The notes under the pieces were generated by a model. The model made no database searches and was not told the origin of the DNA. It worked only from the letters and a program-made list of their open reading frames with translations. A DNA stretch of 64,000 nucleotides from an uncultured Pelagibacteraceae bacterium (GTDB lineage: Bacteria > Pseudomonadota > Alphaproteobacteria > Pelagibacterales > Pelagibacteraceae): assembly GCA_902624015.1 (NCBI GenBank), contig CACNVV010000001.1:40864-104863 (forward strand). The letters are read 5' to 3'. A program made the position numbers and the translations under genes. How positions within the stretch are numbered: the first letter of the stretch is position 1; each line of letters begins with the position of its first letter. Below are positions 1 to 64,000 of the stretch, piece after piece.

Positions 1-1406
1 CCCGATGGTTGTATGAGAAAGATATAAACCAATCTGGAATAGAGAATCTTGGAAGAGGGCTTGGAACACAGATAAAAATACATACCAAAAAAGATAATCC
101 CAGAATCATAGTAGGTCATGATTATCGTTCTTATAGTGAGGAAATAAAAACAGCTCTTAAAAAAGGATTATTGTCTACGGGATGCAGCATAGAGGATATT
201 GGTCTTTCATTGTCTCCCATGGTTTATTTTGCGCAATTTAATTTAGATGCAGATGCAGTTGCTATGGTCACTGCAAGTCATAATGAAAATGGTTGGACTG
301 GTGTAAAAATGGGAATCGAAAAAGGACTGACACATGCACCTGATGAAATGAAGGAATTAAAAGAAATTACCTTAAATGAAAAATTTACAAAAGGTGAAGG
401 TAATGAAAAACAAATAAAAGATTTTAATAAAATCTATAAAGAAGATCTAATTAGTAAAAATAAAATTAAGAAAAAAATAAAAGCTGTTGTGGCTTGTGGG
501 AATGGAACAGCGGGTGTTTTTGCTCCAGATATTTTAAGAGGAATTGGATGTGAGGTAATAGAATTAGATTGTAACCTGGATTGGAATTTTCCTAAATACA
601 ATCCAAATCCAGAGGATCTGGAAATGCTTCACGAAATTGCAAAAGTAGTTAAAGAAAACAATGCTGATATAGGTTTTGGATTTGATGGTGATGGAGATAG
701 GGTTGGTGTAATTGATGATAAGGGTAATGAAATATTTTCAGATAAAATAGGTCTTCTAATAGCTAGAAATCTATCAAACAAACATAAAAATTCAAAATTT
801 GTAGTAGATGTAAAATCAACAGGTTTATATTCAAAAGATGAAATATTATTAAAAAACAATTGTGAAACTATTTATTGGAAAACAGGTCATTCACACATTA
901 AAAGAAAAGTAAACACGGAAAAAGCTTTAGCTGGATTTGAAAAAAGTGGACATTTTTTCTTTAATCAACCATTAGGTTTTGGATATGACGATGGTATCAA
1001 TTCAGCAATTCAAGTATGTCACTTATTAAATAATCAAAATAAAAAAATGAGTGAAGTTATTAGTGAATTACCTAACACATTTCAAACGCCAACAATGGCA
1101 CCTTTTTGCAAAGATGAAGAGAAGTACGTTGTTGTTGAAGAGCTAGTTAAGCAAATTGAAAATTTAAAAGAAAGTAAAGCTGAAATAGATGGTCAAGTTA
1201 TTAATGATATTTTAACTGTTAATGGAGTTAGGTTTTCATTCGAAGATGGTTCTTGGGGGCTTATAAGAGCTTCTTCAAACAAACCATCTTTAGTTATTGT
1301 CACTGAAAGCCCAACATCAGATGAAAGAAAGAAAAAAATCTTTGATTTTATTGACGATTTGTTACAAAAAACATGTAAGGTCGGTGAATATGATCAGAAA
1401 ATTTAA
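1..1406 (+). CDS. Phosphomannomutase/phosphoglucomutase, 5'-truncated by window edge
   Basis: Frame is open to the window edge (cga tgg ttg tat gag = R W L Y E K). TASHNENGWTGVKMG phosphoserine loop and GFDGDGDRVG metal-binding loop are typical of the family. Confidence 0.9.
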   Translation, partial: RWLYEKDINQSGIENLGRGLGTQIKIHTKKDNPRIIVGHDYRSYSEEIKTALKKGLLSTGCSIEDIGLSLSPMVYFAQFNLDADAVAMVTASHNENGWTGVKMGIEKGLTHAPDEMKELKEITLNEKFTKGEGNEKQIKDFNKIYKEDLISKNKIKKKIKAVVACGNGTAGVFAPDILRGIGCEVIELDCNLDWNFPKYNPNPEDLEMLHEIAKVVKENNADIGFGFDGDGDRVGVIDDKGNEIFSDKIGLLIARNLSNKHKNSKFVVDVKSTGLYSKDEILLKNNCETIYWKTGHSHIKRKVNTEKALAGFEKSGHFFFNQPLGFGYDDGINSAIQVCHLLNNQNKKMSEVISELPNTFQTPTMAPFCKDEEKYVVVEELVKQIENLKESKAEIDGQVINDILTVNGVRFSFEDGSWGLIRASSNKPSLVIVTESPTSDERKKKIFDFIDDLLQKTCKVGEYDQKI

Positions 1407-2506
1407 TTTTTTAAATTATCTTCATCGTTTTTATTTTCTAAGTTTTCGTTATCAGTATTAGTTTCTAAATTATCACCATCCTGATTGCTTTTTTGTTCAG
1501 GAGTTTCATCACTATAAAACTTTTTAATCAATTCCTCCTCTTTTAATCGTTGTTCCTCATCAAATTTTTTCTCCCATTCTTTCATTCGCCTATTTTCCTC
1601 TTCAATTCTTTCTTTTTTAGCCATTTCAGCTAATCGGATCCTTTCATTCTCTTCTTCAATTCTTTTTTGTCTTTCTTCCTCTATTTTCAATTCTCTTTCT
1701 CTTTGACGCCTTTCATTTTCTTTTTTAACTCTCTCACGTTCAGCTTCTTTGAGTTCTTTTTCTTTAATTCTTAATTCCTCTTCTTTCGCTCTTTGCTCAG
1801 CCTCTTCTTTTAAAATTTGTCTTTGAATTTCTTGTTGTCTTTCAGTTTCTAGATCTCTTAATCTTTCTTCCATTTCTTTAAGTTTTTCTTGCTCATATTT
1901 AAGCTTCCTAGCTGCCTCTCTTAATCTTTGTTCTTCCTCAAGTCTATTTTTCCTTTCAATTTCTTTTAATCTTATTTTTTCTTGTCTTTCTTTTTCTTTT
2001 TCATCTCTTCTCTTTTGAGCTTCAATTTCTTTATTTTTTAATTGTTCCTCTTTAATTTTTATATTTTCTTCTCTAATTCTTTGTCTCTCTAACATTTTTA
2101 GCCTTAAATCTTCTTCTTTAAGCTTTCTTGCTTCCTCTCTAAGTTTTCTTGTTTCTTCGTCTTTAATTTTTTTCTGTTCTATTTTAATTCTCTGAGCTTC
2201 TATTTTTTGTCTTTTTTCTTCATTCTTTTTTTCTTGCTTTTCATTTTCAATGATTAATTTTTTTTGAAAAAGAAGTTTCTTTCTTTCTTCTTTTAATTCA
2301 TCTTGTTTGGCTTTTTTCGCTAATTTTTTTTCTAAAATTAATTCTCTTTTTTTTTCTTTTTCTAATTGTTTTTGTAGTGCCAGATCTTTTTTAACTTTGT
2401 TTTTTTTAAAATCATTTAAAAGTGAGGAAAACTTATCTTTAGTTTTATCTATTGGATCAAATAATTTTTTTTTAATTTTTTTATTAATGTCTTTTATTGA
2501 AACCAT
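1403..2506 (-). CDS. Highly charged K/E/R-rich helical (coiled-coil or single-alpha-helix) protein of unknown function
   Basis: Continuous ORF; start probably at internal Met (MVSIKDINKK). About 280 residues of E/K/R/Q repeats with an acidic Asn-rich C-terminus. Confidence 0.75.
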   Translation of the reverse strand: MVSIKDINKKIKKKLFDPIDKTKDKFSSLLNDFKKNKVKKDLALQKQLEKEKKRELILEKKLAKKAKQDELKEERKKLLFQKKLIIENEKQEKKNEEKRQKIEAQRIKIEQKKIKDEETRKLREEARKLKEEDLRLKMLERQRIREENIKIKEEQLKNKEIEAQKRRDEKEKERQEKIRLKEIERKNRLEEEQRLREAARKLKYEQEKLKEMEERLRDLETERQQEIQRQILKEEAEQRAKEEELRIKEKELKEAERERVKKENERRQRERELKIEEERQKRIEEENERIRLAEMAKKERIEEENRRMKEWEKKFDEEQRLKEEELIKKFYSDETPEQKSNQDGDNLETNTDNENLENKNDEDNLKN

Positions 2507-2626
2507 AATTATAAGTATCAATTAGTATTTAAACCCTAAATATTATGTATGGCTAAATTGAGTTTTTCAGTAATCTAATTACAACTTAAGATTGTTAATA
2601 TTTAAATTAGTTAATAAAATACATTT

Positions 2627-2715
2627 ACAACTATTAAGTGTTAATGAAATTTACGAGAATCAACTAACTTGAATCGTGAGGTGATGGAGGGAGACTGAAG
2701 TCACCTCTTTTTTTT
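2627..2715 (+). ncRNA. Candidate intergenic small RNA with intrinsic terminator
   Basis: Plus-strand terminator (GAGGTGA-16 nt-TCACCTC-T8) in a gap flanked by two minus-strand genes. Upstream TTGTTA(2592-2597)-N17-TAAAAT(2615-2620) resembles a promoter. Confidence 0.5.
2678..2715 (+). terminator. Rho-independent terminator
   Basis: Perfect 7-bp stem GAGGTGA/TCACCTC followed by eight T's. Confidence 0.8.
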
Positions 2716-2720
2716 GCTTA

Positions 2721-3506
2721 TTATAATTTTAAGAATTCGTAAAAAAATTTAATCGAAACCACTAAAAGAAAAATTCCAAAAAACTTACTGATTTTATTCT
2801 TATCAATACTGTGTACTGTTTTAGCTCCTATCCGAGCCATGAAAGTTGTAATGGGTATAAATATTAAAAAGGCTGGTATATTTATAAAACCAATACTTAG
2901 TGGAAGACTAGAATTTAAATAATTTCCTGAAATTAAAAAACCTATTGCTCCAAATAAAGCAATTAAAAAACCTATAGCTGCTGCACTTCCAATGGCTTTA
3001 TTTATTGAATAACCAAAAAACTTAAGGATAGGAACATTCATTACGGCTCCTCCTATACCCATAGGAGCAGATATAAACCCAACAAGAAAACCAAGAATTA
3101 CTTTTAGATGTAATTTCATTTTAACAATTATGTTTTGTTCCTTTTCTTTTATTAACAATAAGTAAATTCCTAAAAATAAAATCATTACAGAAAAAAATAA
3201 AACTAAAGATTTAGTTTTTAAAGAAGCTGCAAAAGCAGTACCAACAATAACTCCTATTACGACAAAAAGACCGTAATTCTTAACAATATCGAAATCAACA
3301 GCTTTAAATTTGTGATGTGTTAAAACTGAAACTGTAGAAGTTGGTATTATAATTGCAAAAGAAGTTCCAACAGCAAGGTGCATAACATATTGAGGATCAA
3401 TTTCTAAAGAACCAAAAATAAAATATAAAAAAGGAACAGTAATTAAACCTCCACCAATGCCAAATAATCCTGCAACAAAACCAACTGGTATTGCTGTTAA
3501 AGCCAT
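2721..3506 (-). CDS. Sulfite exporter TauE/SafE-family membrane protein
   Basis: Multi-TM; GFVAGLFGIGGGLITVPFL and GFISAPMGIGGAVMNVP repeat motifs. Confidence 0.85.
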   Translation of the reverse strand: MALTAIPVGFVAGLFGIGGGLITVPFLYFIFGSLEIDPQYVMHLAVGTSFAIIIPTSTVSVLTHHKFKAVDFDIVKNYGLFVVIGVIVGTAFAASLKTKSLVLFFSVMILFLGIYLLLIKEKEQNIIVKMKLHLKVILGFLVGFISAPMGIGGAVMNVPILKFFGYSINKAIGSAAAIGFLIALFGAIGFLISGNYLNSSLPLSIGFINIPAFLIFIPITTFMARIGAKTVHSIDKNKISKFFGIFLLVVSIKFFYEFLKL

Positions 3507-3546
3507 TAATAAAATAATATAACTATATTCGTTTGTTAATATTGAA

Positions 3547-4539
3547 TTAAGCAGACTGCCCTACTCTAGTATCTACATTATTGTATTTAATTTTATCCAT
3601 AATGTGATCAATTTTTTTCACATCAGCATCTCTTACACACATGTTTTCACTTAAATATCTTTTCCAATAACTTGCACCTGTCTGGCCATGAAATAAACCA
3701 AGAGTATGTCTCATGATTTGATTTAATCTTGTTCCCTTTTTTAATTCTTCTTTAACATAAGGAATGAGTTGTTCAATTACATCTTGTCTACTTGAAACAT
3801 CGTCATTATTAAATATTTCTCTTTCAATATCTGCTAATAAATAAGGGGTATGATACGCGGCTCTTCCTATCATTACACCATCTGTTTTTTCTAAATGAGG
3901 TTTTATTTCAGCTACTGAAGTTATTCCTCCATTGATAATAATCTCTTCATTTGGAAAATCTTTTTTTAATTTATAAACATATTCGTATTTTAAAGGGGGA
4001 ATATTTAAATTTTGCTTAGGTGTAAATTTACCTAACATTGCTTTTCTTGCATGAATGATAAAAGTTTTAACCCCAGTTGCTTTTAGAGTAGAAATAAAAC
4101 TATGTAAATTTTCATAATCTTCCACATCATCGTAACCAATTCTTGTTTTTATAGTTACTGGTAGTTTTGTGACTGATTGCATTTTACTTAAACAATCTGC
4201 AACTAAATTTGGCTCTTTCATTAAACAAGCGCCAAATCTATTTTTTTCAACTTTTTTACTAGGACAACCTAAGTTTAGATTAATTTCATCATAACCAAAA
4301 TCTTCACCTATTTTAGTAGCCTCAGCTAAAAGTTTTGGAGAAGAGCCTCCTAATTGAAGTGCTACAGGTTTCTCATTAATATTAAACTCTAATAACTTTT
4401 TTTTATCTCCTCTATTTATGGCTTCATCAACCACCATTTCAGTGTAAAGAAGAATGTTTTTAGATATTAATCTTAGAAAAAATCGTTCATGACGATCTGT
4501 GCAATCCATCATAGGAGCAACTGATACTTTCCTATTCAT
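3547..4539 (-). CDS. dusA: tRNA-dihydrouridine(20/20a) synthase
   Basis: SVAPMMDCTDRHERFFLRLIS, LNLGCPSKKV, NGGITS, GRAAYHTPYLL motifs. Confidence 0.93.
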   Translation of the reverse strand: MNRKVSVAPMMDCTDRHERFFLRLISKNILLYTEMVVDEAINRGDKKKLLEFNINEKPVALQLGGSSPKLLAEATKIGEDFGYDEINLNLGCPSKKVEKNRFGACLMKEPNLVADCLSKMQSVTKLPVTIKTRIGYDDVEDYENLHSFISTLKATGVKTFIIHARKAMLGKFTPKQNLNIPPLKYEYVYKLKKDFPNEEIIINGGITSVAEIKPHLEKTDGVMIGRAAYHTPYLLADIEREIFNNDDVSSRQDVIEQLIPYVKEELKKGTRLNQIMRHTLGLFHGQTGASYWKRYLSENMCVRDADVKKIDHIMDKIKYNNVDTRVGQSA

Positions 4540-4561
4540 GGTATAACTTTATATTATTTTT

Positions 4562-5098
4562 TTATGAGTTTGAAGCTTCAGTGTCGTCTGAAGATACGTC
4601 TGCTTCTTGATTTTCTGATTCTGATACTTCATCTAAAGAAACTTCTCCTTGCTCATTCATAGTTTCTTCTCCTACTGAATTATCAACGTCTGCTGTAGCT
4701 GTTTCAGATAGCTCAGCTAAATCTTCTTTTGTTACTTGAATTTTTTCTGGAGTTTTTCTTGCTCTTTTAGATGGTAAAATTGGAGTACCACTTTTTGAAA
4801 TTTCACCTTTATATAGATTTTCAAAATCATCACCTATTTCTTCATCATCCTCTGCACTATCATCAACTTGTTCAACGTGTTTTCTAAGTTTGTAAACAGC
4901 ACTATCAGTTAAATCTGAAACTTTAATTTTTTCTTCTGCAATTTCTCTTAATGAAATAACTGTATTTTTATCGTTATCTCTATCAATTGTTGGTTCTATT
5001 CCTGCATTTAATTGAGTGGCTCTTTCTTTAGCAACTAGTACTAATTCATAAGGGCTCTCTACTTTATCTATACAGTCTTCTACGGTTACTCTTGCCAT
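4562..5098 (-). CDS. rpoZ: DNA-directed RNA polymerase omega subunit with acidic C-terminal extension
   Basis: MARVTVEDCIDKVESPYELVLVAKERATQLNAG; C-terminal half is acidic low complexity. Confidence 0.92.
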   Translation of the reverse strand: MARVTVEDCIDKVESPYELVLVAKERATQLNAGIEPTIDRDNDKNTVISLREIAEEKIKVSDLTDSAVYKLRKHVEQVDDSAEDDEEIGDDFENLYKGEISKSGTPILPSKRARKTPEKIQVTKEDLAELSETATADVDNSVGEETMNEQGEVSLDEVSESENQEADVSSDDTEASNS

Positions 5099-5141
5099 GC
5101 GGAGTATCTACACAGTGAGTCTTTAAAAATCAAGGGCTATT

Positions 5142-6347
5142 TTATAAATAATTAGGATTTAGCTTATTTTTAACCAAATAAAGAAGAATAATTGAACCAA
5201 AGATATAAGTTCCTGAGACAACGGCTATCTGTTCAATTGAAAAGCCAATATCAATCAGAAAGCCAAATAGAGCCGTACCAAATGCTGTTGAAAATACCAT
5301 CAATGCAGTCGTTAAGGCTTTTATAGACCCAATATATTTAACACCATAAATCTCAGCCCAAGTTGAGGAACCAAGTACGTTTGCCAAACCATTGGTGACG
5401 CCTACCAAACCAAAAAATACAAAAGATGAAAGTGGTGCATTAAAGTAATAAAGAACTACAGTACCAAAAAGAAGTGGGATATTCATATAGATTAATAATT
5501 TTCTACTAGAAAATTTATCAATTAAAAAACCAGATATAAAAAGAGTAATTACTGATAAAATTGAATAAGCCATAAATGATTGGGCAATCACATAAGGTCC
5601 CCACTCTTTTGAAGAAGATATAAAAGATTGATAAACAAAAGATCCTGTTGCAATCCATGGCATTGCTAACATCGTCATACAAATAATGTAAAATCTATAA
5701 TCTTTTAAAACTTCTATTCTTTTCCATTGTTTAATTTCTTTATTGTTCTCTTCTATTTTAGATTCTTCTCTCGTATCAAGCTTAACATCTTTAACTAAAA
5801 GAAAAGTTGCAACAGGTAGAACAAGTATAACTAAAATAGAAATTGAAACCCAAATATCTCTCCATTCTATAAAAGTTAATAAAAAAACAATTAAAACTGG
5901 CATTATAAATTCAGCCAATGACAATCCTAACCAACCTGTACTTAAAGCCCTACCTCTATTTTTTTCAAAAAAACGAGATATGGTTGTTGTAGCTGTGTGA
6001 CTTGATAATCCTTGTCCAGCTAAACGCATTAAAAAAATTCCTACAAATAAAAAAATAACTGATGAAATTTTTGAAAATATAAAACAGGATGCTGATAAAA
6101 AAATTATTACATAAGATGCAAATTTTAATATGTTTACGTCATCGATTTTTTTTCCAATCCAAACTAAAACAATACTACTTAATAAAGTGGCTGATGCATA
6201 AATTGAGCCAAATTGTCCATGTGTAATTGATAAAGCATCTCTAATACTAGAATTAAATAGACCAAGAAAAAAACTCTGTCCAAAACTTGAAAAAAATGTA
6301 AAAATAAAACCAAATACAATTACTTTTAAACTTAAACTTTTAAACAT
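5142..6347 (-). CDS. MFS transporter
   Basis: 12-TM pattern, MFS-type organisation. Confidence 0.85.
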   Translation of the reverse strand: MFKSLSLKVIVFGFIFTFFSSFGQSFFLGLFNSSIRDALSITHGQFGSIYASATLLSSIVLVWIGKKIDDVNILKFASYVIIFLSASCFIFSKISSVIFLFVGIFLMRLAGQGLSSHTATTTISRFFEKNRGRALSTGWLGLSLAEFIMPVLIVFLLTFIEWRDIWVSISILVILVLPVATFLLVKDVKLDTREESKIEENNKEIKQWKRIEVLKDYRFYIICMTMLAMPWIATGSFVYQSFISSSKEWGPYVIAQSFMAYSILSVITLFISGFLIDKFSSRKLLIYMNIPLLFGTVVLYYFNAPLSSFVFFGLVGVTNGLANVLGSSTWAEIYGVKYIGSIKALTTALMVFSTAFGTALFGFLIDIGFSIEQIAVVSGTYIFGSIILLYLVKNKLNPNYL

Positions 6348-6358
6348 AGAAAAAAATT

Positions 6359-7234
6359 ATGACTTGTAATGTTGCTTTCATAGGTCTTGGGGTTATGGGC
6401 TACCCAATGGCTGGATATATATCAAAAGCCGGACACAATGTAACTGTTTTTAATAGAACTAAATCTAAAGCTGAAAAATGGATTGGTGAATATAAAGGTA
6501 AAATGGCGCATACACCTGCGGAGGCTGCAGATGGTGCTGATTTTATTTTCACTTGTGTGGGTAATGATAACGATCTTAGAGAGGTAGCAACAGGAGAAAA
6601 TGGTCTATTTAATACTGCAAAAGCAGGATCTATTTTTATTGATAACTCAACTGTATCTGCAGAAGTATCAAGAGAATTAAATAAAAAAGCAAATGATAAA
6701 GGCTTTAGTTTTTTAGATGCCCCTATTTCTGGTGGACAAGCTGGTGCTGAGGGCGGAATACTAACAGTAATGGTTGGTGGTGATGAAGAAGTGTTTAAAA
6801 AAGCTGAGCCTGTAATTGATTGTTACAGTAAAAAAGTAAAATTAATTGGTCCTTGTGGAAGTGGTCAGTTAACAAAGATGATGAACCAAATATGTATTGC
6901 TGGAACAGTTCAAGGTTTATCAGAAGCTATAAATTTTGGAATTAACGCCGGTTTAGATATGGATAAAGTTATGGAAACAATATCTAAAGGTGCAGCACAA
7001 TCTTGGCAGATGGAAAATAGATACCGAACTATGACTGATGATAAATTTGATTATGGTTTTGCTATTGATTGGATGAGAAAAGATTTAAAAATTGCAATCG
7101 AGGAAGCAAAAAAAAATGGTTCACCTGTGCCTATAACAGAAATTATTGATGGCTATTATGCTGAAGTTCAAGAAATGGGTGGAAATCGTTGGGATAGCTC
7201 AGGTTTGATTGCTCGATTAAAAAAGAAAAAATAA
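6359..7234 (+). CDS. NAD(P)-dependent beta-hydroxyacid dehydrogenase (3-hydroxyisobutyrate dehydrogenase/tartronate semialdehyde reductase family)
   Basis: VAFIGLGVMGYPMA Rossmann; FLDAPISGGQAGAEGG; GSGQLTKMMNQ catalytic Lys motif. Confidence 0.9.
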   Translation: MTCNVAFIGLGVMGYPMAGYISKAGHNVTVFNRTKSKAEKWIGEYKGKMAHTPAEAADGADFIFTCVGNDNDLREVATGENGLFNTAKAGSIFIDNSTVSAEVSRELNKKANDKGFSFLDAPISGGQAGAEGGILTVMVGGDEEVFKKAEPVIDCYSKKVKLIGPCGSGQLTKMMNQICIAGTVQGLSEAINFGINAGLDMDKVMETISKGAAQSWQMENRYRTMTDDKFDYGFAIDWMRKDLKIAIEEAKKNGSPVPITEIIDGYYAEVQEMGGNRWDSSGLIARLKKKK

Positions 7235-7239
7235 TATTT

Positions 7240-7845
7240 GTGACGGATACAGTTCCTTATTACGAGGACTTTGCAGAGATCAAAAAGAAAATTTGGTCGA
7301 TGTTAGATAATGCTGTTAAAGACAGAGGTTCTCCTTTTCGAATACCAGTATTTATTTGTGGTAATCAATCAGACTTTGATGGAAGAATTGTAGTCTTAAG
7401 AAAATCTGATCAATCAAATAATCTTGTCCAATATCATAGTGATATCAGGTCAGATAAAATTAAAAAATTGAAAGTGAATAAAAACGCTGCAATGTTGTTT
7501 TATGATAAAGATGAAAAAATACAGGTAAGATTAAAAGTTGAATGCACGATTAATCACAATAATGATGTAACAAAAGAATCTTGGTCTAAAACCCAACATA
7601 TTAGTAGAAAATGTTATTTAGTAGATAATGGTCCTGGAACTGAGTCAGATTTACCAACCTCTGGACTAAAACCAGAATTAGATAATTTTGATTACACTAA
7701 AGAACAAAGTGAGGAAGGTTACAAAAACTTTACTGTCATTCAGTGCAAGATTAAATCAATAGAATGGCTTTATTTAGCAGCTAAAGGACATCGAAGAGCT
7801 AAGTTTAATTTGGAAAATAATAAAGATACCTGGTTAGTTCCATAG
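7240..7845 (+). CDS. Pyridoxamine 5'-phosphate oxidase-family (FMN split-barrel) protein
   Basis: GTG start; split-barrel pattern (IVVLRKSDQSNNLVQYHSDIRSDKIKKLKVNKNAAMLFYD). Confidence 0.8.
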   Translation: MTDTVPYYEDFAEIKKKIWSMLDNAVKDRGSPFRIPVFICGNQSDFDGRIVVLRKSDQSNNLVQYHSDIRSDKIKKLKVNKNAAMLFYDKDEKIQVRLKVECTINHNNDVTKESWSKTQHISRKCYLVDNGPGTESDLPTSGLKPELDNFDYTKEQSEEGYKNFTVIQCKIKSIEWLYLAAKGHRRAKFNLENNKDTWLVP

Positions 7846-8049
7846 ATGGTTACTGGATATATATTTACAGCATTTCTTATAATTTTAGGATTAGCTGTAA
7901 TGAGATTTGGAAGTATTCATTTTAAAAAATTTAAAGAGGGTAAAACCAAAATTAAATCTAAGTTAAGTGGGCAATTATCTTTCTTAATTTTATTTATAGT
8001 AATAATTGGATTGATCATTTATTCGGTAAACGATCTATTATTTAACTAA
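7846..8049 (+). CDS. Small two-TM membrane protein
   Basis: 67 aa ORF starting directly after the upstream stop; two hydrophobic segments. Confidence 0.65.
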   Translation: MVTGYIFTAFLIILGLAVMRFGSIHFKKFKEGKTKIKSKLSGQLSFLILFIVIIGLIIYSVNDLLFN

Positions 8050-8062
8050 ACCAATTATTCTT

Positions 8063-8353
8063 TCAAATACCTTTAATAATTATATTTGTACCTTCGGAAT
8101 TATCTAATCTTATTTGTTTTATTGGTTTGTATTCTTCAGAATTGTACCATTCTAATGCTTTTTCATATGTAGGGAATTTAAGAATAATAATTCTAGGAAA
8201 ATTCGTTTCGCCATCGAAAATTTGAAATTCACCAGCTCTTACTAAAAATTCTCCACCAAATTTTTTTACGAGTGGCGTAACCTTTTCAACATATTCTTTA
8301 TAATTTTCAGGATTAGTTACTTTTAATTGAGCTATTACGTATCCTGCTGGCAT
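8063..8353 (-). CDS. DUF1330 family protein
   Basis: GYVIAQLKVTNPENYKEYVEKV...FPTYEKALEWYNSEEYKPIKQIR. Confidence 0.88.
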   Translation of the reverse strand: MPAGYVIAQLKVTNPENYKEYVEKVTPLVKKFGGEFLVRAGEFQIFDGETNFPRIIILKFPTYEKALEWYNSEEYKPIKQIRLDNSEGTNIIIKGI

Positions 8354-8362
8354 TTATCTCCT

Positions 8363-8875
8363 TTAAAAAATAGATTTAGAATATTTTTTCCAATTATCTT
8401 GGTAATGTTTAGTATTTTCAAACACTGCTTTTTTTTCTTCCTCTGAAACTTCTCTAATAACTTTACCTGGAGAGCCCACAACCAAAGAGTTATCAGGTAT
8501 AACTTTATTTTCTGTAATTAAAGCTTTAGCTCCGATAATACAATTTTTTCCAATATTAGCTTTATTTAAGATAACAGCTCCAATTCCAATTAAACTGTTG
8601 TCTCCAATAGTACATCCATGAAGCATAACTAAATGACCAACAGTAACATTTTTTCCTACTTTTAGCGGGCAGCCTGGGTCCGTGTGTAAAATACTCCCAT
8701 CTTGAACATTTGATCCCTCACCAATATAAATATTTTCAATATCTCCTCTAAGCACTGCATTAAACCAAATACTTGTATTTTTTTCTAAAGTGACATCTCC
8801 TATTATTATAGCATTCGGAGCTACCCAATTTTCGCCAGAGTTTTTTGGTTTTTTATCTTTTAAATCATAAAACAT
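8363..8875 (-). CDS. Gamma-carbonic anhydrase-like hexapeptide-repeat protein
   Basis: Left-handed beta-helix repeats; IWFNAVLRGDIENIYIGEGSNVQDGSILH, VGHLVMLHGCTIGDN. Confidence 0.92.
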   Translation of the reverse strand: MFYDLKDKKPKNSGENWVAPNAIIIGDVTLEKNTSIWFNAVLRGDIENIYIGEGSNVQDGSILHTDPGCPLKVGKNVTVGHLVMLHGCTIGDNSLIGIGAVILNKANIGKNCIIGAKALITENKVIPDNSLVVGSPGKVIREVSEEEKKAVFENTKHYQDNWKKYSKSIF

Positions 8876-8894
8876 AATCTATATATTTTACATT

Positions 8895-9449
8895 ATGCCT
8901 ATACAAACTCCAATATGTGATTTTGGTCAAAAAGCTATTCCATTTGAATTAAAATCTACTGATAATAAAATTCTGTCTTTAAATGATATCAAAGGTGAAA
9001 ATGGAACTTTGATAATGTTCATTTGTAATCATTGTCCATATGTAAAAGCTATTACAAAAGAATTAGTTGAAGATTGTAATGAATTAAACAAAATTGGTAT
9101 CAACTCAGTTGCCATCTGCTCAAATGACTTTGTTAATTATCCAGACGACTCATTTGATAACATGATCAAGTTTTCAAATGAAAATAATTTCAATTTTCCT
9201 TACTTACATGATGAAACTCAAGAAATTGCTAAAGCATATGATGCTGTCTGTACTCCAGATTTCTTTGGCTACAATAAAAATCTTGAACTTCAATACAGAG
9301 GACGATTAAGAGAACTTAAAAAGTTTATTCCAGTTAAAGACGGAGAAAGTGATCTGCTAACAGCTATGAGACAAATAGCTGAAACTGGAAAAGGTCCTGA
9401 AGATCAAATACCCAGTGCGGGCTGTGGTATTAAATGGAAGTATGATTAA
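8895..9449 (+). CDS. Thioredoxin/peroxiredoxin-like family protein
   Basis: ENGTLIMFICNHCPYVKAI; CxxCP active site. Confidence 0.87.
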   Translation: MPIQTPICDFGQKAIPFELKSTDNKILSLNDIKGENGTLIMFICNHCPYVKAITKELVEDCNELNKIGINSVAICSNDFVNYPDDSFDNMIKFSNENNFNFPYLHDETQEIAKAYDAVCTPDFFGYNKNLELQYRGRLRELKKFIPVKDGESDLLTAMRQIAETGKGPEDQIPSAGCGIKWKYD

Positions 9450-10531
9450 TGTATCTAATTATAACTAGATCATTCCCACCTGAGCTTGGTGGTATGCAAA
9501 ATCTAATGTGGGGCCTTTCAAGAGAACTGTCTAAAAACTTTATGATAAAAGTTTTTGCAGATCATATAGAAGATCATAAAGAATTTGATGAGCAAGCCTC
9601 TTTTTCGATCGAAAGAGTTGGAGGAATTAAATTGCTTAGAAAATATAGAAAAGCACAATTAATTAATGAATATATCAAAGAAAATATAATTGATGGTGTT
9701 ATTGCTGATCATTGGAAAAGTTTAGAGCTTATTAAAACTTCTAAGAAAAAATATTGTTTAATTCATAGTAAAGAAATCAACCATCCTAAAGGGTCTAGTC
9801 AAAATAAAAGAGTGGTTAGTGTTTTAAATAATGTTGAAAAAGTTATAGCAAATTCTCAGTTTACAAAAAATCTAGCAATAGAACTTGGTGTTAATGAAAA
9901 TAAAGTAATTGTAATAAATCCAGGTGTGGATCCCGCTGAAGAATTAAATAAAAAAACTTTAGATAAAGTTGAAAGTATACTTAAAGTTAAAAATCCAAGA
10001 CTAATTACAGTTTCAAGATTTGATAAGCGTAAAAATCATGAAAAAATAGTTATGGCTTTGAGAAATTTGAAACAAATATATCCTGACATTGTTTACATTT
10101 GTGTTGGATATGGAGAAGAGGAAGAAAATATTAAAAAGCTAGTAAAAGAGCTAGATCTTGAAGCACAAGTTATGTTTTTTAAAGATATTAGTAATGATTT
10201 AAAAAATGCTTTAGTTTCAAAATCAAATATCTTTGTAATGCCATCCATAATCCATAAAAAATCAGTTGAAGGTTTTGGTATTGCATATGTTGAAGCTGCA
10301 CAATACGGTATTCCATCCATTGGTGGTAGAGATGGTGGTGCCGCAGATGCAATTGATCATGAAAAAACAGGTTTAATATGTGATGGAAATAATCTTGATG
10401 ACATTTATTCTTCTATTAATTCATTGCTGGAAAATAAAAAATATATAGATTATGGAAAAAACGCCAAAGAATTTGTTCATAAATTTCAATGGTCAAAAAT
10501 CGTTGAAGAATATAAAAAAATCCTAAGCTAA
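9449..10531 (+). CDS. Glycosyltransferase family 4
   Basis: SFPPELGGMQNLMWGLS; LITVSRFDKRKNHEKIV; EGFGIAYVEAAQYGIPSIGG. Confidence 0.9.
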   Translation: MYLIITRSFPPELGGMQNLMWGLSRELSKNFMIKVFADHIEDHKEFDEQASFSIERVGGIKLLRKYRKAQLINEYIKENIIDGVIADHWKSLELIKTSKKKYCLIHSKEINHPKGSSQNKRVVSVLNNVEKVIANSQFTKNLAIELGVNENKVIVINPGVDPAEELNKKTLDKVESILKVKNPRLITVSRFDKRKNHEKIVMALRNLKQIYPDIVYICVGYGEEEENIKKLVKELDLEAQVMFFKDISNDLKNALVSKSNIFVMPSIIHKKSVEGFGIAYVEAAQYGIPSIGGRDGGAADAIDHEKTGLICDGNNLDDIYSSINSLLENKKYIDYGKNAKEFVHKFQWSKIVEEYKKILS

Positions 10532-10534
10532 TTT

Positions 10535-11398
10535 ATGCTTATTTTAAAATCCAAAGAGTCTATTGGAATACTTTTTGGTATTTTTGCTTATTTATCTTTT
10601 TCTATTTTAGACACTATACAAAAAACTCTAATTATTAATCATACAGTTTTTCAATTACTTTTCGTGAAGTATTTTTTTGTTTTTTTTTTAGCTTTTTTTG
10701 AGGCTAACAGAAAAAAAAATAATTTATTTTATAAATCTAAAGATATTAAATTACAGATATTTAGAAGCTTATTATCTGTATTGGAATCTGGGTGTTTTGT
10801 TTTATCATTTAAATATTTATCTTTAGCAAATGCTCATAGTATCGGTTCCTTAGCGCCAGTAATAGTAGTTGCTTTATCTGCAATAATCTTGAAAGAAAAA
10901 GTATCTGTTAAAACGTGGATAGCAATTTTTATTGGATTTCTCGGAGTTTTGATAATTCTAAGACCAACCTCATCAATTTTTGATCCTAAAGCTTTAATAC
11001 CTCTCTTCGCAGCATTTGTCCTAGGACTTTATCAGGTGATCACCAAAAAAGTTTCAAAATATGACTCAAACGAAACATCTTTGTTTTTTACCTCAATAAT
11101 TGGATTATTAGTTATGTCGTTATTAGCTTTTAATTTTTGGATACCAATAGATAACTCTTTATACCCAATGTTTTTAGGTATAGGTATATTTTTTTCATTA
11201 GGTCTTTACCTTCAAATCATTGCTTTAAGTAAAGCTAGAGCAAGTATAATCCAACCATTTCATTACACTTTAATTTTTTGGGCAATAATTTTTGGATATA
11301 TATTTTATAATGATATTCCAGATATATTCACAATTGTTGGAGCAATAATAATTACTTGTTCTGGCATCTTTGTTTTAAACCAATCATCAAAAAATTAA
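10535..11398 (+). CDS. EamA/DMT-family transporter
   Basis: 10-TM drug/metabolite transporter pattern. Confidence 0.85.
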   Translation: MLILKSKESIGILFGIFAYLSFSILDTIQKTLIINHTVFQLLFVKYFFVFFLAFFEANRKKNNLFYKSKDIKLQIFRSLLSVLESGCFVLSFKYLSLANAHSIGSLAPVIVVALSAIILKEKVSVKTWIAIFIGFLGVLIILRPTSSIFDPKALIPLFAAFVLGLYQVITKKVSKYDSNETSLFFTSIIGLLVMSLLAFNFWIPIDNSLYPMFLGIGIFFSLGLYLQIIALSKARASIIQPFHYTLIFWAIIFGYIFYNDIPDIFTIVGAIIITCSGIFVLNQSSKN

Positions 11399-11447
11399 TT
11401 TAAACTATGATTGTTTATAGTTTAGTTTTACATATAGTCATCTATTA

Positions 11448-12335
11448 ATGTCTAAGAATAAATTATCAATTTTTTTAATTATAATCTCAGTTTTTTGTGG
11501 AACACTAATGTTAACCTTTTTAAAATTAGCACAAGAAGAAGTTAATGTTTATGTTGCAGGGTTTTTTAGATTTTTATTTGGTTTCCTAATTATTTTTCCC
11601 TATACGCTAAGATCTAAATTTACAGTTTTTAAAACAAATCATCATAAAAAACATTTTCTTAGAGCGGTTTTAAATTTACCTTCAATGCTGTTATATTTCT
11701 CAGCTTTAGTAATGATGCCGATTGAAAAAGCTACAGCAATATCTTTTGTTGTTCCTTTCATAGTAACAATTTTGGCTGTTTTGTTTCTTGGAGAAAAAAT
11801 TTACATATACAGAAGTTTTGCTCTAGTTTTAGGATTTATTGGAATGTTAATAATTTTAAGACCAGGAATAATTGAAATCTCTACTGGAGTTTATATGGCA
11901 TTAGCCTCATCCTTTATGTGGTCAATAGTGATTATAATTACAAAAACTATCGCAAAAGATGATAGTTCGATTACGATTTTATCTTATGGATACACGTATA
12001 TGACAATTTTTAGTTTCATTATTGCGTTGTTTTATTGGCAAACACCTAGTTTTCAAACTTTGATTTATTTATTTTTTGCAGGTTTGTTTGGTACATTGTT
12101 ACATCTTTGCATAAATCACGCATACAAATTAGTAGATGTTAGTATGACACAACCATACTCGTTTCTAAGTTTAGTGTTTGCCTCTTTAATTGGCTATTAT
12201 GTTTTTAGTGAAACACCTGATCTATTCACTTGGATTGGTGCTAGTGTTATATTTTTAGGTGTTTTAATCATGTCATATCGTGAAATGAAGCTTGATAAAG
12301 AAATTATTAGAAAACGTATAGATATTAAATCTTAA
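11448..12335 (+). CDS. EamA/DMT-family transporter
   Basis: 10-TM DMT pattern; tandem with the previous DMT gene. Confidence 0.85.
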   Translation: MSKNKLSIFLIIISVFCGTLMLTFLKLAQEEVNVYVAGFFRFLFGFLIIFPYTLRSKFTVFKTNHHKKHFLRAVLNLPSMLLYFSALVMMPIEKATAISFVVPFIVTILAVLFLGEKIYIYRSFALVLGFIGMLIILRPGIIEISTGVYMALASSFMWSIVIIITKTIAKDDSSITILSYGYTYMTIFSFIIALFYWQTPSFQTLIYLFFAGLFGTLLHLCINHAYKLVDVSMTQPYSFLSLVFASLIGYYVFSETPDLFTWIGASVIFLGVLIMSYREMKLDKEIIRKRIDIKS

Positions 12336-13831
12336 TTTTTTCTCTTAAAGGTTTTGTAAATATGCCAAACTACAATTAAAATTGTAGTTGCTAAGATACA
12401 TGCAGTTAATGTTCTGTCCCACAAAAATTCCCATGAACCATTACTTAATAATAAAGATCGTCTCAAGTTTTCCTCCATCAATCCACCTAAAACAAAAGCT
12501 AATATTAAAGGTGGCATCGGGAAATCATATAATCTTAAAAAAGTTGCTACTACAGCTATCCCAATCATTAAATAAATATCAAAATTATTAAATGACATTA
12601 CATAAATCCCAGTAACAGAGAAAAATAAAATAAGAGGAATTAAATAATTTTTAGGAACTGCAAGAATTCTAGCTATATAAGGAATTAGTGGTAAGTTTAA
12701 TATTAGCAAAATTACCATTCCAATATACATAGACATAATAATTGACCAAAAAATTTCTGGATTAGTCATATAAAGTCTAGGACCAGGCTGAACGCCAAAA
12801 CCTAAAAGAGCCCCTAACATTACAGCTGTAGTTCCACTTCCAGGAATTCCTAAGGTGAGCATTGGCACAAAAGAACCAGAGCAAGCAGCATTGTTTGCAG
12901 TTTCTGGTGCAGATAAACCATTTACACTTCCTTTACCAAATTTTTCTTTTTCCTCATCACTAACTACGTTTCTTTCCATTCCATAAGCTAAAAATGATGC
13001 AATTGTTGCACCAGCTCCAGGTAAAACACCAATTAAAAAACCAATTACTGATGATCTTGGAATTGATTTATACATTTTAGTTCGTTCTTCTTTATTAATC
13101 TTAATTGAGCCTAATTCAGTTAATGAAACTTGTTTGGCAGCACTAGTTGGATCATTTCTTTTTAAAATAATTGTTAATGCTTCACTCATTGCAAAAGTTG
13201 CCATCACTACTAGTACGAAACTAATTCCATCGGTTAAGTTCATATTATTAAATGTAAATCTTGTAATATCAGACAAACTGTCTTGGCCAACAGATGCCAA
13301 CATCAATCCAAGTACTACCATCATCATTGCTTTTAAAAATTGTCCTTTAGAAGAAAAAGCAGCAATTGCTGTTAAACCTAAAATCATTAAAGCAAAGTAA
13401 TCTGGTGATCTAAAAGATAAACTTACTTTTGATAAACTTGGTGCCATAAATAATAAATAAATTGCAGATAACGTTCCACCTGCAAACGAACTCCATGCTG
13501 CAATCGCTAAAGCCTTACCCGCTTTACCTTGTTGTGCCATAGGATAACCATCAAATGAAGTTGCAACTGTTCCAGGAACACCTGGTGCATTTAACAATAT
13601 AGAAGAAGTAGAACCACCAAATACTGCTCCATAATAAACACCAGCCATCAAAATTAATCCTGTTGCAGGATCAAAACCATATGTAATTGGTATCATCAAT
13701 GCGATAGCTGTCATTGGCCCAAGACCAGGAAGCATTCCAATAATTGTTCCAAAAAAACAACCAACCATAACCATCATTATGTTCTGAAAAGTAAGTGCTG
13801 TTGTTAATCCAATTAATATTCCTTCAATCAT
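12332..13831 (-). CDS. tctA: Tripartite tricarboxylate transporter large membrane subunit
   Basis: MIEGILIGLTTALTFQNIMMVMVGCFFGTIIGMLPGLGPMTAIALMIP TctA signature. Confidence 0.95.
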   Translation of the reverse strand: MIEGILIGLTTALTFQNIMMVMVGCFFGTIIGMLPGLGPMTAIALMIPITYGFDPATGLILMAGVYYGAVFGGSTSSILLNAPGVPGTVATSFDGYPMAQQGKAGKALAIAAWSSFAGGTLSAIYLLFMAPSLSKVSLSFRSPDYFALMILGLTAIAAFSSKGQFLKAMMMVVLGLMLASVGQDSLSDITRFTFNNMNLTDGISFVLVVMATFAMSEALTIILKRNDPTSAAKQVSLTELGSIKINKEERTKMYKSIPRSSVIGFLIGVLPGAGATIASFLAYGMERNVVSDEEKEKFGKGSVNGLSAPETANNAACSGSFVPMLTLGIPGSGTTAVMLGALLGFGVQPGPRLYMTNPEIFWSIIMSMYIGMVILLILNLPLIPYIARILAVPKNYLIPLILFFSVTGIYVMSFNNFDIYLMIGIAVVATFLRLYDFPMPPLILAFVLGGLMEENLRRSLLLSNGSWEFLWDRTLTACILATTILIVVWHIYKTFKRKN

Positions 13832-14298
13832 CCCATAACTCCTATTGATTGTAAGAATGGATCTCTCAAATATATGTCAAGAATACCATGTAGGAGATAC
13901 ATAAAGGCAGCAACAAATGGAAAGGATAATAAAAACATTAAAATCCATCTTCGCTCTCCTAAAAAATAATATGAAGCAAATAAAAATAAAGACGTAGTTA
14001 AAAAATAACCAACTTTTAAAATTGTAGCTCCATAAATAATAGCAATAAGTATAAGTATACCTGTTTTCTTGTATTCTAAATTTTTATGATCAACTTTAAT
14101 AGTATTTGGTTCTGGTAAAATAAGTTTTAATCCAGAAAAGATTAATCCTGCATAACCTAAATAAATTGGAAATGTTCTTGCATTAAATGGTGCATTTTCA
14201 TCAAATGCAAATACTTGAATTTGGTATGCAGTATATAAATAAAATGCTGAAAAAATAAAAAAGAGCAGTGATATAATTTTTGTAGTATTTATATTCAC
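13828..14298 (-). CDS. tctB: Tripartite tricarboxylate transporter small membrane subunit
   Basis: 4-TM small protein between tctC and tctA. Confidence 0.88.
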   Translation of the reverse strand: MNINTTKIISLLFFIFSAFYLYTAYQIQVFAFDENAPFNARTFPIYLGYAGLIFSGLKLILPEPNTIKVDHKNLEYKKTGILILIAIIYGATILKVGYFLTTSLFLFASYYFLGERRWILMFLLSFPFVAAFMYLLHGILDIYLRDPFLQSIGVMG

Positions 14299-14312
14299 TG
14301 CTCTAATTTCAA

Positions 14313-14329
14313 ATAATCCTAAGGATTAT
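14313..14329 (-). other. Hairpin overlapping the tctC stop codon, between tctC and tctB
   Basis: ATAATCC-TAA-GGATTAT perfect 7-bp stem; no U-tract. Confidence 0.55.
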
Positions 14330-15306
14330 ATAACTCCTAGTTTTTTCATAAGAGCTGTCATTTCTTGAGTTTGTTTTTCTAAGAAAGAAACAAACTTGCC
14401 TTCTGGATTATAAATATTAACCCAAGCATTTCTTGCTCTAACAGTTTCCCATTCAGGAGTTTTTTGTACATCGCCAAGCATTTTTGCAATAGCTGATCTA
14501 TCAGCATTGCTCATACCTGGAGGGCCAAAGAAACCTCTCCAGTTAACGAATTGTACATCGTATCCTTGTTCTTTAAGAGTTGGTGCATCTGGTGCATCAG
14601 AAACTCTTGAAGGGGCAGTGATACCAATAATTCTTACTTGGTCTCTTGCACCCATCAATTCACCTAGACCAGTTGAAATGATTTGAGTTTCTCCAGATAA
14701 AAGTCCAGCCAAAGCTTTTCCACCAGCATCATAAGGAATGTATTGAACAGCATTCGGATCTGCACCTGCAGCTTGGAAAGCTAAAGCACCAATTAAGTGG
14801 TCCATACTTCCTCTTACTGATCCTCCAGCCATTTTAACTGAATTTGGATCTTTTTTATATGCATCAACTACATCTTTAAAATTTTTAAAAGATGAACTTT
14901 TTGCAACTGCGATAGCACCGTAGTCACCAATTACACCAGCGATTGGCACAACATCTTTATAAGATAAAGTTCCACTTCCTTTTACATAACCTTTGTGTCT
15001 AGTAATTGATCTTAATACTAATGGTGTTGATTGAACTAAAACTGTATTAGCAGGTTTAGTATTGATCATGTAAGCTAAAGCTTTACCACCACCACCACCT
15101 GACATATTTTCAAATGATGCACTATTTAACATTCCAGCTTTTGTTAAAGCTTCTCCAGTACCTCTAGCAGTTCCATCCCAACCACCTCCAGCACCACCAC
15201 CAATTACAAAGTGCAATTTATCAATTGCTAATGAACTAGTGGTTGTCGCTGAGAATAATAGGATTGCTGAGAATAGTACTGAAAATAATTTTTTAATATT
15301 ACTCAT
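14326..15306 (-). CDS. tctC: Tripartite tricarboxylate transporter substrate-binding protein
   Basis: Signal peptide; VIGGGAGGGWDGTARGTGEAL; adjacent to tctBA. Confidence 0.93.
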   Translation of the reverse strand: MSNIKKLFSVLFSAILLFSATTTSSLAIDKLHFVIGGGAGGGWDGTARGTGEALTKAGMLNSASFENMSGGGGGKALAYMINTKPANTVLVQSTPLVLRSITRHKGYVKGSGTLSYKDVVPIAGVIGDYGAIAVAKSSSFKNFKDVVDAYKKDPNSVKMAGGSVRGSMDHLIGALAFQAAGADPNAVQYIPYDAGGKALAGLLSGETQIISTGLGELMGARDQVRIIGITAPSRVSDAPDAPTLKEQGYDVQFVNWRGFFGPPGMSNADRSAIAKMLGDVQKTPEWETVRARNAWVNIYNPEGKFVSFLEKQTQEMTALMKKLGVI

Positions 15307-15380
15307 AATACCTCTCTTATTGTTTATTATTTTATTTGTATTAAATAGTTAATATAAACTAGAGTCAATCAGATAGATAA

Positions 15381-16460
15381 ATGAAAATGAATTTATTAAT
15401 CAAAAATTTTAAAGAAAATTTATCTCAGATATTAACAATTAAATTTATTTCTGTCTTAATAATTTCTTTTCCTAGCGCAATTATTGCTGACTATTTTAAT
15501 ATTCCTCTGGCTTGGTTTTTGGGACCTATGATTATCACCTCAATTGCTGCTTTATCAGGTCTAAAAATCATTATGCCTAAAATTGTATTAAGCTTTATCT
15601 TGATAATTTTAGGTTTACATATTGGAAATTACATAGATCAAAATCTATTTAATCAAATGCTTGATTGGGTTTGGACTTCATTAATTATGTTAATTTACAT
15701 AATAATTTGTATTTTAGTTGTAGCTAAATACCTCCAAAAATTTGCAAGTTATGGAGAAAAAGCCTCAATATTTTCAGCAGCACCTGGTGCACTGGGTCCT
15801 TTAATGATTTTAGCAGAAAATGAAAAAACAGATTTATCTCAAGTTGCAACTTCTCACTTAATTAGATTAATCATCATAATAACTGTCATTCCATTTATTA
15901 TAGTTAATAATACTGACAACAGTGTTTTGCTAAATGATGACTTCAATTATTTAGCTCAAAATCATTTCAATTTAATTTTACTTATTATTGCTTCTTTGTT
16001 TTTTATATTTGTTTTTGATAAAATTAGAATACCTGCAGCTTTACTATCTGGAACATTATTTGCGAGTGGTTTGTTACAAATTACAGATATAGCCTCATAT
16101 AAATTACCAGATGAAACAGTAAATTTTTGTTTGCTAATTCTTGGCGCATCTGTGGGCTGTAGGTTTGCAGAAAAAACCGTTAAAGAGATAGCCAATAATT
16201 CTCTTCATAGTATTGTAGCCACTACTATTTTGGTAGTATTAGGTTTGATTGCCGCTTATATGGCTACATTTTTTGTTGATACGAATATTTTAACTTTAAT
16301 ATTATCTTTTAGCCCAGGTGGAATTTATGAGGTAGCAGTTATAGCAATTGCTTTTGATTTAGACCCAGACTTTGTTGCTTTTCACCATATAATAAGATTA
16401 CTTTTTATACTTTTCACAGTTCCTATTTTTTTAAGAGTGTTAGAAAAAATTAAGGAATAA
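15381..16460 (+). CDS. AbrB family (AbrB-duplication) membrane protein
   Basis: Duplicated TM module; IPLAWFLGPMIITS and LSFSPGGIYEVAVIAIAFDLDPDFVAFHHIIRL. Confidence 0.85.
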   Translation: MKMNLLIKNFKENLSQILTIKFISVLIISFPSAIIADYFNIPLAWFLGPMIITSIAALSGLKIIMPKIVLSFILIILGLHIGNYIDQNLFNQMLDWVWTSLIMLIYIIICILVVAKYLQKFASYGEKASIFSAAPGALGPLMILAENEKTDLSQVATSHLIRLIIIITVIPFIIVNNTDNSVLLNDDFNYLAQNHFNLILLIIASLFFIFVFDKIRIPAALLSGTLFASGLLQITDIASYKLPDETVNFCLLILGASVGCRFAEKTVKEIANNSLHSIVATTILVVLGLIAAYMATFFVDTNILTLILSFSPGGIYEVAVIAIAFDLDPDFVAFHHIIRLLFILFTVPIFLRVLEKIKE

Positions 16461-17391
16461 TTTCAGAAACTCTTTCAAAAACTTTTTCTGCTGAGAGTTT
16501 AGATAATTCAGGAGCTTGTATTGCTTTAAAATTTTCCCTTTCGATACTTACTTTAAAGGGAGTTGTATGAGATCCAAATAATGCGATTCCTTTTGAACCT
16601 AAATGTGCTGTCATATGCGCTGGTCCAGTATCATTTGCAATTACAAATGAACTATCTTTTATTAATGATGCTAACTGAGAAACATCTAAGGCTTTACCAT
16701 TATCTAAAACGCAAAGTGCATTTATATTTGATGCTTCTTTAATTTCACTCGGTCCAGGTGCAATAACTACTTTAAATTTGTTATATGACTTTTCATTAAT
16801 CATAGCAATTAAATCATTATAATAAGGCCATTTCTTTGAAGTTAAATGAGGCGAACAAAAAGGAAAAAGAAGAATATATTTATCTAATTGATGGTGATTT
16901 TTTATTTGAGATATGTCTGTTGTGCTCCATGAAAAATCAGGTTTCAAAGTATGACTTGTATTTATGCCTGAACTTTTTAATTGATAATCAAATCTAGATA
17001 GAACAGAGTCTTTATCAAAATCTTCTTTAGTAGTTCCCTCAGGCAATGTGGTTTCTGTAGAAGACCAAATATCTTTTGTTGCTTTTGGAAATAAAATTTT
17101 TTTATAAAAAGCTGTTCTATTTGAATTCTGTAGATCGTAAACTTTAGAAAAATTATATTTTTTTATATTTTTCATTAATGAATATAAATAAATCAAGTTT
17201 AGTCTTGATAATCGCTTATCTAAAATAACATCAGAAATATGTGGATTTTTTTTAAATAAATCAAAATATGGTTTAGTTGTTAGCAAATAAATTTCATCTC
17301 CTTTATGATTCTCAGAAATATCTTGAATTGCACCACAAGCCTGAGCTATATCACCCAAAGATCCATGTTTAATGATTAAAATATTAGACAT
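16450..17391 (-). CDS. Glycosyltransferase family 9 (heptosyltransferase-like)
   Basis: ILIIKHGSLGDIAQACGAI; FVIANDTGPAHMTAHLGSKGIALFG. Confidence 0.9.
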   Translation of the reverse strand: MSNILIIKHGSLGDIAQACGAIQDISENHKGDEIYLLTTKPYFDLFKKNPHISDVILDKRLSRLNLIYLYSLMKNIKKYNFSKVYDLQNSNRTAFYKKILFPKATKDIWSSTETTLPEGTTKEDFDKDSVLSRFDYQLKSSGINTSHTLKPDFSWSTTDISQIKNHHQLDKYILLFPFCSPHLTSKKWPYYNDLIAMINEKSYNKFKVVIAPGPSEIKEASNINALCVLDNGKALDVSQLASLIKDSSFVIANDTGPAHMTAHLGSKGIALFGSHTTPFKVSIERENFKAIQAPELSKLSAEKVFERVSEIIP

Positions 17392-17423
17392 ATTTTTAAC
17401 AATTTAACATAGTATAAAATTTA

Positions 17424-17813
17424 ATGAATAAAATTATAGTAGAAGTATCGGTTGGTGAGCTTTTAGACAAAATTTCAATCTTAGAAATTAAAAAAGAAAA
17501 AATTAAAGACCCTGAAAAACTAAAATTCATATCAAATGAACATTCGATTCTTAAAGATCAATTAGAAAAAAATGTTAAATCTGATGATAAACTAAATAAA
17601 TTATTCCAAGATTTAAAAAAAATTAATGCCAAGTTATGGATTATAGAAGATGACAAAAGAGATTGTGAAAAAAATAAGGACTTCGGTGATAAATTTATAA
17701 AATTATCAAGAGATGTTCATTTCTTAAATGATGACCGGGCAAAAATTAAATTAGAAATGAATAATCACACTGGATCAATTATCAAAGAGATTAAAGAATA
17801 TACTAGCTACTAA
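17424..17813 (+). CDS. DUF6165-like protein
   Basis: VEVSVGELLDKISILEIKKEKI...KLWIIEDDKRDCE; resembles small proteins found near glycosyltransferases. Confidence 0.7.
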   Translation: MNKIIVEVSVGELLDKISILEIKKEKIKDPEKLKFISNEHSILKDQLEKNVKSDDKLNKLFQDLKKINAKLWIIEDDKRDCEKNKDFGDKFIKLSRDVHFLNDDRAKIKLEMNNHTGSIIKEIKEYTSY

Positions 17814-18591
17814 AAACTTTAGGAAACCAATCATCTCTCATCAAATCTCCTGTTTTTAAATTTATCCCATCAAATGGAGGTGAGGTTGGCCCTCCTCTAT
17901 CAATATATTTTACATCATCTCCTATAAATCGCATCGAAAATGCTCTTCGTGATTTAGAAGAATTATTTCCAGTTGAACCATGTACGGTTTTAAAATTAAA
18001 CAAAACAGCATCCCCTAAACTTAATTCTGGAATTAAAATATTTTTTTCAAATTCTTTTTGAGGTGGTAAATTCATAAAAGCACTATCATCATCATACCAA
18101 GATTGGTTATTTGACCATTTTGTAGGTCTAATTAACTTTGACCATTTGTGAGAACCTAAAATTAATTTAAGATTATTTTTCTGATCAACCTCATCTAATG
18201 GAATCCAAAAACTTCCAGTATCGTTACCATCAACACAATAATAAGGCATATCTTGATGCCAAGGTGTTTCTTTATGAGTACCTGGATCCTTTATAAAAAT
18301 ATGTTCATGAAAAATTTGAGTAGTTTTAGAATTAGTTGCTTCTGCAACTATTTGAGCTCCAGGTGAGTTATATAAACAATCCTTAAATTCTTCTATTCTT
18401 TCCCAATTACAATAATCCTCAAAGAAACTTCCATTATCATCAGTTACATTTTCTCTTCCATGCTTACTTGGACTATCTAAAACTTTTTGAAATCCTTTTC
18501 TAAGTGGCTCAATCCAATCTTTAAATACATTTTTAATTATTATTACACCATTACTTTGATAATCATTAATTTGTTTCTCTAATAAAAACAT
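17803..18591 (-). CDS. Phytanoyl-CoA dioxygenase (PhyH)-family Fe(II)/2-oxoglutarate oxygenase
   Basis: TPWHQDMPYY (HxD), distal His in VHGSTGNNSS with RRAFSMRFIGDD. Confidence 0.9.
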   Translation of the reverse strand: MFLLEKQINDYQSNGVIIIKNVFKDWIEPLRKGFQKVLDSPSKHGRENVTDDNGSFFEDYCNWERIEEFKDCLYNSPGAQIVAEATNSKTTQIFHEHIFIKDPGTHKETPWHQDMPYYCVDGNDTGSFWIPLDEVDQKNNLKLILGSHKWSKLIRPTKWSNNQSWYDDDSAFMNLPPQKEFEKNILIPELSLGDAVLFNFKTVHGSTGNNSSKSRRAFSMRFIGDDVKYIDRGGPTSPPFDGINLKTGDLMRDDWFPKVFSS

Positions 18592-18593
18592 TT

Positions 18594-19271
18594 TTATTGT
18601 TGAAAGCTGTACTTTTTCTCTAAATATTTAATTACATTGTGAATGATAAAAGTCATGAACAAATAAATTCCACCAGCAACAATAAATACTTCGATTGGTT
18701 TAAAAGTTGTTGAAATTATATATTTAGCAACACCAGTTAAATCCATCAAAGTTACTGTACTTGCTAAAGAAGTCCCTTTCATCATTAGTATTATTTCATT
18801 ACCGTATGCTGGTAATGATTGTCGAATAGCGATTGGAATTTGAATTTTATAAAAAATTATTTTATTTGATATTCCTAAACTTTTTCCAGCTTCAATAATG
18901 CCTGGTTTTATTGTTTGAAATGCTGATCTTAAAATTTCAGAGGTATATGCTCCAGTATTTAAAGTAAATGCTATTATTGCACACCAATAAGGTTCTTTTA
19001 AAATTACCCATAGAAATGTTGTTCTCAAATATTCGATTTGTCCTAACCCAAAATAAATTATGAAAATCTGAACTAATAATGGTGTTCCTCTAAATATATA
19101 TGAATAGCTATAAGCAAATTTATTAATAAATATATTTTTATTTAATCTTAAAATTGCAAAGAAAAGACCTAGGAATAATCCAAAAAATAAAGATGCAGAT
19201 AATAATTTTAAAGTAACAACTGTTGCTCCTAGAAGTTTAGGAAAACTAGTTATCATTAAATCAAAATCCAT
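18594..19271 (-). CDS. Polar/basic amino acid ABC transporter permease
   Basis: HisM/GlnP-type; EAGKSLGISNKIIFYKIQIPIAIRQSLPAYGNEIILMMKGTSLAS. Confidence 0.92.
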   Translation of the reverse strand: MDFDLMITSFPKLLGATVVTLKLLSASLFFGLFLGLFFAILRLNKNIFINKFAYSYSYIFRGTPLLVQIFIIYFGLGQIEYLRTTFLWVILKEPYWCAIIAFTLNTGAYTSEILRSAFQTIKPGIIEAGKSLGISNKIIFYKIQIPIAIRQSLPAYGNEIILMMKGTSLASTVTLMDLTGVAKYIISTTFKPIEVFIVAGGIYLFMTFIIHNVIKYLEKKYSFQQ

Positions 19272-19963
19272 TAATACCCCCTGCTATACTTTAATTCTAA
19301 TTTGTTAATTAGCTTCATGCTTACATAGGTAAGCAACAAATATAAAACTGCTGCAAAAGAATAGAAGAACAAAGGATCTCTAGTAGATCCTGCGGCGATA
19401 TAAGATTGTCTCATTATTTCAACCAATCCTGTTACTGAAATCAGTGATGTGTCTTTTAATGTTATTTGCCAAACATTGCTTAAGTTTGGAATAGCCAATC
19501 TTAACATCTGGGGTAGTATTATTTTATAAAATTGCCCAAACTTATTTATTCCAAGAACTTTTGCGGCTTCAAATTGACCTTTATCTATTGATTGAATTGC
19601 ACCCCTAAATACTTCAGTTGAATAAGCTCCAGAAATAATACCAATAGCCATTGAACCAGTAATAAATGCGTTAATCTCTATGTATTCGTAATAACCAAAA
19701 ATTGAAGCTACATACATGATGGCTCCACTGCCACCAAAAAAGAAAAGATAGATTACTAATAGTTCAGGCACTCCACGAATAACTGTAGTGTAAAAATTAC
19801 CAACTAAATTTAAAGTTTTATATTTTGAAAGCTTTAAAGGAGTGAAAATTAATGCAAAAAAGAAACCAACTAACATTGCTGTAATTGATACTGCAACTGT
19901 CATCAGGGTTGCGTAAAATAACTCATCCCCCCAACCTGTTTTACCAAATGCGAGAAGTTCCAT
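19271..19963 (-). CDS. Polar/basic amino acid ABC transporter permease
   Basis: HisQ-type; EAAKVLGINKFGQFYKIILPQMLRLAIPNLSNVWQITLKDTSLIS. Confidence 0.92.
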   Translation of the reverse strand: MELLAFGKTGWGDELFYATLMTVAVSITAMLVGFFFALIFTPLKLSKYKTLNLVGNFYTTVIRGVPELLVIYLFFFGGSGAIMYVASIFGYYEYIEINAFITGSMAIGIISGAYSTEVFRGAIQSIDKGQFEAAKVLGINKFGQFYKIILPQMLRLAIPNLSNVWQITLKDTSLISVTGLVEIMRQSYIAAGSTRDPLFFYSFAAVLYLLLTYVSMKLINKLELKYSRGY

Positions 19964-19970
19964 ATAGATT

Positions 19971-19993
19971 GGCGACTATATATTATAGTCGCC
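19971..19993 (-). other. Intergenic hairpin between SBP and permease genes
   Basis: GGCGACTATA-TAT-TATAGTCGCC perfect 10-bp stem, no U-tract. Confidence 0.75.
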
Positions 19994-20007
19994 AGATCTG
20001 AAATGAA

Positions 20008-20859
20008 TTACATAGAAGCGTCGAAACCAAAGTGCTTAATAGCAAGTTTGCTAATAATTCCTTGTTTTCTAGCTTTGTTAATTGCTTTATTGAAGTCTTT
20101 TAGGATTTTGGCATCTCTTTTTCCAATCGCACTATCACTAGCTTGTCTGATACCAACACCTACACCATTACCAAATGCACCACCTGAAAAAGTTGGTCCA
20201 ACTAACACAACTGGTTTACCTGATTTGTCTGCATAATCTGTAAATGCTACTGCTGCAGCTAAAGCAACATCACATCTTCCAGATGTTAGATCAAGGTTAA
20301 CTTCGTCTTGAGTTTTATAAGTTCTAACATTTACACTTCCTACGTCACCTGACTCTAAAAAATTTTGGTGAATTGTTCCTGTTTGAGTACATACAGTTTT
20401 ACCAGCAAGTGCTCCTGTTAATGTTTTAAGAGCTTTTTTAACATCAGATCCACCTAATGATAAATTAATACCTTCAGGTGTATCCATACCCTCTAAGCTT
20501 GAACCTTTCATTACCGCAAGAGACGCTACTTCATCAGCATAACCTTGGGAAAAAGTAATTGTTTTTTGTCTTTCAGCCGTAATAGACATTCCAGCCATTA
20601 TTGCATCAAACTTTCTCATTACTAGAGCTGGGATCATACCGTCCCAGTCTTGTTCAACAATTGTGCACTCATACTTCATAATTGTGCAAAGTTCTTGAGC
20701 AAGCTCTACCTCAAAACCAATAAGATTACCCGATGCATCCTTTGAATTCCATGGAGGGTAAGCGCCTTCAGTTCCAATTTTTATTTTTTCAGCAGAAACA
20801 TTTCCAATGATAAATAAAGAAGTAAGAACTGTTAAAATAGTTTTTTTAAATATATTCAT
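20008..20859 (-). CDS. Basic/polar amino acid ABC transporter substrate-binding protein
   Basis: Signal peptide; IKIGTEGAYPPWNSKDASGNLIGFEVELAQELC (SBP family 3). Confidence 0.93.
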   Translation of the reverse strand: MNIFKKTILTVLTSLFIIGNVSAEKIKIGTEGAYPPWNSKDASGNLIGFEVELAQELCTIMKYECTIVEQDWDGMIPALVMRKFDAIMAGMSITAERQKTITFSQGYADEVASLAVMKGSSLEGMDTPEGINLSLGGSDVKKALKTLTGALAGKTVCTQTGTIHQNFLESGDVGSVNVRTYKTQDEVNLDLTSGRCDVALAAAVAFTDYADKSGKPVVLVGPTFSGGAFGNGVGVGIRQASDSAIGKRDAKILKDFNKAINKARKQGIISKLAIKHFGFDASM

Positions 20860-20918
20860 TATTTTCTCCTTTGATTAAAGAGAATTATTTCACAAATTTA
20901 AATAAGAAAAAAGAAAAA

Positions 20919-21959
20919 TTAATGATTAATTGATGAAGAAAAATTCCAAGAGCAATCAAAACTTGGTATGTAAACTCTTGCTAATTTTGCATTCCCAAAA
21001 TTTTGGTTGAAAACATTTAACCAATTTTCAACCTGCTGTGGTTTTTTGTCCTGACTACCTACTTGAGCAGTTATAACACCTTTTGGTTTTAATATTCTTA
21101 CTAAAGAGTCCATATTTTTAGCAGCTAAATCTATACAAAATTGATCATCATTAAGATCAACAAAAATATGATCATAAGTGTCATCACCTACTGATTTAAT
21201 ACTTTCGAAAGCATCACCCCAAACACATTTTACAGAATTTTTTTCAGTTGCTTTTTTTCCAATATCTCCAAGATGTTTATTACAAACTTCTACAACTTCA
21301 GGATCTAGTTCGTACCAATCGATAAAATTAAATTTTTTAGAAATACATTCTCTTGCTACACCACCGTCACCTCCCCCAATAATAGCAGCCCTTTCATTGT
21401 TTTTATTTAAATCTAAACCAGAACCAACAAAAGTTGAGCTGTATAAATGTTCATCTGTTGAAGCAACTTGAATTTCTCCATCTATAAATAATGATTTTCC
21501 AAACTGCTCTAAATCTAGTATTTCAATATGTTGACCTACTTTAGATTTAAAATCTTCTAAAACATCGTTTACTACGTATGATTTTTGTAAACCTGGTGAG
21601 CTATAAATGTCATGATAAAGAGATTTTGTATCTCTGTTAAACTCTTTTTTTACTATTCTTTTATGTTCGAATTCTTTTTTAATAATATCTATTGCAACGG
21701 AAGGGCTTACCTTTCCACAAGTAAAAAAATCAAAACTAATAATACCCTTTTCTGGAAATGTATGAAAGCTAATGTGACTTTCAGCCAATAAAGCTAAAAT
21801 TGTAAAACCTTGTGGTTCAAATTTATATTTTGAAATATTAAGAATTGTCACTTTAGCAGCTTTTGCAATATCATGAATCACCTTTTCAAATACAACAGGC
21901 TCATATTCTTTTGTAGTTCCAATAATATCTAGGGTAATGTGTTCGCCAACTTTTGTCAT
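20919..21959 (-). CDS. Fused S-adenosylmethionine decarboxylase / spermidine synthase-like aminopropyltransferase
   Basis: N-terminus has the SpeD LLAESHISFHTFPEKGIISFDFFTCG cleavage/active site; C-terminus has spermidine synthase IIGGGDGGVARE...VWGDAFE...DHIFVDLNDD motifs. Confidence 0.88.
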   Translation of the reverse strand: MTKVGEHITLDIIGTTKEYEPVVFEKVIHDIAKAAKVTILNISKYKFEPQGFTILALLAESHISFHTFPEKGIISFDFFTCGKVSPSVAIDIIKKEFEHKRIVKKEFNRDTKSLYHDIYSSPGLQKSYVVNDVLEDFKSKVGQHIEILDLEQFGKSLFIDGEIQVASTDEHLYSSTFVGSGLDLNKNNERAAIIGGGDGGVARECISKKFNFIDWYELDPEVVEVCNKHLGDIGKKATEKNSVKCVWGDAFESIKSVGDDTYDHIFVDLNDDQFCIDLAAKNMDSLVRILKPKGVITAQVGSQDKKPQQVENWLNVFNQNFGNAKLARVYIPSFDCSWNFSSSINH

Positions 21960-22044
21960 AATAAGCTTGATGAAACCTTACTAATCAAATTTTTTGCTTC
22001 TTTCAAACAAAAAACTATTATAATACTTCGCTGAGGTTGTAACT

Positions 22045-24078
22045 GTGAAAAACAATTGGTCAAATTTAGAAGCAAAAAAATACATTAAAAAGTATACAAA
22101 ACTTGGTCATTCAAAAGATATGGCTTTGAGAGTATATACAACCAGATTATTAGGAAGAAATAGTGAACTTGTTCTACATGGAGGTGGAAATACTTCTGTA
22201 AAAACATCAATTAAAGATATTGATGGTAAAAATTACGAGGTACTCTGTGTTAAAGGAAGTGGTTGGGACATGGCTGAAATAGAGCCAGCAGGTTTACCAG
22301 CAGTAAAATTAAGTCCACTTTTAGCTCTTAAAAATAAAAAATATTTAAGCGATGAAGATATGGTTGCATATCAAAAAAGAAACTTAATTGATATTAAATC
22401 CCCTAACCCATCTGTAGAAACTTTTCTACATGCCTTTTTACCTTTCAAATTTGTTGATCACACCCATTCTGATGCAATTATGGATGTAACAAATAGGCCA
22501 AATGGTAAGGATCTCTGTAAAAAAATTTTTGGGCCCAAGGTTAGTATTGTGCCTTACGTAATGCCTGGATTTGGTTTGGCTCAAAAAATTAATGAGGTTT
22601 ACAAGAAAAACCCAAATATTAACTGCTTAATACTTTTAAACCATGGAATATTTACTTTTGATAATGACGCTAAAAGATCTTATGACTTAATGATTAAATA
22701 TGTTTCTATAGCAGAAAAAACTATTAGAAAATTAAAACGAAAAAAAATAAAACAAATTAAAAATTATAATACAAAGTTTAAACCATATGAAATTGCACCA
22801 ATTCTGAGGGGTTTGTTAAGCGAAAAAAAAGATGAAAAATTTATACTAAATTTTAGATCAAATAAAACTTTAGATTATTTTATAAATGGTAAAGAAGTTA
22901 AAAGATATTCTAGTATTGGAACTGCTACTCCTGATCACGTTATTAGGGTCAAGCCCTTTCCATTGGTAATTACACCAAAGCAAAATTCAAGTATTGAAGA
23001 TTTCAAAAAAATAGCAGAGAAAAGTTTTAAAGACTATAAAAAAAAATATGTGAAGTATTTCAATACGAATAAGAAAAAGGTTAAAGATAAAAAAACAATG
23101 TTAGATACATCTCCTAGGGTAATCTTGGTACAAAACGTTGGTTTATTTAGTGTGGGTGATAGTTTAAGTGCTTCAAAAATAGCTGGAGATCTAACTGAAA
23201 CAAATGCTAGAGTAATTTCATCAGTTGAAGAAACAACAAAATACAAGTTTATACCTGAAAAAGATTTATTTGATGTTGAATATTGGTCGCTAGAACAAGC
23301 TAAAATTAAAAAAACTAAAAAAATTCTTCAAGGAAATGTTGTTGTAATAACTGGTGGATTTGGTGCAATTGGTTCTGCTACTTATAAACTATTTAAAAGT
23401 TATGGAGCAGAAATTGTATTACTTGATTACGATTCTAATAAAGTAAAAGAAATGCAAAGTAAAATTAAAGATCTATGTTTGCACTGTGATGTAAGAAACA
23501 AAAAAAGTGTAAAAAATGCTTTTAAAAAAATTTGCGAACAATATGGTGGCATCGATATTTTAATATCAAATGCTGGAACAGCAGTTGGTGGATCAATTGC
23601 TGAAGTAGAAGATAATGTTTTAAGAAAAAGCTTTGAAGATAATTTTTTCTCTCATCAAAATTGTGCTTCAGAAACAATTAAAATAATGAAAAAACAAAAT
23701 ATTCAAGGATGTTTATTGTTTAATATTTCAAAACAATCAGTAAATCCTGGAAAAAACTTTGGACCTTACGGTCTTCCAAAAACAGCTTTATTAAGTTTAT
23801 GCAAACAATATGCGGTTGATTATGGATCACTTGGCATTAGATCAAATGGAGTTAATGCTGATAGAATTAGAAGTGGTCTTTTAAATGATGGAATGATTAA
23901 ATCTCGAGCTAAGGCAAGAGAAGTTTCGACGGATGAATATATGAGAGGAAACTTGCTTTTAAACGAGGTAAAAGCAGAAGATGTTGCAAAAGCCTTTTTT
24001 CATTTAGCAGTATCGAAAAAAACAACTGGAGCAGTACTAACTGTTGATGGTGGAAATATAGCTGCTTCCCTTAGATAA
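22045..24078 (+). CDS. Bifunctional class II aldolase / short-chain dehydrogenase
   Basis: GTG start. N-term: HGGGNTSVK, HTHSDA and LLNHGIFTF metal-binding class II aldolase motifs. C-term: VVITGGFGAIG and S...YGLPK SDR motifs. Confidence 0.9.
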   Translation: MKNNWSNLEAKKYIKKYTKLGHSKDMALRVYTTRLLGRNSELVLHGGGNTSVKTSIKDIDGKNYEVLCVKGSGWDMAEIEPAGLPAVKLSPLLALKNKKYLSDEDMVAYQKRNLIDIKSPNPSVETFLHAFLPFKFVDHTHSDAIMDVTNRPNGKDLCKKIFGPKVSIVPYVMPGFGLAQKINEVYKKNPNINCLILLNHGIFTFDNDAKRSYDLMIKYVSIAEKTIRKLKRKKIKQIKNYNTKFKPYEIAPILRGLLSEKKDEKFILNFRSNKTLDYFINGKEVKRYSSIGTATPDHVIRVKPFPLVITPKQNSSIEDFKKIAEKSFKDYKKKYVKYFNTNKKKVKDKKTMLDTSPRVILVQNVGLFSVGDSLSASKIAGDLTETNARVISSVEETTKYKFIPEKDLFDVEYWSLEQAKIKKTKKILQGNVVVITGGFGAIGSATYKLFKSYGAEIVLLDYDSNKVKEMQSKIKDLCLHCDVRNKKSVKNAFKKICEQYGGIDILISNAGTAVGGSIAEVEDNVLRKSFEDNFFSHQNCASETIKIMKKQNIQGCLLFNISKQSVNPGKNFGPYGLPKTALLSLCKQYAVDYGSLGIRSNGVNADRIRSGLLNDGMIKSRAKAREVSTDEYMRGNLLLNEVKAEDVAKAFFHLAVSKKTTGAVLTVDGGNIAASLR

Positions 24079-24079
24079 T

Positions 24080-25150
24080 TTAATTAAATAACTTTTTTAA
24101 TCCATCAGAAGAAGCTTCGGAAATCCCTTTTTCTGTAATCAAACCTGTAACATATTTTGCAGGTGTAACATCAAACGCTAAGTTCATTGCTTTACTTTTA
24201 TTCGGATATATCAAAACTTTTTTAATTTTATTATTTTCATCAATTCCTTCTATATGAGATAATTCCTCAGAGCTTCTCTCTTCTATTGGAATATCTTTTG
24301 CATCTTTAATATCCCAATCAATTGTTGAGCTTGGAAGGGCCACATAAAAGGGAACATTGTTATCATAAGCAGCTAATGCTTTAAGGTAAGTTCCAATTTT
24401 ATTACAAACATCTCCATTAGATAAAGTCCTATCAGTGCCTACAATACACATGTCAACTTCACCCCTTTGCATTAAAATACCCCCTGTATTATCAGCGATA
24501 ATAGTATTGGGAATTTCCTCTTCGTTTAATTCGTATGAAGTTAAGTTTGCACCTTGATTTCTTGGTCTTGTTTCATCTACCCATACATGCACTGGTATAC
24601 CTTTTTTATGAGCATGGTAAATTGGTGATGTAGCTGTACCCCAATTGATTGTTGCTAACCAACCAGCATTACAATGTGTTAATATATTTACAGTATCTTT
24701 CTTTTTATTATAAATTTCTTCAATTATTTTCAATCCATTAATACCAATTTTTTCGCAAAACTTTTCATCTTCATCGCATATTTCTTTTGCTTCATTCAGG
24801 GCAATACTTAATATTTGATCACTATTAATTCCTGATAATTTTTTCATCATACGATCAACAGCCCATTTTAAATTAATAGCAGTAGGTCTAGATTGAATTA
24901 GTTCTTCTGAACTTTTCTTAATAAATTCAGGACTATTGTTTTCTTTAACTGCTAAAGCCATTCCATAAGCAGCTGTTCCACCAATTAATGGAGCACCCCT
25001 GACTTCCATTACTTTAATAGCATTAATAGCATCTTTTACTGTTTTAAGTTCTTTGATGATGAAACGATGTGGAAGTTTAGTTTGATCAATTATCTTAACA
25101 ACATTTTCCTCATACCAAATTGTTCGATATTCTTTTCCCTCTATTCTCAT
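24080..25150 (-). CDS. mtnA: S-methyl-5-thioribose-1-phosphate isomerase
   Basis: VRGAPLIGGTAAYGMAL; LTHCNAGWLAT; VGTDRTLSNGDVCNKIGTY. Confidence 0.93.
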   Translation of the reverse strand: MRIEGKEYRTIWYEENVVKIIDQTKLPHRFIIKELKTVKDAINAIKVMEVRGAPLIGGTAAYGMALAVKENNSPEFIKKSSEELIQSRPTAINLKWAVDRMMKKLSGINSDQILSIALNEAKEICDEDEKFCEKIGINGLKIIEEIYNKKKDTVNILTHCNAGWLATINWGTATSPIYHAHKKGIPVHVWVDETRPRNQGANLTSYELNEEEIPNTIIADNTGGILMQRGEVDMCIVGTDRTLSNGDVCNKIGTYLKALAAYDNNVPFYVALPSSTIDWDIKDAKDIPIEERSSEELSHIEGIDENNKIKKVLIYPNKSKAMNLAFDVTPAKYVTGLITEKGISEASSDGLKKLFN

Positions 25151-25151
25151 A

Positions 25152-26090
25152 TTAATAAATTTTATTTAAATATTTAATTATCTCTTTGCTTCTAGGATCC
25201 TCGTCTGCAAAACATTTTGTTAAAGCTATTCCATGATAGTCACCTAATAATTTTTTATTTTTACAATGTGTATCACTTAAATCAAAAAATTTTATATTTT
25301 TAAATTTTTTCATAAAACTTAAAGTTTTTCTAGTATCAGCCCAATCTTTATCATGAGTAAATAATATAACGTCACCTATCTGAGACCAATTAATAAGAGA
25401 TTTTTTATAATTTCTCCAATTTATCCAACCTTGATCTGGATTTTTTGCTTTTGCAAATTTGCCTGCAAAACCTAAATGAAGAGAAATTACTCCATTTATA
25501 AGTTCAGGATAATTTGATTTTAATACAAAAGAACTTTTCGCACCTGCTGAATGTCCAGATAATAAAATATTATTGAAACCTTTTTTTTTAAAATCATCAA
25601 TTTTTAACTTCATTACTTTACTTTTTTGATTGTCTTTATATTTGTCAATTAAAAGAATTCCATTTTTATCTTTTAAATTTAATACGCTATTTACATCCTG
25701 ATTATTTTTGTTGTAGATTTCCCAAAATTTATCTTCCTCATTTTGAGTCCAGCCTTTTACACCAGAACACAATTGATATGTTTTTATAGTTAAATCTTTT
25801 ATTTGAATTCCATCTAATTGATATATTGCAGGCGGTATTTTGCTCCATGGTCTATTGCAACCATTTAATTTTCGATCTCCACCCCACTGACCATGGGTAT
25901 AAATTAAAATAATAGTTTTATCTTTGTTAATATTTTCGTCTAATTCATAAGGATTACCTTTGTTATCTACAAAAGAATTTAATTTTGAAATTTTCTTTAA
26001 ATCTCTTTCAAAACGTTTTTCGGATTTAGTTTGAGCAAAAGAAAAATTGTTTAAAAAAATTAATAAAATTAATATTAATTTAATTTTCAT
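25152..26090 (-). CDS. Secreted alpha/beta-hydrolase-like protein, paralogue of the adjacent upstream gene
   Basis: Signal peptide; IILIYTHGQWGG; nucleophile elbow LLSGHSAGAKS. Confidence 0.75.
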   Translation of the reverse strand: MKIKLILILLIFLNNFSFAQTKSEKRFERDLKKISKLNSFVDNKGNPYELDENINKDKTIILIYTHGQWGGDRKLNGCNRPWSKIPPAIYQLDGIQIKDLTIKTYQLCSGVKGWTQNEEDKFWEIYNKNNQDVNSVLNLKDKNGILLIDKYKDNQKSKVMKLKIDDFKKKGFNNILLSGHSAGAKSSFVLKSNYPELINGVISLHLGFAGKFAKAKNPDQGWINWRNYKKSLINWSQIGDVILFTHDKDWADTRKTLSFMKKFKNIKFFDLSDTHCKNKKLLGDYHGIALTKCFADEDPRSKEIIKYLNKIY

Positions 26091-27027
26091 TTATTCGTGA
26101 GGCTATATAATCTAATATTGTTGGATTATAATACTGAAAACAAAGTCCAACATCCATATCATGACCTTTTTTTACTGGTTCCTCCCAGTCATCTCCTTTT
26201 CTCTTACAGCTCTTTCCATTAATTTTATAATTTTCTGAAATTACTATTCTTTTCATCCCAGGAATTTCCTCTAACCAATCAGATAATAATCCTTCATATT
26301 TATCTTTTGGATGTGTAAAGGCTAATATAGGAACTTTTAAATTATTTTTAATTTCGTCATTCATCTTTTGTCGTAAATCATGAGGTCCTTGATATTTTTT
26401 TCTAAATTTAGCCATTGCTTTTTCTACACCATTTTTTTTTACTTTATATTTAGAAGATAATTTTCCAAAACATGCTTGCATATAAGATATGCCTCCACCT
26501 GCCTTATCTGGGTACCTAGACATAAACAATAAAGTGGTTAAACCGCCACAAGAATGTCCAGTAACAAAAACTTGTTTTCTTGGTACTCCCGCATCTACAA
26601 ATTTTTCAATTAATTCTAAATTTAATTCTACTCTTTTATCCAATATATGCTTACCTTCATAAATTTTTGGTACAGGCTTTAACCACCACCAATCCTTTTT
26701 TTTAGACATGTTTTTAGACATATCTCCTCTAAGATGAGTTGAGCATAAATTATAAACCATTATTTTTTTTCCATTAACCTCTTGGTCTATCAAAGATGCA
26801 TGATTTCTTAACATTGATACCCATGTACAATTTATTGCGATATCATTTTCGTCTTGTCCATGATTATAAATTAAAATAATTTTATTTTTAGGATCCTTAA
26901 TTTCAAAATTTTTAATCAATCTAACCTCTTTATTAATGAATCCGCTTTCACTAATCTTATCGTTAGGTCCTGCATAAGCTAGAGTTGAAAATAATATAAA
27001 AGTAAAAATTAATAATATTTTTCTCAT
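26080..27027 (-). CDS. Secreted alpha/beta-hydrolase-like protein
   Basis: Signal peptide; IILIYNHGQDEND; nucleophile elbow VTGHSCGGLTT; overlaps both neighbours. Confidence 0.75.
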   Translation of the reverse strand: MRKILLIFTFILFSTLAYAGPNDKISESGFINKEVRLIKNFEIKDPKNKIILIYNHGQDENDIAINCTWVSMLRNHASLIDQEVNGKKIMVYNLCSTHLRGDMSKNMSKKKDWWWLKPVPKIYEGKHILDKRVELNLELIEKFVDAGVPRKQVFVTGHSCGGLTTLLFMSRYPDKAGGGISYMQACFGKLSSKYKVKKNGVEKAMAKFRKKYQGPHDLRQKMNDEIKNNLKVPILAFTHPKDKYEGLLSDWLEEIPGMKRIVISENYKINGKSCKRKGDDWEEPVKKGHDMDVGLCFQYYNPTILDYIASRINEN

Positions 27028-27899
27028 TTTTTTAAAAGTATCCTACCTGCTACTGTTTTAAGTTTATCTTTTGTTTTTTGTGTTCTTTTTTCTGGGGCTG
27101 TAATTATAGCTACATCCAAACAATTATTTGTAGGATCTTTTGGATCAATATGATTTTCAAAATTATCAATTAAATTTTTAATCATATTTTTTGCTTTCGC
27201 AGCATTTCCTAAAAGAACTTTGATAACTTGCTGAACGTCAACGTTTTCATGATCTGGATGCCAACAATCATAATCAGTTATCATTGAAACTGAAGCGTAT
27301 CTAATTTCAGCTTCTCTTGCTAATTTTGCTTCTGGCATATTAGTCATTCCAATTACATCTGCTTTCCAAGATCTATATAAATTAGATTCTGCTAAAGTAG
27401 AAAATTGTGGTCCTTCCATAACAACATAAGTTCCATTTCTTTGATAGTCTATATTTGATTTTTTAATTGCTTCCTCACATGCATTCATTAGTCCATTAGA
27501 GGTTGGATGAGCCATTGACACATGAGCAACAATCTCATCATCAAAAAAAGTTTTTACTCTAGCAAATGTTCTATCAATAAATTGATCAACAATCACAAAT
27601 TTTCCAGGAGGTAAATTTTCTTTTAGAGAACCAACAGCAGATACAGAAACAATATCTGTTACACCTAACTGCTTAAGTGCATCTATATTTGCTCTAAAAT
27701 TTATATTTGAGGGAGAAACAAAATGTCCCCGTCCATGTCTTGGTAAAAAATAAACTTCCTTACTATTATATTTAGTTTTTAAAATCTGATCAGAAGGTTT
27801 GCCCCAAGGTGTTTGTAAATCAAGTAACTCTCTTTCTTTGAATTCCTCTACATCATAAAGACCACTACCACCAATTATTGCTAATTTATTTGTTGTCAT
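27024..27899 (-). CDS. mtnP: 5'-methylthioadenosine phosphorylase
   Basis: LAIIGGSGLYD; PRHGRGH; MEGPQFSTLAES; GMTNMPEAKLAREAEI. Confidence 0.93.
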   Translation of the reverse strand: MTTNKLAIIGGSGLYDVEEFKERELLDLQTPWGKPSDQILKTKYNSKEVYFLPRHGRGHFVSPSNINFRANIDALKQLGVTDIVSVSAVGSLKENLPPGKFVIVDQFIDRTFARVKTFFDDEIVAHVSMAHPTSNGLMNACEEAIKKSNIDYQRNGTYVVMEGPQFSTLAESNLYRSWKADVIGMTNMPEAKLAREAEIRYASVSMITDYDCWHPDHENVDVQQVIKVLLGNAAKAKNMIKNLIDNFENHIDPKDPTNNCLDVAIITAPEKRTQKTKDKLKTVAGRILLKK

Positions 27900-27940
27900 A
27901 ATTAAAAATTTATTTATTTATACTTTTATATTTAACAATT

Positions 27941-28468
27941 ATGAATTTAAAAAATTATATTAGATCTATACCAGATTATCCAAAAAAAGGTATTTTATTC
28001 AGGGACATTACTACTTTAATTAAAGACGAAAATGCATTTGCTGAAACAATTAATCAGATTGTTGAAAGATCAAAAAAATTTAAGTTCACTAAAATTGCGG
28101 CTATAGAGTCCAGAGGATTTGTATTTGCTTCTGCAGTTTCATTTGTACTTAAAAAACCATTTATTATGTTAAGAAAAAAAAATAAATTACCAGCTGATGT
28201 TCATTCAGTAGATTTTGAGCTTGAATATGGAACTGCTACAATTGAAGTTCATAAGGACTCAATTAATGAAAAAGATGAAGTTTTAATCATAGATGATTTA
28301 ATTGCAACCGGGGGTACTGCTGAAGCAGCAGCAAAATTGGTTGAAGTTTCTAAAGGTAAAGTTGCGGCATTTGTATTTGTAATAAACCTATTTGATCTAG
28401 GTGGATCAGCTAATTTAGTAAAAAGCAATTACAAAGTTGAGAATTTAATTGAATTTCCAGGACATTAG
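27941..28468 (+). CDS. apt: Adenine phosphoribosyltransferase
   Basis: IRSIPDYPKKGILFRDITTL; VLIIDDLIATGGTAEAA. Confidence 0.95.
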   Translation: MNLKNYIRSIPDYPKKGILFRDITTLIKDENAFAETINQIVERSKKFKFTKIAAIESRGFVFASAVSFVLKKPFIMLRKKNKLPADVHSVDFELEYGTATIEVHKDSINEKDEVLIIDDLIATGGTAEAAAKLVEVSKGKVAAFVFVINLFDLGGSANLVKSNYKVENLIEFPGH

Positions 28469-28538
28469 AAAGTAAAAAACTTATCCACAGGCTATATAAT
28501 GTTTGAAATAAATTATTATGATTATAACTTAATCTTCA

Positions 28539-29573
28539 ATGAGAATTGAAGAAGAACTAAAGTTAGATTATTCAGATGTACTGTTTAGACCTAAAAGAAG
28601 TACATTAAAAAGTCGTAAAGACGTTAACCTACTAAGAACCTACAGATTTAAATACAGCAAGAATGAATGGTCAGGTATTCCAATAATGGCAGCAAATATG
28701 GACGGGGTTGGAGAGCTAAGCGTTGCTGAAAAATTAAACGAGTATGGAATGATTACATCTTTAACAAAACAACATGATGTTAAAAAAATTAAACAAAATA
28801 AAAATATTAAAAAAATCTATCCTAATATCGCACTCAGTGTTGGTATAAAAAAAGAAGATTTTCAAAATTTGGATAAAGTATTAAAAGAATTTAGTTTTTT
28901 TAAATTTATTTGTATTGATGTTGCTAACGGATATACAGAGCATTTTACTAATTTCATAAAATCAGTAAGGGATAAATACCCAACTAAAACAATAATTGCA
29001 GGTAATGTTGTAACAGCGGATATGACACAAGAATTAGTTTTAAGTGGAGCTGATATTATTAAAGTTGGTATTGGACCTGGAAGTGTTTGTACAACAAGAA
29101 TTCAAACTGGAGTTGGCTACCCTCAATTAAGTGCAGTAATCGAATGTGCTGATGCAGCGCATGGACTTGGAGCGCATGTAATTGCAGATGGTGGATGCAC
29201 TTGTCCTGGTGATGTTGCTAAAGGTTTTGGAGGTGGTGCAGATTTTGTAATGCTTGGCGGCATGTTAGCTGGACATGATGAGGGAAATGGTAAAATTGTT
29301 AAAGTTAATGGAGAAAAATATATAGAGTTTTATGGTTCTAGTTCTGAAGTTGCAAATAAAAAACACTATGGTGGTCTATCAGATTATCGAAGTAGTGAAG
29401 GAAGAAAAGTAAGAGTAAAATATAGAGGCAAAATTAACGATACTATTTTAAATATTCTTGGTGGTGTAAGAAGTAGCTGTACTTACGTTGGTGCTCCTTC
29501 ACTAAAACAATTAAGTAAATGCACAACTTTCGTTAGAGTATCCAATCAGTTTAATGATAGTTTAATTAAATAA
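28539..29573 (+). CDS. guaC: GMP reductase (IMPDH/GMPR family)
   Basis: LDYSDVLFRPKRST; GIGPGSVCTTRIQTGVGYPQLSA; ADGGCTCPGDVAKGFGGGADFVMLGGMLAG. Confidence 0.92.
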   Translation: MRIEEELKLDYSDVLFRPKRSTLKSRKDVNLLRTYRFKYSKNEWSGIPIMAANMDGVGELSVAEKLNEYGMITSLTKQHDVKKIKQNKNIKKIYPNIALSVGIKKEDFQNLDKVLKEFSFFKFICIDVANGYTEHFTNFIKSVRDKYPTKTIIAGNVVTADMTQELVLSGADIIKVGIGPGSVCTTRIQTGVGYPQLSAVIECADAAHGLGAHVIADGGCTCPGDVAKGFGGGADFVMLGGMLAGHDEGNGKIVKVNGEKYIEFYGSSSEVANKKHYGGLSDYRSSEGRKVRVKYRGKINDTILNILGGVRSSCTYVGAPSLKQLSKCTTFVRVSNQFNDSLIK

Positions 29574-29574
29574 T

Positions 29575-30093
29575 TTATTTTTCAAACTTAAAATCTTTAA
29601 TATTTGTAGTTTCATATTTCTCAAAAGGCATATGTATCCAAGGCGAGTCTTTTAGGTAATCTACAGAATAATCAGGTTTAAATTTTGAAGTTGATTTATG
29701 CCATAAAACTGCAGTTTTAATTTTTTCATCAAAATAAAAACCATAAAAATGTTCTAACCATTTAATACTTTTTATTAAAGTTTTTCCAGAATCAGCTAAA
29801 TCATCAACTAACAAAACATGTGAGCCCAAATTTGGAGTAGTTTTCGCTAAATCTCTTGAAAAAGTAAACTGTCCTTGTTGATTTTTTATATCGTCACTAT
29901 CACCATGGTAAGACTCAACAGATAAGATGGCTAGAGGCACATTAAAAAGTCTGCTAAAAATATCTCCAACCCTTAATCCACCTTTTGCAATACAAATTAT
30001 TTGATTAAATTTTAAATTATCATCATGAATTTTTTTAGCTAATTGCTCTATCTTTTTATGATAATCTTCCCAAGTTATATAAATATCTTTCAT
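29575..30093 (-). CDS. Purine (xanthine/guanine-type) phosphoribosyltransferase
   Basis: ICIAKGGLRVGDIFSRLF; HVLLVDDLADSGKTL. The longer ORF to 30126 runs into the tRNA; Met at 30093 (MKDIYITWEDY) is the likely start. Confidence 0.85.
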   Translation of the reverse strand: MKDIYITWEDYHKKIEQLAKKIHDDNLKFNQIICIAKGGLRVGDIFSRLFNVPLAILSVESYHGDSDDIKNQQGQFTFSRDLAKTTPNLGSHVLLVDDLADSGKTLIKSIKWLEHFYGFYFDEKIKTAVLWHKSTSKFKPDYSVDYLKDSPWIHMPFEKYETTNIKDFKFEK

Positions 30094-30099
30094 AATTTT

Positions 30100-30176
30100 T
30101 GGTAGCGGGAAGTGGGATCGAACCACTGACCTCGGGCTTATGAGTCCCGCGCTCTAACCAACTGAGCTACCCCGCC
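30100..30176 (-). tRNA. tRNA-Met (CAT), elongator type
   Basis: GGCGGGGTAGCTCAGTTGGTTAGAGCGCGGGACTCATAAGCCCGAGGTCAGTGGTTCGATCCCACTTCCCGCTACCA; full cloverleaf, encoded CCA. Confidence 0.95.
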
Positions 30177-30245
30177 TTAATCGATAAATGGTTTATAATA
30201 TAAATCTTTATTGTTTCAATAAACTTTTTTAAATCAAATTCTAAA

Positions 30246-30455
30246 CTAAATAATAAAATAAATAGCTAATGAGCTAACTAAACAAGCTAAAATAATTGAA
30301 AAAACAATTCTTTTTTTTAGAGTTCTTTTTTGGTCTAATCTAACTCTGTTTAGTAAAATATTTACATTAGTAGTTTTAATCTTATCTACTTCAAAATCTT
30401 TATTTCTAGCAATATCAGTTTTAAATAATGATGTGTCCTGATTGTTTTTATTCAC
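30246..30455 (-). CDS. Small C-tail-anchored membrane protein
   Basis: 69 aa; basic stretch followed by a C-terminal TM; similar layout to 40370..40567. Confidence 0.6.
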   Translation of the reverse strand: MNKNNQDTSLFKTDIARNKDFEVDKIKTTNVNILLNRVRLDQKRTLKKRIVFSIILACLVSSLAIYFII

Positions 30456-30504
30456 AGTTTATTTAACCAGCTAATTAACTTAAATACAATAAAATTAAAA
30501 TTAA

Positions 30505-32949
30505 CTAAATTTTTCTAAAATCTTTTGTATTTAGTGGTTTTGAAAGAATTTTGATTGGATATTTGATCTTCTCAACCTCTATGAACAAATTTTTATCTCT
30601 AAGTGTTTCTACTGTATTTCCTGAATTAACATAGCCAAATGATAAATTTTTATCAAAGCAGAATGAATAATTTCCTGAAGTTGTTCTTCCAATTATTTTA
30701 TCATCTAAATAAATGGGCTCTTCATGTAACAATAAAGGTGCTCCAGGTTTGCTATCCTTTAGAGTAAACATCATCATTGTTTTATTTAAAGGTTTGTCTT
30801 TAATTTTTAACAATGCGTCTTTACCTATAAAATTAACATTTTTTTTATAACTAATAGTAAAATTTAAACCTGCTTGATATTGATTTTCTTCTGGTGAAAT
30901 ATCATGGCCCCAATGTAAAAAACCACTTTCCATTCTCATTATATCCATTGCATGCATACCGCAATGAGATAAGCCAAAATTTTTGCCTTCATTAGTTAAA
31001 ATTTTATATAAATCCAATGCATCATTTTCATTTACATATAGTTCAAAACCAAGTTCACCCACATAAGATATTCTTTGCGCCCAAACTTTTATATTCTCAA
31101 TCAAAACATTTTTTCCTGATCCAAATTGAAAATTTTCTGGTGAATAATCTTCATCACTAATTTTTTGAATCATTTCTCTACTTTTAGGACCAAATAAACC
31201 AAGACAGCAAATCTCTTCTGTAACATCAATAAATTTAATATCTTCAGATAAATATTTTAAAATATGAAATTTATCTCTTTCTCTAGTTGCCGCCGAACTA
31301 ACTATTCTAAAATGATTTTTATTAATACAAAGAACCGTTAGGTCTGCTTCGATACCACCGCCTTCATTTAGCATGTGAGTATAGGTAGATTTGCCAATTT
31401 CATTTTTAATGTTAGCTGTACAAATTTTTTGTAAATCGCTATGAACTTTCTCACCTTTTAAATCAAATTTAGAAAAAGTTGAAAAATCAAAAAGTCCAAC
31501 ATTTTTTCTAGCATTTATTGTTTCATGTTTTGCTGATGGATACCAATTTTGATAGTTAAAACTATATTCATATTCTGATTTTTCTCCATTTAAGGAATAC
31601 CACATAGGTCTTTCAAAACCTCCAGCAACTCCAAAACATGCACCAGCTTTTTTTAACTCATTATGATAAGGTAGTAATTTTTTATTTCTTGAAGTTTCGT
31701 GTTGTTTATAAGGCCAATGCATCCCATAAAGATCTCCTAAGGTTTCAGTAACCCTATCCATGATAAATTTTTTAGATGAATGAAACTTTTGAAATCTTTT
31801 TATATCTAGCGAAAATAAATCTTCGTTTATATGACCATTAATCATCCATTCTGCAGTTACTCGTCCTGCTCCACCCGAACTTGCTATTCCAATGCTATTA
31901 AAACCACAACATGTATAAAGATTTTTAACTTCTGGTGTTTCTCCAAGTAAATATTGAGTATCAGGTGTAAACGACTCGGGTCCTGAAAAAAATTTTCTTA
32001 TACCTGCGTTTTCCAACATTGGTAACCTATGAAAAGATTTTTCAAGGTAAGGCTCGAAATGATCAAAATCGTCAGGAAATTCTCCAAATGAAAAATCATC
32101 AGGAACTCTTCCACTATCTTTAAAAGCAGGTTTTGCATTTGGCTCAAAAATACCAACTAACATTTTTCCAGCATCTTCTTTTAAATAAAGACAAGCATTG
32201 TAATCCCTTAAGACAGGTAAATCTTTAGGTAGATCTTTCATTGGCTCTGTAATCACATAGAAATGCTCATTTGGATATAACGGAACACTAACACCAATAT
32301 CTTCTCCAATTTGTCGAGACCACATTCCTGTCGCTAAAACTACATATTCACAATCAATTTTTCCTTGGATAGTTTCAACGCCACATATTCTTTTATTTTT
32401 TACTAAAATTTTTTTTACTGGTGACTTCTCAAATATTTTAACACCTAACATTTTAGCAGCTTTAGCCAATACATTGGTAACTCCAACAGGGTCTGCCTGA
32501 CCATCCTTTGGCATATAAACACCACCGACTAGATCCTCGGTTTTTACAACTGAATATAATTCTTTTATTCTTTGTTGGTTTAAAACCTCTACCTCAACAT
32601 TAGATAATTGTGCAGTTGTAGCTTGCCTTAACAACTCCTGCATACGTTCTTTTGAAGAAGCAACTGTAATTGCACCATTTTGTTTAAGACCAGTTGATAA
32701 ACCTGTTGTCTTTTCTAGCTCTTTATAAAGATCTAATGAATATTTTCTTAATTTTGTAATTGTAGAAGTTGCTCCTAGTTGTCCTATCAATCCAGCAGCA
32801 TGCCAGGTTGTACCCGAAGTTAATTGATCTCTTTCTAATAAAACTATATCTTTCCAACCAAACTTTGCTAAATGGTAAGCACAAGAAGTGCCAGCAACGC
32901 CACCACCAATTACAACTACCTTTGCGCTTGAAGGATAGTTTTTTTCCAT
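30505..32949 (-). CDS. FAD-dependent oxidoreductase with GcvT/aminomethyltransferase domain (dimethylglycine/sarcosine dehydrogenase family)
   Basis: VVVIGGGVAGTSCAYHLAKFGW, SGTTWHAAGL; C-terminal GcvT-like GELGFELYV...GMHAMDIMRMESGFLHWGHDIS. Confidence 0.92.
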   Translation of the reverse strand: MEKNYPSSAKVVVIGGGVAGTSCAYHLAKFGWKDIVLLERDQLTSGTTWHAAGLIGQLGATSTITKLRKYSLDLYKELEKTTGLSTGLKQNGAITVASSKERMQELLRQATTAQLSNVEVEVLNQQRIKELYSVVKTEDLVGGVYMPKDGQADPVGVTNVLAKAAKMLGVKIFEKSPVKKILVKNKRICGVETIQGKIDCEYVVLATGMWSRQIGEDIGVSVPLYPNEHFYVITEPMKDLPKDLPVLRDYNACLYLKEDAGKMLVGIFEPNAKPAFKDSGRVPDDFSFGEFPDDFDHFEPYLEKSFHRLPMLENAGIRKFFSGPESFTPDTQYLLGETPEVKNLYTCCGFNSIGIASSGGAGRVTAEWMINGHINEDLFSLDIKRFQKFHSSKKFIMDRVTETLGDLYGMHWPYKQHETSRNKKLLPYHNELKKAGACFGVAGGFERPMWYSLNGEKSEYEYSFNYQNWYPSAKHETINARKNVGLFDFSTFSKFDLKGEKVHSDLQKICTANIKNEIGKSTYTHMLNEGGGIEADLTVLCINKNHFRIVSSAATRERDKFHILKYLSEDIKFIDVTEEICCLGLFGPKSREMIQKISDEDYSPENFQFGSGKNVLIENIKVWAQRISYVGELGFELYVNENDALDLYKILTNEGKNFGLSHCGMHAMDIMRMESGFLHWGHDISPEENQYQAGLNFTISYKKNVNFIGKDALLKIKDKPLNKTMMMFTLKDSKPGAPLLLHEEPIYLDDKIIGRTTSGNYSFCFDKNLSFGYVNSGNTVETLRDKNLFIEVEKIKYPIKILSKPLNTKDFRKI

Positions 32950-32951
32950 TT

Positions 32952-34070
32952 CTAATGTTTGATAGCTTCTCCAGGTTGTACAAAATTATGTCCAAAGACA
33001 TCAGCAACTGCTTTATAAGTTACTTGACCCTTATGAACATTTAACCCTGCTAAAAAGTTTTTATCTTCACTTAATGCTTTTTGATAACCTTTATTTGCAA
33101 GCTTAACTAAGAAAGGTAAAGTTGCATTATTTAATGCCAATGTTGATGTCCTGGGTACACCTCCTGGCATATTTGCTACACAATAATGAACTACATCATC
33201 AACAATATATGTTGGATCACCATGTGTTGTAGGTTTACTAGTTTCTACACAGCCTCCTTGATCTATAGCAACGTCAACAATTACAGATCCTCTTTTCATA
33301 GTCTTAATCATGTCTTTAGTAATTAATTTTGGAGCTTCTGCACCTGGAATTAATACTCCACCAACTAAAAGATCTGCCTCAGCAACTAATTTATCTAAAT
33401 CTGTTTTATCACTTTGTTCTGGAATAATTTTGTCTCCAAACATTTCAACAAGTTGTTTTAATCTAGCCTCAGATTTATCTACAATATGAACTTTAGCTTG
33501 CATACCAGTTGCAATCACTGCAGCATTTTCTCCAACAACTCCTCCACCTAATATAACTACAGTTCCTCCTGTTACACCTGGTGCACCACCTAAAAGTAAA
33601 CCTCTACCACTTTGATTTTTCTCCAAACAATGAGCACCTGCTTGTACCGACATTCTGCCAGCAACAGCACTCATTGGAGCAAGTAATGGTAGTCTTCCAT
33701 TATCATCAGTAACTGTTTCGTAAGCTATATTAATACTTTTAGATTTTATTAATCCCTCAGTTAATTCTTTTGCTGCAGCTAAATGGAGATAAGTATAAAC
33801 GATTTGATTTTCTCTAATCATATCAACTTCTACTTTTTGAGGTTCTTTTACTTTAACAATTATTTCTGCGTCATTAAAAATATCAGCTGCAGTATCAGCA
33901 ATTTTAGCTCCAGCTTTTATATATTGATCATTTTCAAAACCAGCCTCAAATCCACCATTGTTTTCTACCAACACTTCGTGACCCTCTGAAACTAAAGTTC
34001 TAACACTATCAGGTGTTAAACCAATTCTATTTTCTTGTGGTTTTATTTCTTTAGGAACTCCAATTTTCAT
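32952..34070 (-). CDS. ald: Alanine dehydrogenase
   Basis: MKIGVPKEIKPQENRIGLTPDSV; VVILGGGVVGENAA; VDVAIDQGGC. Confidence 0.95.
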   Translation of the reverse strand: MKIGVPKEIKPQENRIGLTPDSVRTLVSEGHEVLVENNGGFEAGFENDQYIKAGAKIADTAADIFNDAEIIVKVKEPQKVEVDMIRENQIVYTYLHLAAAKELTEGLIKSKSINIAYETVTDDNGRLPLLAPMSAVAGRMSVQAGAHCLEKNQSGRGLLLGGAPGVTGGTVVILGGGVVGENAAVIATGMQAKVHIVDKSEARLKQLVEMFGDKIIPEQSDKTDLDKLVAEADLLVGGVLIPGAEAPKLITKDMIKTMKRGSVIVDVAIDQGGCVETSKPTTHGDPTYIVDDVVHYCVANMPGGVPRTSTLALNNATLPFLVKLANKGYQKALSEDKNFLAGLNVHKGQVTYKAVADVFGHNFVQPGEAIKH

Positions 34071-34079
34071 AAACGAAAA

Positions 34080-35426
34080 TTAATTCTTTTTACTTTTTGC
34101 GTAATTTGTTATTCCAGTTCGAAGTTTTTCAATAATCTCATCAATATGTTTTTTTTCACAAATAAACATTGGAGCAATAATTAAACAATCACCTGTAGCT
34201 TTAAAATTTACTCCAGCTTCATAACAATGTTTAAAACAAGTAAATCCAGCAGCACCTGGTTTTTTATCCATTACAATATCTATTCCACCCATCATTCCAT
34301 ATCCTCTGATGTTATCAACAACATCAATATCTTTTAGAGACATTAAACCTTCTTGGAAATAAGGTGCTAAATTTTTAGCTCTATTAAAGATATCATCCTT
34401 TTCAATAATATCCTGTACAGCTAAACCCGCAGCTACAGAAATTGGAATTCCAGAATAAGTATAACCATGAAATAGTTCTATAGTTCCTTTAGGAGCATTT
34501 TCTGCAATAGCATCATAAATATCTTCTTTACATGCAACAACGCCCATTGGACTAATTCCGTTTGTAGTAGCTTTTGCCATTGTCATCATGTCTGGAGTTA
34601 CTCCATATTCTTGTGATGCAAATGGAGATCCTGTTCTTCCCCATCCTGTGATTACTTCATCAAAAATTAAAAGTATTCCGTGTTTGTCACAAATTTCTCT
34701 TAATCTTTGTAGATATCCTTTTGGTGGAACTAATGTACCTGTTGATCCTGCAATAGGTTCAACAATGCAAGCTGCTATATTTTCAGCACCAAAGTTCATA
34801 CAAATTCTTTCTAAATCTTCTGCTAATTCAACACCTGTTTCTGGTTGACCACTTACAAACTTATGTTCTGGCAAATGTGTATGTCTCATATGAACAACAC
34901 CTGGCATTAAAACGCTCGCAAAAGTTTTTACGTTATTAACCATACCTCCAACAGAAGTTGCACCAATATTCATTCCATGGTAGCCTCTTTCCCTACCAAC
35001 AAATCTAAATCTTTGACTATCTCCTCTTGCTCTATGATAAGCGATAGCAATTTTAATTGCAGTTTCAACAGCAGTTGAACCACAAATAGTATAAAACATT
35101 CTATTCAAGTTACCTGGAGTGTGTTTTGAAATTCTAGTCGCTAATTCAAATGATCCACCAAAACCTTGTTGGAAAGGTTGACAATAATCTAAAGTTTTTA
35201 ATTGATTTGTTATTGCTTCAATAATTTCTTCTCTACCATGCCCTAAGGGATTGCAAAATAATCCAGAGCTTGCATCAATTTGGGTTTGACCTTGATGGTT
35301 TTTTAAATACACACCCTTAGCTTCAACAATTAATCTTGGGTTCTCTTTAAAGTCTTTATTAGATGTAAATGGCATCCAGTGCTCATTTAAAGAATTTGGA
35401 ATTGCTGTTTTGTTTTGTGTGCTCAT
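34080..35426 (-). CDS. Class III omega-amino acid (beta-alanine/taurine-type):pyruvate aminotransferase
   Basis: EHWMPFTSNKDFKENPRLIVEAKGVYL; GRERGYHGMNIGATSVGG; LLIFDEVITGWGRTG; AKATTNG. Confidence 0.9.
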   Translation of the reverse strand: MSTQNKTAIPNSLNEHWMPFTSNKDFKENPRLIVEAKGVYLKNHQGQTQIDASSGLFCNPLGHGREEIIEAITNQLKTLDYCQPFQQGFGGSFELATRISKHTPGNLNRMFYTICGSTAVETAIKIAIAYHRARGDSQRFRFVGRERGYHGMNIGATSVGGMVNNVKTFASVLMPGVVHMRHTHLPEHKFVSGQPETGVELAEDLERICMNFGAENIAACIVEPIAGSTGTLVPPKGYLQRLREICDKHGILLIFDEVITGWGRTGSPFASQEYGVTPDMMTMAKATTNGISPMGVVACKEDIYDAIAENAPKGTIELFHGYTYSGIPISVAAGLAVQDIIEKDDIFNRAKNLAPYFQEGLMSLKDIDVVDNIRGYGMMGGIDIVMDKKPGAAGFTCFKHCYEAGVNFKATGDCLIIAPMFICEKKHIDEIIEKLRTGITNYAKSKKN

Positions 35427-35511
35427 AAAAATTTCTTTCTAAAAATATTTTAATTTTAATCTTAAGGCCTCTTTAGACTAAAATAAATGGATTAACTACC
35501 ACATTATTGAC

Positions 35512-35526
35512 ACAACCAATGATTGT
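35512..35526. promoter_or_regulatory. Candidate operator: near-palindrome in the divergent aminotransferase/tauA intergenic region
   Basis: ACAACCAATGATTGT, one mismatched pair, overlapping a TTGACA at 35507-35512. Confidence 0.4.
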
Positions 35527-35608
35527 ATAAACTTTCTTTTTTGTTTTACTTCGGTGACAATTTGAATTTAAATATCCAGAATTTAATTAATTAAACATAG
35601 GGGAATAA

Positions 35609-36550
35609 ATGAAAAAAATACTAAGTTTTATTCTAGGATCTATTTTTGCACTTAACCTATCAATTTCGGTTGCTAATTCAGCTGCAAATGAAGTTAGAGT
35701 TGCATACTTTCTAGAATGGCCAAGCCCAAATTTAGAAGACATGCAGAAAAAGAATTTTGCTAAAGCTCTTGGTGTTCCAGTAAAATGGACAAATTTCACT
35801 AATGGTGGAGCAATGACTGATGCAATGTTAGCAGGAGATATCGATATTTCTTACTCACAAGGATTAGTACCTTTTATCAATGCTGTAAAATCTAATGCAC
35901 CTATCAAGTTAGTTGATATTGCTATGGAATACGGAATGGGTGGAACTACTTGTGTTACATCTAACGCTTCTGGAATTACAAAAGCAAACGCTACTGAATT
36001 AGAGGGTAAAAAAGTTGCAGTTCCACTAGGAACAATGGCTGAATACGTTTTTGATGAAAGTATGAAAGTTGTTGGTGCTGACAGAAGTAAAATGGACATT
36101 ATTCAAATGGACCCTGAAGAAGGTGCTGCTGCGTTAGTAAGTGGTGATGTTGTAATGGCATGTTTATTTGGTGGTAATTCTATCAAAGCAGCAACTGCAG
36201 TTGGATCAAGACTTTTAACAGTTCAAGAAGCTAGAGATGCTGGAATTTTAGGTATCGATATTACTTCTGTAACTGACAAGTTTATGAAAGAAAATCCAGG
36301 AATGCTTAGAACTTTTATTGAAGTAACTCATGAAGCAAATGCTAGATATGCTGCAGGAAAAAGTGATATGAATGCAATGTCTAAAGCGTCTGAAATGAAA
36401 GTTGCAGATATGAAAGATACTTTAAGTGGATTTAAATTCTTAACTCCAGAAGAAACTAAAACATCTATGGAAAGTGGAAATTTACACAAGTTCCTTGAAG
36501 GAATGGGAACTCCAGGTGGAAACGTAGATACTAGTTTCTTACCTTTATAA
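35609..36550 (+). CDS. tauA: Taurine-type ABC transporter substrate-binding protein
   Basis: Signal peptide; VRVAYFLEWPSPNLEDMQ; DIDISYSQGLVPF; adjacent to tauBC homologues. Confidence 0.9.
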   Translation: MKKILSFILGSIFALNLSISVANSAANEVRVAYFLEWPSPNLEDMQKKNFAKALGVPVKWTNFTNGGAMTDAMLAGDIDISYSQGLVPFINAVKSNAPIKLVDIAMEYGMGGTTCVTSNASGITKANATELEGKKVAVPLGTMAEYVFDESMKVVGADRSKMDIIQMDPEEGAAALVSGDVVMACLFGGNSIKAATAVGSRLLTVQEARDAGILGIDITSVTDKFMKENPGMLRTFIEVTHEANARYAAGKSDMNAMSKASEMKVADMKDTLSGFKFLTPEETKTSMESGNLHKFLEGMGTPGGNVDTSFLPL

Positions 36551-36574
36551 TTTTAAAGGTTTAAATTTTTTAAG

Positions 36575-36613
36575 ATAGGCACCAATTACTAAAATTGGTG
36601 CCTATTTTTTTTT
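36575..36613 (+). terminator. Intrinsic terminator/attenuator between tauA and tauB
   Basis: ATAGGCACCAATT-ACTAA-AATTGGTGCCTAT, perfect 13-bp stem, then eight T's. Confidence 0.92.
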
Positions 36614-36636
36614 AAAATTTCTAATATAAGACAATT

Positions 36637-37434
36637 ATGAGTGATCTGATTTCTCAAAATCTAAACATGGTTTTTAAAACTCCCAAAGGAGAAACTGTTC
36701 ATGCACTAAAAGATGTAAGTTTTACTTTAAAAAAAGGTGAATTACTTACAGTGCTTGGTCCTTCAGGTTGTGGAAAAACAACTTTACTAAATATTACCGC
36801 TGGATTTTTAAGACCTACATCAGGAAAAATAACGCTTAACAATAACGAAATTGATGGACCAGGTGTTGAAAGAGGAATGGTTTTTCAACAAGGTGCTTTA
36901 TTTGAATGGTTAACAGTTGCTGAGAATGTAAATTTTGGACTTAGGATGAAAAAAGAAGATCCTGAATTTACAGCTAAGAAAGTTGATGAATGGTTAGAAA
37001 TAGTTGGTCTTAAAGGTTTTGGTAACACTCCTACTTATCAATTATCAGGTGGTATGCAGCAAAGAGTTGCTCTTGCAAGATGTTTAATAAACGATCCTGA
37101 TTTAATTTTAATGGACGAACCATTGGGGGCCTTAGATGCATTAACTAGAGAAAAAATGCAATCATTAGTTTTAAAAATTTGGAAAGAGACAGGAAAAACA
37201 ATCATCTTAATTACACACTCAGTTGAAGAAGCATTGTTACTTGGAGAAAGATTATATGTAATGGCACCAAGACCAGGCAGGATACATAAAGAGTATAATC
37301 TTCCATTTGCAGAAATGGGTCTTACACAAGACTTAAGAGAAATTAAAAAAAATAAAGAATTTTCTTCTACCAGAGAAGAAATCTTATCAATGATTTGGAA
37401 TATGGAAGAAGAAATTATGGGGAAAGAAAATTAA
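36637..37434 (+). CDS. tauB: Taurine-type ABC transporter ATP-binding protein
   Basis: GPSGCGKTT Walker A, LSGGMQQRVALAR signature, LILMDEPLGALD Walker B. Confidence 0.92.
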   Translation: MSDLISQNLNMVFKTPKGETVHALKDVSFTLKKGELLTVLGPSGCGKTTLLNITAGFLRPTSGKITLNNNEIDGPGVERGMVFQQGALFEWLTVAENVNFGLRMKKEDPEFTAKKVDEWLEIVGLKGFGNTPTYQLSGGMQQRVALARCLINDPDLILMDEPLGALDALTREKMQSLVLKIWKETGKTIILITHSVEEALLLGERLYVMAPRPGRIHKEYNLPFAEMGLTQDLREIKKNKEFSSTREEILSMIWNMEEEIMGKEN

Positions 37435-39360
37435 ATGTTAACCCAATTTGTAACCATCTTAATATTTGTAGCTGTAATTGGATGTATTCTTTATGGAAGA
37501 AGATTAATTAGAACTGAAAAAGTTGATGCAGTCTTTGGTAATCCGGAAAGAGCTAAAGGAGGAACGCACTGGATAATCGTTGGTAGCAGTGCAATTCTAA
37601 TGCTATGGCTTTATTATTCATGGGATATCGCAAAAGGATTTTATCCAAAATCAGCGAACGAATTATGTCAGGTTGCTAAAATAAATGAGTCACTACTGGG
37701 TTTAAAATACCAATTCCCTATTGAAGAAAGAGAATTTAAAAGCACATCCATTATTAAAATTGAAAACAAAAATCTTGTAAAAATTGCAAATGAAATAAAA
37801 GCCTCTCCTGATCTAAATGATCAACAAAAAACAATCCTTGTAAGTTACATAGATAGAACCTCTAAATTAATTCCATTTTTAACAAGTGAAGAACTAATGG
37901 AAATGGATACCAAAATTAAACTTAAGGAAATAACAGAAGAAATAAAACTTCTGAGTTCCAATTTTCAAAAGAAAGATTATCCGTTTGAGACAGATACACA
38001 AAAAACTGAAAGACAGAAACTTATTGATGAACAAGGTGGCTGGGGAATTACAACTATAGACTCTGGAACTGGTACAATTGAAAATACCATTGAAATACCT
38101 ACCGCACCTCAAACCAATAAAGGTTTAAAATTTCATGCAGCCGCAGCAGAACTAAAAAAAATTGACGACAAATTTTTTAAATTAAAAAACCATAACCCAC
38201 AGTTCAAAAGCGCAATCAAACAACTTAAAGACGATATTAAAGCTTACAGAAAAGGATTAGATGATAGTGAAGAAATAGCATCTGACTATGCAAAAAATAT
38301 TGTTAAAATTGCAAGAAGAATAGAGTTTGCAAGCATCTATCCTCCTAATGCATTAAATGAAATGCAAGCAGCAATAATAGAGTTTGATGAATTGCAAAAT
38401 AATGAGCAAGGCGGATTAAGATTAATTGATATTCTTCTATTTCCAGCAGGAACAATTGTAGCAAGTGGACCAACATGTTCTGAACAAGGTTCAGGTAGAT
38501 GGTTACCTAAACCATCAGATACATTTAATAAGTTTGTATTGATGTCTAAACCAAGTGTTGGATACAAAAATATTCCTCTTTTATGGATTGAGATGGTTGA
38601 TGTAAGTAAAATGATTGGATTTATTTTACCTGATTGGATCGCAGATATGTTGCCTGGTGAATATCCAGTGCATTCAAAAGATGGAATTGTTAAAGAAAAC
38701 TTTAAAAGTAACGTTTTAAAAGTTGTTACTGGTGACTTTAAATTATTTAAAGTGCCTGTTCCATATGGACACATATGGGACTCATTCTTAAGGGTATTTT
38801 TAGGTTTAGTTTTTGGAATTCTTATTGGGGTGCCATTAGGATTGTTTATGGGTCTGAATCGATTTGCTAAAGGTTTCTTTGATCCTTTAATCGAATTATA
38901 CAGGCCTGTTCCACCATTAGCTTGGGCGCCATTGATTATTTCAGTTCTTGGAATAGATAATACGGGTAAAATATTTTTATTATTCATGGTCTCACTTTCA
39001 ATTATGATTATTTCTGCAAGAGCTGGTGCATCAGGAACACAACTTTCAAAAATACACGCTGCACATTCTTTAGGAGCTACTAAAAAACAAATTTTAAGAT
39101 ATGTGATTTTTCCTAATTCACTTCCTGAAATTCTTACAGGAATAAGAGTTGCTGTTGGTATGTGCTGGGGAACACTTGTTGCTGCAGAGTTTTTAGCAGG
39201 TACAACAGGTATCGGTTTTGTTGAAAATGTTGCAAAAAAGTACTTCCAATACGAAGTAATTTGGATAACGATATTTATTATGGGTCTATTGGGTCTTTTA
39301 TTTGATATTACTTTGAGAAAAATAATTGAAAAAACTATTCCTTGGCGTGGTAAAGGATAA
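37435..39360 (+). CDS. tauC: Taurine-type ABC transporter permease with large N-terminal extension
   Basis: C-terminal ~200 aa SsuC/TauC-type permease (YRPVPPLAWAPLIISVLGI...EFLAGTTGIGF); ~440 aa N-terminal extension with TM segments and a helical domain. Confidence 0.88.
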   Translation: MLTQFVTILIFVAVIGCILYGRRLIRTEKVDAVFGNPERAKGGTHWIIVGSSAILMLWLYYSWDIAKGFYPKSANELCQVAKINESLLGLKYQFPIEEREFKSTSIIKIENKNLVKIANEIKASPDLNDQQKTILVSYIDRTSKLIPFLTSEELMEMDTKIKLKEITEEIKLLSSNFQKKDYPFETDTQKTERQKLIDEQGGWGITTIDSGTGTIENTIEIPTAPQTNKGLKFHAAAAELKKIDDKFFKLKNHNPQFKSAIKQLKDDIKAYRKGLDDSEEIASDYAKNIVKIARRIEFASIYPPNALNEMQAAIIEFDELQNNEQGGLRLIDILLFPAGTIVASGPTCSEQGSGRWLPKPSDTFNKFVLMSKPSVGYKNIPLLWIEMVDVSKMIGFILPDWIADMLPGEYPVHSKDGIVKENFKSNVLKVVTGDFKLFKVPVPYGHIWDSFLRVFLGLVFGILIGVPLGLFMGLNRFAKGFFDPLIELYRPVPPLAWAPLIISVLGIDNTGKIFLLFMVSLSIMIISARAGASGTQLSKIHAAHSLGATKKQILRYVIFPNSLPEILTGIRVAVGMCWGTLVAAEFLAGTTGIGFVENVAKKYFQYEVIWITIFIMGLLGLLFDITLRKIIEKTIPWRGKG

Positions 39361-39376
39361 ATGTTAAGGGGATGAA

Positions 39377-40381
39377 ATGAAGACCCCACTTTTAAAAAAA
39401 CAAGTCATTAAAATATTCCAAAAATTTGGTCTAAGTAAAGATCATGCTTTAATTTCTACTAATGCATTAATTAATGCAGAATTAGTTGGTGCTTATGGAC
39501 ATGGTTTATCTAGACTTAAGATGTACTGTGATCGAATTTCTAAAAAAGTAATTAATCCAAAACCAAAAATTAAAATTAAAAAAATTTCTACCTCAATTTC
39601 TCACATTGATGCAAATAATAGTATTGGTTTTGTTGCAGCTGATTTAGGAATTAAAACTGCAATTAAACATGCCCAAAAAACAGGAATAGGAATGGTAGCA
39701 GTTAAAAATAGTGGTCACTATGGTTTATCTGGTTATTACGCAGAACAAGCAGTGAAGAAAAATTTAATTACTATGATCTATACAAATGCTCCACCTGCAG
39801 TTGCTCCACATGGTGCATTAAAAACTTTGTTTGGAACAAATCCAATTTGTTTTGGATCCCCTACTGGTTCTAAAATTCCTTTTATTTTAGATACGTCAAT
39901 CTCAATGATTAATAGAGGAAAGATTAGAGTAGCAGCAAGAAACAATCAATCAATTCCTGCGGGAGTTGCTTTAGATAAGTTTGGTAAACCAACTACAAAT
40001 GCGAAAAAAGCTTTAGCGGGAGTTCAATTACCAATTGCAGGTTTTAGAGGCTCGGGACTTGCTTGGATGGTAGATATATTAAGTGGAGTTTTAACTGGCG
40101 GAAATCACGCAGGAAGAGTTAAAGATCCATTTGATGATTTTTCAGGTCCACAAAATATTGGACATTTATTTATTACTTTTAAAGCAAATTTATTTCAAAA
40201 AAATTATAACCAACGAATTAAAGATAATATTAAAACAATAAAAAAACTTCCTAAGATAAAAGGTGTTAAGGAAATAATGTATCCAGGACAAAATAAATAT
40301 GCCCGGTATAAAAATAACTCAAAAAAAGAAATTTCTATACCGGATATAATAAAGAAAGATTTGGAAACCTTAATAAGTTAA
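39377..40381 (+). CDS. Malate/L-lactate/sulfolactate dehydrogenase (Ldh_2) family
   Basis: GHGLSRLKMYCDRI; VAVKNSGHYGLSGYYAEQAV; GTNPICFGSPT; GFRGSGLAWMVDILSGVLTGG. Confidence 0.9.
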   Translation: MKTPLLKKQVIKIFQKFGLSKDHALISTNALINAELVGAYGHGLSRLKMYCDRISKKVINPKPKIKIKKISTSISHIDANNSIGFVAADLGIKTAIKHAQKTGIGMVAVKNSGHYGLSGYYAEQAVKKNLITMIYTNAPPAVAPHGALKTLFGTNPICFGSPTGSKIPFILDTSISMINRGKIRVAARNNQSIPAGVALDKFGKPTTNAKKALAGVQLPIAGFRGSGLAWMVDILSGVLTGGNHAGRVKDPFDDFSGPQNIGHLFITFKANLFQKNYNQRIKDNIKTIKKLPKIKGVKEIMYPGQNKYARYKNNSKKEISIPDIIKKDLETLIS

Positions 40382-40567
40382 CATCGTTAGAGCACCCAAA
40401 GAAACGATAACAGATGATAAAATTATTGTTCGTTTAACTTTTTCCTTCTTCTTTTCTTCCAGAAGTCTTTGCTTTAGAACATCCACGTTAACCCTTTTTG
40501 GAGTTTCGACATATTGAGAGGGGGTCTCTACAATCTCGGATGTTCTATTTAAGCTTTCTGTACTCAT
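40370..40567 (-). CDS. Small C-tail-anchored membrane protein
   Basis: 65 aa; VDVLKQRLLEEKKKEKVKRTIILSSVIVSLGALTML C-terminal TM. Confidence 0.6.
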   Translation of the reverse strand: MSTESLNRTSEIVETPSQYVETPKRVNVDVLKQRLLEEKKKEKVKRTIILSSVIVSLGALTMLTY

Positions 40568-40683
40568 ATTTAGTTTATAAATTTAATTTTAATCATTATT
40601 AGTTTAATTTTTACATACTAGGGTTGTCCAAAATGGGTTGACTCTATTTTCAATTTTGTTCATATTGGGTTTTTTTTTAAAAT

Positions 40684-41643
40684 ATGAACGCTATACCAAG
40701 TATTTCTGATCATATTGATGAGAAGGTAATCAATAAAGTAATTCAAGATAATTTTGCCGCACTGGCACCCTCTTATTTTACTTTAACTAGTAATTGGTTT
40801 GTCAGAGCATATGATCACTACAAAGATATAGATAAATTCGTTATCATTATATATCTGATAAATCTCAATCTTATATATTTCAGGCAAAATGGTGTAAAAA
40901 TAGACTACGACACTTTTTATAAGGATAAATCAATCGAAATTAACAAAATTAACATTTCAGATATCTCAAAAGATCTAGGAGTACCAAAAGAAAGTATCAG
41001 AAGAAAAGTTTTAGAATTAGAAAATGAAGGAACAATTAAAAGGTCTGGTAAAAAGATATTTATTGTAAGAAATACACTCTACTCAGCTAGAGCAACTAAC
41101 ACTTTAACAGAGCTTGCAACTATATTGCATGAATTTAATAAAATTTTAAAAAAAGAAAAACTAGTAACTGGAGTTTATTCAGTTAATGAAATAATTTCAG
41201 CAATGAAAGAAAATTTCTCTTATTGCTGGTATCAGTTTAATAAATTCTGGTTTATTTATATAAATAGATGGAGAGCTGAAATTAAAGATTTAGAATTTTT
41301 AGCTATTGGCATGGTAGTAATAATAAATGCAGTCAAGAATAAAGATTTTGTTCCAAAAAAAAATATGCGTTCATACCATGAATCAGTTATGGGTTCTGAT
41401 GTAAGAGGTGTAAATGCTATGTCAATTTCTGAGATAACCGGTATTCCAAGACCTACTGTTGTTAGAAAACTAAAATTTTTAATTGATAAAAAATATCTTC
41501 AAATAAATGAAAAAAAATTAATCTCTTTCAATGCTAAGGATAGTGCTTTTATAACAACAAAGGGAATGGTGAATAGAAATATGCTTAGCTTAAGCCATTT
41601 TATTTATAAAGTTTTTAATCAAATAAGAATAATCAATAACTAA
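40684..41643 (+). CDS. Putative transcriptional regulator with two winged-HTH-like segments
   Basis: ISDISKDLGVPKESIRRKVLELENEGTIKRSGKKIFI and ISEITGIPRPTVVRKLKFLIDKKYLQINEKKLI. Confidence 0.75.
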   Translation: MNAIPSISDHIDEKVINKVIQDNFAALAPSYFTLTSNWFVRAYDHYKDIDKFVIIIYLINLNLIYFRQNGVKIDYDTFYKDKSIEINKINISDISKDLGVPKESIRRKVLELENEGTIKRSGKKIFIVRNTLYSARATNTLTELATILHEFNKILKKEKLVTGVYSVNEIISAMKENFSYCWYQFNKFWFIYINRWRAEIKDLEFLAIGMVVIINAVKNKDFVPKKNMRSYHESVMGSDVRGVNAMSISEITGIPRPTVVRKLKFLIDKKYLQINEKKLISFNAKDSAFITTKGMVNRNMLSLSHFIYKVFNQIRIINN

Positions 41644-42491
41644 TTAGACTTTCTTAAAAAATAAATAAAAATAAATCCAGTTATATACATGATTAGTGCA
41701 TAAGCACCTGTTGGTAATGCATATAATATATCAGTACCAAATATTTGCGTAGAGACAAATAACGCTAACGTACCATTTTGTAATCCACATTCTAAAGCAA
41801 TACACTTCATTTGTTTAACACCTGAAGTAAAAGCTTTTGCAATGTAATATGCGATAACCATCATTGATACATTTAAAATTAAAGCAATTAAACCTGCTTG
41901 TTTTATAAAGCTACTAAAATTTTCTCTTTCTGAATAAAAGGCAGCTACAAAAAAAACAGCAAACAATACTATGTTAAGTTTGTTAAATATTTCAACTTTA
42001 GAAGATATAAAATTTTCAGCAAATTTTCTGATAATCATTCCTAAAATCACAGGTACTGTTACAACTAAAAACATTTTTAAAGCTATTCCTGTCATTGAAA
42101 TATTTTGAGAAACCTCTGTTATTCCTAACATATCTGCGGATGTAAAGATTATTAAAGGAACTGTAATTATACTTAGTAAGCTAATTACAGCAGTCAAAGA
42201 TATTGATAACGCAACATCTCCATCAGCAAATTTTGTCATTACATTAGATGTTACACCTCCTGGAGCTGCAGCTATAATCATAACCCCTATTGCTATTTCA
42301 GGCGGTGTTTTTAAAATTAAAATTAATATGTATGCTACAATTGGAAGAATTATTAATTGAGAAATAAAACCAACTATAAAATCTTTTGGCGCTTTGAATA
42401 CTCTTCCAAAATCTTCTGGTTTTAATCCTAGACCTAAGCCTAACATTATCAAGGCCAATATGATTGGCGCTATCTTAGTTACAATCTCCAA
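41640..42491 (-). CDS. Bile acid:sodium symporter (BASS) family transporter
   Basis: IMLGLGLGLKPEDFGRVFKAPK; ALECGLQNGTLALFVS. Confidence 0.9.
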   Translation of the reverse strand: MEIVTKIAPIILALIMLGLGLGLKPEDFGRVFKAPKDFIVGFISQLIILPIVAYILILILKTPPEIAIGVMIIAAAPGGVTSNVMTKFADGDVALSISLTAVISLLSIITVPLIIFTSADMLGITEVSQNISMTGIALKMFLVVTVPVILGMIIRKFAENFISSKVEIFNKLNIVLFAVFFVAAFYSERENFSSFIKQAGLIALILNVSMMVIAYYIAKAFTSGVKQMKCIALECGLQNGTLALFVSTQIFGTDILYALPTGAYALIMYITGFIFIYFLRKSN

Positions 42492-42587
42492 ATTTTCCCC
42501 CTCTGAATTGATTATATAAAGTTGTTAATTTGATATAAAGAAATTTTTTGTATGTACATGTTTAGTTTTTTCACATATTGGTACAAA

Positions 42588-43499
42588 ATGCTCTCAAACA
42601 AAGAAATTATCTGTCCAAATAACTTATTAGATTTAGCTCATAAAAAAAAAGGAGTTAAAGTTGCAGTTGTAAATGCTGGCAAACCTTTGCCTATGTTATC
42701 CGTCCAAGACGCGGTTAATGAAAATTTAATTGAGCCCATATTTATTGGTCATGAAGTAGAAATTCAAAAATGTGCTGAAGATATTAAATGGGATATTTCA
42801 AAATATGAGCTTATTCATGAGCCTATAGAAAATGATACGGCTAAAATTGCAGCTAAATTAGCAAGTGAAGGTAAGGTGCAAATAATAGTGAAAGGGCATA
42901 TTCATACTGATGTACTTATGAAAGAAGTCCTTAAACGTGAATATAATTTGTTGGGAAAAACAAGATTAAGTCATATCTGGCATATGACTATCGGTAAAGA
43001 TGATAAGCCGCTAATTATTACTGATGGAGCATTAAATGTTTTACCAAATGTTAAAACAAAAATGCATATTCTTAAGAATGTCGTTAATTTTTCAAATAGA
43101 ATAGGATTAGAGAGACCAAAAGTATCTGTATTATCTGCAACAGAAGAAGTTTTGGAAAGTGTCCCAAGTTCTATTGAGGCTGCAGAAATAACAAAATTAG
43201 CCAAAGAAGAAAATTTAAATGCTGACGTATTTGGCCCTTTAGCATTTGACAACAGTATTTCAAAAAAATCAGCAGCAATAAAAGGAATTAAAAATTTAGT
43301 TGCTGGTGAGGCGGATGTATTGTTAGTGCCGAGTGTAGAAACTGGGAATGCTTTAGTAAAAATGCTGATATATTTTAGTGGAGCATGTGCCGCAGGAGTT
43401 GTAGTAGGTGGAAAAGTGCCAGTCGTTATTACAAGTAGATCTGATGAAGCTCAAGCGCGCTTAGCCTCAATTGCCGCTGCAGTAGTTGCTTTAGACTAA
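42588..43499 (+). CDS. pta: Phosphate acetyl/butyryltransferase family protein
   Basis: PTA_PTB family (IIVKGHIHTDVLMKEVL; LITDGALNVLPNV; VLLVPSVETGNALVKMLIYFSGA). Likely start at internal Met 42588. Confidence 0.85.
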   Translation: MLSNKEIICPNNLLDLAHKKKGVKVAVVNAGKPLPMLSVQDAVNENLIEPIFIGHEVEIQKCAEDIKWDISKYELIHEPIENDTAKIAAKLASEGKVQIIVKGHIHTDVLMKEVLKREYNLLGKTRLSHIWHMTIGKDDKPLIITDGALNVLPNVKTKMHILKNVVNFSNRIGLERPKVSVLSATEEVLESVPSSIEAAEITKLAKEENLNADVFGPLAFDNSISKKSAAIKGIKNLVAGEADVLLVPSVETGNALVKMLIYFSGACAAGVVVGGKVPVVITSRSDEAQARLASIAAAVVALD

Positions 43500-43508
43500 A
43501 TGATTCAT

Positions 43509-43528
43509 TGAATTTCAAAAGAAATTCA
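43509..43528. other. 20-bp perfect dyad (operator or RNA hairpin) upstream of the HpsN-like gene
   Basis: TGAATTTC-AAAA-GAAATTCA. Confidence 0.55.
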
Positions 43529-43559
43529 TTTAAATAAATTTAAATTTTAAAGGAGAGAA

Positions 43560-44846
43560 ATGGCAATTACATACTTAAAAAAATCACCAAAAACATCATC
43601 AACTGACGATACAAAAACAAGAGAAATAGTAGAAAATATTCTAAAAGATATTGAGACTAGTAAAGAAGAAGGTTGTAAAGAGCTTTCAAAAAAGTTTGAT
43701 AAATATGAAGGTGATGTAATTGTTTCAAAAGAAAAAATTGAAGAAATAAAAAAAAATTTAGATCAAAAAACTAAAGATGATATTCAGTTCTCTCACGAGA
43801 GAGTTAGAAAATTTGCTGAAGCACAATTAAAAAATTATGGCCAAGACTTTGAAGTTGAATTATCTGACGGTTTATTTGCAGGACAAAAACTTATTCCAGT
43901 AAATACGGCAGGTTGTTATGTTCCAGCTGGGAGATATGCTCATATAGCTTCAGCTGTAATGAGTGTAACAACAGCAAAAGTTGCTGGTGTAAAAAATATT
44001 TTAGTTTGCAGTTCACCGAAACCTAGTGTTGGTGTACATCCGTCAATTGTTTATACAGCTGACTTATGTGGTGCTGACGTGATAATGAATTTAGGTGGTG
44101 TACAAGCTATTGCAGCAATGACAAACGGTTTATTTGGAAATGCCCCTGCGGATATTTTAGTTGGGCCTGGAAACCAATTTGTTGCTGAAGCAAAAAGAAT
44201 TTTATTTGGAAAAGTTGGTATAGATTTATTTGCAGGACCTACAGAAATTGCAGTAATTGCAGACGAGACAGCTGATCCTGAAATGGTTGCATATGATTTA
44301 GTTGGACAAGCAGAACACGGTTATAATTCTCCAGCCTGGTTGTTTACTAAAAGTAAAAAAGTTGCAGATTATGTAATGGAAAGAGTTCCAGAATTAATTG
44401 CAGATTTACCAGATCTTCCTAGAGAAAATTCAGGTGCTGCATGGAGAGATTATGGTGAGGTAATTCTTTGTGATACTGATGAAGAGATCGCTAAAGTTAG
44501 TGATGAATATGCTCCAGAACATTTAGAAGTCCAGACTAAAAATTTACAATGGTACCACGACAGATTAAAAAATTATGGATCTTTATTCATTGGTGAAGAA
44601 ACAACTGTTGCTTATGGAGATAAATGTTCAGGTACAAATCACATTTTGCCTACAAAAGGTGCTGGTAGATACACAGGTGGCTTGTTTGTTGGAAAATTTA
44701 TCAAGACATTGAGTTTCCAAAGAATGAGCAAGGCTGCAACAAAAGAAGTCGGTGCTGCTTGTGCAAGAATTTCTAGATACGAAGGAATGGAGGCACATGC
44801 TAGAACTGGTGATGTAAGATTAAGAAAATACGGTTTTCAAAACTAA
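43560..44846 (+). CDS. Histidinol dehydrogenase-superfamily enzyme, resembling sulfopropanediol 3-dehydrogenase (HpsN)
   Basis: HisD fold motifs (AGCYVPAGRYAHIASAVMSVTTAKVAGV, GPGNQFVAEAKRILFG, QAEHGYNSPAWL, YGDKCSGTNHILPT) and not in a his operon. HpsN rather than HisD is inferred. Confidence 0.8.
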   Translation: MAITYLKKSPKTSSTDDTKTREIVENILKDIETSKEEGCKELSKKFDKYEGDVIVSKEKIEEIKKNLDQKTKDDIQFSHERVRKFAEAQLKNYGQDFEVELSDGLFAGQKLIPVNTAGCYVPAGRYAHIASAVMSVTTAKVAGVKNILVCSSPKPSVGVHPSIVYTADLCGADVIMNLGGVQAIAAMTNGLFGNAPADILVGPGNQFVAEAKRILFGKVGIDLFAGPTEIAVIADETADPEMVAYDLVGQAEHGYNSPAWLFTKSKKVADYVMERVPELIADLPDLPRENSGAAWRDYGEVILCDTDEEIAKVSDEYAPEHLEVQTKNLQWYHDRLKNYGSLFIGEETTVAYGDKCSGTNHILPTKGAGRYTGGLFVGKFIKTLSFQRMSKAATKEVGAACARISRYEGMEAHARTGDVRLRKYGFQN

Positions 44847-44863
44847 TTAATTGAGGATTTAAA

Positions 44864-45229
44864 ATGAAAAAATTTGATGAACTCATGAGTGTAGGAAGTG
44901 AAATTGAAAACATTACTGCTGAAGATGCAAAGAAAAAATTAAATGATCCTAATGTTCAATTTATTGACGTAAGAGATAAAGATAGTTTTTCTAAAGGTAC
45001 AATAGGAAATGCCATACACATGGACAGAGGATTGCTTGAATTTTATTTAGCAGAGGGAAGTCCTTTAGAAAATGATATTTTTAAAAATAATCCAGATAAA
45101 GAGTTTGTAGTTTTTTGTGGTTTAGGCGGTCAAGGTACTCTTGCTACAAAAACAATGAAAGACATGGGTGTCAAAAATGTTAAAAACATTACTGGCGGAA
45201 TGTCTGAGTGGGATAAAATAAAAGATTAA
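44864..45229 (+). CDS. Rhodanese-like domain protein
   Basis: VQFIDVRDKDSFSKGTIGNAIHM; EFVVFCGLGGQGTLATKTM, active-site Cys. Confidence 0.9.
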   Translation: MKKFDELMSVGSEIENITAEDAKKKLNDPNVQFIDVRDKDSFSKGTIGNAIHMDRGLLEFYLAEGSPLENDIFKNNPDKEFVVFCGLGGQGTLATKTMKDMGVKNVKNITGGMSEWDKIKD

Positions 45230-46488
45230 TTTTTATTTAATTTTAAATCCAAATATAGTGCTGCTGACCAAGAAAAATTATTTGCACCCATTGGTTTGCC
45301 ATTTTTGCAACTGTAATATTCGTGAAATCCTTTTTTTTCTACCAATCTAATAGTACTTTGTTTAATTTTTTTTGAGTATTTTTTGTCCTTATTCATGAGG
45401 CCCTTGCATATAAACCAATTACAATTAACCCATACAGGACCTCTCCAATAACGTTTTTCCTCAAAGCTTTTGTGATTAGGTTTTATTGAAGAAAAGAAAT
45501 ATTTTTCTTTTACGTTATGTTTTTTTAAGCTTTTGATCAAAAAATCATTTATCTTATGATTATTAATATCAGCAAATAATACTAAGTAATTTGTTATAGA
45601 TGGGACTGATATTTTTTTTTTATTTCTTAAATCAAATGAAAAAAAAGAACCCTTTTTTTTGTCAAAAAATCTTAAAATATTTCTCTCAGTGAGTTTTACA
45701 TAATTAATTATTTTTGAGCCATCTAGATTAAATTTTTTTAAAAGTATAATTAAGTCTTTATTAGCTTTGAGAAATAAAGAATTAAATCCAATATCAACGA
45801 CATTGAACAATGCAGTATTGAATATTTTTTTTGGATTATACTTCTTTTTTCTTAGATCGTTTTTAATCGTTACATACCTATCATAGTCAATATTTAAAGG
45901 TCGATGTTCTGGATTAACAACTTTATTATCAGCTCTTTTGTATTGTATATTTTTTTCAATTTCAACTTTACTCATTGGTCCATCCCAAAGTGAAGAATTA
46001 TCATAACCACTTTCCCAGGGATGAAGTATTGATACCAAACCTGTTTTTTTGGGATCTCTATATTTAATAAACCATTCATGAGATTTTTTAATTTTAATTA
46101 TAAATTTTTTAATTTCTTTTTTTTGTTTTTGAGAAATTTTGTTTTTATCTATTATTTGTTTTAAAATACTTGCAAGTACTGGTGGCTGAGTTATCCCAGA
46201 TGAGCGTACTTTATTTCCACAATTCCAAGCAGTATGATTAGGATAATAATTTGTATCTGTATTATGAAACAATATATGTGGAACCATTCCATCTTTCCAT
46301 TGCCCATCTAAAAGTGTCTTAATTTCTTTTAATGCAAAATTTAAATTAAAATAAGAATATCCTAATGCAATAAATGCTGAATCCCAGTTCCATTGAGCAG
46401 GATAAAGTTTGTTATTTGTCGGTAAGGTATATCCTCTTTTCCTATTTCCAATTAAAATTTTTTGAGCATTTTTAATAAACTTATTCAT
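45226..46488 (-). CDS. GH63/MGH1-like glycoside hydrolase (mannosylglycerate/glucosylglycerate hydrolase-like)
   Basis: LYPAQWNWDSAFIALGY; HPWESGYDNSSLWDGPM; RYWRGPVWVNCNW. Confidence 0.78.
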   Translation of the reverse strand: MNKFIKNAQKILIGNRKRGYTLPTNNKLYPAQWNWDSAFIALGYSYFNLNFALKEIKTLLDGQWKDGMVPHILFHNTDTNYYPNHTAWNCGNKVRSSGITQPPVLASILKQIIDKNKISQKQKKEIKKFIIKIKKSHEWFIKYRDPKKTGLVSILHPWESGYDNSSLWDGPMSKVEIEKNIQYKRADNKVVNPEHRPLNIDYDRYVTIKNDLRKKKYNPKKIFNTALFNVVDIGFNSLFLKANKDLIILLKKFNLDGSKIINYVKLTERNILRFFDKKKGSFFSFDLRNKKKISVPSITNYLVLFADINNHKINDFLIKSLKKHNVKEKYFFSSIKPNHKSFEEKRYWRGPVWVNCNWFICKGLMNKDKKYSKKIKQSTIRLVEKKGFHEYYSCKNGKPMGANNFSWSAALYLDLKLNKN

Positions 46489-47681
46489 TATCCTTTAACG
46501 CTTCCTGCCGTCAAACCGCTAACTAGATATTTTTCAAAATAAACAAATATAAACAATACTGGTAATGTAACAACAACTGACCCTGCCATTAAATATTGTC
46601 TTGGCGTTTCAGCATCTCCACTTAAGTATTGAATAGCTCTTGATAATGTAAATGAATTTGGATTATCTAAAAACATTAAAGAAAATAAAAATTCATTCCA
46701 AGCAATCATAAAAACATATAAAGCAACAGATGAAATAGCTGGAATACTTAATGGAATTATAATTTTTGTAATAATTCCAAACCAACTTAATTTGTCTAAA
46801 ATTGCAGCTTCTTCTAATTCTTTTGGTATACTTTTGAAGTATCCCTGTAACATATAAATAGCTACTGGGAGTGTTGTTGCCGTATACACAATTAATAAAC
46901 CCTCTATTGAATTACGTAAACCTAATTGACTAAATATTGTATACAACGGAATAACTAGAACGATTGCAGGAAACATATATATTATAAGTATAGATGTAGA
47001 TAAAAATGTTTTTCCAAAGAAATTTAATCTTGCAACTGCATAAGCAGCAGGTATTGCAAAAAGAAGAGTGATAATAACAGTACCGACAGAAACAATTGTA
47101 CTAATCACAATATATTTTCCAAATTTGTAAGATTTAAAAATTACAAAATAAGATTTAAATAAATCTTTTATATCTTGGCCAAAATTTATACTAAAATCTA
47201 AAGGATTCACTAACAATGCTATTTGTGTTTTAAAACTTGTTACTAACATCATGTAAAATGGAAAAAGTATTACAAATGAAAAAAATAAAATTCCAAATAA
47301 AGTTAAAAAATCAAATAAAATTACTTGAGTAGAGTGCTCTTCTTTTAAACCTATAAAAGTATATTTACTAATTTTATTGGTGAAAAAATATAATATTAAA
47401 AATACTCCAACATTATACCAAATTGGTAATTTTTGTATTAAGTAACCATCACAAAAAACGAATATGGAAGAAAAAATTATGGATTTATAAATTGATTTAA
47501 TTCTATCACCTATTCCTAAGTGAGCTAATGATATTAAAAAACCAAATATAAAAATTATTTCTATATTAAAGCTATTAATACTTAGACCTTGCAATGTTGC
47601 TAATATCTTCCAAATCGAAATTAAAAAAATTAAGAAAAAAGTTGATATCAATGAAAATAATATTGTATTTTTAGTTCTCAT
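46488..47681 (-). CDS. Carbohydrate ABC transporter permease (MalG-type)
   Basis: EEAAILDKLSWFGIITKIIIPLSIPAISSVALYVFMIAWNEFLF EAA loop; YLVSGLTAGSVKG C-terminus. Confidence 0.92.
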   Translation of the reverse strand: MRTKNTILFSLISTFFLIFLISIWKILATLQGLSINSFNIEIIFIFGFLISLAHLGIGDRIKSIYKSIIFSSIFVFCDGYLIQKLPIWYNVGVFLILYFFTNKISKYTFIGLKEEHSTQVILFDFLTLFGILFFSFVILFPFYMMLVTSFKTQIALLVNPLDFSINFGQDIKDLFKSYFVIFKSYKFGKYIVISTIVSVGTVIITLLFAIPAAYAVARLNFFGKTFLSTSILIIYMFPAIVLVIPLYTIFSQLGLRNSIEGLLIVYTATTLPVAIYMLQGYFKSIPKELEEAAILDKLSWFGIITKIIIPLSIPAISSVALYVFMIAWNEFLFSLMFLDNPNSFTLSRAIQYLSGDAETPRQYLMAGSVVVTLPVLFIFVYFEKYLVSGLTAGSVKG

Positions 47682-48930
47682 CTGCTCTCTTTCCTAAAAG
47701 TTTAAAATAAAAAAACATAAACATTAAAAGCAATACAACGATTACTATTGAAACAGCGGAGCCCATTCCAATGTCTGATATTGCAAAACCTTGTTGATAA
47801 ACATTTATTGGTAAAGTTCTTGTTCCTGATGCACCTCCAGTTAATAAAAAGACGTCCTCAAATTTATTAAAATTCCATATAAATCTAATCATGAATAAAA
47901 TCGAAATTACTGCAGTAATTTGGGGAAGTGTAATATTAAAAAATTTTTGAAAGGGACTAGCCCCATCAACGTCAGCTGCCTCATATAATTCTTTTGGAAT
48001 AGCTTGAAGTCTTGCAAGAATAAATAAAAAGGCTAGAGGGAAATACCTCCAAATTTCAAACATTATAACTGTTGTAAGTGCTAACCTTAATTTAAATTCA
48101 AAGCCCAAAACACTAATTTCAATATATTTTTGTCCAAGGAGATTTATTGGAGTTTCAATAATTTGATAATTTAATAATAAGCTATTTAAGGTACCACTAT
48201 TAGGGTCTAGTAGAAGTTCCCAAGTATAAGCTAAAGCAACAACTGGAGCAACATAAGGGAAAAGGAGAACACTTCTCATAAATGTTCTTCCATAAAATTT
48301 TTGATTAACCATCTGAGCGGTTAAGATACCGAATACTATTGAACCAACAGTTCCAAAAAATGTGTAATAAAAAGTTGTTAGTAGTAAATCTACAAATTCA
48401 TTTTCAAATAAAACTTTTTTAAAATTTTTGAGAGTAAAGTTGGTATTAAGCAATATATTATCAGATTTCCCATCTAATTTTGGTTTAATCGATTTTAGTT
48501 TTTTTTTATCTATTTTTGATCCATCATTTGTTGCAAATATTACTTGAAAATTTTCTCTATATTTAGCTTGCCAATTTCCAAATTCACATTTTAAGTTATA
48601 CTTTTCGTAAGAACATCTTGGATCTAAATTTTCAATTTCAAAATTTTTTGGGAAACTGTCTTGAAAAGAAACATCTCTTATTTCTTGAATTAATGAACTG
48701 TTTCTTAACTTATATAATATCTTTATTTTAGAAGGTTCATTAGAAACAGATTTTACAATTTTTTTTGCTCTTGGTTCTGGAATTCTAATATCTTTTAATT
48801 CAACCTCTTTAAAGCTGATCCAAATATTTGCAAAAATTGGAAATAAAATTATTGAAAAAACTAAAAGGACTGCAGGTAATGTGAGTATGTATGCAGTTTT
48901 TTTTTCTGTGTTTGCTAAAGTATCATTCAT
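47671..48930 (-). CDS. Carbohydrate ABC transporter permease (MalF-type) with periplasmic insertion
   Basis: YEAADVDGASPFQKFFNITLPQITAVISILFMIRFIWNFNKFEDVFLLTGG; ~125 aa insertion after TM1. Confidence 0.92.
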   Translation of the reverse strand: MNDTLANTEKKTAYILTLPAVLLVFSIILFPIFANIWISFKEVELKDIRIPEPRAKKIVKSVSNEPSKIKILYKLRNSSLIQEIRDVSFQDSFPKNFEIENLDPRCSYEKYNLKCEFGNWQAKYRENFQVIFATNDGSKIDKKKLKSIKPKLDGKSDNILLNTNFTLKNFKKVLFENEFVDLLLTTFYYTFFGTVGSIVFGILTAQMVNQKFYGRTFMRSVLLFPYVAPVVALAYTWELLLDPNSGTLNSLLLNYQIIETPINLLGQKYIEISVLGFEFKLRLALTTVIMFEIWRYFPLAFLFILARLQAIPKELYEAADVDGASPFQKFFNITLPQITAVISILFMIRFIWNFNKFEDVFLLTGGASGTRTLPINVYQQGFAISDIGMGSAVSIVIVVLLLMFMFFYFKLLGKRADEN

Positions 48931-48966
48931 AAAAAAAGCGGATAATTTATATTATCCGCTTTTTTA
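48931..48966 (-). terminator. Intrinsic terminator/attenuator between SBP and permease genes (A/T tracts on both sides)
   Basis: AAAAAAAGCGGATAAT-TTAT-ATTATCCGCTTTTTT. Confidence 0.88.
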
Positions 48967-48977
48967 AAAAATTTAAA

Positions 48978-50309
48978 TTAATTGAATTTGGCTAATGATT
49001 TGTTAATCATATCAACAGCCTCATCGACATCAATTTGATCATCAATATAAAGTCTAGTGATTCTATTTATAAATTGAGAATTTATGACTTTTGATGCTCT
49101 TGATAGTTCACCTTCTTTAACACCCCATCTATTCGCAGTATCCAAACCAGCTACAATGTTATTAATAACATCTGGGTCATATAGATCTGACAAAGGTGCT
49201 TTTCTATCAACTCCAACAGGTAGTTTACTCCAAGCTTTCGTGAAAGCCTCAGGGTCACTTGAATTTCCTCTTCTTACTGGAAATTTACCTTCTGGAGCTA
49301 TCGATAAAGTGCTTGTGTAACCTTCATCCATTGAGTACATGATAAATTGTTTAGCTTCATCCGTATCAGCATCAGCTGTTATACCAAAATATCTAACATC
49401 TGCCCATGCAGCACCTTTCTTATTACTAGGTCCACTAAAATTTGTAATGAAACCAGTTTTAGAAGCTAGCTCAGGTGATGTTGGATCACTGTTAATTGTT
49501 GGTGGAGCTGAGTCTCTTAAACCTGCAAGCTCATCCATGATGAATGGAGACCAAATAATCATTGGAGTTTTTCCTGCAAAGTAAAGTGCTCTAGATTGTT
49601 TCCAGTACAATTCACCTGGAGGACTTGCTTTAGCAATTACTTTATAAAACTCTAATGCCTCTTTTAGTTTTTTACCTTGTTTCTTGATACCACCCTTTTT
49701 AACAATATTAACCCCATTTGCTAAAAGAACATGTTCTAAAACCTGACTCATGAAATTTTCATCAGTTTTAGTTGCAGCAACAAAACCAAACATTCCGTTT
49801 TGTTTTGATAGCTTCTCAACAGCAGCTACAATGTTTGCATAGCTTGTTGGTGGTGCTAAATCTGCATTTTCAAAAAGGTCTTTTCTATAAACAACCATTT
49901 GTGTCCATCCATCTACAGGAACAGCTGCAATCTTTGAACCTTTTTTTGCCATGTTAAGTGCACCTGGTGCAAATGTATCTTTACCAAGATCTTTGACAAC
50001 GTCGTTATTGGCATCTACATCTAAAATTCCTGCTTCGGCCCATGGTAATACATATTGTAAAGTGTGATAGATGACGTCTGGTAAGTCACCTGCTGCCGCT
50101 GCGGCTGTAGCTCTAGTTCCCAAATCTTTTTCTTCTACTGGGATCACATCTACTTTAATGCCTGTTTTAGCTTCAAAAGCTTTAGCCATTTCCTCTTGCT
50201 TAGCCATTCTGGCAGGCTGAACTTCTGTAGTCCAAAACTTTATGTCTGCGTATACAATATTCGAAATAAAAATCGAAATTACGCAAAACATCTTTATTAT
50301 ATTTTTCAT
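48978..50309 (-). CDS. Carbohydrate ABC transporter substrate-binding protein
   Basis: Signal peptide; KFWTTEVQPARMAKQEEMAKAFEAKTGIKVDVIPV (SBP family 1). Confidence 0.93.
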   Translation of the reverse strand: MKNIIKMFCVISIFISNIVYADIKFWTTEVQPARMAKQEEMAKAFEAKTGIKVDVIPVEEKDLGTRATAAAAAGDLPDVIYHTLQYVLPWAEAGILDVDANNDVVKDLGKDTFAPGALNMAKKGSKIAAVPVDGWTQMVVYRKDLFENADLAPPTSYANIVAAVEKLSKQNGMFGFVAATKTDENFMSQVLEHVLLANGVNIVKKGGIKKQGKKLKEALEFYKVIAKASPPGELYWKQSRALYFAGKTPMIIWSPFIMDELAGLRDSAPPTINSDPTSPELASKTGFITNFSGPSNKKGAAWADVRYFGITADADTDEAKQFIMYSMDEGYTSTLSIAPEGKFPVRRGNSSDPEAFTKAWSKLPVGVDRKAPLSDLYDPDVINNIVAGLDTANRWGVKEGELSRASKVINSQFINRITRLYIDDQIDVDEAVDMINKSLAKFN

Positions 50310-50372
50310 TTCCCCTCCTATTTATATTTAAAACTATATTAAAATGATTCTATTTAGCAAAGACAAGACTGA

Positions 50373-50389
50373 CACATATCAGATATGTG
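50373..50389. promoter_or_regulatory. Candidate operator palindrome upstream of the sugar SBP gene
   Basis: CACATAT-CAG-ATATGTG perfect inverted repeat, no U-tract on either strand. Confidence 0.45.
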
Positions 50390-50453
50390 ATTCATTCATG
50401 ATGATTATTCAAAAAAATAGCGGGAATTTGAAATTAGTCAATTACAGGTTGTG

Positions 50454-51509
50454 TTATGATTTTAATCTTTTTCCATTTTCATCAAAAATAAAAATGTCAT
50501 TTAGATCAAAACCTATGGAATTTCCGATTTCAACATTACTCGGAATTTTTGCACTTAATTGGTGTTCATCTTTCTTCATATATACAATTTTTTCATTACC
50601 AAGATTTTCTATTAATTCAATTTCAGGGTTGAAAGTGAATTTTGTATTTTGATTAGCTTTTAAATGTTCAGGTCTAATACCCACAAAATGTTTTGATTTT
50701 TTTAATTTTAAATTGTCAAACTGGATATCATTACTTAACAATTTAATTGTATTTTCTGAAATAATATTTTCCTCGTTTACTTCTAAAATATTCATTTTGG
50801 GTGTACCTATAAATTGTGCAACAAAAATATTTGCTGGATCATTATAAATTTCCTCAGGAGTACCAACCTGTTCAATATTTCCCTGATTTAAAATAACTAT
50901 TCGGTCAGCCAGGGTCATGGCTTCGACTTGGTCATGAGTAACATAAATCATATTTGTTTTGATCTGGTTGTGTAATTTAGATATTTCAACCCTCATTTCA
51001 GCTCTTAATGCTGCATCTAAATTAGATAAAGGTTCATCAAATAAAAATATCTTTGGATTTCTTGTAATAGCTCTTCCTATCGCCACTCTTTGTCTTTGAC
51101 CTCCAGATAATTGTTTTGGTTTTCGCTCTAATAGCTCTTCAATTTTTAAAATTTTTGCAGCTTGCATTACTTTTGTGTTGATTTCTTCCTTTGGCCTTTT
51201 TTCAATTTTTAAACCAAAAGACATATTTTCATAAACATTCATATGAGGATAAAGAGCGTAAGATTGAAAAACCATTGCAGTTTGACGTTTGGAAGGATGA
51301 AGTTCATTAATTTTTTGATCATTAATAAAGATTTCACCTTCATCTATTTTTTCTAATCCAGCAATCATTCTTAGAAGAGTTGATTTTCCACATCCAGATG
51401 GTCCAACTAATACAAGAAACTCATCTTCTTTACCTAAAAGATTAAAATCTGTGATTATTTTATTAGATCCAAATGATTTATGTACTCCAGTAAATTTTAT
51501 GTTAGCCAT
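50454..51509 (-). CDS. Carbohydrate ABC transporter ATP-binding protein (UgpC/MsmX/MalK type)
   Basis: GPSGCGKSTLLRMIAGLE, LSGGQRQRVAIGRAITRNPKIFLFDEPLSNLDA, C-terminal TOBE-like GIRPEHL. Confidence 0.94.
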   Translation of the reverse strand: MANIKFTGVHKSFGSNKIITDFNLLGKEDEFLVLVGPSGCGKSTLLRMIAGLEKIDEGEIFINDQKINELHPSKRQTAMVFQSYALYPHMNVYENMSFGLKIEKRPKEEINTKVMQAAKILKIEELLERKPKQLSGGQRQRVAIGRAITRNPKIFLFDEPLSNLDAALRAEMRVEISKLHNQIKTNMIYVTHDQVEAMTLADRIVILNQGNIEQVGTPEEIYNDPANIFVAQFIGTPKMNILEVNEENIISENTIKLLSNDIQFDNLKLKKSKHFVGIRPEHLKANQNTKFTFNPEIELIENLGNEKIVYMKKDEHQLSAKIPSNVEIGNSIGFDLNDIFIFDENGKRLKS

Positions 51510-51510
51510 T

Positions 51511-52596
51511 TTATTTTTTCATACTTTCTAAAACATCAACTCCAATTTGTTTTAATATGTGGATTATATCAATTGGAACCCAATTTTCACGAATTTTTCC
51601 TTCATCATGATGATAGAAATCCATAACTCTCATAGTAACATTTTGATTTTCAGATTTATATCCTAACCAATCCTCAGTTCCATATGTTGCCTGAATACTA
51701 TTCCATCCTGCTGTTAAAGAAAATTTTCCATCCCCTAACTCACAATAATGGCCAAGTTTCCAATAATTTCTTTCCTTAAATGTTTTTCTAAAAGGTAATT
51801 GGTGATTGTCTACAAATCCCTCTAAAGATCTGGCAGTTCCAATACCACTTGGTCCATACCAAATCATTTTTTCATGCCAAAAATCTTTTTGTGGATGGTT
51901 TATTAATCTTTCCTTAAGTTCTTTATCAGAAGAAACCTCTAATTCAGGTTTTATATTTAAACTTCTCTGCATGATAAGTGATTGCTCTAAACTTGCTTTA
52001 GAAATTTCCATGTCTTTTTCAAAAAAATTTACACCATCTGTGTTAATTGGATTCAACCAATTTCCTTCAGATCCTCTTGAAAGATTAATTGGATTTGATC
52101 CAGTTTGTATTAATAGATCTATTAAATCGATTAAAATATAACTCTCAATAATTTTATCATCTTTAAGCTGATGAATTTCACAACACTTTAGATTTATCAT
52201 TTTGTTATTAGGTTGAATACCCAACCAAGCATTTTTAAACACTCCTGATAATGAAGAAATTGAGCCTACTTGAATTTTATCCCTAAAAGCACCACTAATT
52301 ACTATTTGCTCTCTTCTCTCAAGATCAGGAAATGAATTAAAAAGAGGTTTCCAAAATTTTTCCTTGAAATCATCAACTCCTACAAATTCATTTAATGGAT
52401 AAAAACAATTAACATTGATGTTGTGAGAGAAAGCATTTTTAAGATTTTGATCAAGTTTAGAGACGCCATCATTTACTATTGAATTTAAATATTTTCTGAC
52501 AACTTGTTTGTAATTATAATTTTCTTCGGGTGAGATGACTATTTTTTCCACTTTCTCTTGACCCTTAAGACCTGTATCAAATTGTTCAATTTGCAT
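51511..52596 (-). CDS. Double SnoaL/NTF2-like (ester cyclase-type) protein
   Basis: Two SnoaL-like halves. Met at 52596 (MQIEQFDTGL) is a plausible start; the ORF is open to 52626. Confidence 0.75.
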   Translation of the reverse strand: MQIEQFDTGLKGQEKVEKIVISPEENYNYKQVVRKYLNSIVNDGVSKLDQNLKNAFSHNINVNCFYPLNEFVGVDDFKEKFWKPLFNSFPDLERREQIVISGAFRDKIQVGSISSLSGVFKNAWLGIQPNNKMINLKCCEIHQLKDDKIIESYILIDLIDLLIQTGSNPINLSRGSEGNWLNPINTDGVNFFEKDMEISKASLEQSLIMQRSLNIKPELEVSSDKELKERLINHPQKDFWHEKMIWYGPSGIGTARSLEGFVDNHQLPFRKTFKERNYWKLGHYCELGDGKFSLTAGWNSIQATYGTEDWLGYKSENQNVTMRVMDFYHHDEGKIRENWVPIDIIHILKQIGVDVLESMKK

Positions 52597-52646
52597 ATAT
52601 TTTTTGTTAGATAATTTTACTATCACAAAATATAGTTTAAAAAAAT

Positions 52647-53591
52647 ATGAATAATCGATTAGCTAAATTTGAAGATCTTGTTCCAAGCACTTTGCCATTT
52701 GTTGAAGGCAAACTTGAAGGTCATAAAGAAAGAAAAAATTATTCTATTGTAGGCCCAGGTGTCGCAGAAGATAGTAAACAATTTGTTAAAATACCAATGC
52801 CACATAGTTTTAATCTAGGTGCTGTGTCTGCTATGCCTAAAAATGGATCCGGTTTACATAGCCATACAACTGCAGAAGTTTTTATTATTTATTCCGGCAA
52901 ATGGAAATTTTATTGGGGAGCAGAAGGTAAAGATGAAACGATATTAAGTGCTGGTGATATTATATCTATGCCCACAAATATGTTTAGAGCATTTGAAAAT
53001 GCAGGTGATGAAGAAGGTTTAATTTTTGTTGTTTTGGGTGGAGATGATCCGGGAATAATAACTTGGGTCCCAAGTGTCTTAGAAAAAGCAAAGAAAACAG
53101 GTATGGCACTTTTAAATGATAATTCATTAATTGATTTATCTTTAAATGAAATTCCAAAAGGAAAAAGTATTCTAGAAGCAATTTCTAAAGAAGAAATAAA
53201 AAAATTTGATAATTACAAACTTGATCAGCTAAAAAAATTTATATGTAAATATAATGAAAATACAAAACAAGTAAATAAGATAAACGATAATGTTAATTTA
53301 ATTCAAATTCTTGGAAATAAATTTGAAAATAAAGAATACGCTCCATTAATAAATCAAAATACTGGATTTAACCTTTCAATTTTAAAATCTAATAGTGGTC
53401 AAATAAATAATTTAAAGTTTAAAAAACCTACAATATTATTTTCAAGAACTGGTAAATGGGAAATTATGATTGATGATTTTCAATGTATTTTAAATCCCAA
53501 AGATACAATTTCTATCCCAATTAACTCAAACGTTAGTATAAAGATAAACGAAAATGAGGATTGTTACTTAAATTGTGTAACTCAAATCTAA
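52647..53591 (+). CDS. Bicupin-like protein (second cupin degenerate)
   Basis: GLHSHTTAEVFIIYSGKWKFYWGAEGKDETILSAGDIISMPTNMFRAFENAG; a second cupin-like segment lacks the His ligands. Confidence 0.8.
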   Translation: MNNRLAKFEDLVPSTLPFVEGKLEGHKERKNYSIVGPGVAEDSKQFVKIPMPHSFNLGAVSAMPKNGSGLHSHTTAEVFIIYSGKWKFYWGAEGKDETILSAGDIISMPTNMFRAFENAGDEEGLIFVVLGGDDPGIITWVPSVLEKAKKTGMALLNDNSLIDLSLNEIPKGKSILEAISKEEIKKFDNYKLDQLKKFICKYNENTKQVNKINDNVNLIQILGNKFENKEYAPLINQNTGFNLSILKSNSGQINNLKFKKPTILFSRTGKWEIMIDDFQCILNPKDTISIPINSNVSIKINENEDCYLNCVTQI

Positions 53592-54553
53592 TGAAAGGAT
53601 TTGATCAAAAATATAAAAACTTTCCTGATTTTATTCTTAAAATAACTAAACAAATTTGGGAAAACAAAGATGTTGAGTCTATTGCTCAATTTTACACTGA
53701 TAATATTCCAGTTAGATCACCTTTTGGGATTACTTATGGAAATAAACCTGTAATTGATGCAACTTATGCAACATTAAAAGAATTTCCTAACAGACAGTTA
53801 CTTGGTGAAGATGTTATCTGGAATGGAAATGATGATGTGGGGTATCATTCATCTCATAGAATTTTAAGTAAAGGAACACATCTTGGAGATGGTTCATATG
53901 GTAAACCAACTAATAAAGATATTTATTATAGAGTCATTGCTGATTGTGCGTGCAAAAATAACCAAGTTTATGATGAATGGATTGTACGTGATCAAGGTGC
54001 AATGGTAAAACAAATAGGATTTACGCCAAAAGAATTTGCACAAATGATTATTGAAAAGGAAGGCGGTGCTGACAAAGCACAACAATTATTCAACTCAAGC
54101 TCTGAGATGAAATCAGATTATAAACAAGGTATTGTGCCTAATGAGTCTGCTGGAGGAAATTACTCAAAAATATTGAAAAATATCTTTAAAAATAAATATG
54201 ATTTTTCTGATTATGCAAGAGCTGCAACTATCTATTGGCCTGGAAATAAAATTGGACATGGAAGAGAGGATATTGTCAAATTTTGGAATAATTTAAAAAA
54301 TACTTTTAGCGATATAAAGTTTTCAATTGAACATGTTGGTTATTTAGAGGAGCCAGATAAAAATCCCAAAGCGTCAATAAGATGGTTTTTAGAAGGCTGT
54401 CATTCTAAAGACACTTTAGATTTTGAGGAAAAATCAAATAAAAATATTTTCATAATGGGTATAAACCATGCAGAAATAATTGATGGAAATGTTATAAGAG
54501 AATGGGTTTTGTTTGATGAGGTTGCGATTTGGAAACAAATTTTAATGAAATAA
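53591..54553 (+). CDS. Double SnoaL/NTF2-like protein
   Basis: Start ATG at 53591 overlaps the cupin stop; repeated SnoaL-type pattern (VRSPFGITYGNKPVIDATYATLKEFPNRQL; KIGHGREDIVKFWNNLKNTFSDIKFSIEHV). Confidence 0.78.
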   Translation: MKGFDQKYKNFPDFILKITKQIWENKDVESIAQFYTDNIPVRSPFGITYGNKPVIDATYATLKEFPNRQLLGEDVIWNGNDDVGYHSSHRILSKGTHLGDGSYGKPTNKDIYYRVIADCACKNNQVYDEWIVRDQGAMVKQIGFTPKEFAQMIIEKEGGADKAQQLFNSSSEMKSDYKQGIVPNESAGGNYSKILKNIFKNKYDFSDYARAATIYWPGNKIGHGREDIVKFWNNLKNTFSDIKFSIEHVGYLEEPDKNPKASIRWFLEGCHSKDTLDFEEKSNKNIFIMGINHAEIIDGNVIREWVLFDEVAIWKQILMK

Positions 54554-54556
54554 GTT

Positions 54557-55684
54557 ATGACTAAAATTAAAACAACACATGTGGGTAGTTTGCCTAGATC
54601 AAATGAATTATCTGAGCTCTTGTTTAAAAAAGATCAAAAAGAACAAATAGATTTCAATCAATTTGATAAGATAGTTCAAAAAGATGTTAACAACATTGTT
54701 AAAAAACAAATTGAAGTTGGAATTGATTATATTAGCGATGGTGAAATGTCTAAGATTAGTTATGCTACTTATGTTAAGGATAGAATTGATGGGTTTTCTG
54801 GAGAGAGCGAGAGAAAAGCACCAAAAGATTTAGATGACTTTCCCTCTTTCAAAGAAAGAATTGCAAGAACAGGTGGTACACCTACTTACACAAGACCATG
54901 TTGTACAAGTGAATTAAAAATTAAAGATAAAACTTCCCTAACAAAAGATATTAATAATTTTAAACAAGCATTAGAAAAATATAATCATAAAGATGGTTTC
55001 ATGAACGCTGCCTCTCCTGGAGTTATTTCTGCTTTCTTGCCAAATAAATATTATAAAAATGATGATGAGTATTTAGAAAATTTATCTAACCTTATGAAAG
55101 ATGAGTATGAAGAAATTACCTCAAATGGATTAAAACTTCAGTTAGATTGTCCAGATTTAGCTCTAGCTAGACACATGACTTTTAAAGATTTATCAGAATC
55201 TGAATTTTTAATTAGAGCTGAAAAACAAATAGAATGTCTAAATAATGCTATTAAAAATATCGACAGCACTAGTATAAGACTGCATATCTGTTGGGGAAAT
55301 TATGAAGGACCTCATCTACATGATATTCCTTTAGAAAAGATAATGCCAATTGCATTAAAAGCTAATGTGCAGACTTATCTAATTGAGTCATCTAATCCAA
55401 GACATTCTCATGAGTGGCAAATTTTTGAAAATTTAAAAATTCCAAAAGACAAAATAATTGCTCCAGGTGTAATAGATTCTACAACAAATTTTGTAGAACA
55501 TCCCGAAGTTGTAAAGAATAGAATTTTAACCTTTTCTAAGGTCATTGATGCTGAACAATTATTAGCTGGGACTGATTGTGGATTTAGCACCTTTGCTGGC
55601 TTTGGAAATGTAGATGAAAATATTGTTTATAAAAAGCTGGAGTCGTTAGTGAGTGGAGCGGAACTTGCGTCAAAAGTGATTTAA
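54557..55684 (+). CDS. Cobalamin-independent methionine synthase C-terminal (MetE-C/UROD superfamily)-like methyltransferase
   Basis: THVGSLPRS; Zn-ligand pattern HxC (LHICWGN), E (LIESS), C (GTDCGFSTFAGFG). Confidence 0.87.
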   Translation: MTKIKTTHVGSLPRSNELSELLFKKDQKEQIDFNQFDKIVQKDVNNIVKKQIEVGIDYISDGEMSKISYATYVKDRIDGFSGESERKAPKDLDDFPSFKERIARTGGTPTYTRPCCTSELKIKDKTSLTKDINNFKQALEKYNHKDGFMNAASPGVISAFLPNKYYKNDDEYLENLSNLMKDEYEEITSNGLKLQLDCPDLALARHMTFKDLSESEFLIRAEKQIECLNNAIKNIDSTSIRLHICWGNYEGPHLHDIPLEKIMPIALKANVQTYLIESSNPRHSHEWQIFENLKIPKDKIIAPGVIDSTTNFVEHPEVVKNRILTFSKVIDAEQLLAGTDCGFSTFAGFGNVDENIVYKKLESLVSGAELASKVI

Positions 55685-55695
55685 TTATCACTTTT
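55672..55695 (+). terminator. Hairpin at the end of the MetE-C-like gene, possible terminator
   Basis: AAAAGTGAT-TTAATT-ATCACTTTT, 9-bp stem overlapping the stop codon, ending in T4. Confidence 0.55.
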
Positions 55696-55767
55696 ATTCT
55701 ATTTCATGAGTAGATATAATTTTCTAATTTAAATTATAATTTAACTAACAAAATAGAGAGAAAACAT

Positions 55768-56988
55768 ATGAGAAAAATACTAGTTACTTTATTGTTTCTA
55801 CTTTTTGGAACTTCTGCATTTGCAGACTGTAACATAAAAAGTGGTTCGATAAATATTTTGGCTAATGATTTTCCTGCATTAAGAACTTTCGTTGAAACTT
55901 CTAAACAATGTAAAGGAAGTGCTGATTTTAAAGTGACTCACTCATCTGAGCATAATAAAATAGCCGTGCCAGCTTTAACTGCAAATCCATCTGAATTTTC
56001 AGCAAGAATTGCAGCAAATAGTTCAATTGTTCCTTTGATGAACCAGGATTTAATTAGACCATTAGATGATCTTGTTAAAAAATATGGAAAAGGAATTCAA
56101 GACTCTCAATTAATCACGATTGATGGAAAAGTAATGGCTGTAGCATTTATGGCTAATACACAACATTTGTATTACAGAGAAGATGTTTTGAAAGATCTTG
56201 GTATAGCTGTTCCAAAAACTTATGAGGAAGTAGTTGCTGCATCTGAAAAAATTAGAGCTTCAGGCAAAATGCAATATCCTTACGCAGCTGCATATAAAGC
56301 TGGTTGGAATTTAGCAGAGGAATTTGTGAACATGTTTATTGGTCACGGTGGTGAATTCTTTAAATCAGGGAGTGCACAACCAAACATAAATAATGCTAAA
56401 GGTGTTGCTACTTTAAATATGTTAAAAAAATTATCTGAATTGAGTAACCCTGATTACTTAACTCATGATAGTGAAGCAATTAAAGTAGAATGGGAATCTG
56501 GAAATGTTGCATTAATGACTTTATGGGCATCTAGATCAGGAACTCTTCTAGATGATGAAGGTGATCCAAACATTACAAAAGCAACTAAATTAACTGGACC
56601 TGCTACAGTAGGTGGAGGGAATATCCCAGCTGCTACATTATGGTGGGATGGTTTTACACTTGCAAAAAATAGACCTGATGCGGATGCTGAGGCAACATTT
56701 AGAGCTTTAGCGCATGCAGCATCAAATAAAAAAATGGTTGCAGACGCTGCTGATCAAGCTGTTTGGTTAGTAGAAGGGTTTGTACCAGGACCAAAATCTA
56801 TTGGTGTTATCGAAGCTGTAAAAATGGGAGCAAAACCATATCCAATGTTACCACAAATGGGTTTAATGCATGGTGCATTAGGAAGTGAGATTGTTGAGTT
56901 TTTACAAGGTAAAGAGTCAGCGGAACAAGCATTGAAAGATGTTGAAGCTGCTTACATCAGTAAAGCTAAAGAACAAGGCTTTCTATAA
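55768..56988 (+). CDS. Carbohydrate ABC transporter substrate-binding protein
   Basis: Signal peptide; SBP family 1 pattern (MAVAFMANTQHLYYREDVLKDLGIAVPKTYEEVVAASEKI). Confidence 0.92.
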   Translation: MRKILVTLLFLLFGTSAFADCNIKSGSINILANDFPALRTFVETSKQCKGSADFKVTHSSEHNKIAVPALTANPSEFSARIAANSSIVPLMNQDLIRPLDDLVKKYGKGIQDSQLITIDGKVMAVAFMANTQHLYYREDVLKDLGIAVPKTYEEVVAASEKIRASGKMQYPYAAAYKAGWNLAEEFVNMFIGHGGEFFKSGSAQPNINNAKGVATLNMLKKLSELSNPDYLTHDSEAIKVEWESGNVALMTLWASRSGTLLDDEGDPNITKATKLTGPATVGGGNIPAATLWWDGFTLAKNRPDADAEATFRALAHAASNKKMVADAADQAVWLVEGFVPGPKSIGVIEAVKMGAKPYPMLPQMGLMHGALGSEIVEFLQGKESAEQALKDVEAAYISKAKEQGFL

Positions 56989-57002
56989 AATCTAAAATAT
57001 AT

Positions 57003-57025
57003 AAGTGGGGATTTACTCCCCACTT
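57003..57025 (+). other. Intergenic hairpin between SBP and permease genes
   Basis: AAGTGGGG-ATTTACT-CCCCACTT perfect 8-bp stem, no U-tract. Confidence 0.75.
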
Positions 57026-57038
57026 AATCAATATTTAA

Positions 57039-58067
57039 ATGCCTAATAAAACTTTTTTTTGGTTTTTTTTACCAACAGGTTTAGCAATGATCCTGTTTAT
57101 TGGGTTACCAATTATATCTACTGGCATTCAGTCCTTTTATGCGCAACATGATCAAGTAGTAAAAGAAGTTAAAAAATGTGATCCTTTTGGATGCACTGTT
57201 TCAATTGTTGTTGATAATGAAGAAACCTCGAAAATTAGAGAAGCAAAGCCACTTGGAAAATTTAATGGTTTTGGCACTTATACCGATCGAAATCATTTAG
57301 CAGTAGAGGAGATAAAAAAATTTTGGAATGAAACTGAAAGTTTTGGTGCTTTTGTAGACCAGGTAACTAATCTACCCTTTTATAAAGCTCTGATATTTAC
57401 TTTAACTTATTGTTTGTTTGTTACACCCAATGTACTCCTCTTAGGATTTATTATTGCATTAAGTTTAAACGCAGTTGCAAGAAAAATTAGAGGACCTCTA
57501 ATCTTTGGTACAATTTTACCAATGATTGTTACACCATTGGTTGGATCATTGGTATTATTTTGGATGATAGACTCACAAGGGATAATTGGAGCAAATATTC
57601 AAAATTTGATGAATGACCCATATTTATCACTGAAATCCTCAAAAACCTTAACTTGGATAACAATTATTATTTATGGTATTTGGCATCATTCCCCTTTTGC
57701 CTTTGTAGTTTTTTATGCAGCGCTTCAAACAGTCCCTCAAGAACCAATTGAAGCTGCAATTATAGATGGAGCCTCAAGATTTCAAAGAATTAAACATATA
57801 GTTTTACCACATATTTATCCTGTAGTTACATTTGTAGCTTTGATTTCTTTAATGGATAACTTTAGAGTATTTGAACCCATTATAGGGTTTAGTGCTGAAG
57901 GAAGTGCACAGTCTTTATCTTGGTTAATCTATGACAATTTAGTTAATGAGGAAGTAATATTGTTTGGTTCTGCTGCAGCTACTTCAATGATGACTATTAT
58001 TGGCATAGCTATCCTGCTAGCACCAGTGTTAATTAGAACTTGGAAAGAATTTAAAACAGCGAGATAA
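57039..58067 (+). CDS. Carbohydrate ABC transporter permease (MalF type)
   Basis: IEAAIIDGASRFQRIKHIVLPHIYPVVTFVALISLMDNFRVFEPI EAA loop. Confidence 0.92.
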   Translation: MPNKTFFWFFLPTGLAMILFIGLPIISTGIQSFYAQHDQVVKEVKKCDPFGCTVSIVVDNEETSKIREAKPLGKFNGFGTYTDRNHLAVEEIKKFWNETESFGAFVDQVTNLPFYKALIFTLTYCLFVTPNVLLLGFIIALSLNAVARKIRGPLIFGTILPMIVTPLVGSLVLFWMIDSQGIIGANIQNLMNDPYLSLKSSKTLTWITIIIYGIWHHSPFAFVVFYAALQTVPQEPIEAAIIDGASRFQRIKHIVLPHIYPVVTFVALISLMDNFRVFEPIIGFSAEGSAQSLSWLIYDNLVNEEVILFGSAAATSMMTIIGIAILLAPVLIRTWKEFKTAR

Positions 58068-58069
58068 TT

Positions 58070-58951
58070 ATGGATTATGGACTAGATACAAAATCAACTC
58101 GTTTAAAAACTTTTAATACTATTTTTATTATCACTTGGTTGTTGATTGCTTGCTTCCCTTTTATATGGACTTTTTGGGGGTCATTTAAAGTAAGAGCTGA
58201 TTTCTTTTCTAGATCTGATTGGTGGTATGCAATATCAGCGTTTAATACTCTAATTGAAACAGGTGGTAAATTTACAACTAATGCTTATACACAAGCTTGG
58301 ACTGAAGGTGAATTTTGGAAAGCATCAAAAAATACAATTATAGTTACAGTATTTGTTGTAAGTATTTCTTTGTTTTTAGGAACTTTAGGAGCATATGCTC
58401 TTTCAAGATCAACTGAGAAATATGCTTTTTGGATTTTAATGGCAGCTTTAATTTTTAGAGCTATGCCACATATAACTTTAGTATCAGGATATCTTTTTCC
58501 TTTCTTTGAATTACAGATTTGGGGAATTCTTCCAACTACAATTGTTGTTTTGGTTGCTATAAATCAACCTTTTACTTTGTGGCTGCTTTATTCATTTTTT
58601 AAAACTGTACCAAAAGAGCTTGACGAAAGTGCTTTAATAGATGGTTGTTCATATTTTCAAGCTTTTAGACATATCATTATGCCTGTGATGTGGCCTGGTG
58701 TAATTACAGCAGGATTATTTAGTTTAATGTTAGCTTATAATGATTTTACAGTAACAGCATTACTTCTTAATCAAGAAAATCATACTATGGTTCCAAAAAT
58801 TCAAAGTTATTTAGGGACAAACCAGCATGAAGGAAATTTAATGTGGGCAGTTTCTGCAGTTGTATCTGCTACTGCACCTTTATTTATGCTTGTTATGTTT
58901 TTCCAAAGACAGGTCATTAGTGGTTTAACTGCTGGAGCTGTAAAAGGTTGA
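58070..58951 (+). CDS. Carbohydrate ABC transporter permease (MalG type)
   Basis: DESALIDGCSYFQAFRHIIMPVMWPGVITAGLFSLMLAYNDF; VISGLTAGAVKG. Confidence 0.92.
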   Translation: MDYGLDTKSTRLKTFNTIFIITWLLIACFPFIWTFWGSFKVRADFFSRSDWWYAISAFNTLIETGGKFTTNAYTQAWTEGEFWKASKNTIIVTVFVVSISLFLGTLGAYALSRSTEKYAFWILMAALIFRAMPHITLVSGYLFPFFELQIWGILPTTIVVLVAINQPFTLWLLYSFFKTVPKELDESALIDGCSYFQAFRHIIMPVMWPGVITAGLFSLMLAYNDFTVTALLLNQENHTMVPKIQSYLGTNQHEGNLMWAVSAVVSATAPLFMLVMFFQRQVISGLTAGAVKG

Positions 58952-59610
58952 AATATTATAAAGCATTACTTTTTGGTTCTATTGGATCTATTGTTGAAAC
59001 TTCAGAAATTCAAAGAAAGTCATTCAATAAAGCATTCAAACAATATGGACTCGATTGGAATTGGACCAAACGTGAGTATCTTGGTTTATTAAGTAAATCT
59101 GGTGGCAAAAATAGAATATCAAGATATGCCAAAAAGAAAAAAATTAAAGTTAATTCAGTATATTTAAGAAATTTAAAGACTAAAATTTTTAATAATTATC
59201 TTAAAAAAAATCAGCTTAAATTAAGGCCAGGTGTTAAATATTTAATTTCTTTATGCAAAAAAGAAAATATAAAAATTGCATTTGTTTCATCTACTTCTGC
59301 AAACAATATAAATGCAATCTTATATTGTTTAAGAAACTCAATTAACTATAGAGATTTTAACTTTATAGGGAATGCAAAATTAGTTAAAAAATTCAAACCA
59401 AATCCTGCAATATACTTGCTAGCACTTAAAAAACTTAAGCTTAAAGCTAATGATTGTTTGGCTATTGAGGATACACAAGAAAGCTTAAATTCAGCTAAGC
59501 GAGCTAAAATAAAATGTATAATTTTTCCAGGAAAATTTCATTCTTCAAAAAAATTTATTGGAGCTTATAAAAAAGTTTATAGGCTTAATAAAGATATTAT
59601 TTTGAGATAA
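58948..59610 (+). CDS. HAD-like (CbbY/beta-PGM-type) protein lacking the canonical DxD nucleophile
   Basis: TTG start overlapping the permease stop; YKALLFGSIGSIVETSE in place of FDxDG; retains FVSST, KPNP and IEDTQES motifs. Confidence 0.82.
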   Translation: MKYYKALLFGSIGSIVETSEIQRKSFNKAFKQYGLDWNWTKREYLGLLSKSGGKNRISRYAKKKKIKVNSVYLRNLKTKIFNNYLKKNQLKLRPGVKYLISLCKKENIKIAFVSSTSANNINAILYCLRNSINYRDFNFIGNAKLVKKFKPNPAIYLLALKKLKLKANDCLAIEDTQESLNSAKRAKIKCIIFPGKFHSSKKFIGAYKKVYRLNKDIILR

Positions 59611-60352
59611 ATTCTTTTACTAAATTATTAAATTGATCAGGCTGTTCTAAGTGAACATTGTGAGCGCAATCTTTAAATATTTCTAAACGGCTATTTTTAA
59701 TATTTTTATTTAGTGTAGCAACTTGATCAAAATTATATGAAGTATCTTTATCACCCCATATTATAAGAGTGTCGTTTTTAATATTTTTTAAATTTTCTAT
59801 CCCACTCCAATTCTTCATTGCTAGTAATGCATTATCAGCAGTTTCTAATGAAACATTTTTAACAGCATTTTCACAAAGAAAATAATTTTTATCCTTATCA
59901 CCTTTTACAAACCATTTAGTAGGTACTCTAGAAAAAGATAGTTGTGTACCTTCTTTTTTAAGTTTTTCCCTTGTTTCATCCATAGTCTCAAATCTTCCAG
60001 GGATATCTCCAATAGATCCTGTTGCAAAACAAATTAATTTATTAACTCTATACCCAATCAATTTTGTAATTTCTTGAACAATCATTCCTCCCATTGAGTG
60101 ACCAATTAAATTGAATTTGTCTATCTTTTTTCGATCTAATACATTTATAAGTTCTTTAGCCATTTTATTAATAGAATCTAAAGATTTCATATTATGACTT
60201 TCACCAAACCCTGGGAGAGCTGGGATAATTACACGATAATGTTTTGAAAAAAATTCTTTTTGAAATGTCCACATTTCTGATGAACCTAAATAACCATGAA
60301 CTAACACAAAAGGAAATCCTTCGCCTATATCATCTACATAAATATCGCTCAT
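59597..60352 (-). CDS. Alpha/beta hydrolase
   Basis: FVLVHGYLGSSEMW; LIGHSMGGMIVQE; IIWGDKDTSY; DCAHNVHLEQP. Confidence 0.93.
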   Translation of the reverse strand: MSDIYVDDIGEGFPFVLVHGYLGSSEMWTFQKEFFSKHYRVIIPALPGFGESHNMKSLDSINKMAKELINVLDRKKIDKFNLIGHSMGGMIVQEITKLIGYRVNKLICFATGSIGDIPGRFETMDETREKLKKEGTQLSFSRVPTKWFVKGDKDKNYFLCENAVKNVSLETADNALLAMKNWSGIENLKNIKNDTLIIWGDKDTSYNFDQVATLNKNIKNSRLEIFKDCAHNVHLEQPDQFNNLVKEFISK

Positions 60353-60957
60353 AATATTTCCTTAAGAATGAATAAAATTAAGATAGACATAAAAAATATG
60401 ATAAAAATATTAATTACCTTCCAAACTTTTTTACTGTTAGCATACTTTGATAAATAATTAGATAAATATCCTAATATAAAAAAAAATAAAAATGATGCTA
60501 TAGACGCACCTATCCCAAATAAAATTTTTTGGTTGAGTAAGTAATTTTTTGAAAAATTTCCAAGAAAAAAAACCGTATCAGAATAAACATGTGGATTTAA
60601 ATATGTAAATCCTAAAGTTTTAAATATGATATTTAATTTTGAAATACTATTTGGCTCAGTACTAAAGTAAATATTAGAATAATGTGATTTTATTTTTTTG
60701 AAAATAAAGTGAAGTAAAAATAAAATTAAAAATAAATTTAAAATTACTTCAATTAAAGGGTTAAAATATTGATTAAAATAATGGAAAAGAAAAATACCCA
60801 AAAAAATTAATATCAAGTCTGATAAAGAGCATATTAAGCAAACAATAAATATATGTTGTTTTTTTAAACCTTGCTCAATAACAAAAATATTTTGGGCACC
60901 TATAGCTAAAATTAAGCTAATCCCAGTAAAGAAACCTAATACCAGGTATTCCATCAA
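60349..60957 (-). CDS. LysE/ArgO-family amino acid exporter
   Basis: FFTGISLILAIGAQNIFVIEQGLKKQHIF; TYLNPHVYSDTVFFLG. Confidence 0.9.
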   Translation of the reverse strand: MMEYLVLGFFTGISLILAIGAQNIFVIEQGLKKQHIFIVCLICSLSDLILIFLGIFLFHYFNQYFNPLIEVILNLFLILFLLHFIFKKIKSHYSNIYFSTEPNSISKLNIIFKTLGFTYLNPHVYSDTVFFLGNFSKNYLLNQKILFGIGASIASFLFFFILGYLSNYLSKYANSKKVWKVINIFIIFFMSILILFILKEIL

Positions 60958-60966
60958 GTTATTAGG

Positions 60967-61377
60967 TTATTCTGGATTCGCAGTTAATGTCTTAATTTCT
61001 AAAATATTTTCGTTAGGATCTTTAACAAAAAATGTCTCTTGTTCGTACTTAGTTCCTTTAAATCTAAGATAAGGCTCATCATAATATTTTGTACCACTAT
61101 CTTTAAGTCTCTGTTTAAGTTCATCAAAATCTTTTCTAGATAAATGAACTCCAAAATGAGGAACTGATACATTGCCCATATCAACATCATGTCTTTCACT
61201 GTCAAGTTTGTGTTCACTTTTGTGAAGAGTTAATTCATTGCCCCAAAAATCAACATCTGCCCACTCTTGCGCTGAGTTATCTAATCTGCATCCCAAAGTT
61301 TCACTGTAAAATTTTTTTGCAATTTCAAGGTCTCCACATGGGATAGCTAGATGAAAACAATTGGTATTTTTATACAT
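60967..61377 (-). CDS. VOC (glyoxalase/bleomycin resistance) family protein
   Basis: CFHLAIPCGDLEIAKKFYSETLGC; FVKDPNENILEIK. Confidence 0.9.
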   Translation of the reverse strand: MYKNTNCFHLAIPCGDLEIAKKFYSETLGCRLDNSAQEWADVDFWGNELTLHKSEHKLDSERHDVDMGNVSVPHFGVHLSRKDFDELKQRLKDSGTKYYDEPYLRFKGTKYEQETFFVKDPNENILEIKTLTANPE

Positions 61378-61457
61378 ATAAACCTCTTTAAATTGAGTAA
61401 ATAAATACTATATAAGGCATATAATTTTTTAATCAACAGCAACTAAACTAAAGAAAT

Positions 61458-62042
61458 ATGAGTGATTTTTTACAATCCATAATTGATAGAGATCCTGCAG
61501 CAAGGTCAAAGCTAAGTTTAATATTAACTTATCCTGGAGTTAAAGCAGTTTTTTTTCATCGAATAGCAAATTTTTTTAGTACTGCAAAATTTCATTTGAT
61601 TGCACGAATCATTTCTCAACTTTCAAGATTCTTAACTGGTATTGAAATTCATCCAAATGCAAAAATTGGAAAAAATTTATTTATCGATCATGGTATGGGG
61701 GTTGTGATTGGAGAAACATCTGAGATTGGTGATAACGTAACTATTTATCATATGGTTACATTAGGAGGAATTGCTCCAAGTATAAATTCAAATGATCAAC
61801 GTAATATGAAAAGACATCCTACTATAAAAGAGGATGTGGTTATTGGTTCAGGTGCACAAGTTTTGGGTCCAGTAGTAGTTGGTAAAGGTGCAAGAATTGG
61901 CGCTAATGCAGTTATAACTAAAGACGTTGCAGAAAATGCTGTAATGGTTGGAATTCCAGCTAGAAGTGTTGGTATTGCTGATAGTGAATTTAAACCTTAT
62001 GGAATTACACCTGACAGTGATAAAAAATCAGATAATGAATAA
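61458..62042 (+). CDS. cysE: Serine O-acetyltransferase
   Basis: [44 protein letters not shown]. Confidence 0.95.
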
Positions 62043-63036
62043 CACTCAAAACGATTTTATTTCAGGAATAGGAAACACTCCATTAATTAAACTCAGAGCA
62101 GCCTCTGAAATTACTGGGTGTAACATTTATGGAAAAGCAGAATTTTTAAATCCAGGAGGATCAGTCAAAGATAGAGCAGCACTTGCATTAATCAAAGATG
62201 CTCAAGAAAAAAAATTAATTGCTAAAGGTGGAACTGTTGTTGAAGGAACAGCTGGTAACACTGGAATTGGTTTAGGTCTTTTAGGAAATTCTTTAGGTTA
62301 TAAAACAATCATTGTAATGAATGATAATCAAACCCAAGAGAAAAAAGATCTACTTAGAAATCTTGGAGCTGAATTAAGATTAGTGCCAGCTAAACCTTAT
62401 AAAGATGATAACAATTTCGTTAAAGTGGCAGCTAGACTTGCAGATGAACTAAGACCTTCTAATAACAATGGAGTGATTTGGGCTAACCAATTCGATAATA
62501 CTGCAAATGCTAAAGGACATTATGAAGGCACAGGTCAAGAAATCTGGGAACAAACCGATGGTAAAGTTGATGGTTTTGTTTGTTCTTCAGGTACTGGAGG
62601 CACAATTTCAGGTGTTAGCAATGCTCTTAAAGAAAAGAACAAAGATATAAAAATTTATTTATCAGATCCAAAAGGTTCTGCTCTTTATAATTACATTAAA
62701 AATGGTGAACTTAAATCGGAGGGTGGTTCAATTACTGAAGGTATTGGCTCAAGTAGAGTGACTGCCAACTTTGGTGAGGCAAAAATTGATGACGCATATT
62801 CAATTGATGACCATGAGGCTCTGCCTATTCTATATGATTTAATTCAAAACGAAGGTTTAAGTCTAGGAACAAGCTGTGGGATAAATATTGCAGGAGCAAT
62901 TAGAATGGGAAAAGAGTTAGGGCCAGGAAAAACTATTGTAACTATTCTTTGTGATAGAAGTGACAAATACGCAACTAAAATGTTCAATAAAAAATTTTTA
63001 GAAGAAAAAGGTTTGCCGATACCTAATTGGTTTTAA
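62035..63036 (+). CDS. cysK: Cysteine synthase (O-acetylserine sulfhydrylase family)
   Basis: [24 protein letters not shown] Lys; [13 protein letters not shown]. Start ATG at 62035 overlaps the cysE stop. Confidence 0.93.
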
Positions 63037-63449
63037 ATATAAATTTTATCAGCTAATCCGTAAGTAAGAATAGCACTTAAAATCGTAAGTACTCCAGCAG
63101 CTATTACACCTTCACTGTTAGTCTTTTCAGTGTGTCCAAGTTTATTTATGTAAATGGTATAAATACCGAATATTAAGTACATTAAATTTTGAACAAATAC
63201 TAAATTAAAGAACGCCCAAGTTCCATTTACTCCACCATCTCTAACAAACATAATGTAAAGAGCCATTAAGAAAGACCCAACAAAAGGAGCACCAAAAAAT
63301 CTTGTAATCACAGCTGCCGAATGATCGATGTTATATTGATCCATAAAACTCTTTGTTCCAACTATAGCTCTAAAAGCATAAACAGCGTAAACAAGGAAAT
63401 GAACAATAAAAATTATTAGATAAACAATTCCATTAAATTTTTCGATCAT
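63033..63449 (-). CDS. Four-TM membrane protein of unknown function
   Basis: 138 aa ORF, hydrophobic segments. Confidence 0.7.
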   Translation of the reverse strand: MIEKFNGIVYLIIFIVHFLVYAVYAFRAIVGTKSFMDQYNIDHSAAVITRFFGAPFVGSFLMALYIMFVRDGGVNGTWAFFNLVFVQNLMYLIFGIYTIYINKLGHTEKTNSEGVIAAGVLTILSAILTYGLADKIYI

Positions 63450-63606
63450 AATTATTTATTATCAAATATTTATGTTAAATAAAACAGCATAATCAAGATT
63501 TTTTACCCTCTAAAATTGCATAACTGTCGCGCGCTATAAACACAAGAGACTTCTAAACAATTATGAAAGACTGTTAGATAAATTAAGATAATTTATAGGA
63601 GTAATA

Positions 63607-63987
63607 ATGAGAAAAATTTTGTTTGTTATGATGTTTTTAACGATTTCAAATTATTCTTTAGCAGATGGCCATTTAACAGAAGATCAAAAAAAGAAAACAA
63701 TTGAGTGTGCAGGAATTTATTATGCAAATAGCATGATTCCTCAGGCTGAACTTGAGTTAGATAAAATTGTGTATTCTTTTGCTGCTAAGAAATTTCTAAG
63801 CTCTTATTTAGTTAAAGAAGGTGTAAACGAAGACAACCTTAATAAAGAACTAATAAAAATTGTTGATGTAAGATACGGAAAACCATACGAGGAAAACATA
63901 ACAAAAGAATGTGATAGTTTTGTCTATACATTAATCCCTAATTCAAAAAGTGAGATTGATAAGATAGTCAAATCAGGAGTATACTAA
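63607..63987 (+). CDS. Small secreted protein of unknown function
   Basis: Signal peptide (MRKILFVMMFLTISNYSLADG); AGGAG ribosome-binding site. Confidence 0.72.
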   Translation: MRKILFVMMFLTISNYSLADGHLTEDQKKKTIECAGIYYANSMIPQAELELDKIVYSFAAKKFLSSYLVKEGVNEDNLNKELIKIVDVRYGKPYEENITKECDSFVYTLIPNSKSEIDKIVKSGVY

Positions 63988-64000
63988 AATAAAATAAATA

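Follow-up and report, generated by a model that had tools for sequence, protein, structure and literature searches.

Putative exported hydrolases occupy recurrent seams of tightly coupled operons in SAR11 bacteria

Two genes encoding putative exported alpha/beta-hydrolase-type proteins, here named X and Y, lie between mtnP and mtnA in a SAR11 (Pelagibacter-like) genome and are probably accessory cargo: a few translationally coupled operon slots appear to hold interchangeable exported hydrolases, and the mtn operon would be a landing place for them and not their partner pathway. SAR11 bacteria, whose genomes are streamlined, rank with the most numerous cells in the sea. The evidence comes from the arrangement of the locus, the recurrence of related and unrelated hydrolase genes at the same seams, the spread of X between species and tracts of exchange within the open reading frame (ORF). 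Seams are written below as the two flanking genes separated by a slash.

Results

Two hydrolase-type genes are embedded between mtnP and mtnA

The analysed window, a stretch of 64,000 nucleotides, belongs to a draft genome of 933,139 bases in 43 contigs that is 73% complete. The original prediction had placed two related, co-directional serine-hydrolase-type genes, putatively exported and translationally coupled, between mtnP and mtnA, and this arrangement holds. ORF coordinates reproduced all three junctions on the minus strand, namely a 4-bp overlap in which the TGA of mtnP overlaps the ATG of X (ATGA), an 11-bp overlap of X with Y and a 1-bp gap between Y and mtnA, and both neighbours exceeded the curated NCBIfam cut-offs for their families (Table 1). 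Dozens of independent contigs, from single cells or MAGs, show mtnP-X-mtnA in this order and likewise coupled by ATGA, which rules out chance or mis-assembly; the X-Y pair was seen in the window's genome only.

Table 1 Features of the mtnP-X-Y-mtnA locus in the window.
Feature	Position	Strand	Basis
mtnP, S-methyl-5'-thioadenosine phosphorylase	27024..27899	-	NCBIfam PRK08931 above cut-off; sequence
X, exported alpha/beta-hydrolase-type protein (putative), 315 aa	26080..27027	-	ORF, alignment, model, sub-threshold Pfam/NCBIfam matches
Codon of X Ser159, putative nucleophile (GHSCGG)	26551..26553	-	Invariant in 20 aligned members; sequence
X/Y overlap, 11 bp	26080..26090	-	Junction sequences, window vs L002-L012
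Y, second distantly related exported hydrolase-type protein (putative), 312 aa	25152..26090	-	ORF, alignment, model, tree
mtnA, S-methyl-5-thioribose-1-phosphate isomerase	24080..25150	-	NCBIfam PRK05720 / TIGR00512 above cut-off

X and Y had also been taken for a tandem duplication. As a recent event this was rejected, given that the two proteins share only 23-24% identity (BLASTP, E 2e-6) and fall in separate supported clades, alongside proteins of other genomes, in a tree built from 98 non-redundant members, so that they are not each other's closest relatives. The protein nearest to X is L007, and that nearest to Y (L083, 84% identity) is encoded at a different locus in genome G152. In the nearest relatives found (L002-L005, L007 and L010) the order is mtnP-X-mtnA without Y, and the X stop and the mtnA start share an ATGA; in the window, X is three codons longer than in these relatives and the ATG of Y occupies the place of their mtnA start at the end of X. 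Y-type genes were found alone between mtnP and mtnA in three further genomes (G088, G290 and G218).

X and Y resemble exported alpha/beta hydrolases

The motifs said to be common to X and Y (IILIYxHGQ, YxLCS and GHSxG) are genuine. Alignment of 20 members, Y included, revealed invariant columns at HG 56-57, GHS 157-159, D242, H289 and four cysteines (X numbering). The putative catalytic triad is kept throughout, being assigned to Ser159, Asp242 and His289 in X (with conserved Cys 67, 95, 274 and 296) and to Ser181, Asp249 and His286 in Y (with Cys 78, 108, 276 and 293). Structural modelling of X gave a mean pLDDT of 82.5 and a pTM of 0.84, and a Foldseek search of the PDB with this model returned 720 matches at E <= 0.001, the top ones being alpha/beta hydrolases, with modest TM-scores (0.35-0.47) to the top single entries. 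Y is poorly modelled (pLDDT 61); its PDB matches still point to the same fold class. The nucleophile elbow, Asp and His in canonical order, together with the predicted fold, indicate that X and Y are members of the alpha/beta-hydrolase superfamily.

Neither protein matched a Pfam or NCBIfam family above the curated cut-off. X weakly matches serine hydrolase and PHB-depolymerase-type models below cut-off, and assignment as an extracellular short-chain PHA depolymerase or PHB esterase was rejected, with scores of 19.7 bits for NF050058 (cut-off 150) and 18 bits for TIGR01840 (cut-off 107.85); across 20 family members, the PHA depolymerase and PHB esterase models gave weak matches only. X and Y thus resemble PHB depolymerases, dienelactone hydrolases and carboxylesterases of the superfamily in the GHSxG elbow, the oxyanion-site HG, the Ser-Asp-His order and the fold, but differ from these families in that all Pfam and NCBIfam scores are below cut-off. 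A search of 289 genomes of the class outside SAR11 gave weak alpha/beta-hydrolase matches only (best E 3.6e-13), and within the genomes searched the X/Y family was found in SAR11 relatives only.

Both proteins start with a leader that, read by eye, has a basic start, a hydrophobic stretch and an A-x-A-like end, which is AYA-G in X (signal peptide at about residues 1-21) and SFA-Q in Y. The four conserved cysteines fit an oxidising compartment. X and Y are likely to be exported to the periplasm or the outer surface, where, if periplasmic, they may hydrolyse esters.

Family members recur at a small number of operon seams

Members of the family occupy at least seven operon seams in SAR11, comprising mtnP/mtnA, SDR/folB (between uvrB-SDR and folB-uvrC-pgsA), azlD/dioxygenase, livH/livM, trkA-like/gpsA-like, mtnA/aldolase and a few others, in which gene names except mtnP and mtnA come from reading sequences and neighbourhood without a family search. 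The members are nearly always co-directional with both neighbours, compared with 69% of adjacent pairs lying on one strand in these loci. Mapping of seam labels on the 98-member tree gave 29 changes, 11 of them for mtnP/mtnA (of which starred branches force 10 or more) and 9 for SDR/folB, and these figures include losses and exchanges on a tree of recombining genes and are not counts of transpositions or jumps. Three seams (mtnP/mtnA, SDR/folB and c88/c89) are common to the X and Y families.

The position of X and Y had implied a role in MTA salvage, in which the hydrolases would split an external precursor, such as a methylthio ester or nucleoside ester, feeding MtnP and MtnA, with selection keeping the linkage. 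The mtn operon is indeed the home of about 40% of distinct members (35 of 98 at mtnP/mtnA, 5 at mtnA/aldolase and 1 directly after mtnA), and X, Y and a second hydrolase type described below all reach it. The neighbourhood check on homologue location nevertheless went against this role: 57 of the 98 non-redundant members lie outside the mtn operon, their hosts including operons for folate/DNA repair and for branched-chain amino-acid transport, and four genomes that are at least 90% complete and have neither mtnA nor mtnP (G143, G188, G296 and G294) carry the family at other seams. MtnP and MtnA are moreover cytosolic, whereas X and Y have signal peptides as read by eye. A functional MTA link was set aside as the main account on the strength of the other seams and the mtn-negative genomes, and we regard it as very unlikely.

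Occupancy of mtnP/mtnA, tallied by hand in 73 genus genomes among the matches listed, speaks in the same direction. The seam is empty in 43 of them (gap at most about 60 bases) and holds X/Y-family genes in 15 and a dienelactone-hydrolase-type (DLH) gene alone in one. Unrelated inserts in the remainder are PhyH-like (6), GFA-like (4, one by gap length only), glycosyltransferase-like (one), secreted glycosidase-like without a Pfam match (one) and, on the opposite strand, outer-membrane-barrel-like (2); a tautomerase-like gene is also among the non-hydrolase occupants. Putatively exported alpha/beta hydrolases account for roughly half of the occupants among the genomes listed, and since unrelated genes fill the seam in other genomes, it is not reserved for X and Y. 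At SDR/folB, 30 genus genomes were mostly empty, the two flanking genes overlapping by ATGA or standing a few bases apart (the window's own genome among these); 10 held X-family genes, 2 held DLH-type genes and a few had a short ORF or a short gap, such that putative exported hydrolases are nearly all of the occupants there.

Several side observations were made at these loci. A degraded copy of X, carrying a stop and an internal deletion, lies between mtnP and mtnA in L174 (G100:C12:13500-18500), apparently in the course of loss. The window carries a PhyH-like dioxygenase gene at 17803-18591 (-), at the end of an amino-acid transporter operon, which, judged by eye, appears to share its family with the mtnP/mtnA filler of G152, G166, G200 and G288 and may be cargo that changes seams. 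A gene for a small membrane protein of about 48 aa (MKKINPFLAAAIILIGGFFAFKIMSFFGCYVRIEDGNACWNLTIFGTK) was observed at SDR/folB, alone in L221 (2247-2399) and after X in L216 (3180-3330). The region upstream of apt contains varying nucleotide-sugar and glycosyltransferase genes (L040, L044, L046, L047, L052 and others), and the mtn operon thus adjoins a variable surface-sugar region in many genomes. Between mtnA and a fused speD-speE, a class II (fuculose-phosphate-type) aldolase was present in 47 loci and a bifunctional aldolase/short-chain dehydrogenase in 11, and every locus with mtnA and speD had exactly one of the two; in the window it is the bifunctional form (region 22045-24078 (+), 24080-27899 (-) and 20919-21959 (-)). 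This pattern looks like a DHAP-shunt-type MTA route with two exchangeable aldolases in SAR11.

A second hydrolase family shares the seams

The DLH-type family is likewise putatively exported, and one of its distant members (L020) matches Pfam DLH above cut-off. Comparison of DLH-type with X/Y proteins gave no BLAST match at E 1e-3. As the DLH type was first met in loci that had been retrieved on account of X, mtn or SDR, a biased sample, 197 genomes of the family were then searched with the DLH protein. Among the close members with context (67-97% identity), 20 of 21 are in X/Y seams, at livH/livM (8), SDR/folB (5), downstream of mtnA (5, one of them with a further gene between) and azlD/tauD (2); L243 sits elsewhere and L258 has one visible flank only. 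Nine more distant members with context (<=41% identity) lie outside these seams. Stacked pairs were encountered as X+Y (window), X+DLH (L009, L112, L106 and L177) and X+X (L067, L191 and L193). Homology between X and the DLH type cannot account for their shared seams, which may reflect seams that favour exported hydrolases through expression context, or carry-along via stacked pairs.

These data bear on the simplest explanation, namely that nothing special is involved: random insertions would survive only at co-directional seams, and repeats would stem from shared ancestry and homologous recombination. Single-gene indels in SAR11 core regions are already on record (PMC2217521), and flanking homology accounts for same-seam spread. 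Against this stand the sharing of seams by two families without detectable similarity, as found in 20 of 21 cases by a search not anchored on these loci, and the near-exclusive occupancy of SDR/folB by putative exported hydrolases, and we judge the explanation distinctly unlikely.

X has spread between species and exchanges its core between seams

Synonymous divergence of X between the window and five relatives (L006, L008, L009, L011 and L012) is 0.11-0.15, compared with 0.75-1.00 for mtnP, 1.36-1.63 for mtnA and 1.39-2.62 for apt in the same five comparisons, demonstrating that X at mtnP/mtnA has spread between species. In L006 and L009 the raised similarity starts in the last 90 bases of mtnP, the pattern expected of flank-mediated homologous recombination. 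The dN/dS of X over all eleven relatives is about 0.06-0.3, indicating purifying selection.

Exchange was also detected between copies at different seams. The genes of L021 (azlD/tauD) and L022 (livH/livM) share a 739-bp tract inside the ORF with 3 differences, but are 82% identical in the rest of the ORF and about 40% identical outside it, and L017 and L022 share a 548-bp tract with 2 differences. In a shuffle test, which assumes equal constraint along the gene, such tracts were expected in <1 in 2000; long cross-seam tracts number two only, and the other tracts could reflect constraint that varies along the gene. When pairs are matched for core identity, those from different seams are less similar than those from one seam over the first 22 and last 12 codons, as exemplified by the 0.92-0.99 core class (0.70/0.77 vs 0.88/0.89, the pairs not being independent). 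The tracts and the seam-specific ends are best explained by ectopic homologous recombination within the ORF. Between seams, similarity begins near the ATG and stops near the stop codon, which together with junctions of a few bases leaves no junction room for an att site or integrase.

Rapid interspecies exchange, patchy presence and stacking of variants (L067, L191, L193 and the window) might instead suggest hydrolases that modify a surface polysaccharide or lipid, for example by O-acyl removal, with phage pressure driving the exchange, and surface-sugar genes do lie upstream of apt in several genomes. On the other hand, X is under purifying selection, no surface-sugar genes neighbour the other seams in the loci read, and PADLOC defence models gave no X/Y match at E <= 0.1. 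Viral contigs searched with X and Y yielded no copies, and phage carriage of these genes was accordingly dropped. Such a role appears unlikely.

Discussion

Combining these results, the cargo account of X and Y, which we favour as fairly probable, can be outlined as follows. X/Y and DLH-type genes would occupy a limited and constant group of seams, each flanked by translationally coupled genes in one orientation and proposed to be mtnP/mtnA, mtnA/aldolase, SDR/folB, livH/livM, azlD/dioxygenase and trkA-like/gpsA-like, each gene fitting its seam from ATG to stop and presumably being expressed from the host operon. Ordinary homologous recombination in the core genes on either side would carry same-seam alleles from species to species, and exchange between seams would proceed by ectopic homologous recombination within the ORF, which overwrites the core of the copy already in place. 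New seams and stacked copies probably arise when a resident hydrolase or core gene anchors one end and the other end joins at short A-rich start-codon overlaps (ATGA). The likely job of the products is cleavage of an ester, lactone or similar bond in dissolved organic matter or a surface molecule. Among the points that count against this account, mtnP/mtnA and mtnA/aldolase form the commonest home, at a share above what a neutral landing place would need, and mtnP/mtnA, in also taking PhyH-, GFA-, tautomerase- and glycosyltransferase-like genes, is not a strict hydrolase slot. More tentatively, and with somewhat less than even confidence, we suggest that selection reserves a recombinase-free network of slots for exported hydrolases, in which families rotate, spread via flanks and swap cores, tuning periplasmic digestion.

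According to Wilhelm et al. 2007, SAR11 core regions have single-gene indel polymorphisms (62 indels), some of the indel genes are under purifying selection and were proposed to be kept as polymorphisms, and rearrangement is greater at operon boundaries than within operons (PMC2217521). X and Y are likewise single genes present or absent in a conserved order and, in the case of X, under purifying selection; the return of a family to the same operon-internal seams, the sharing of seams by unrelated hydrolases and the ectopic exchange go beyond what the consulted sections of that paper describe. Replacement flexible genomic islands, as portrayed in the abstract of their description, are present in all strains with similar functions encoded by different genes, and homologous recombination is involved (PMC4033161). 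Recombination in flanking core genes similarly fits the spread of X at one seam, but the unit here is one ORF within an operon and the content also changes seams. Within the open-licence literature, no earlier description of these genes or of recurrent hydrolase seams was found. Integron cassettes and other site-specific hotspots hold interchangeable single-gene cargo at fixed sites. The X/Y seams resemble integron cassettes in this respect, and differ from them in that the ORFs abut or overlap their neighbours, with no junction room for attC, attI or an integrase.

If the slots are real, part of the hydrolytic capacity of SAR11 would be a rapidly exchanged trait common to species, and predicting the function of these hydrolase genes from their operon neighbours would be misleading. 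The slot account would also provide a testable model for the recombinase-independent entry of single genes into tight operons.
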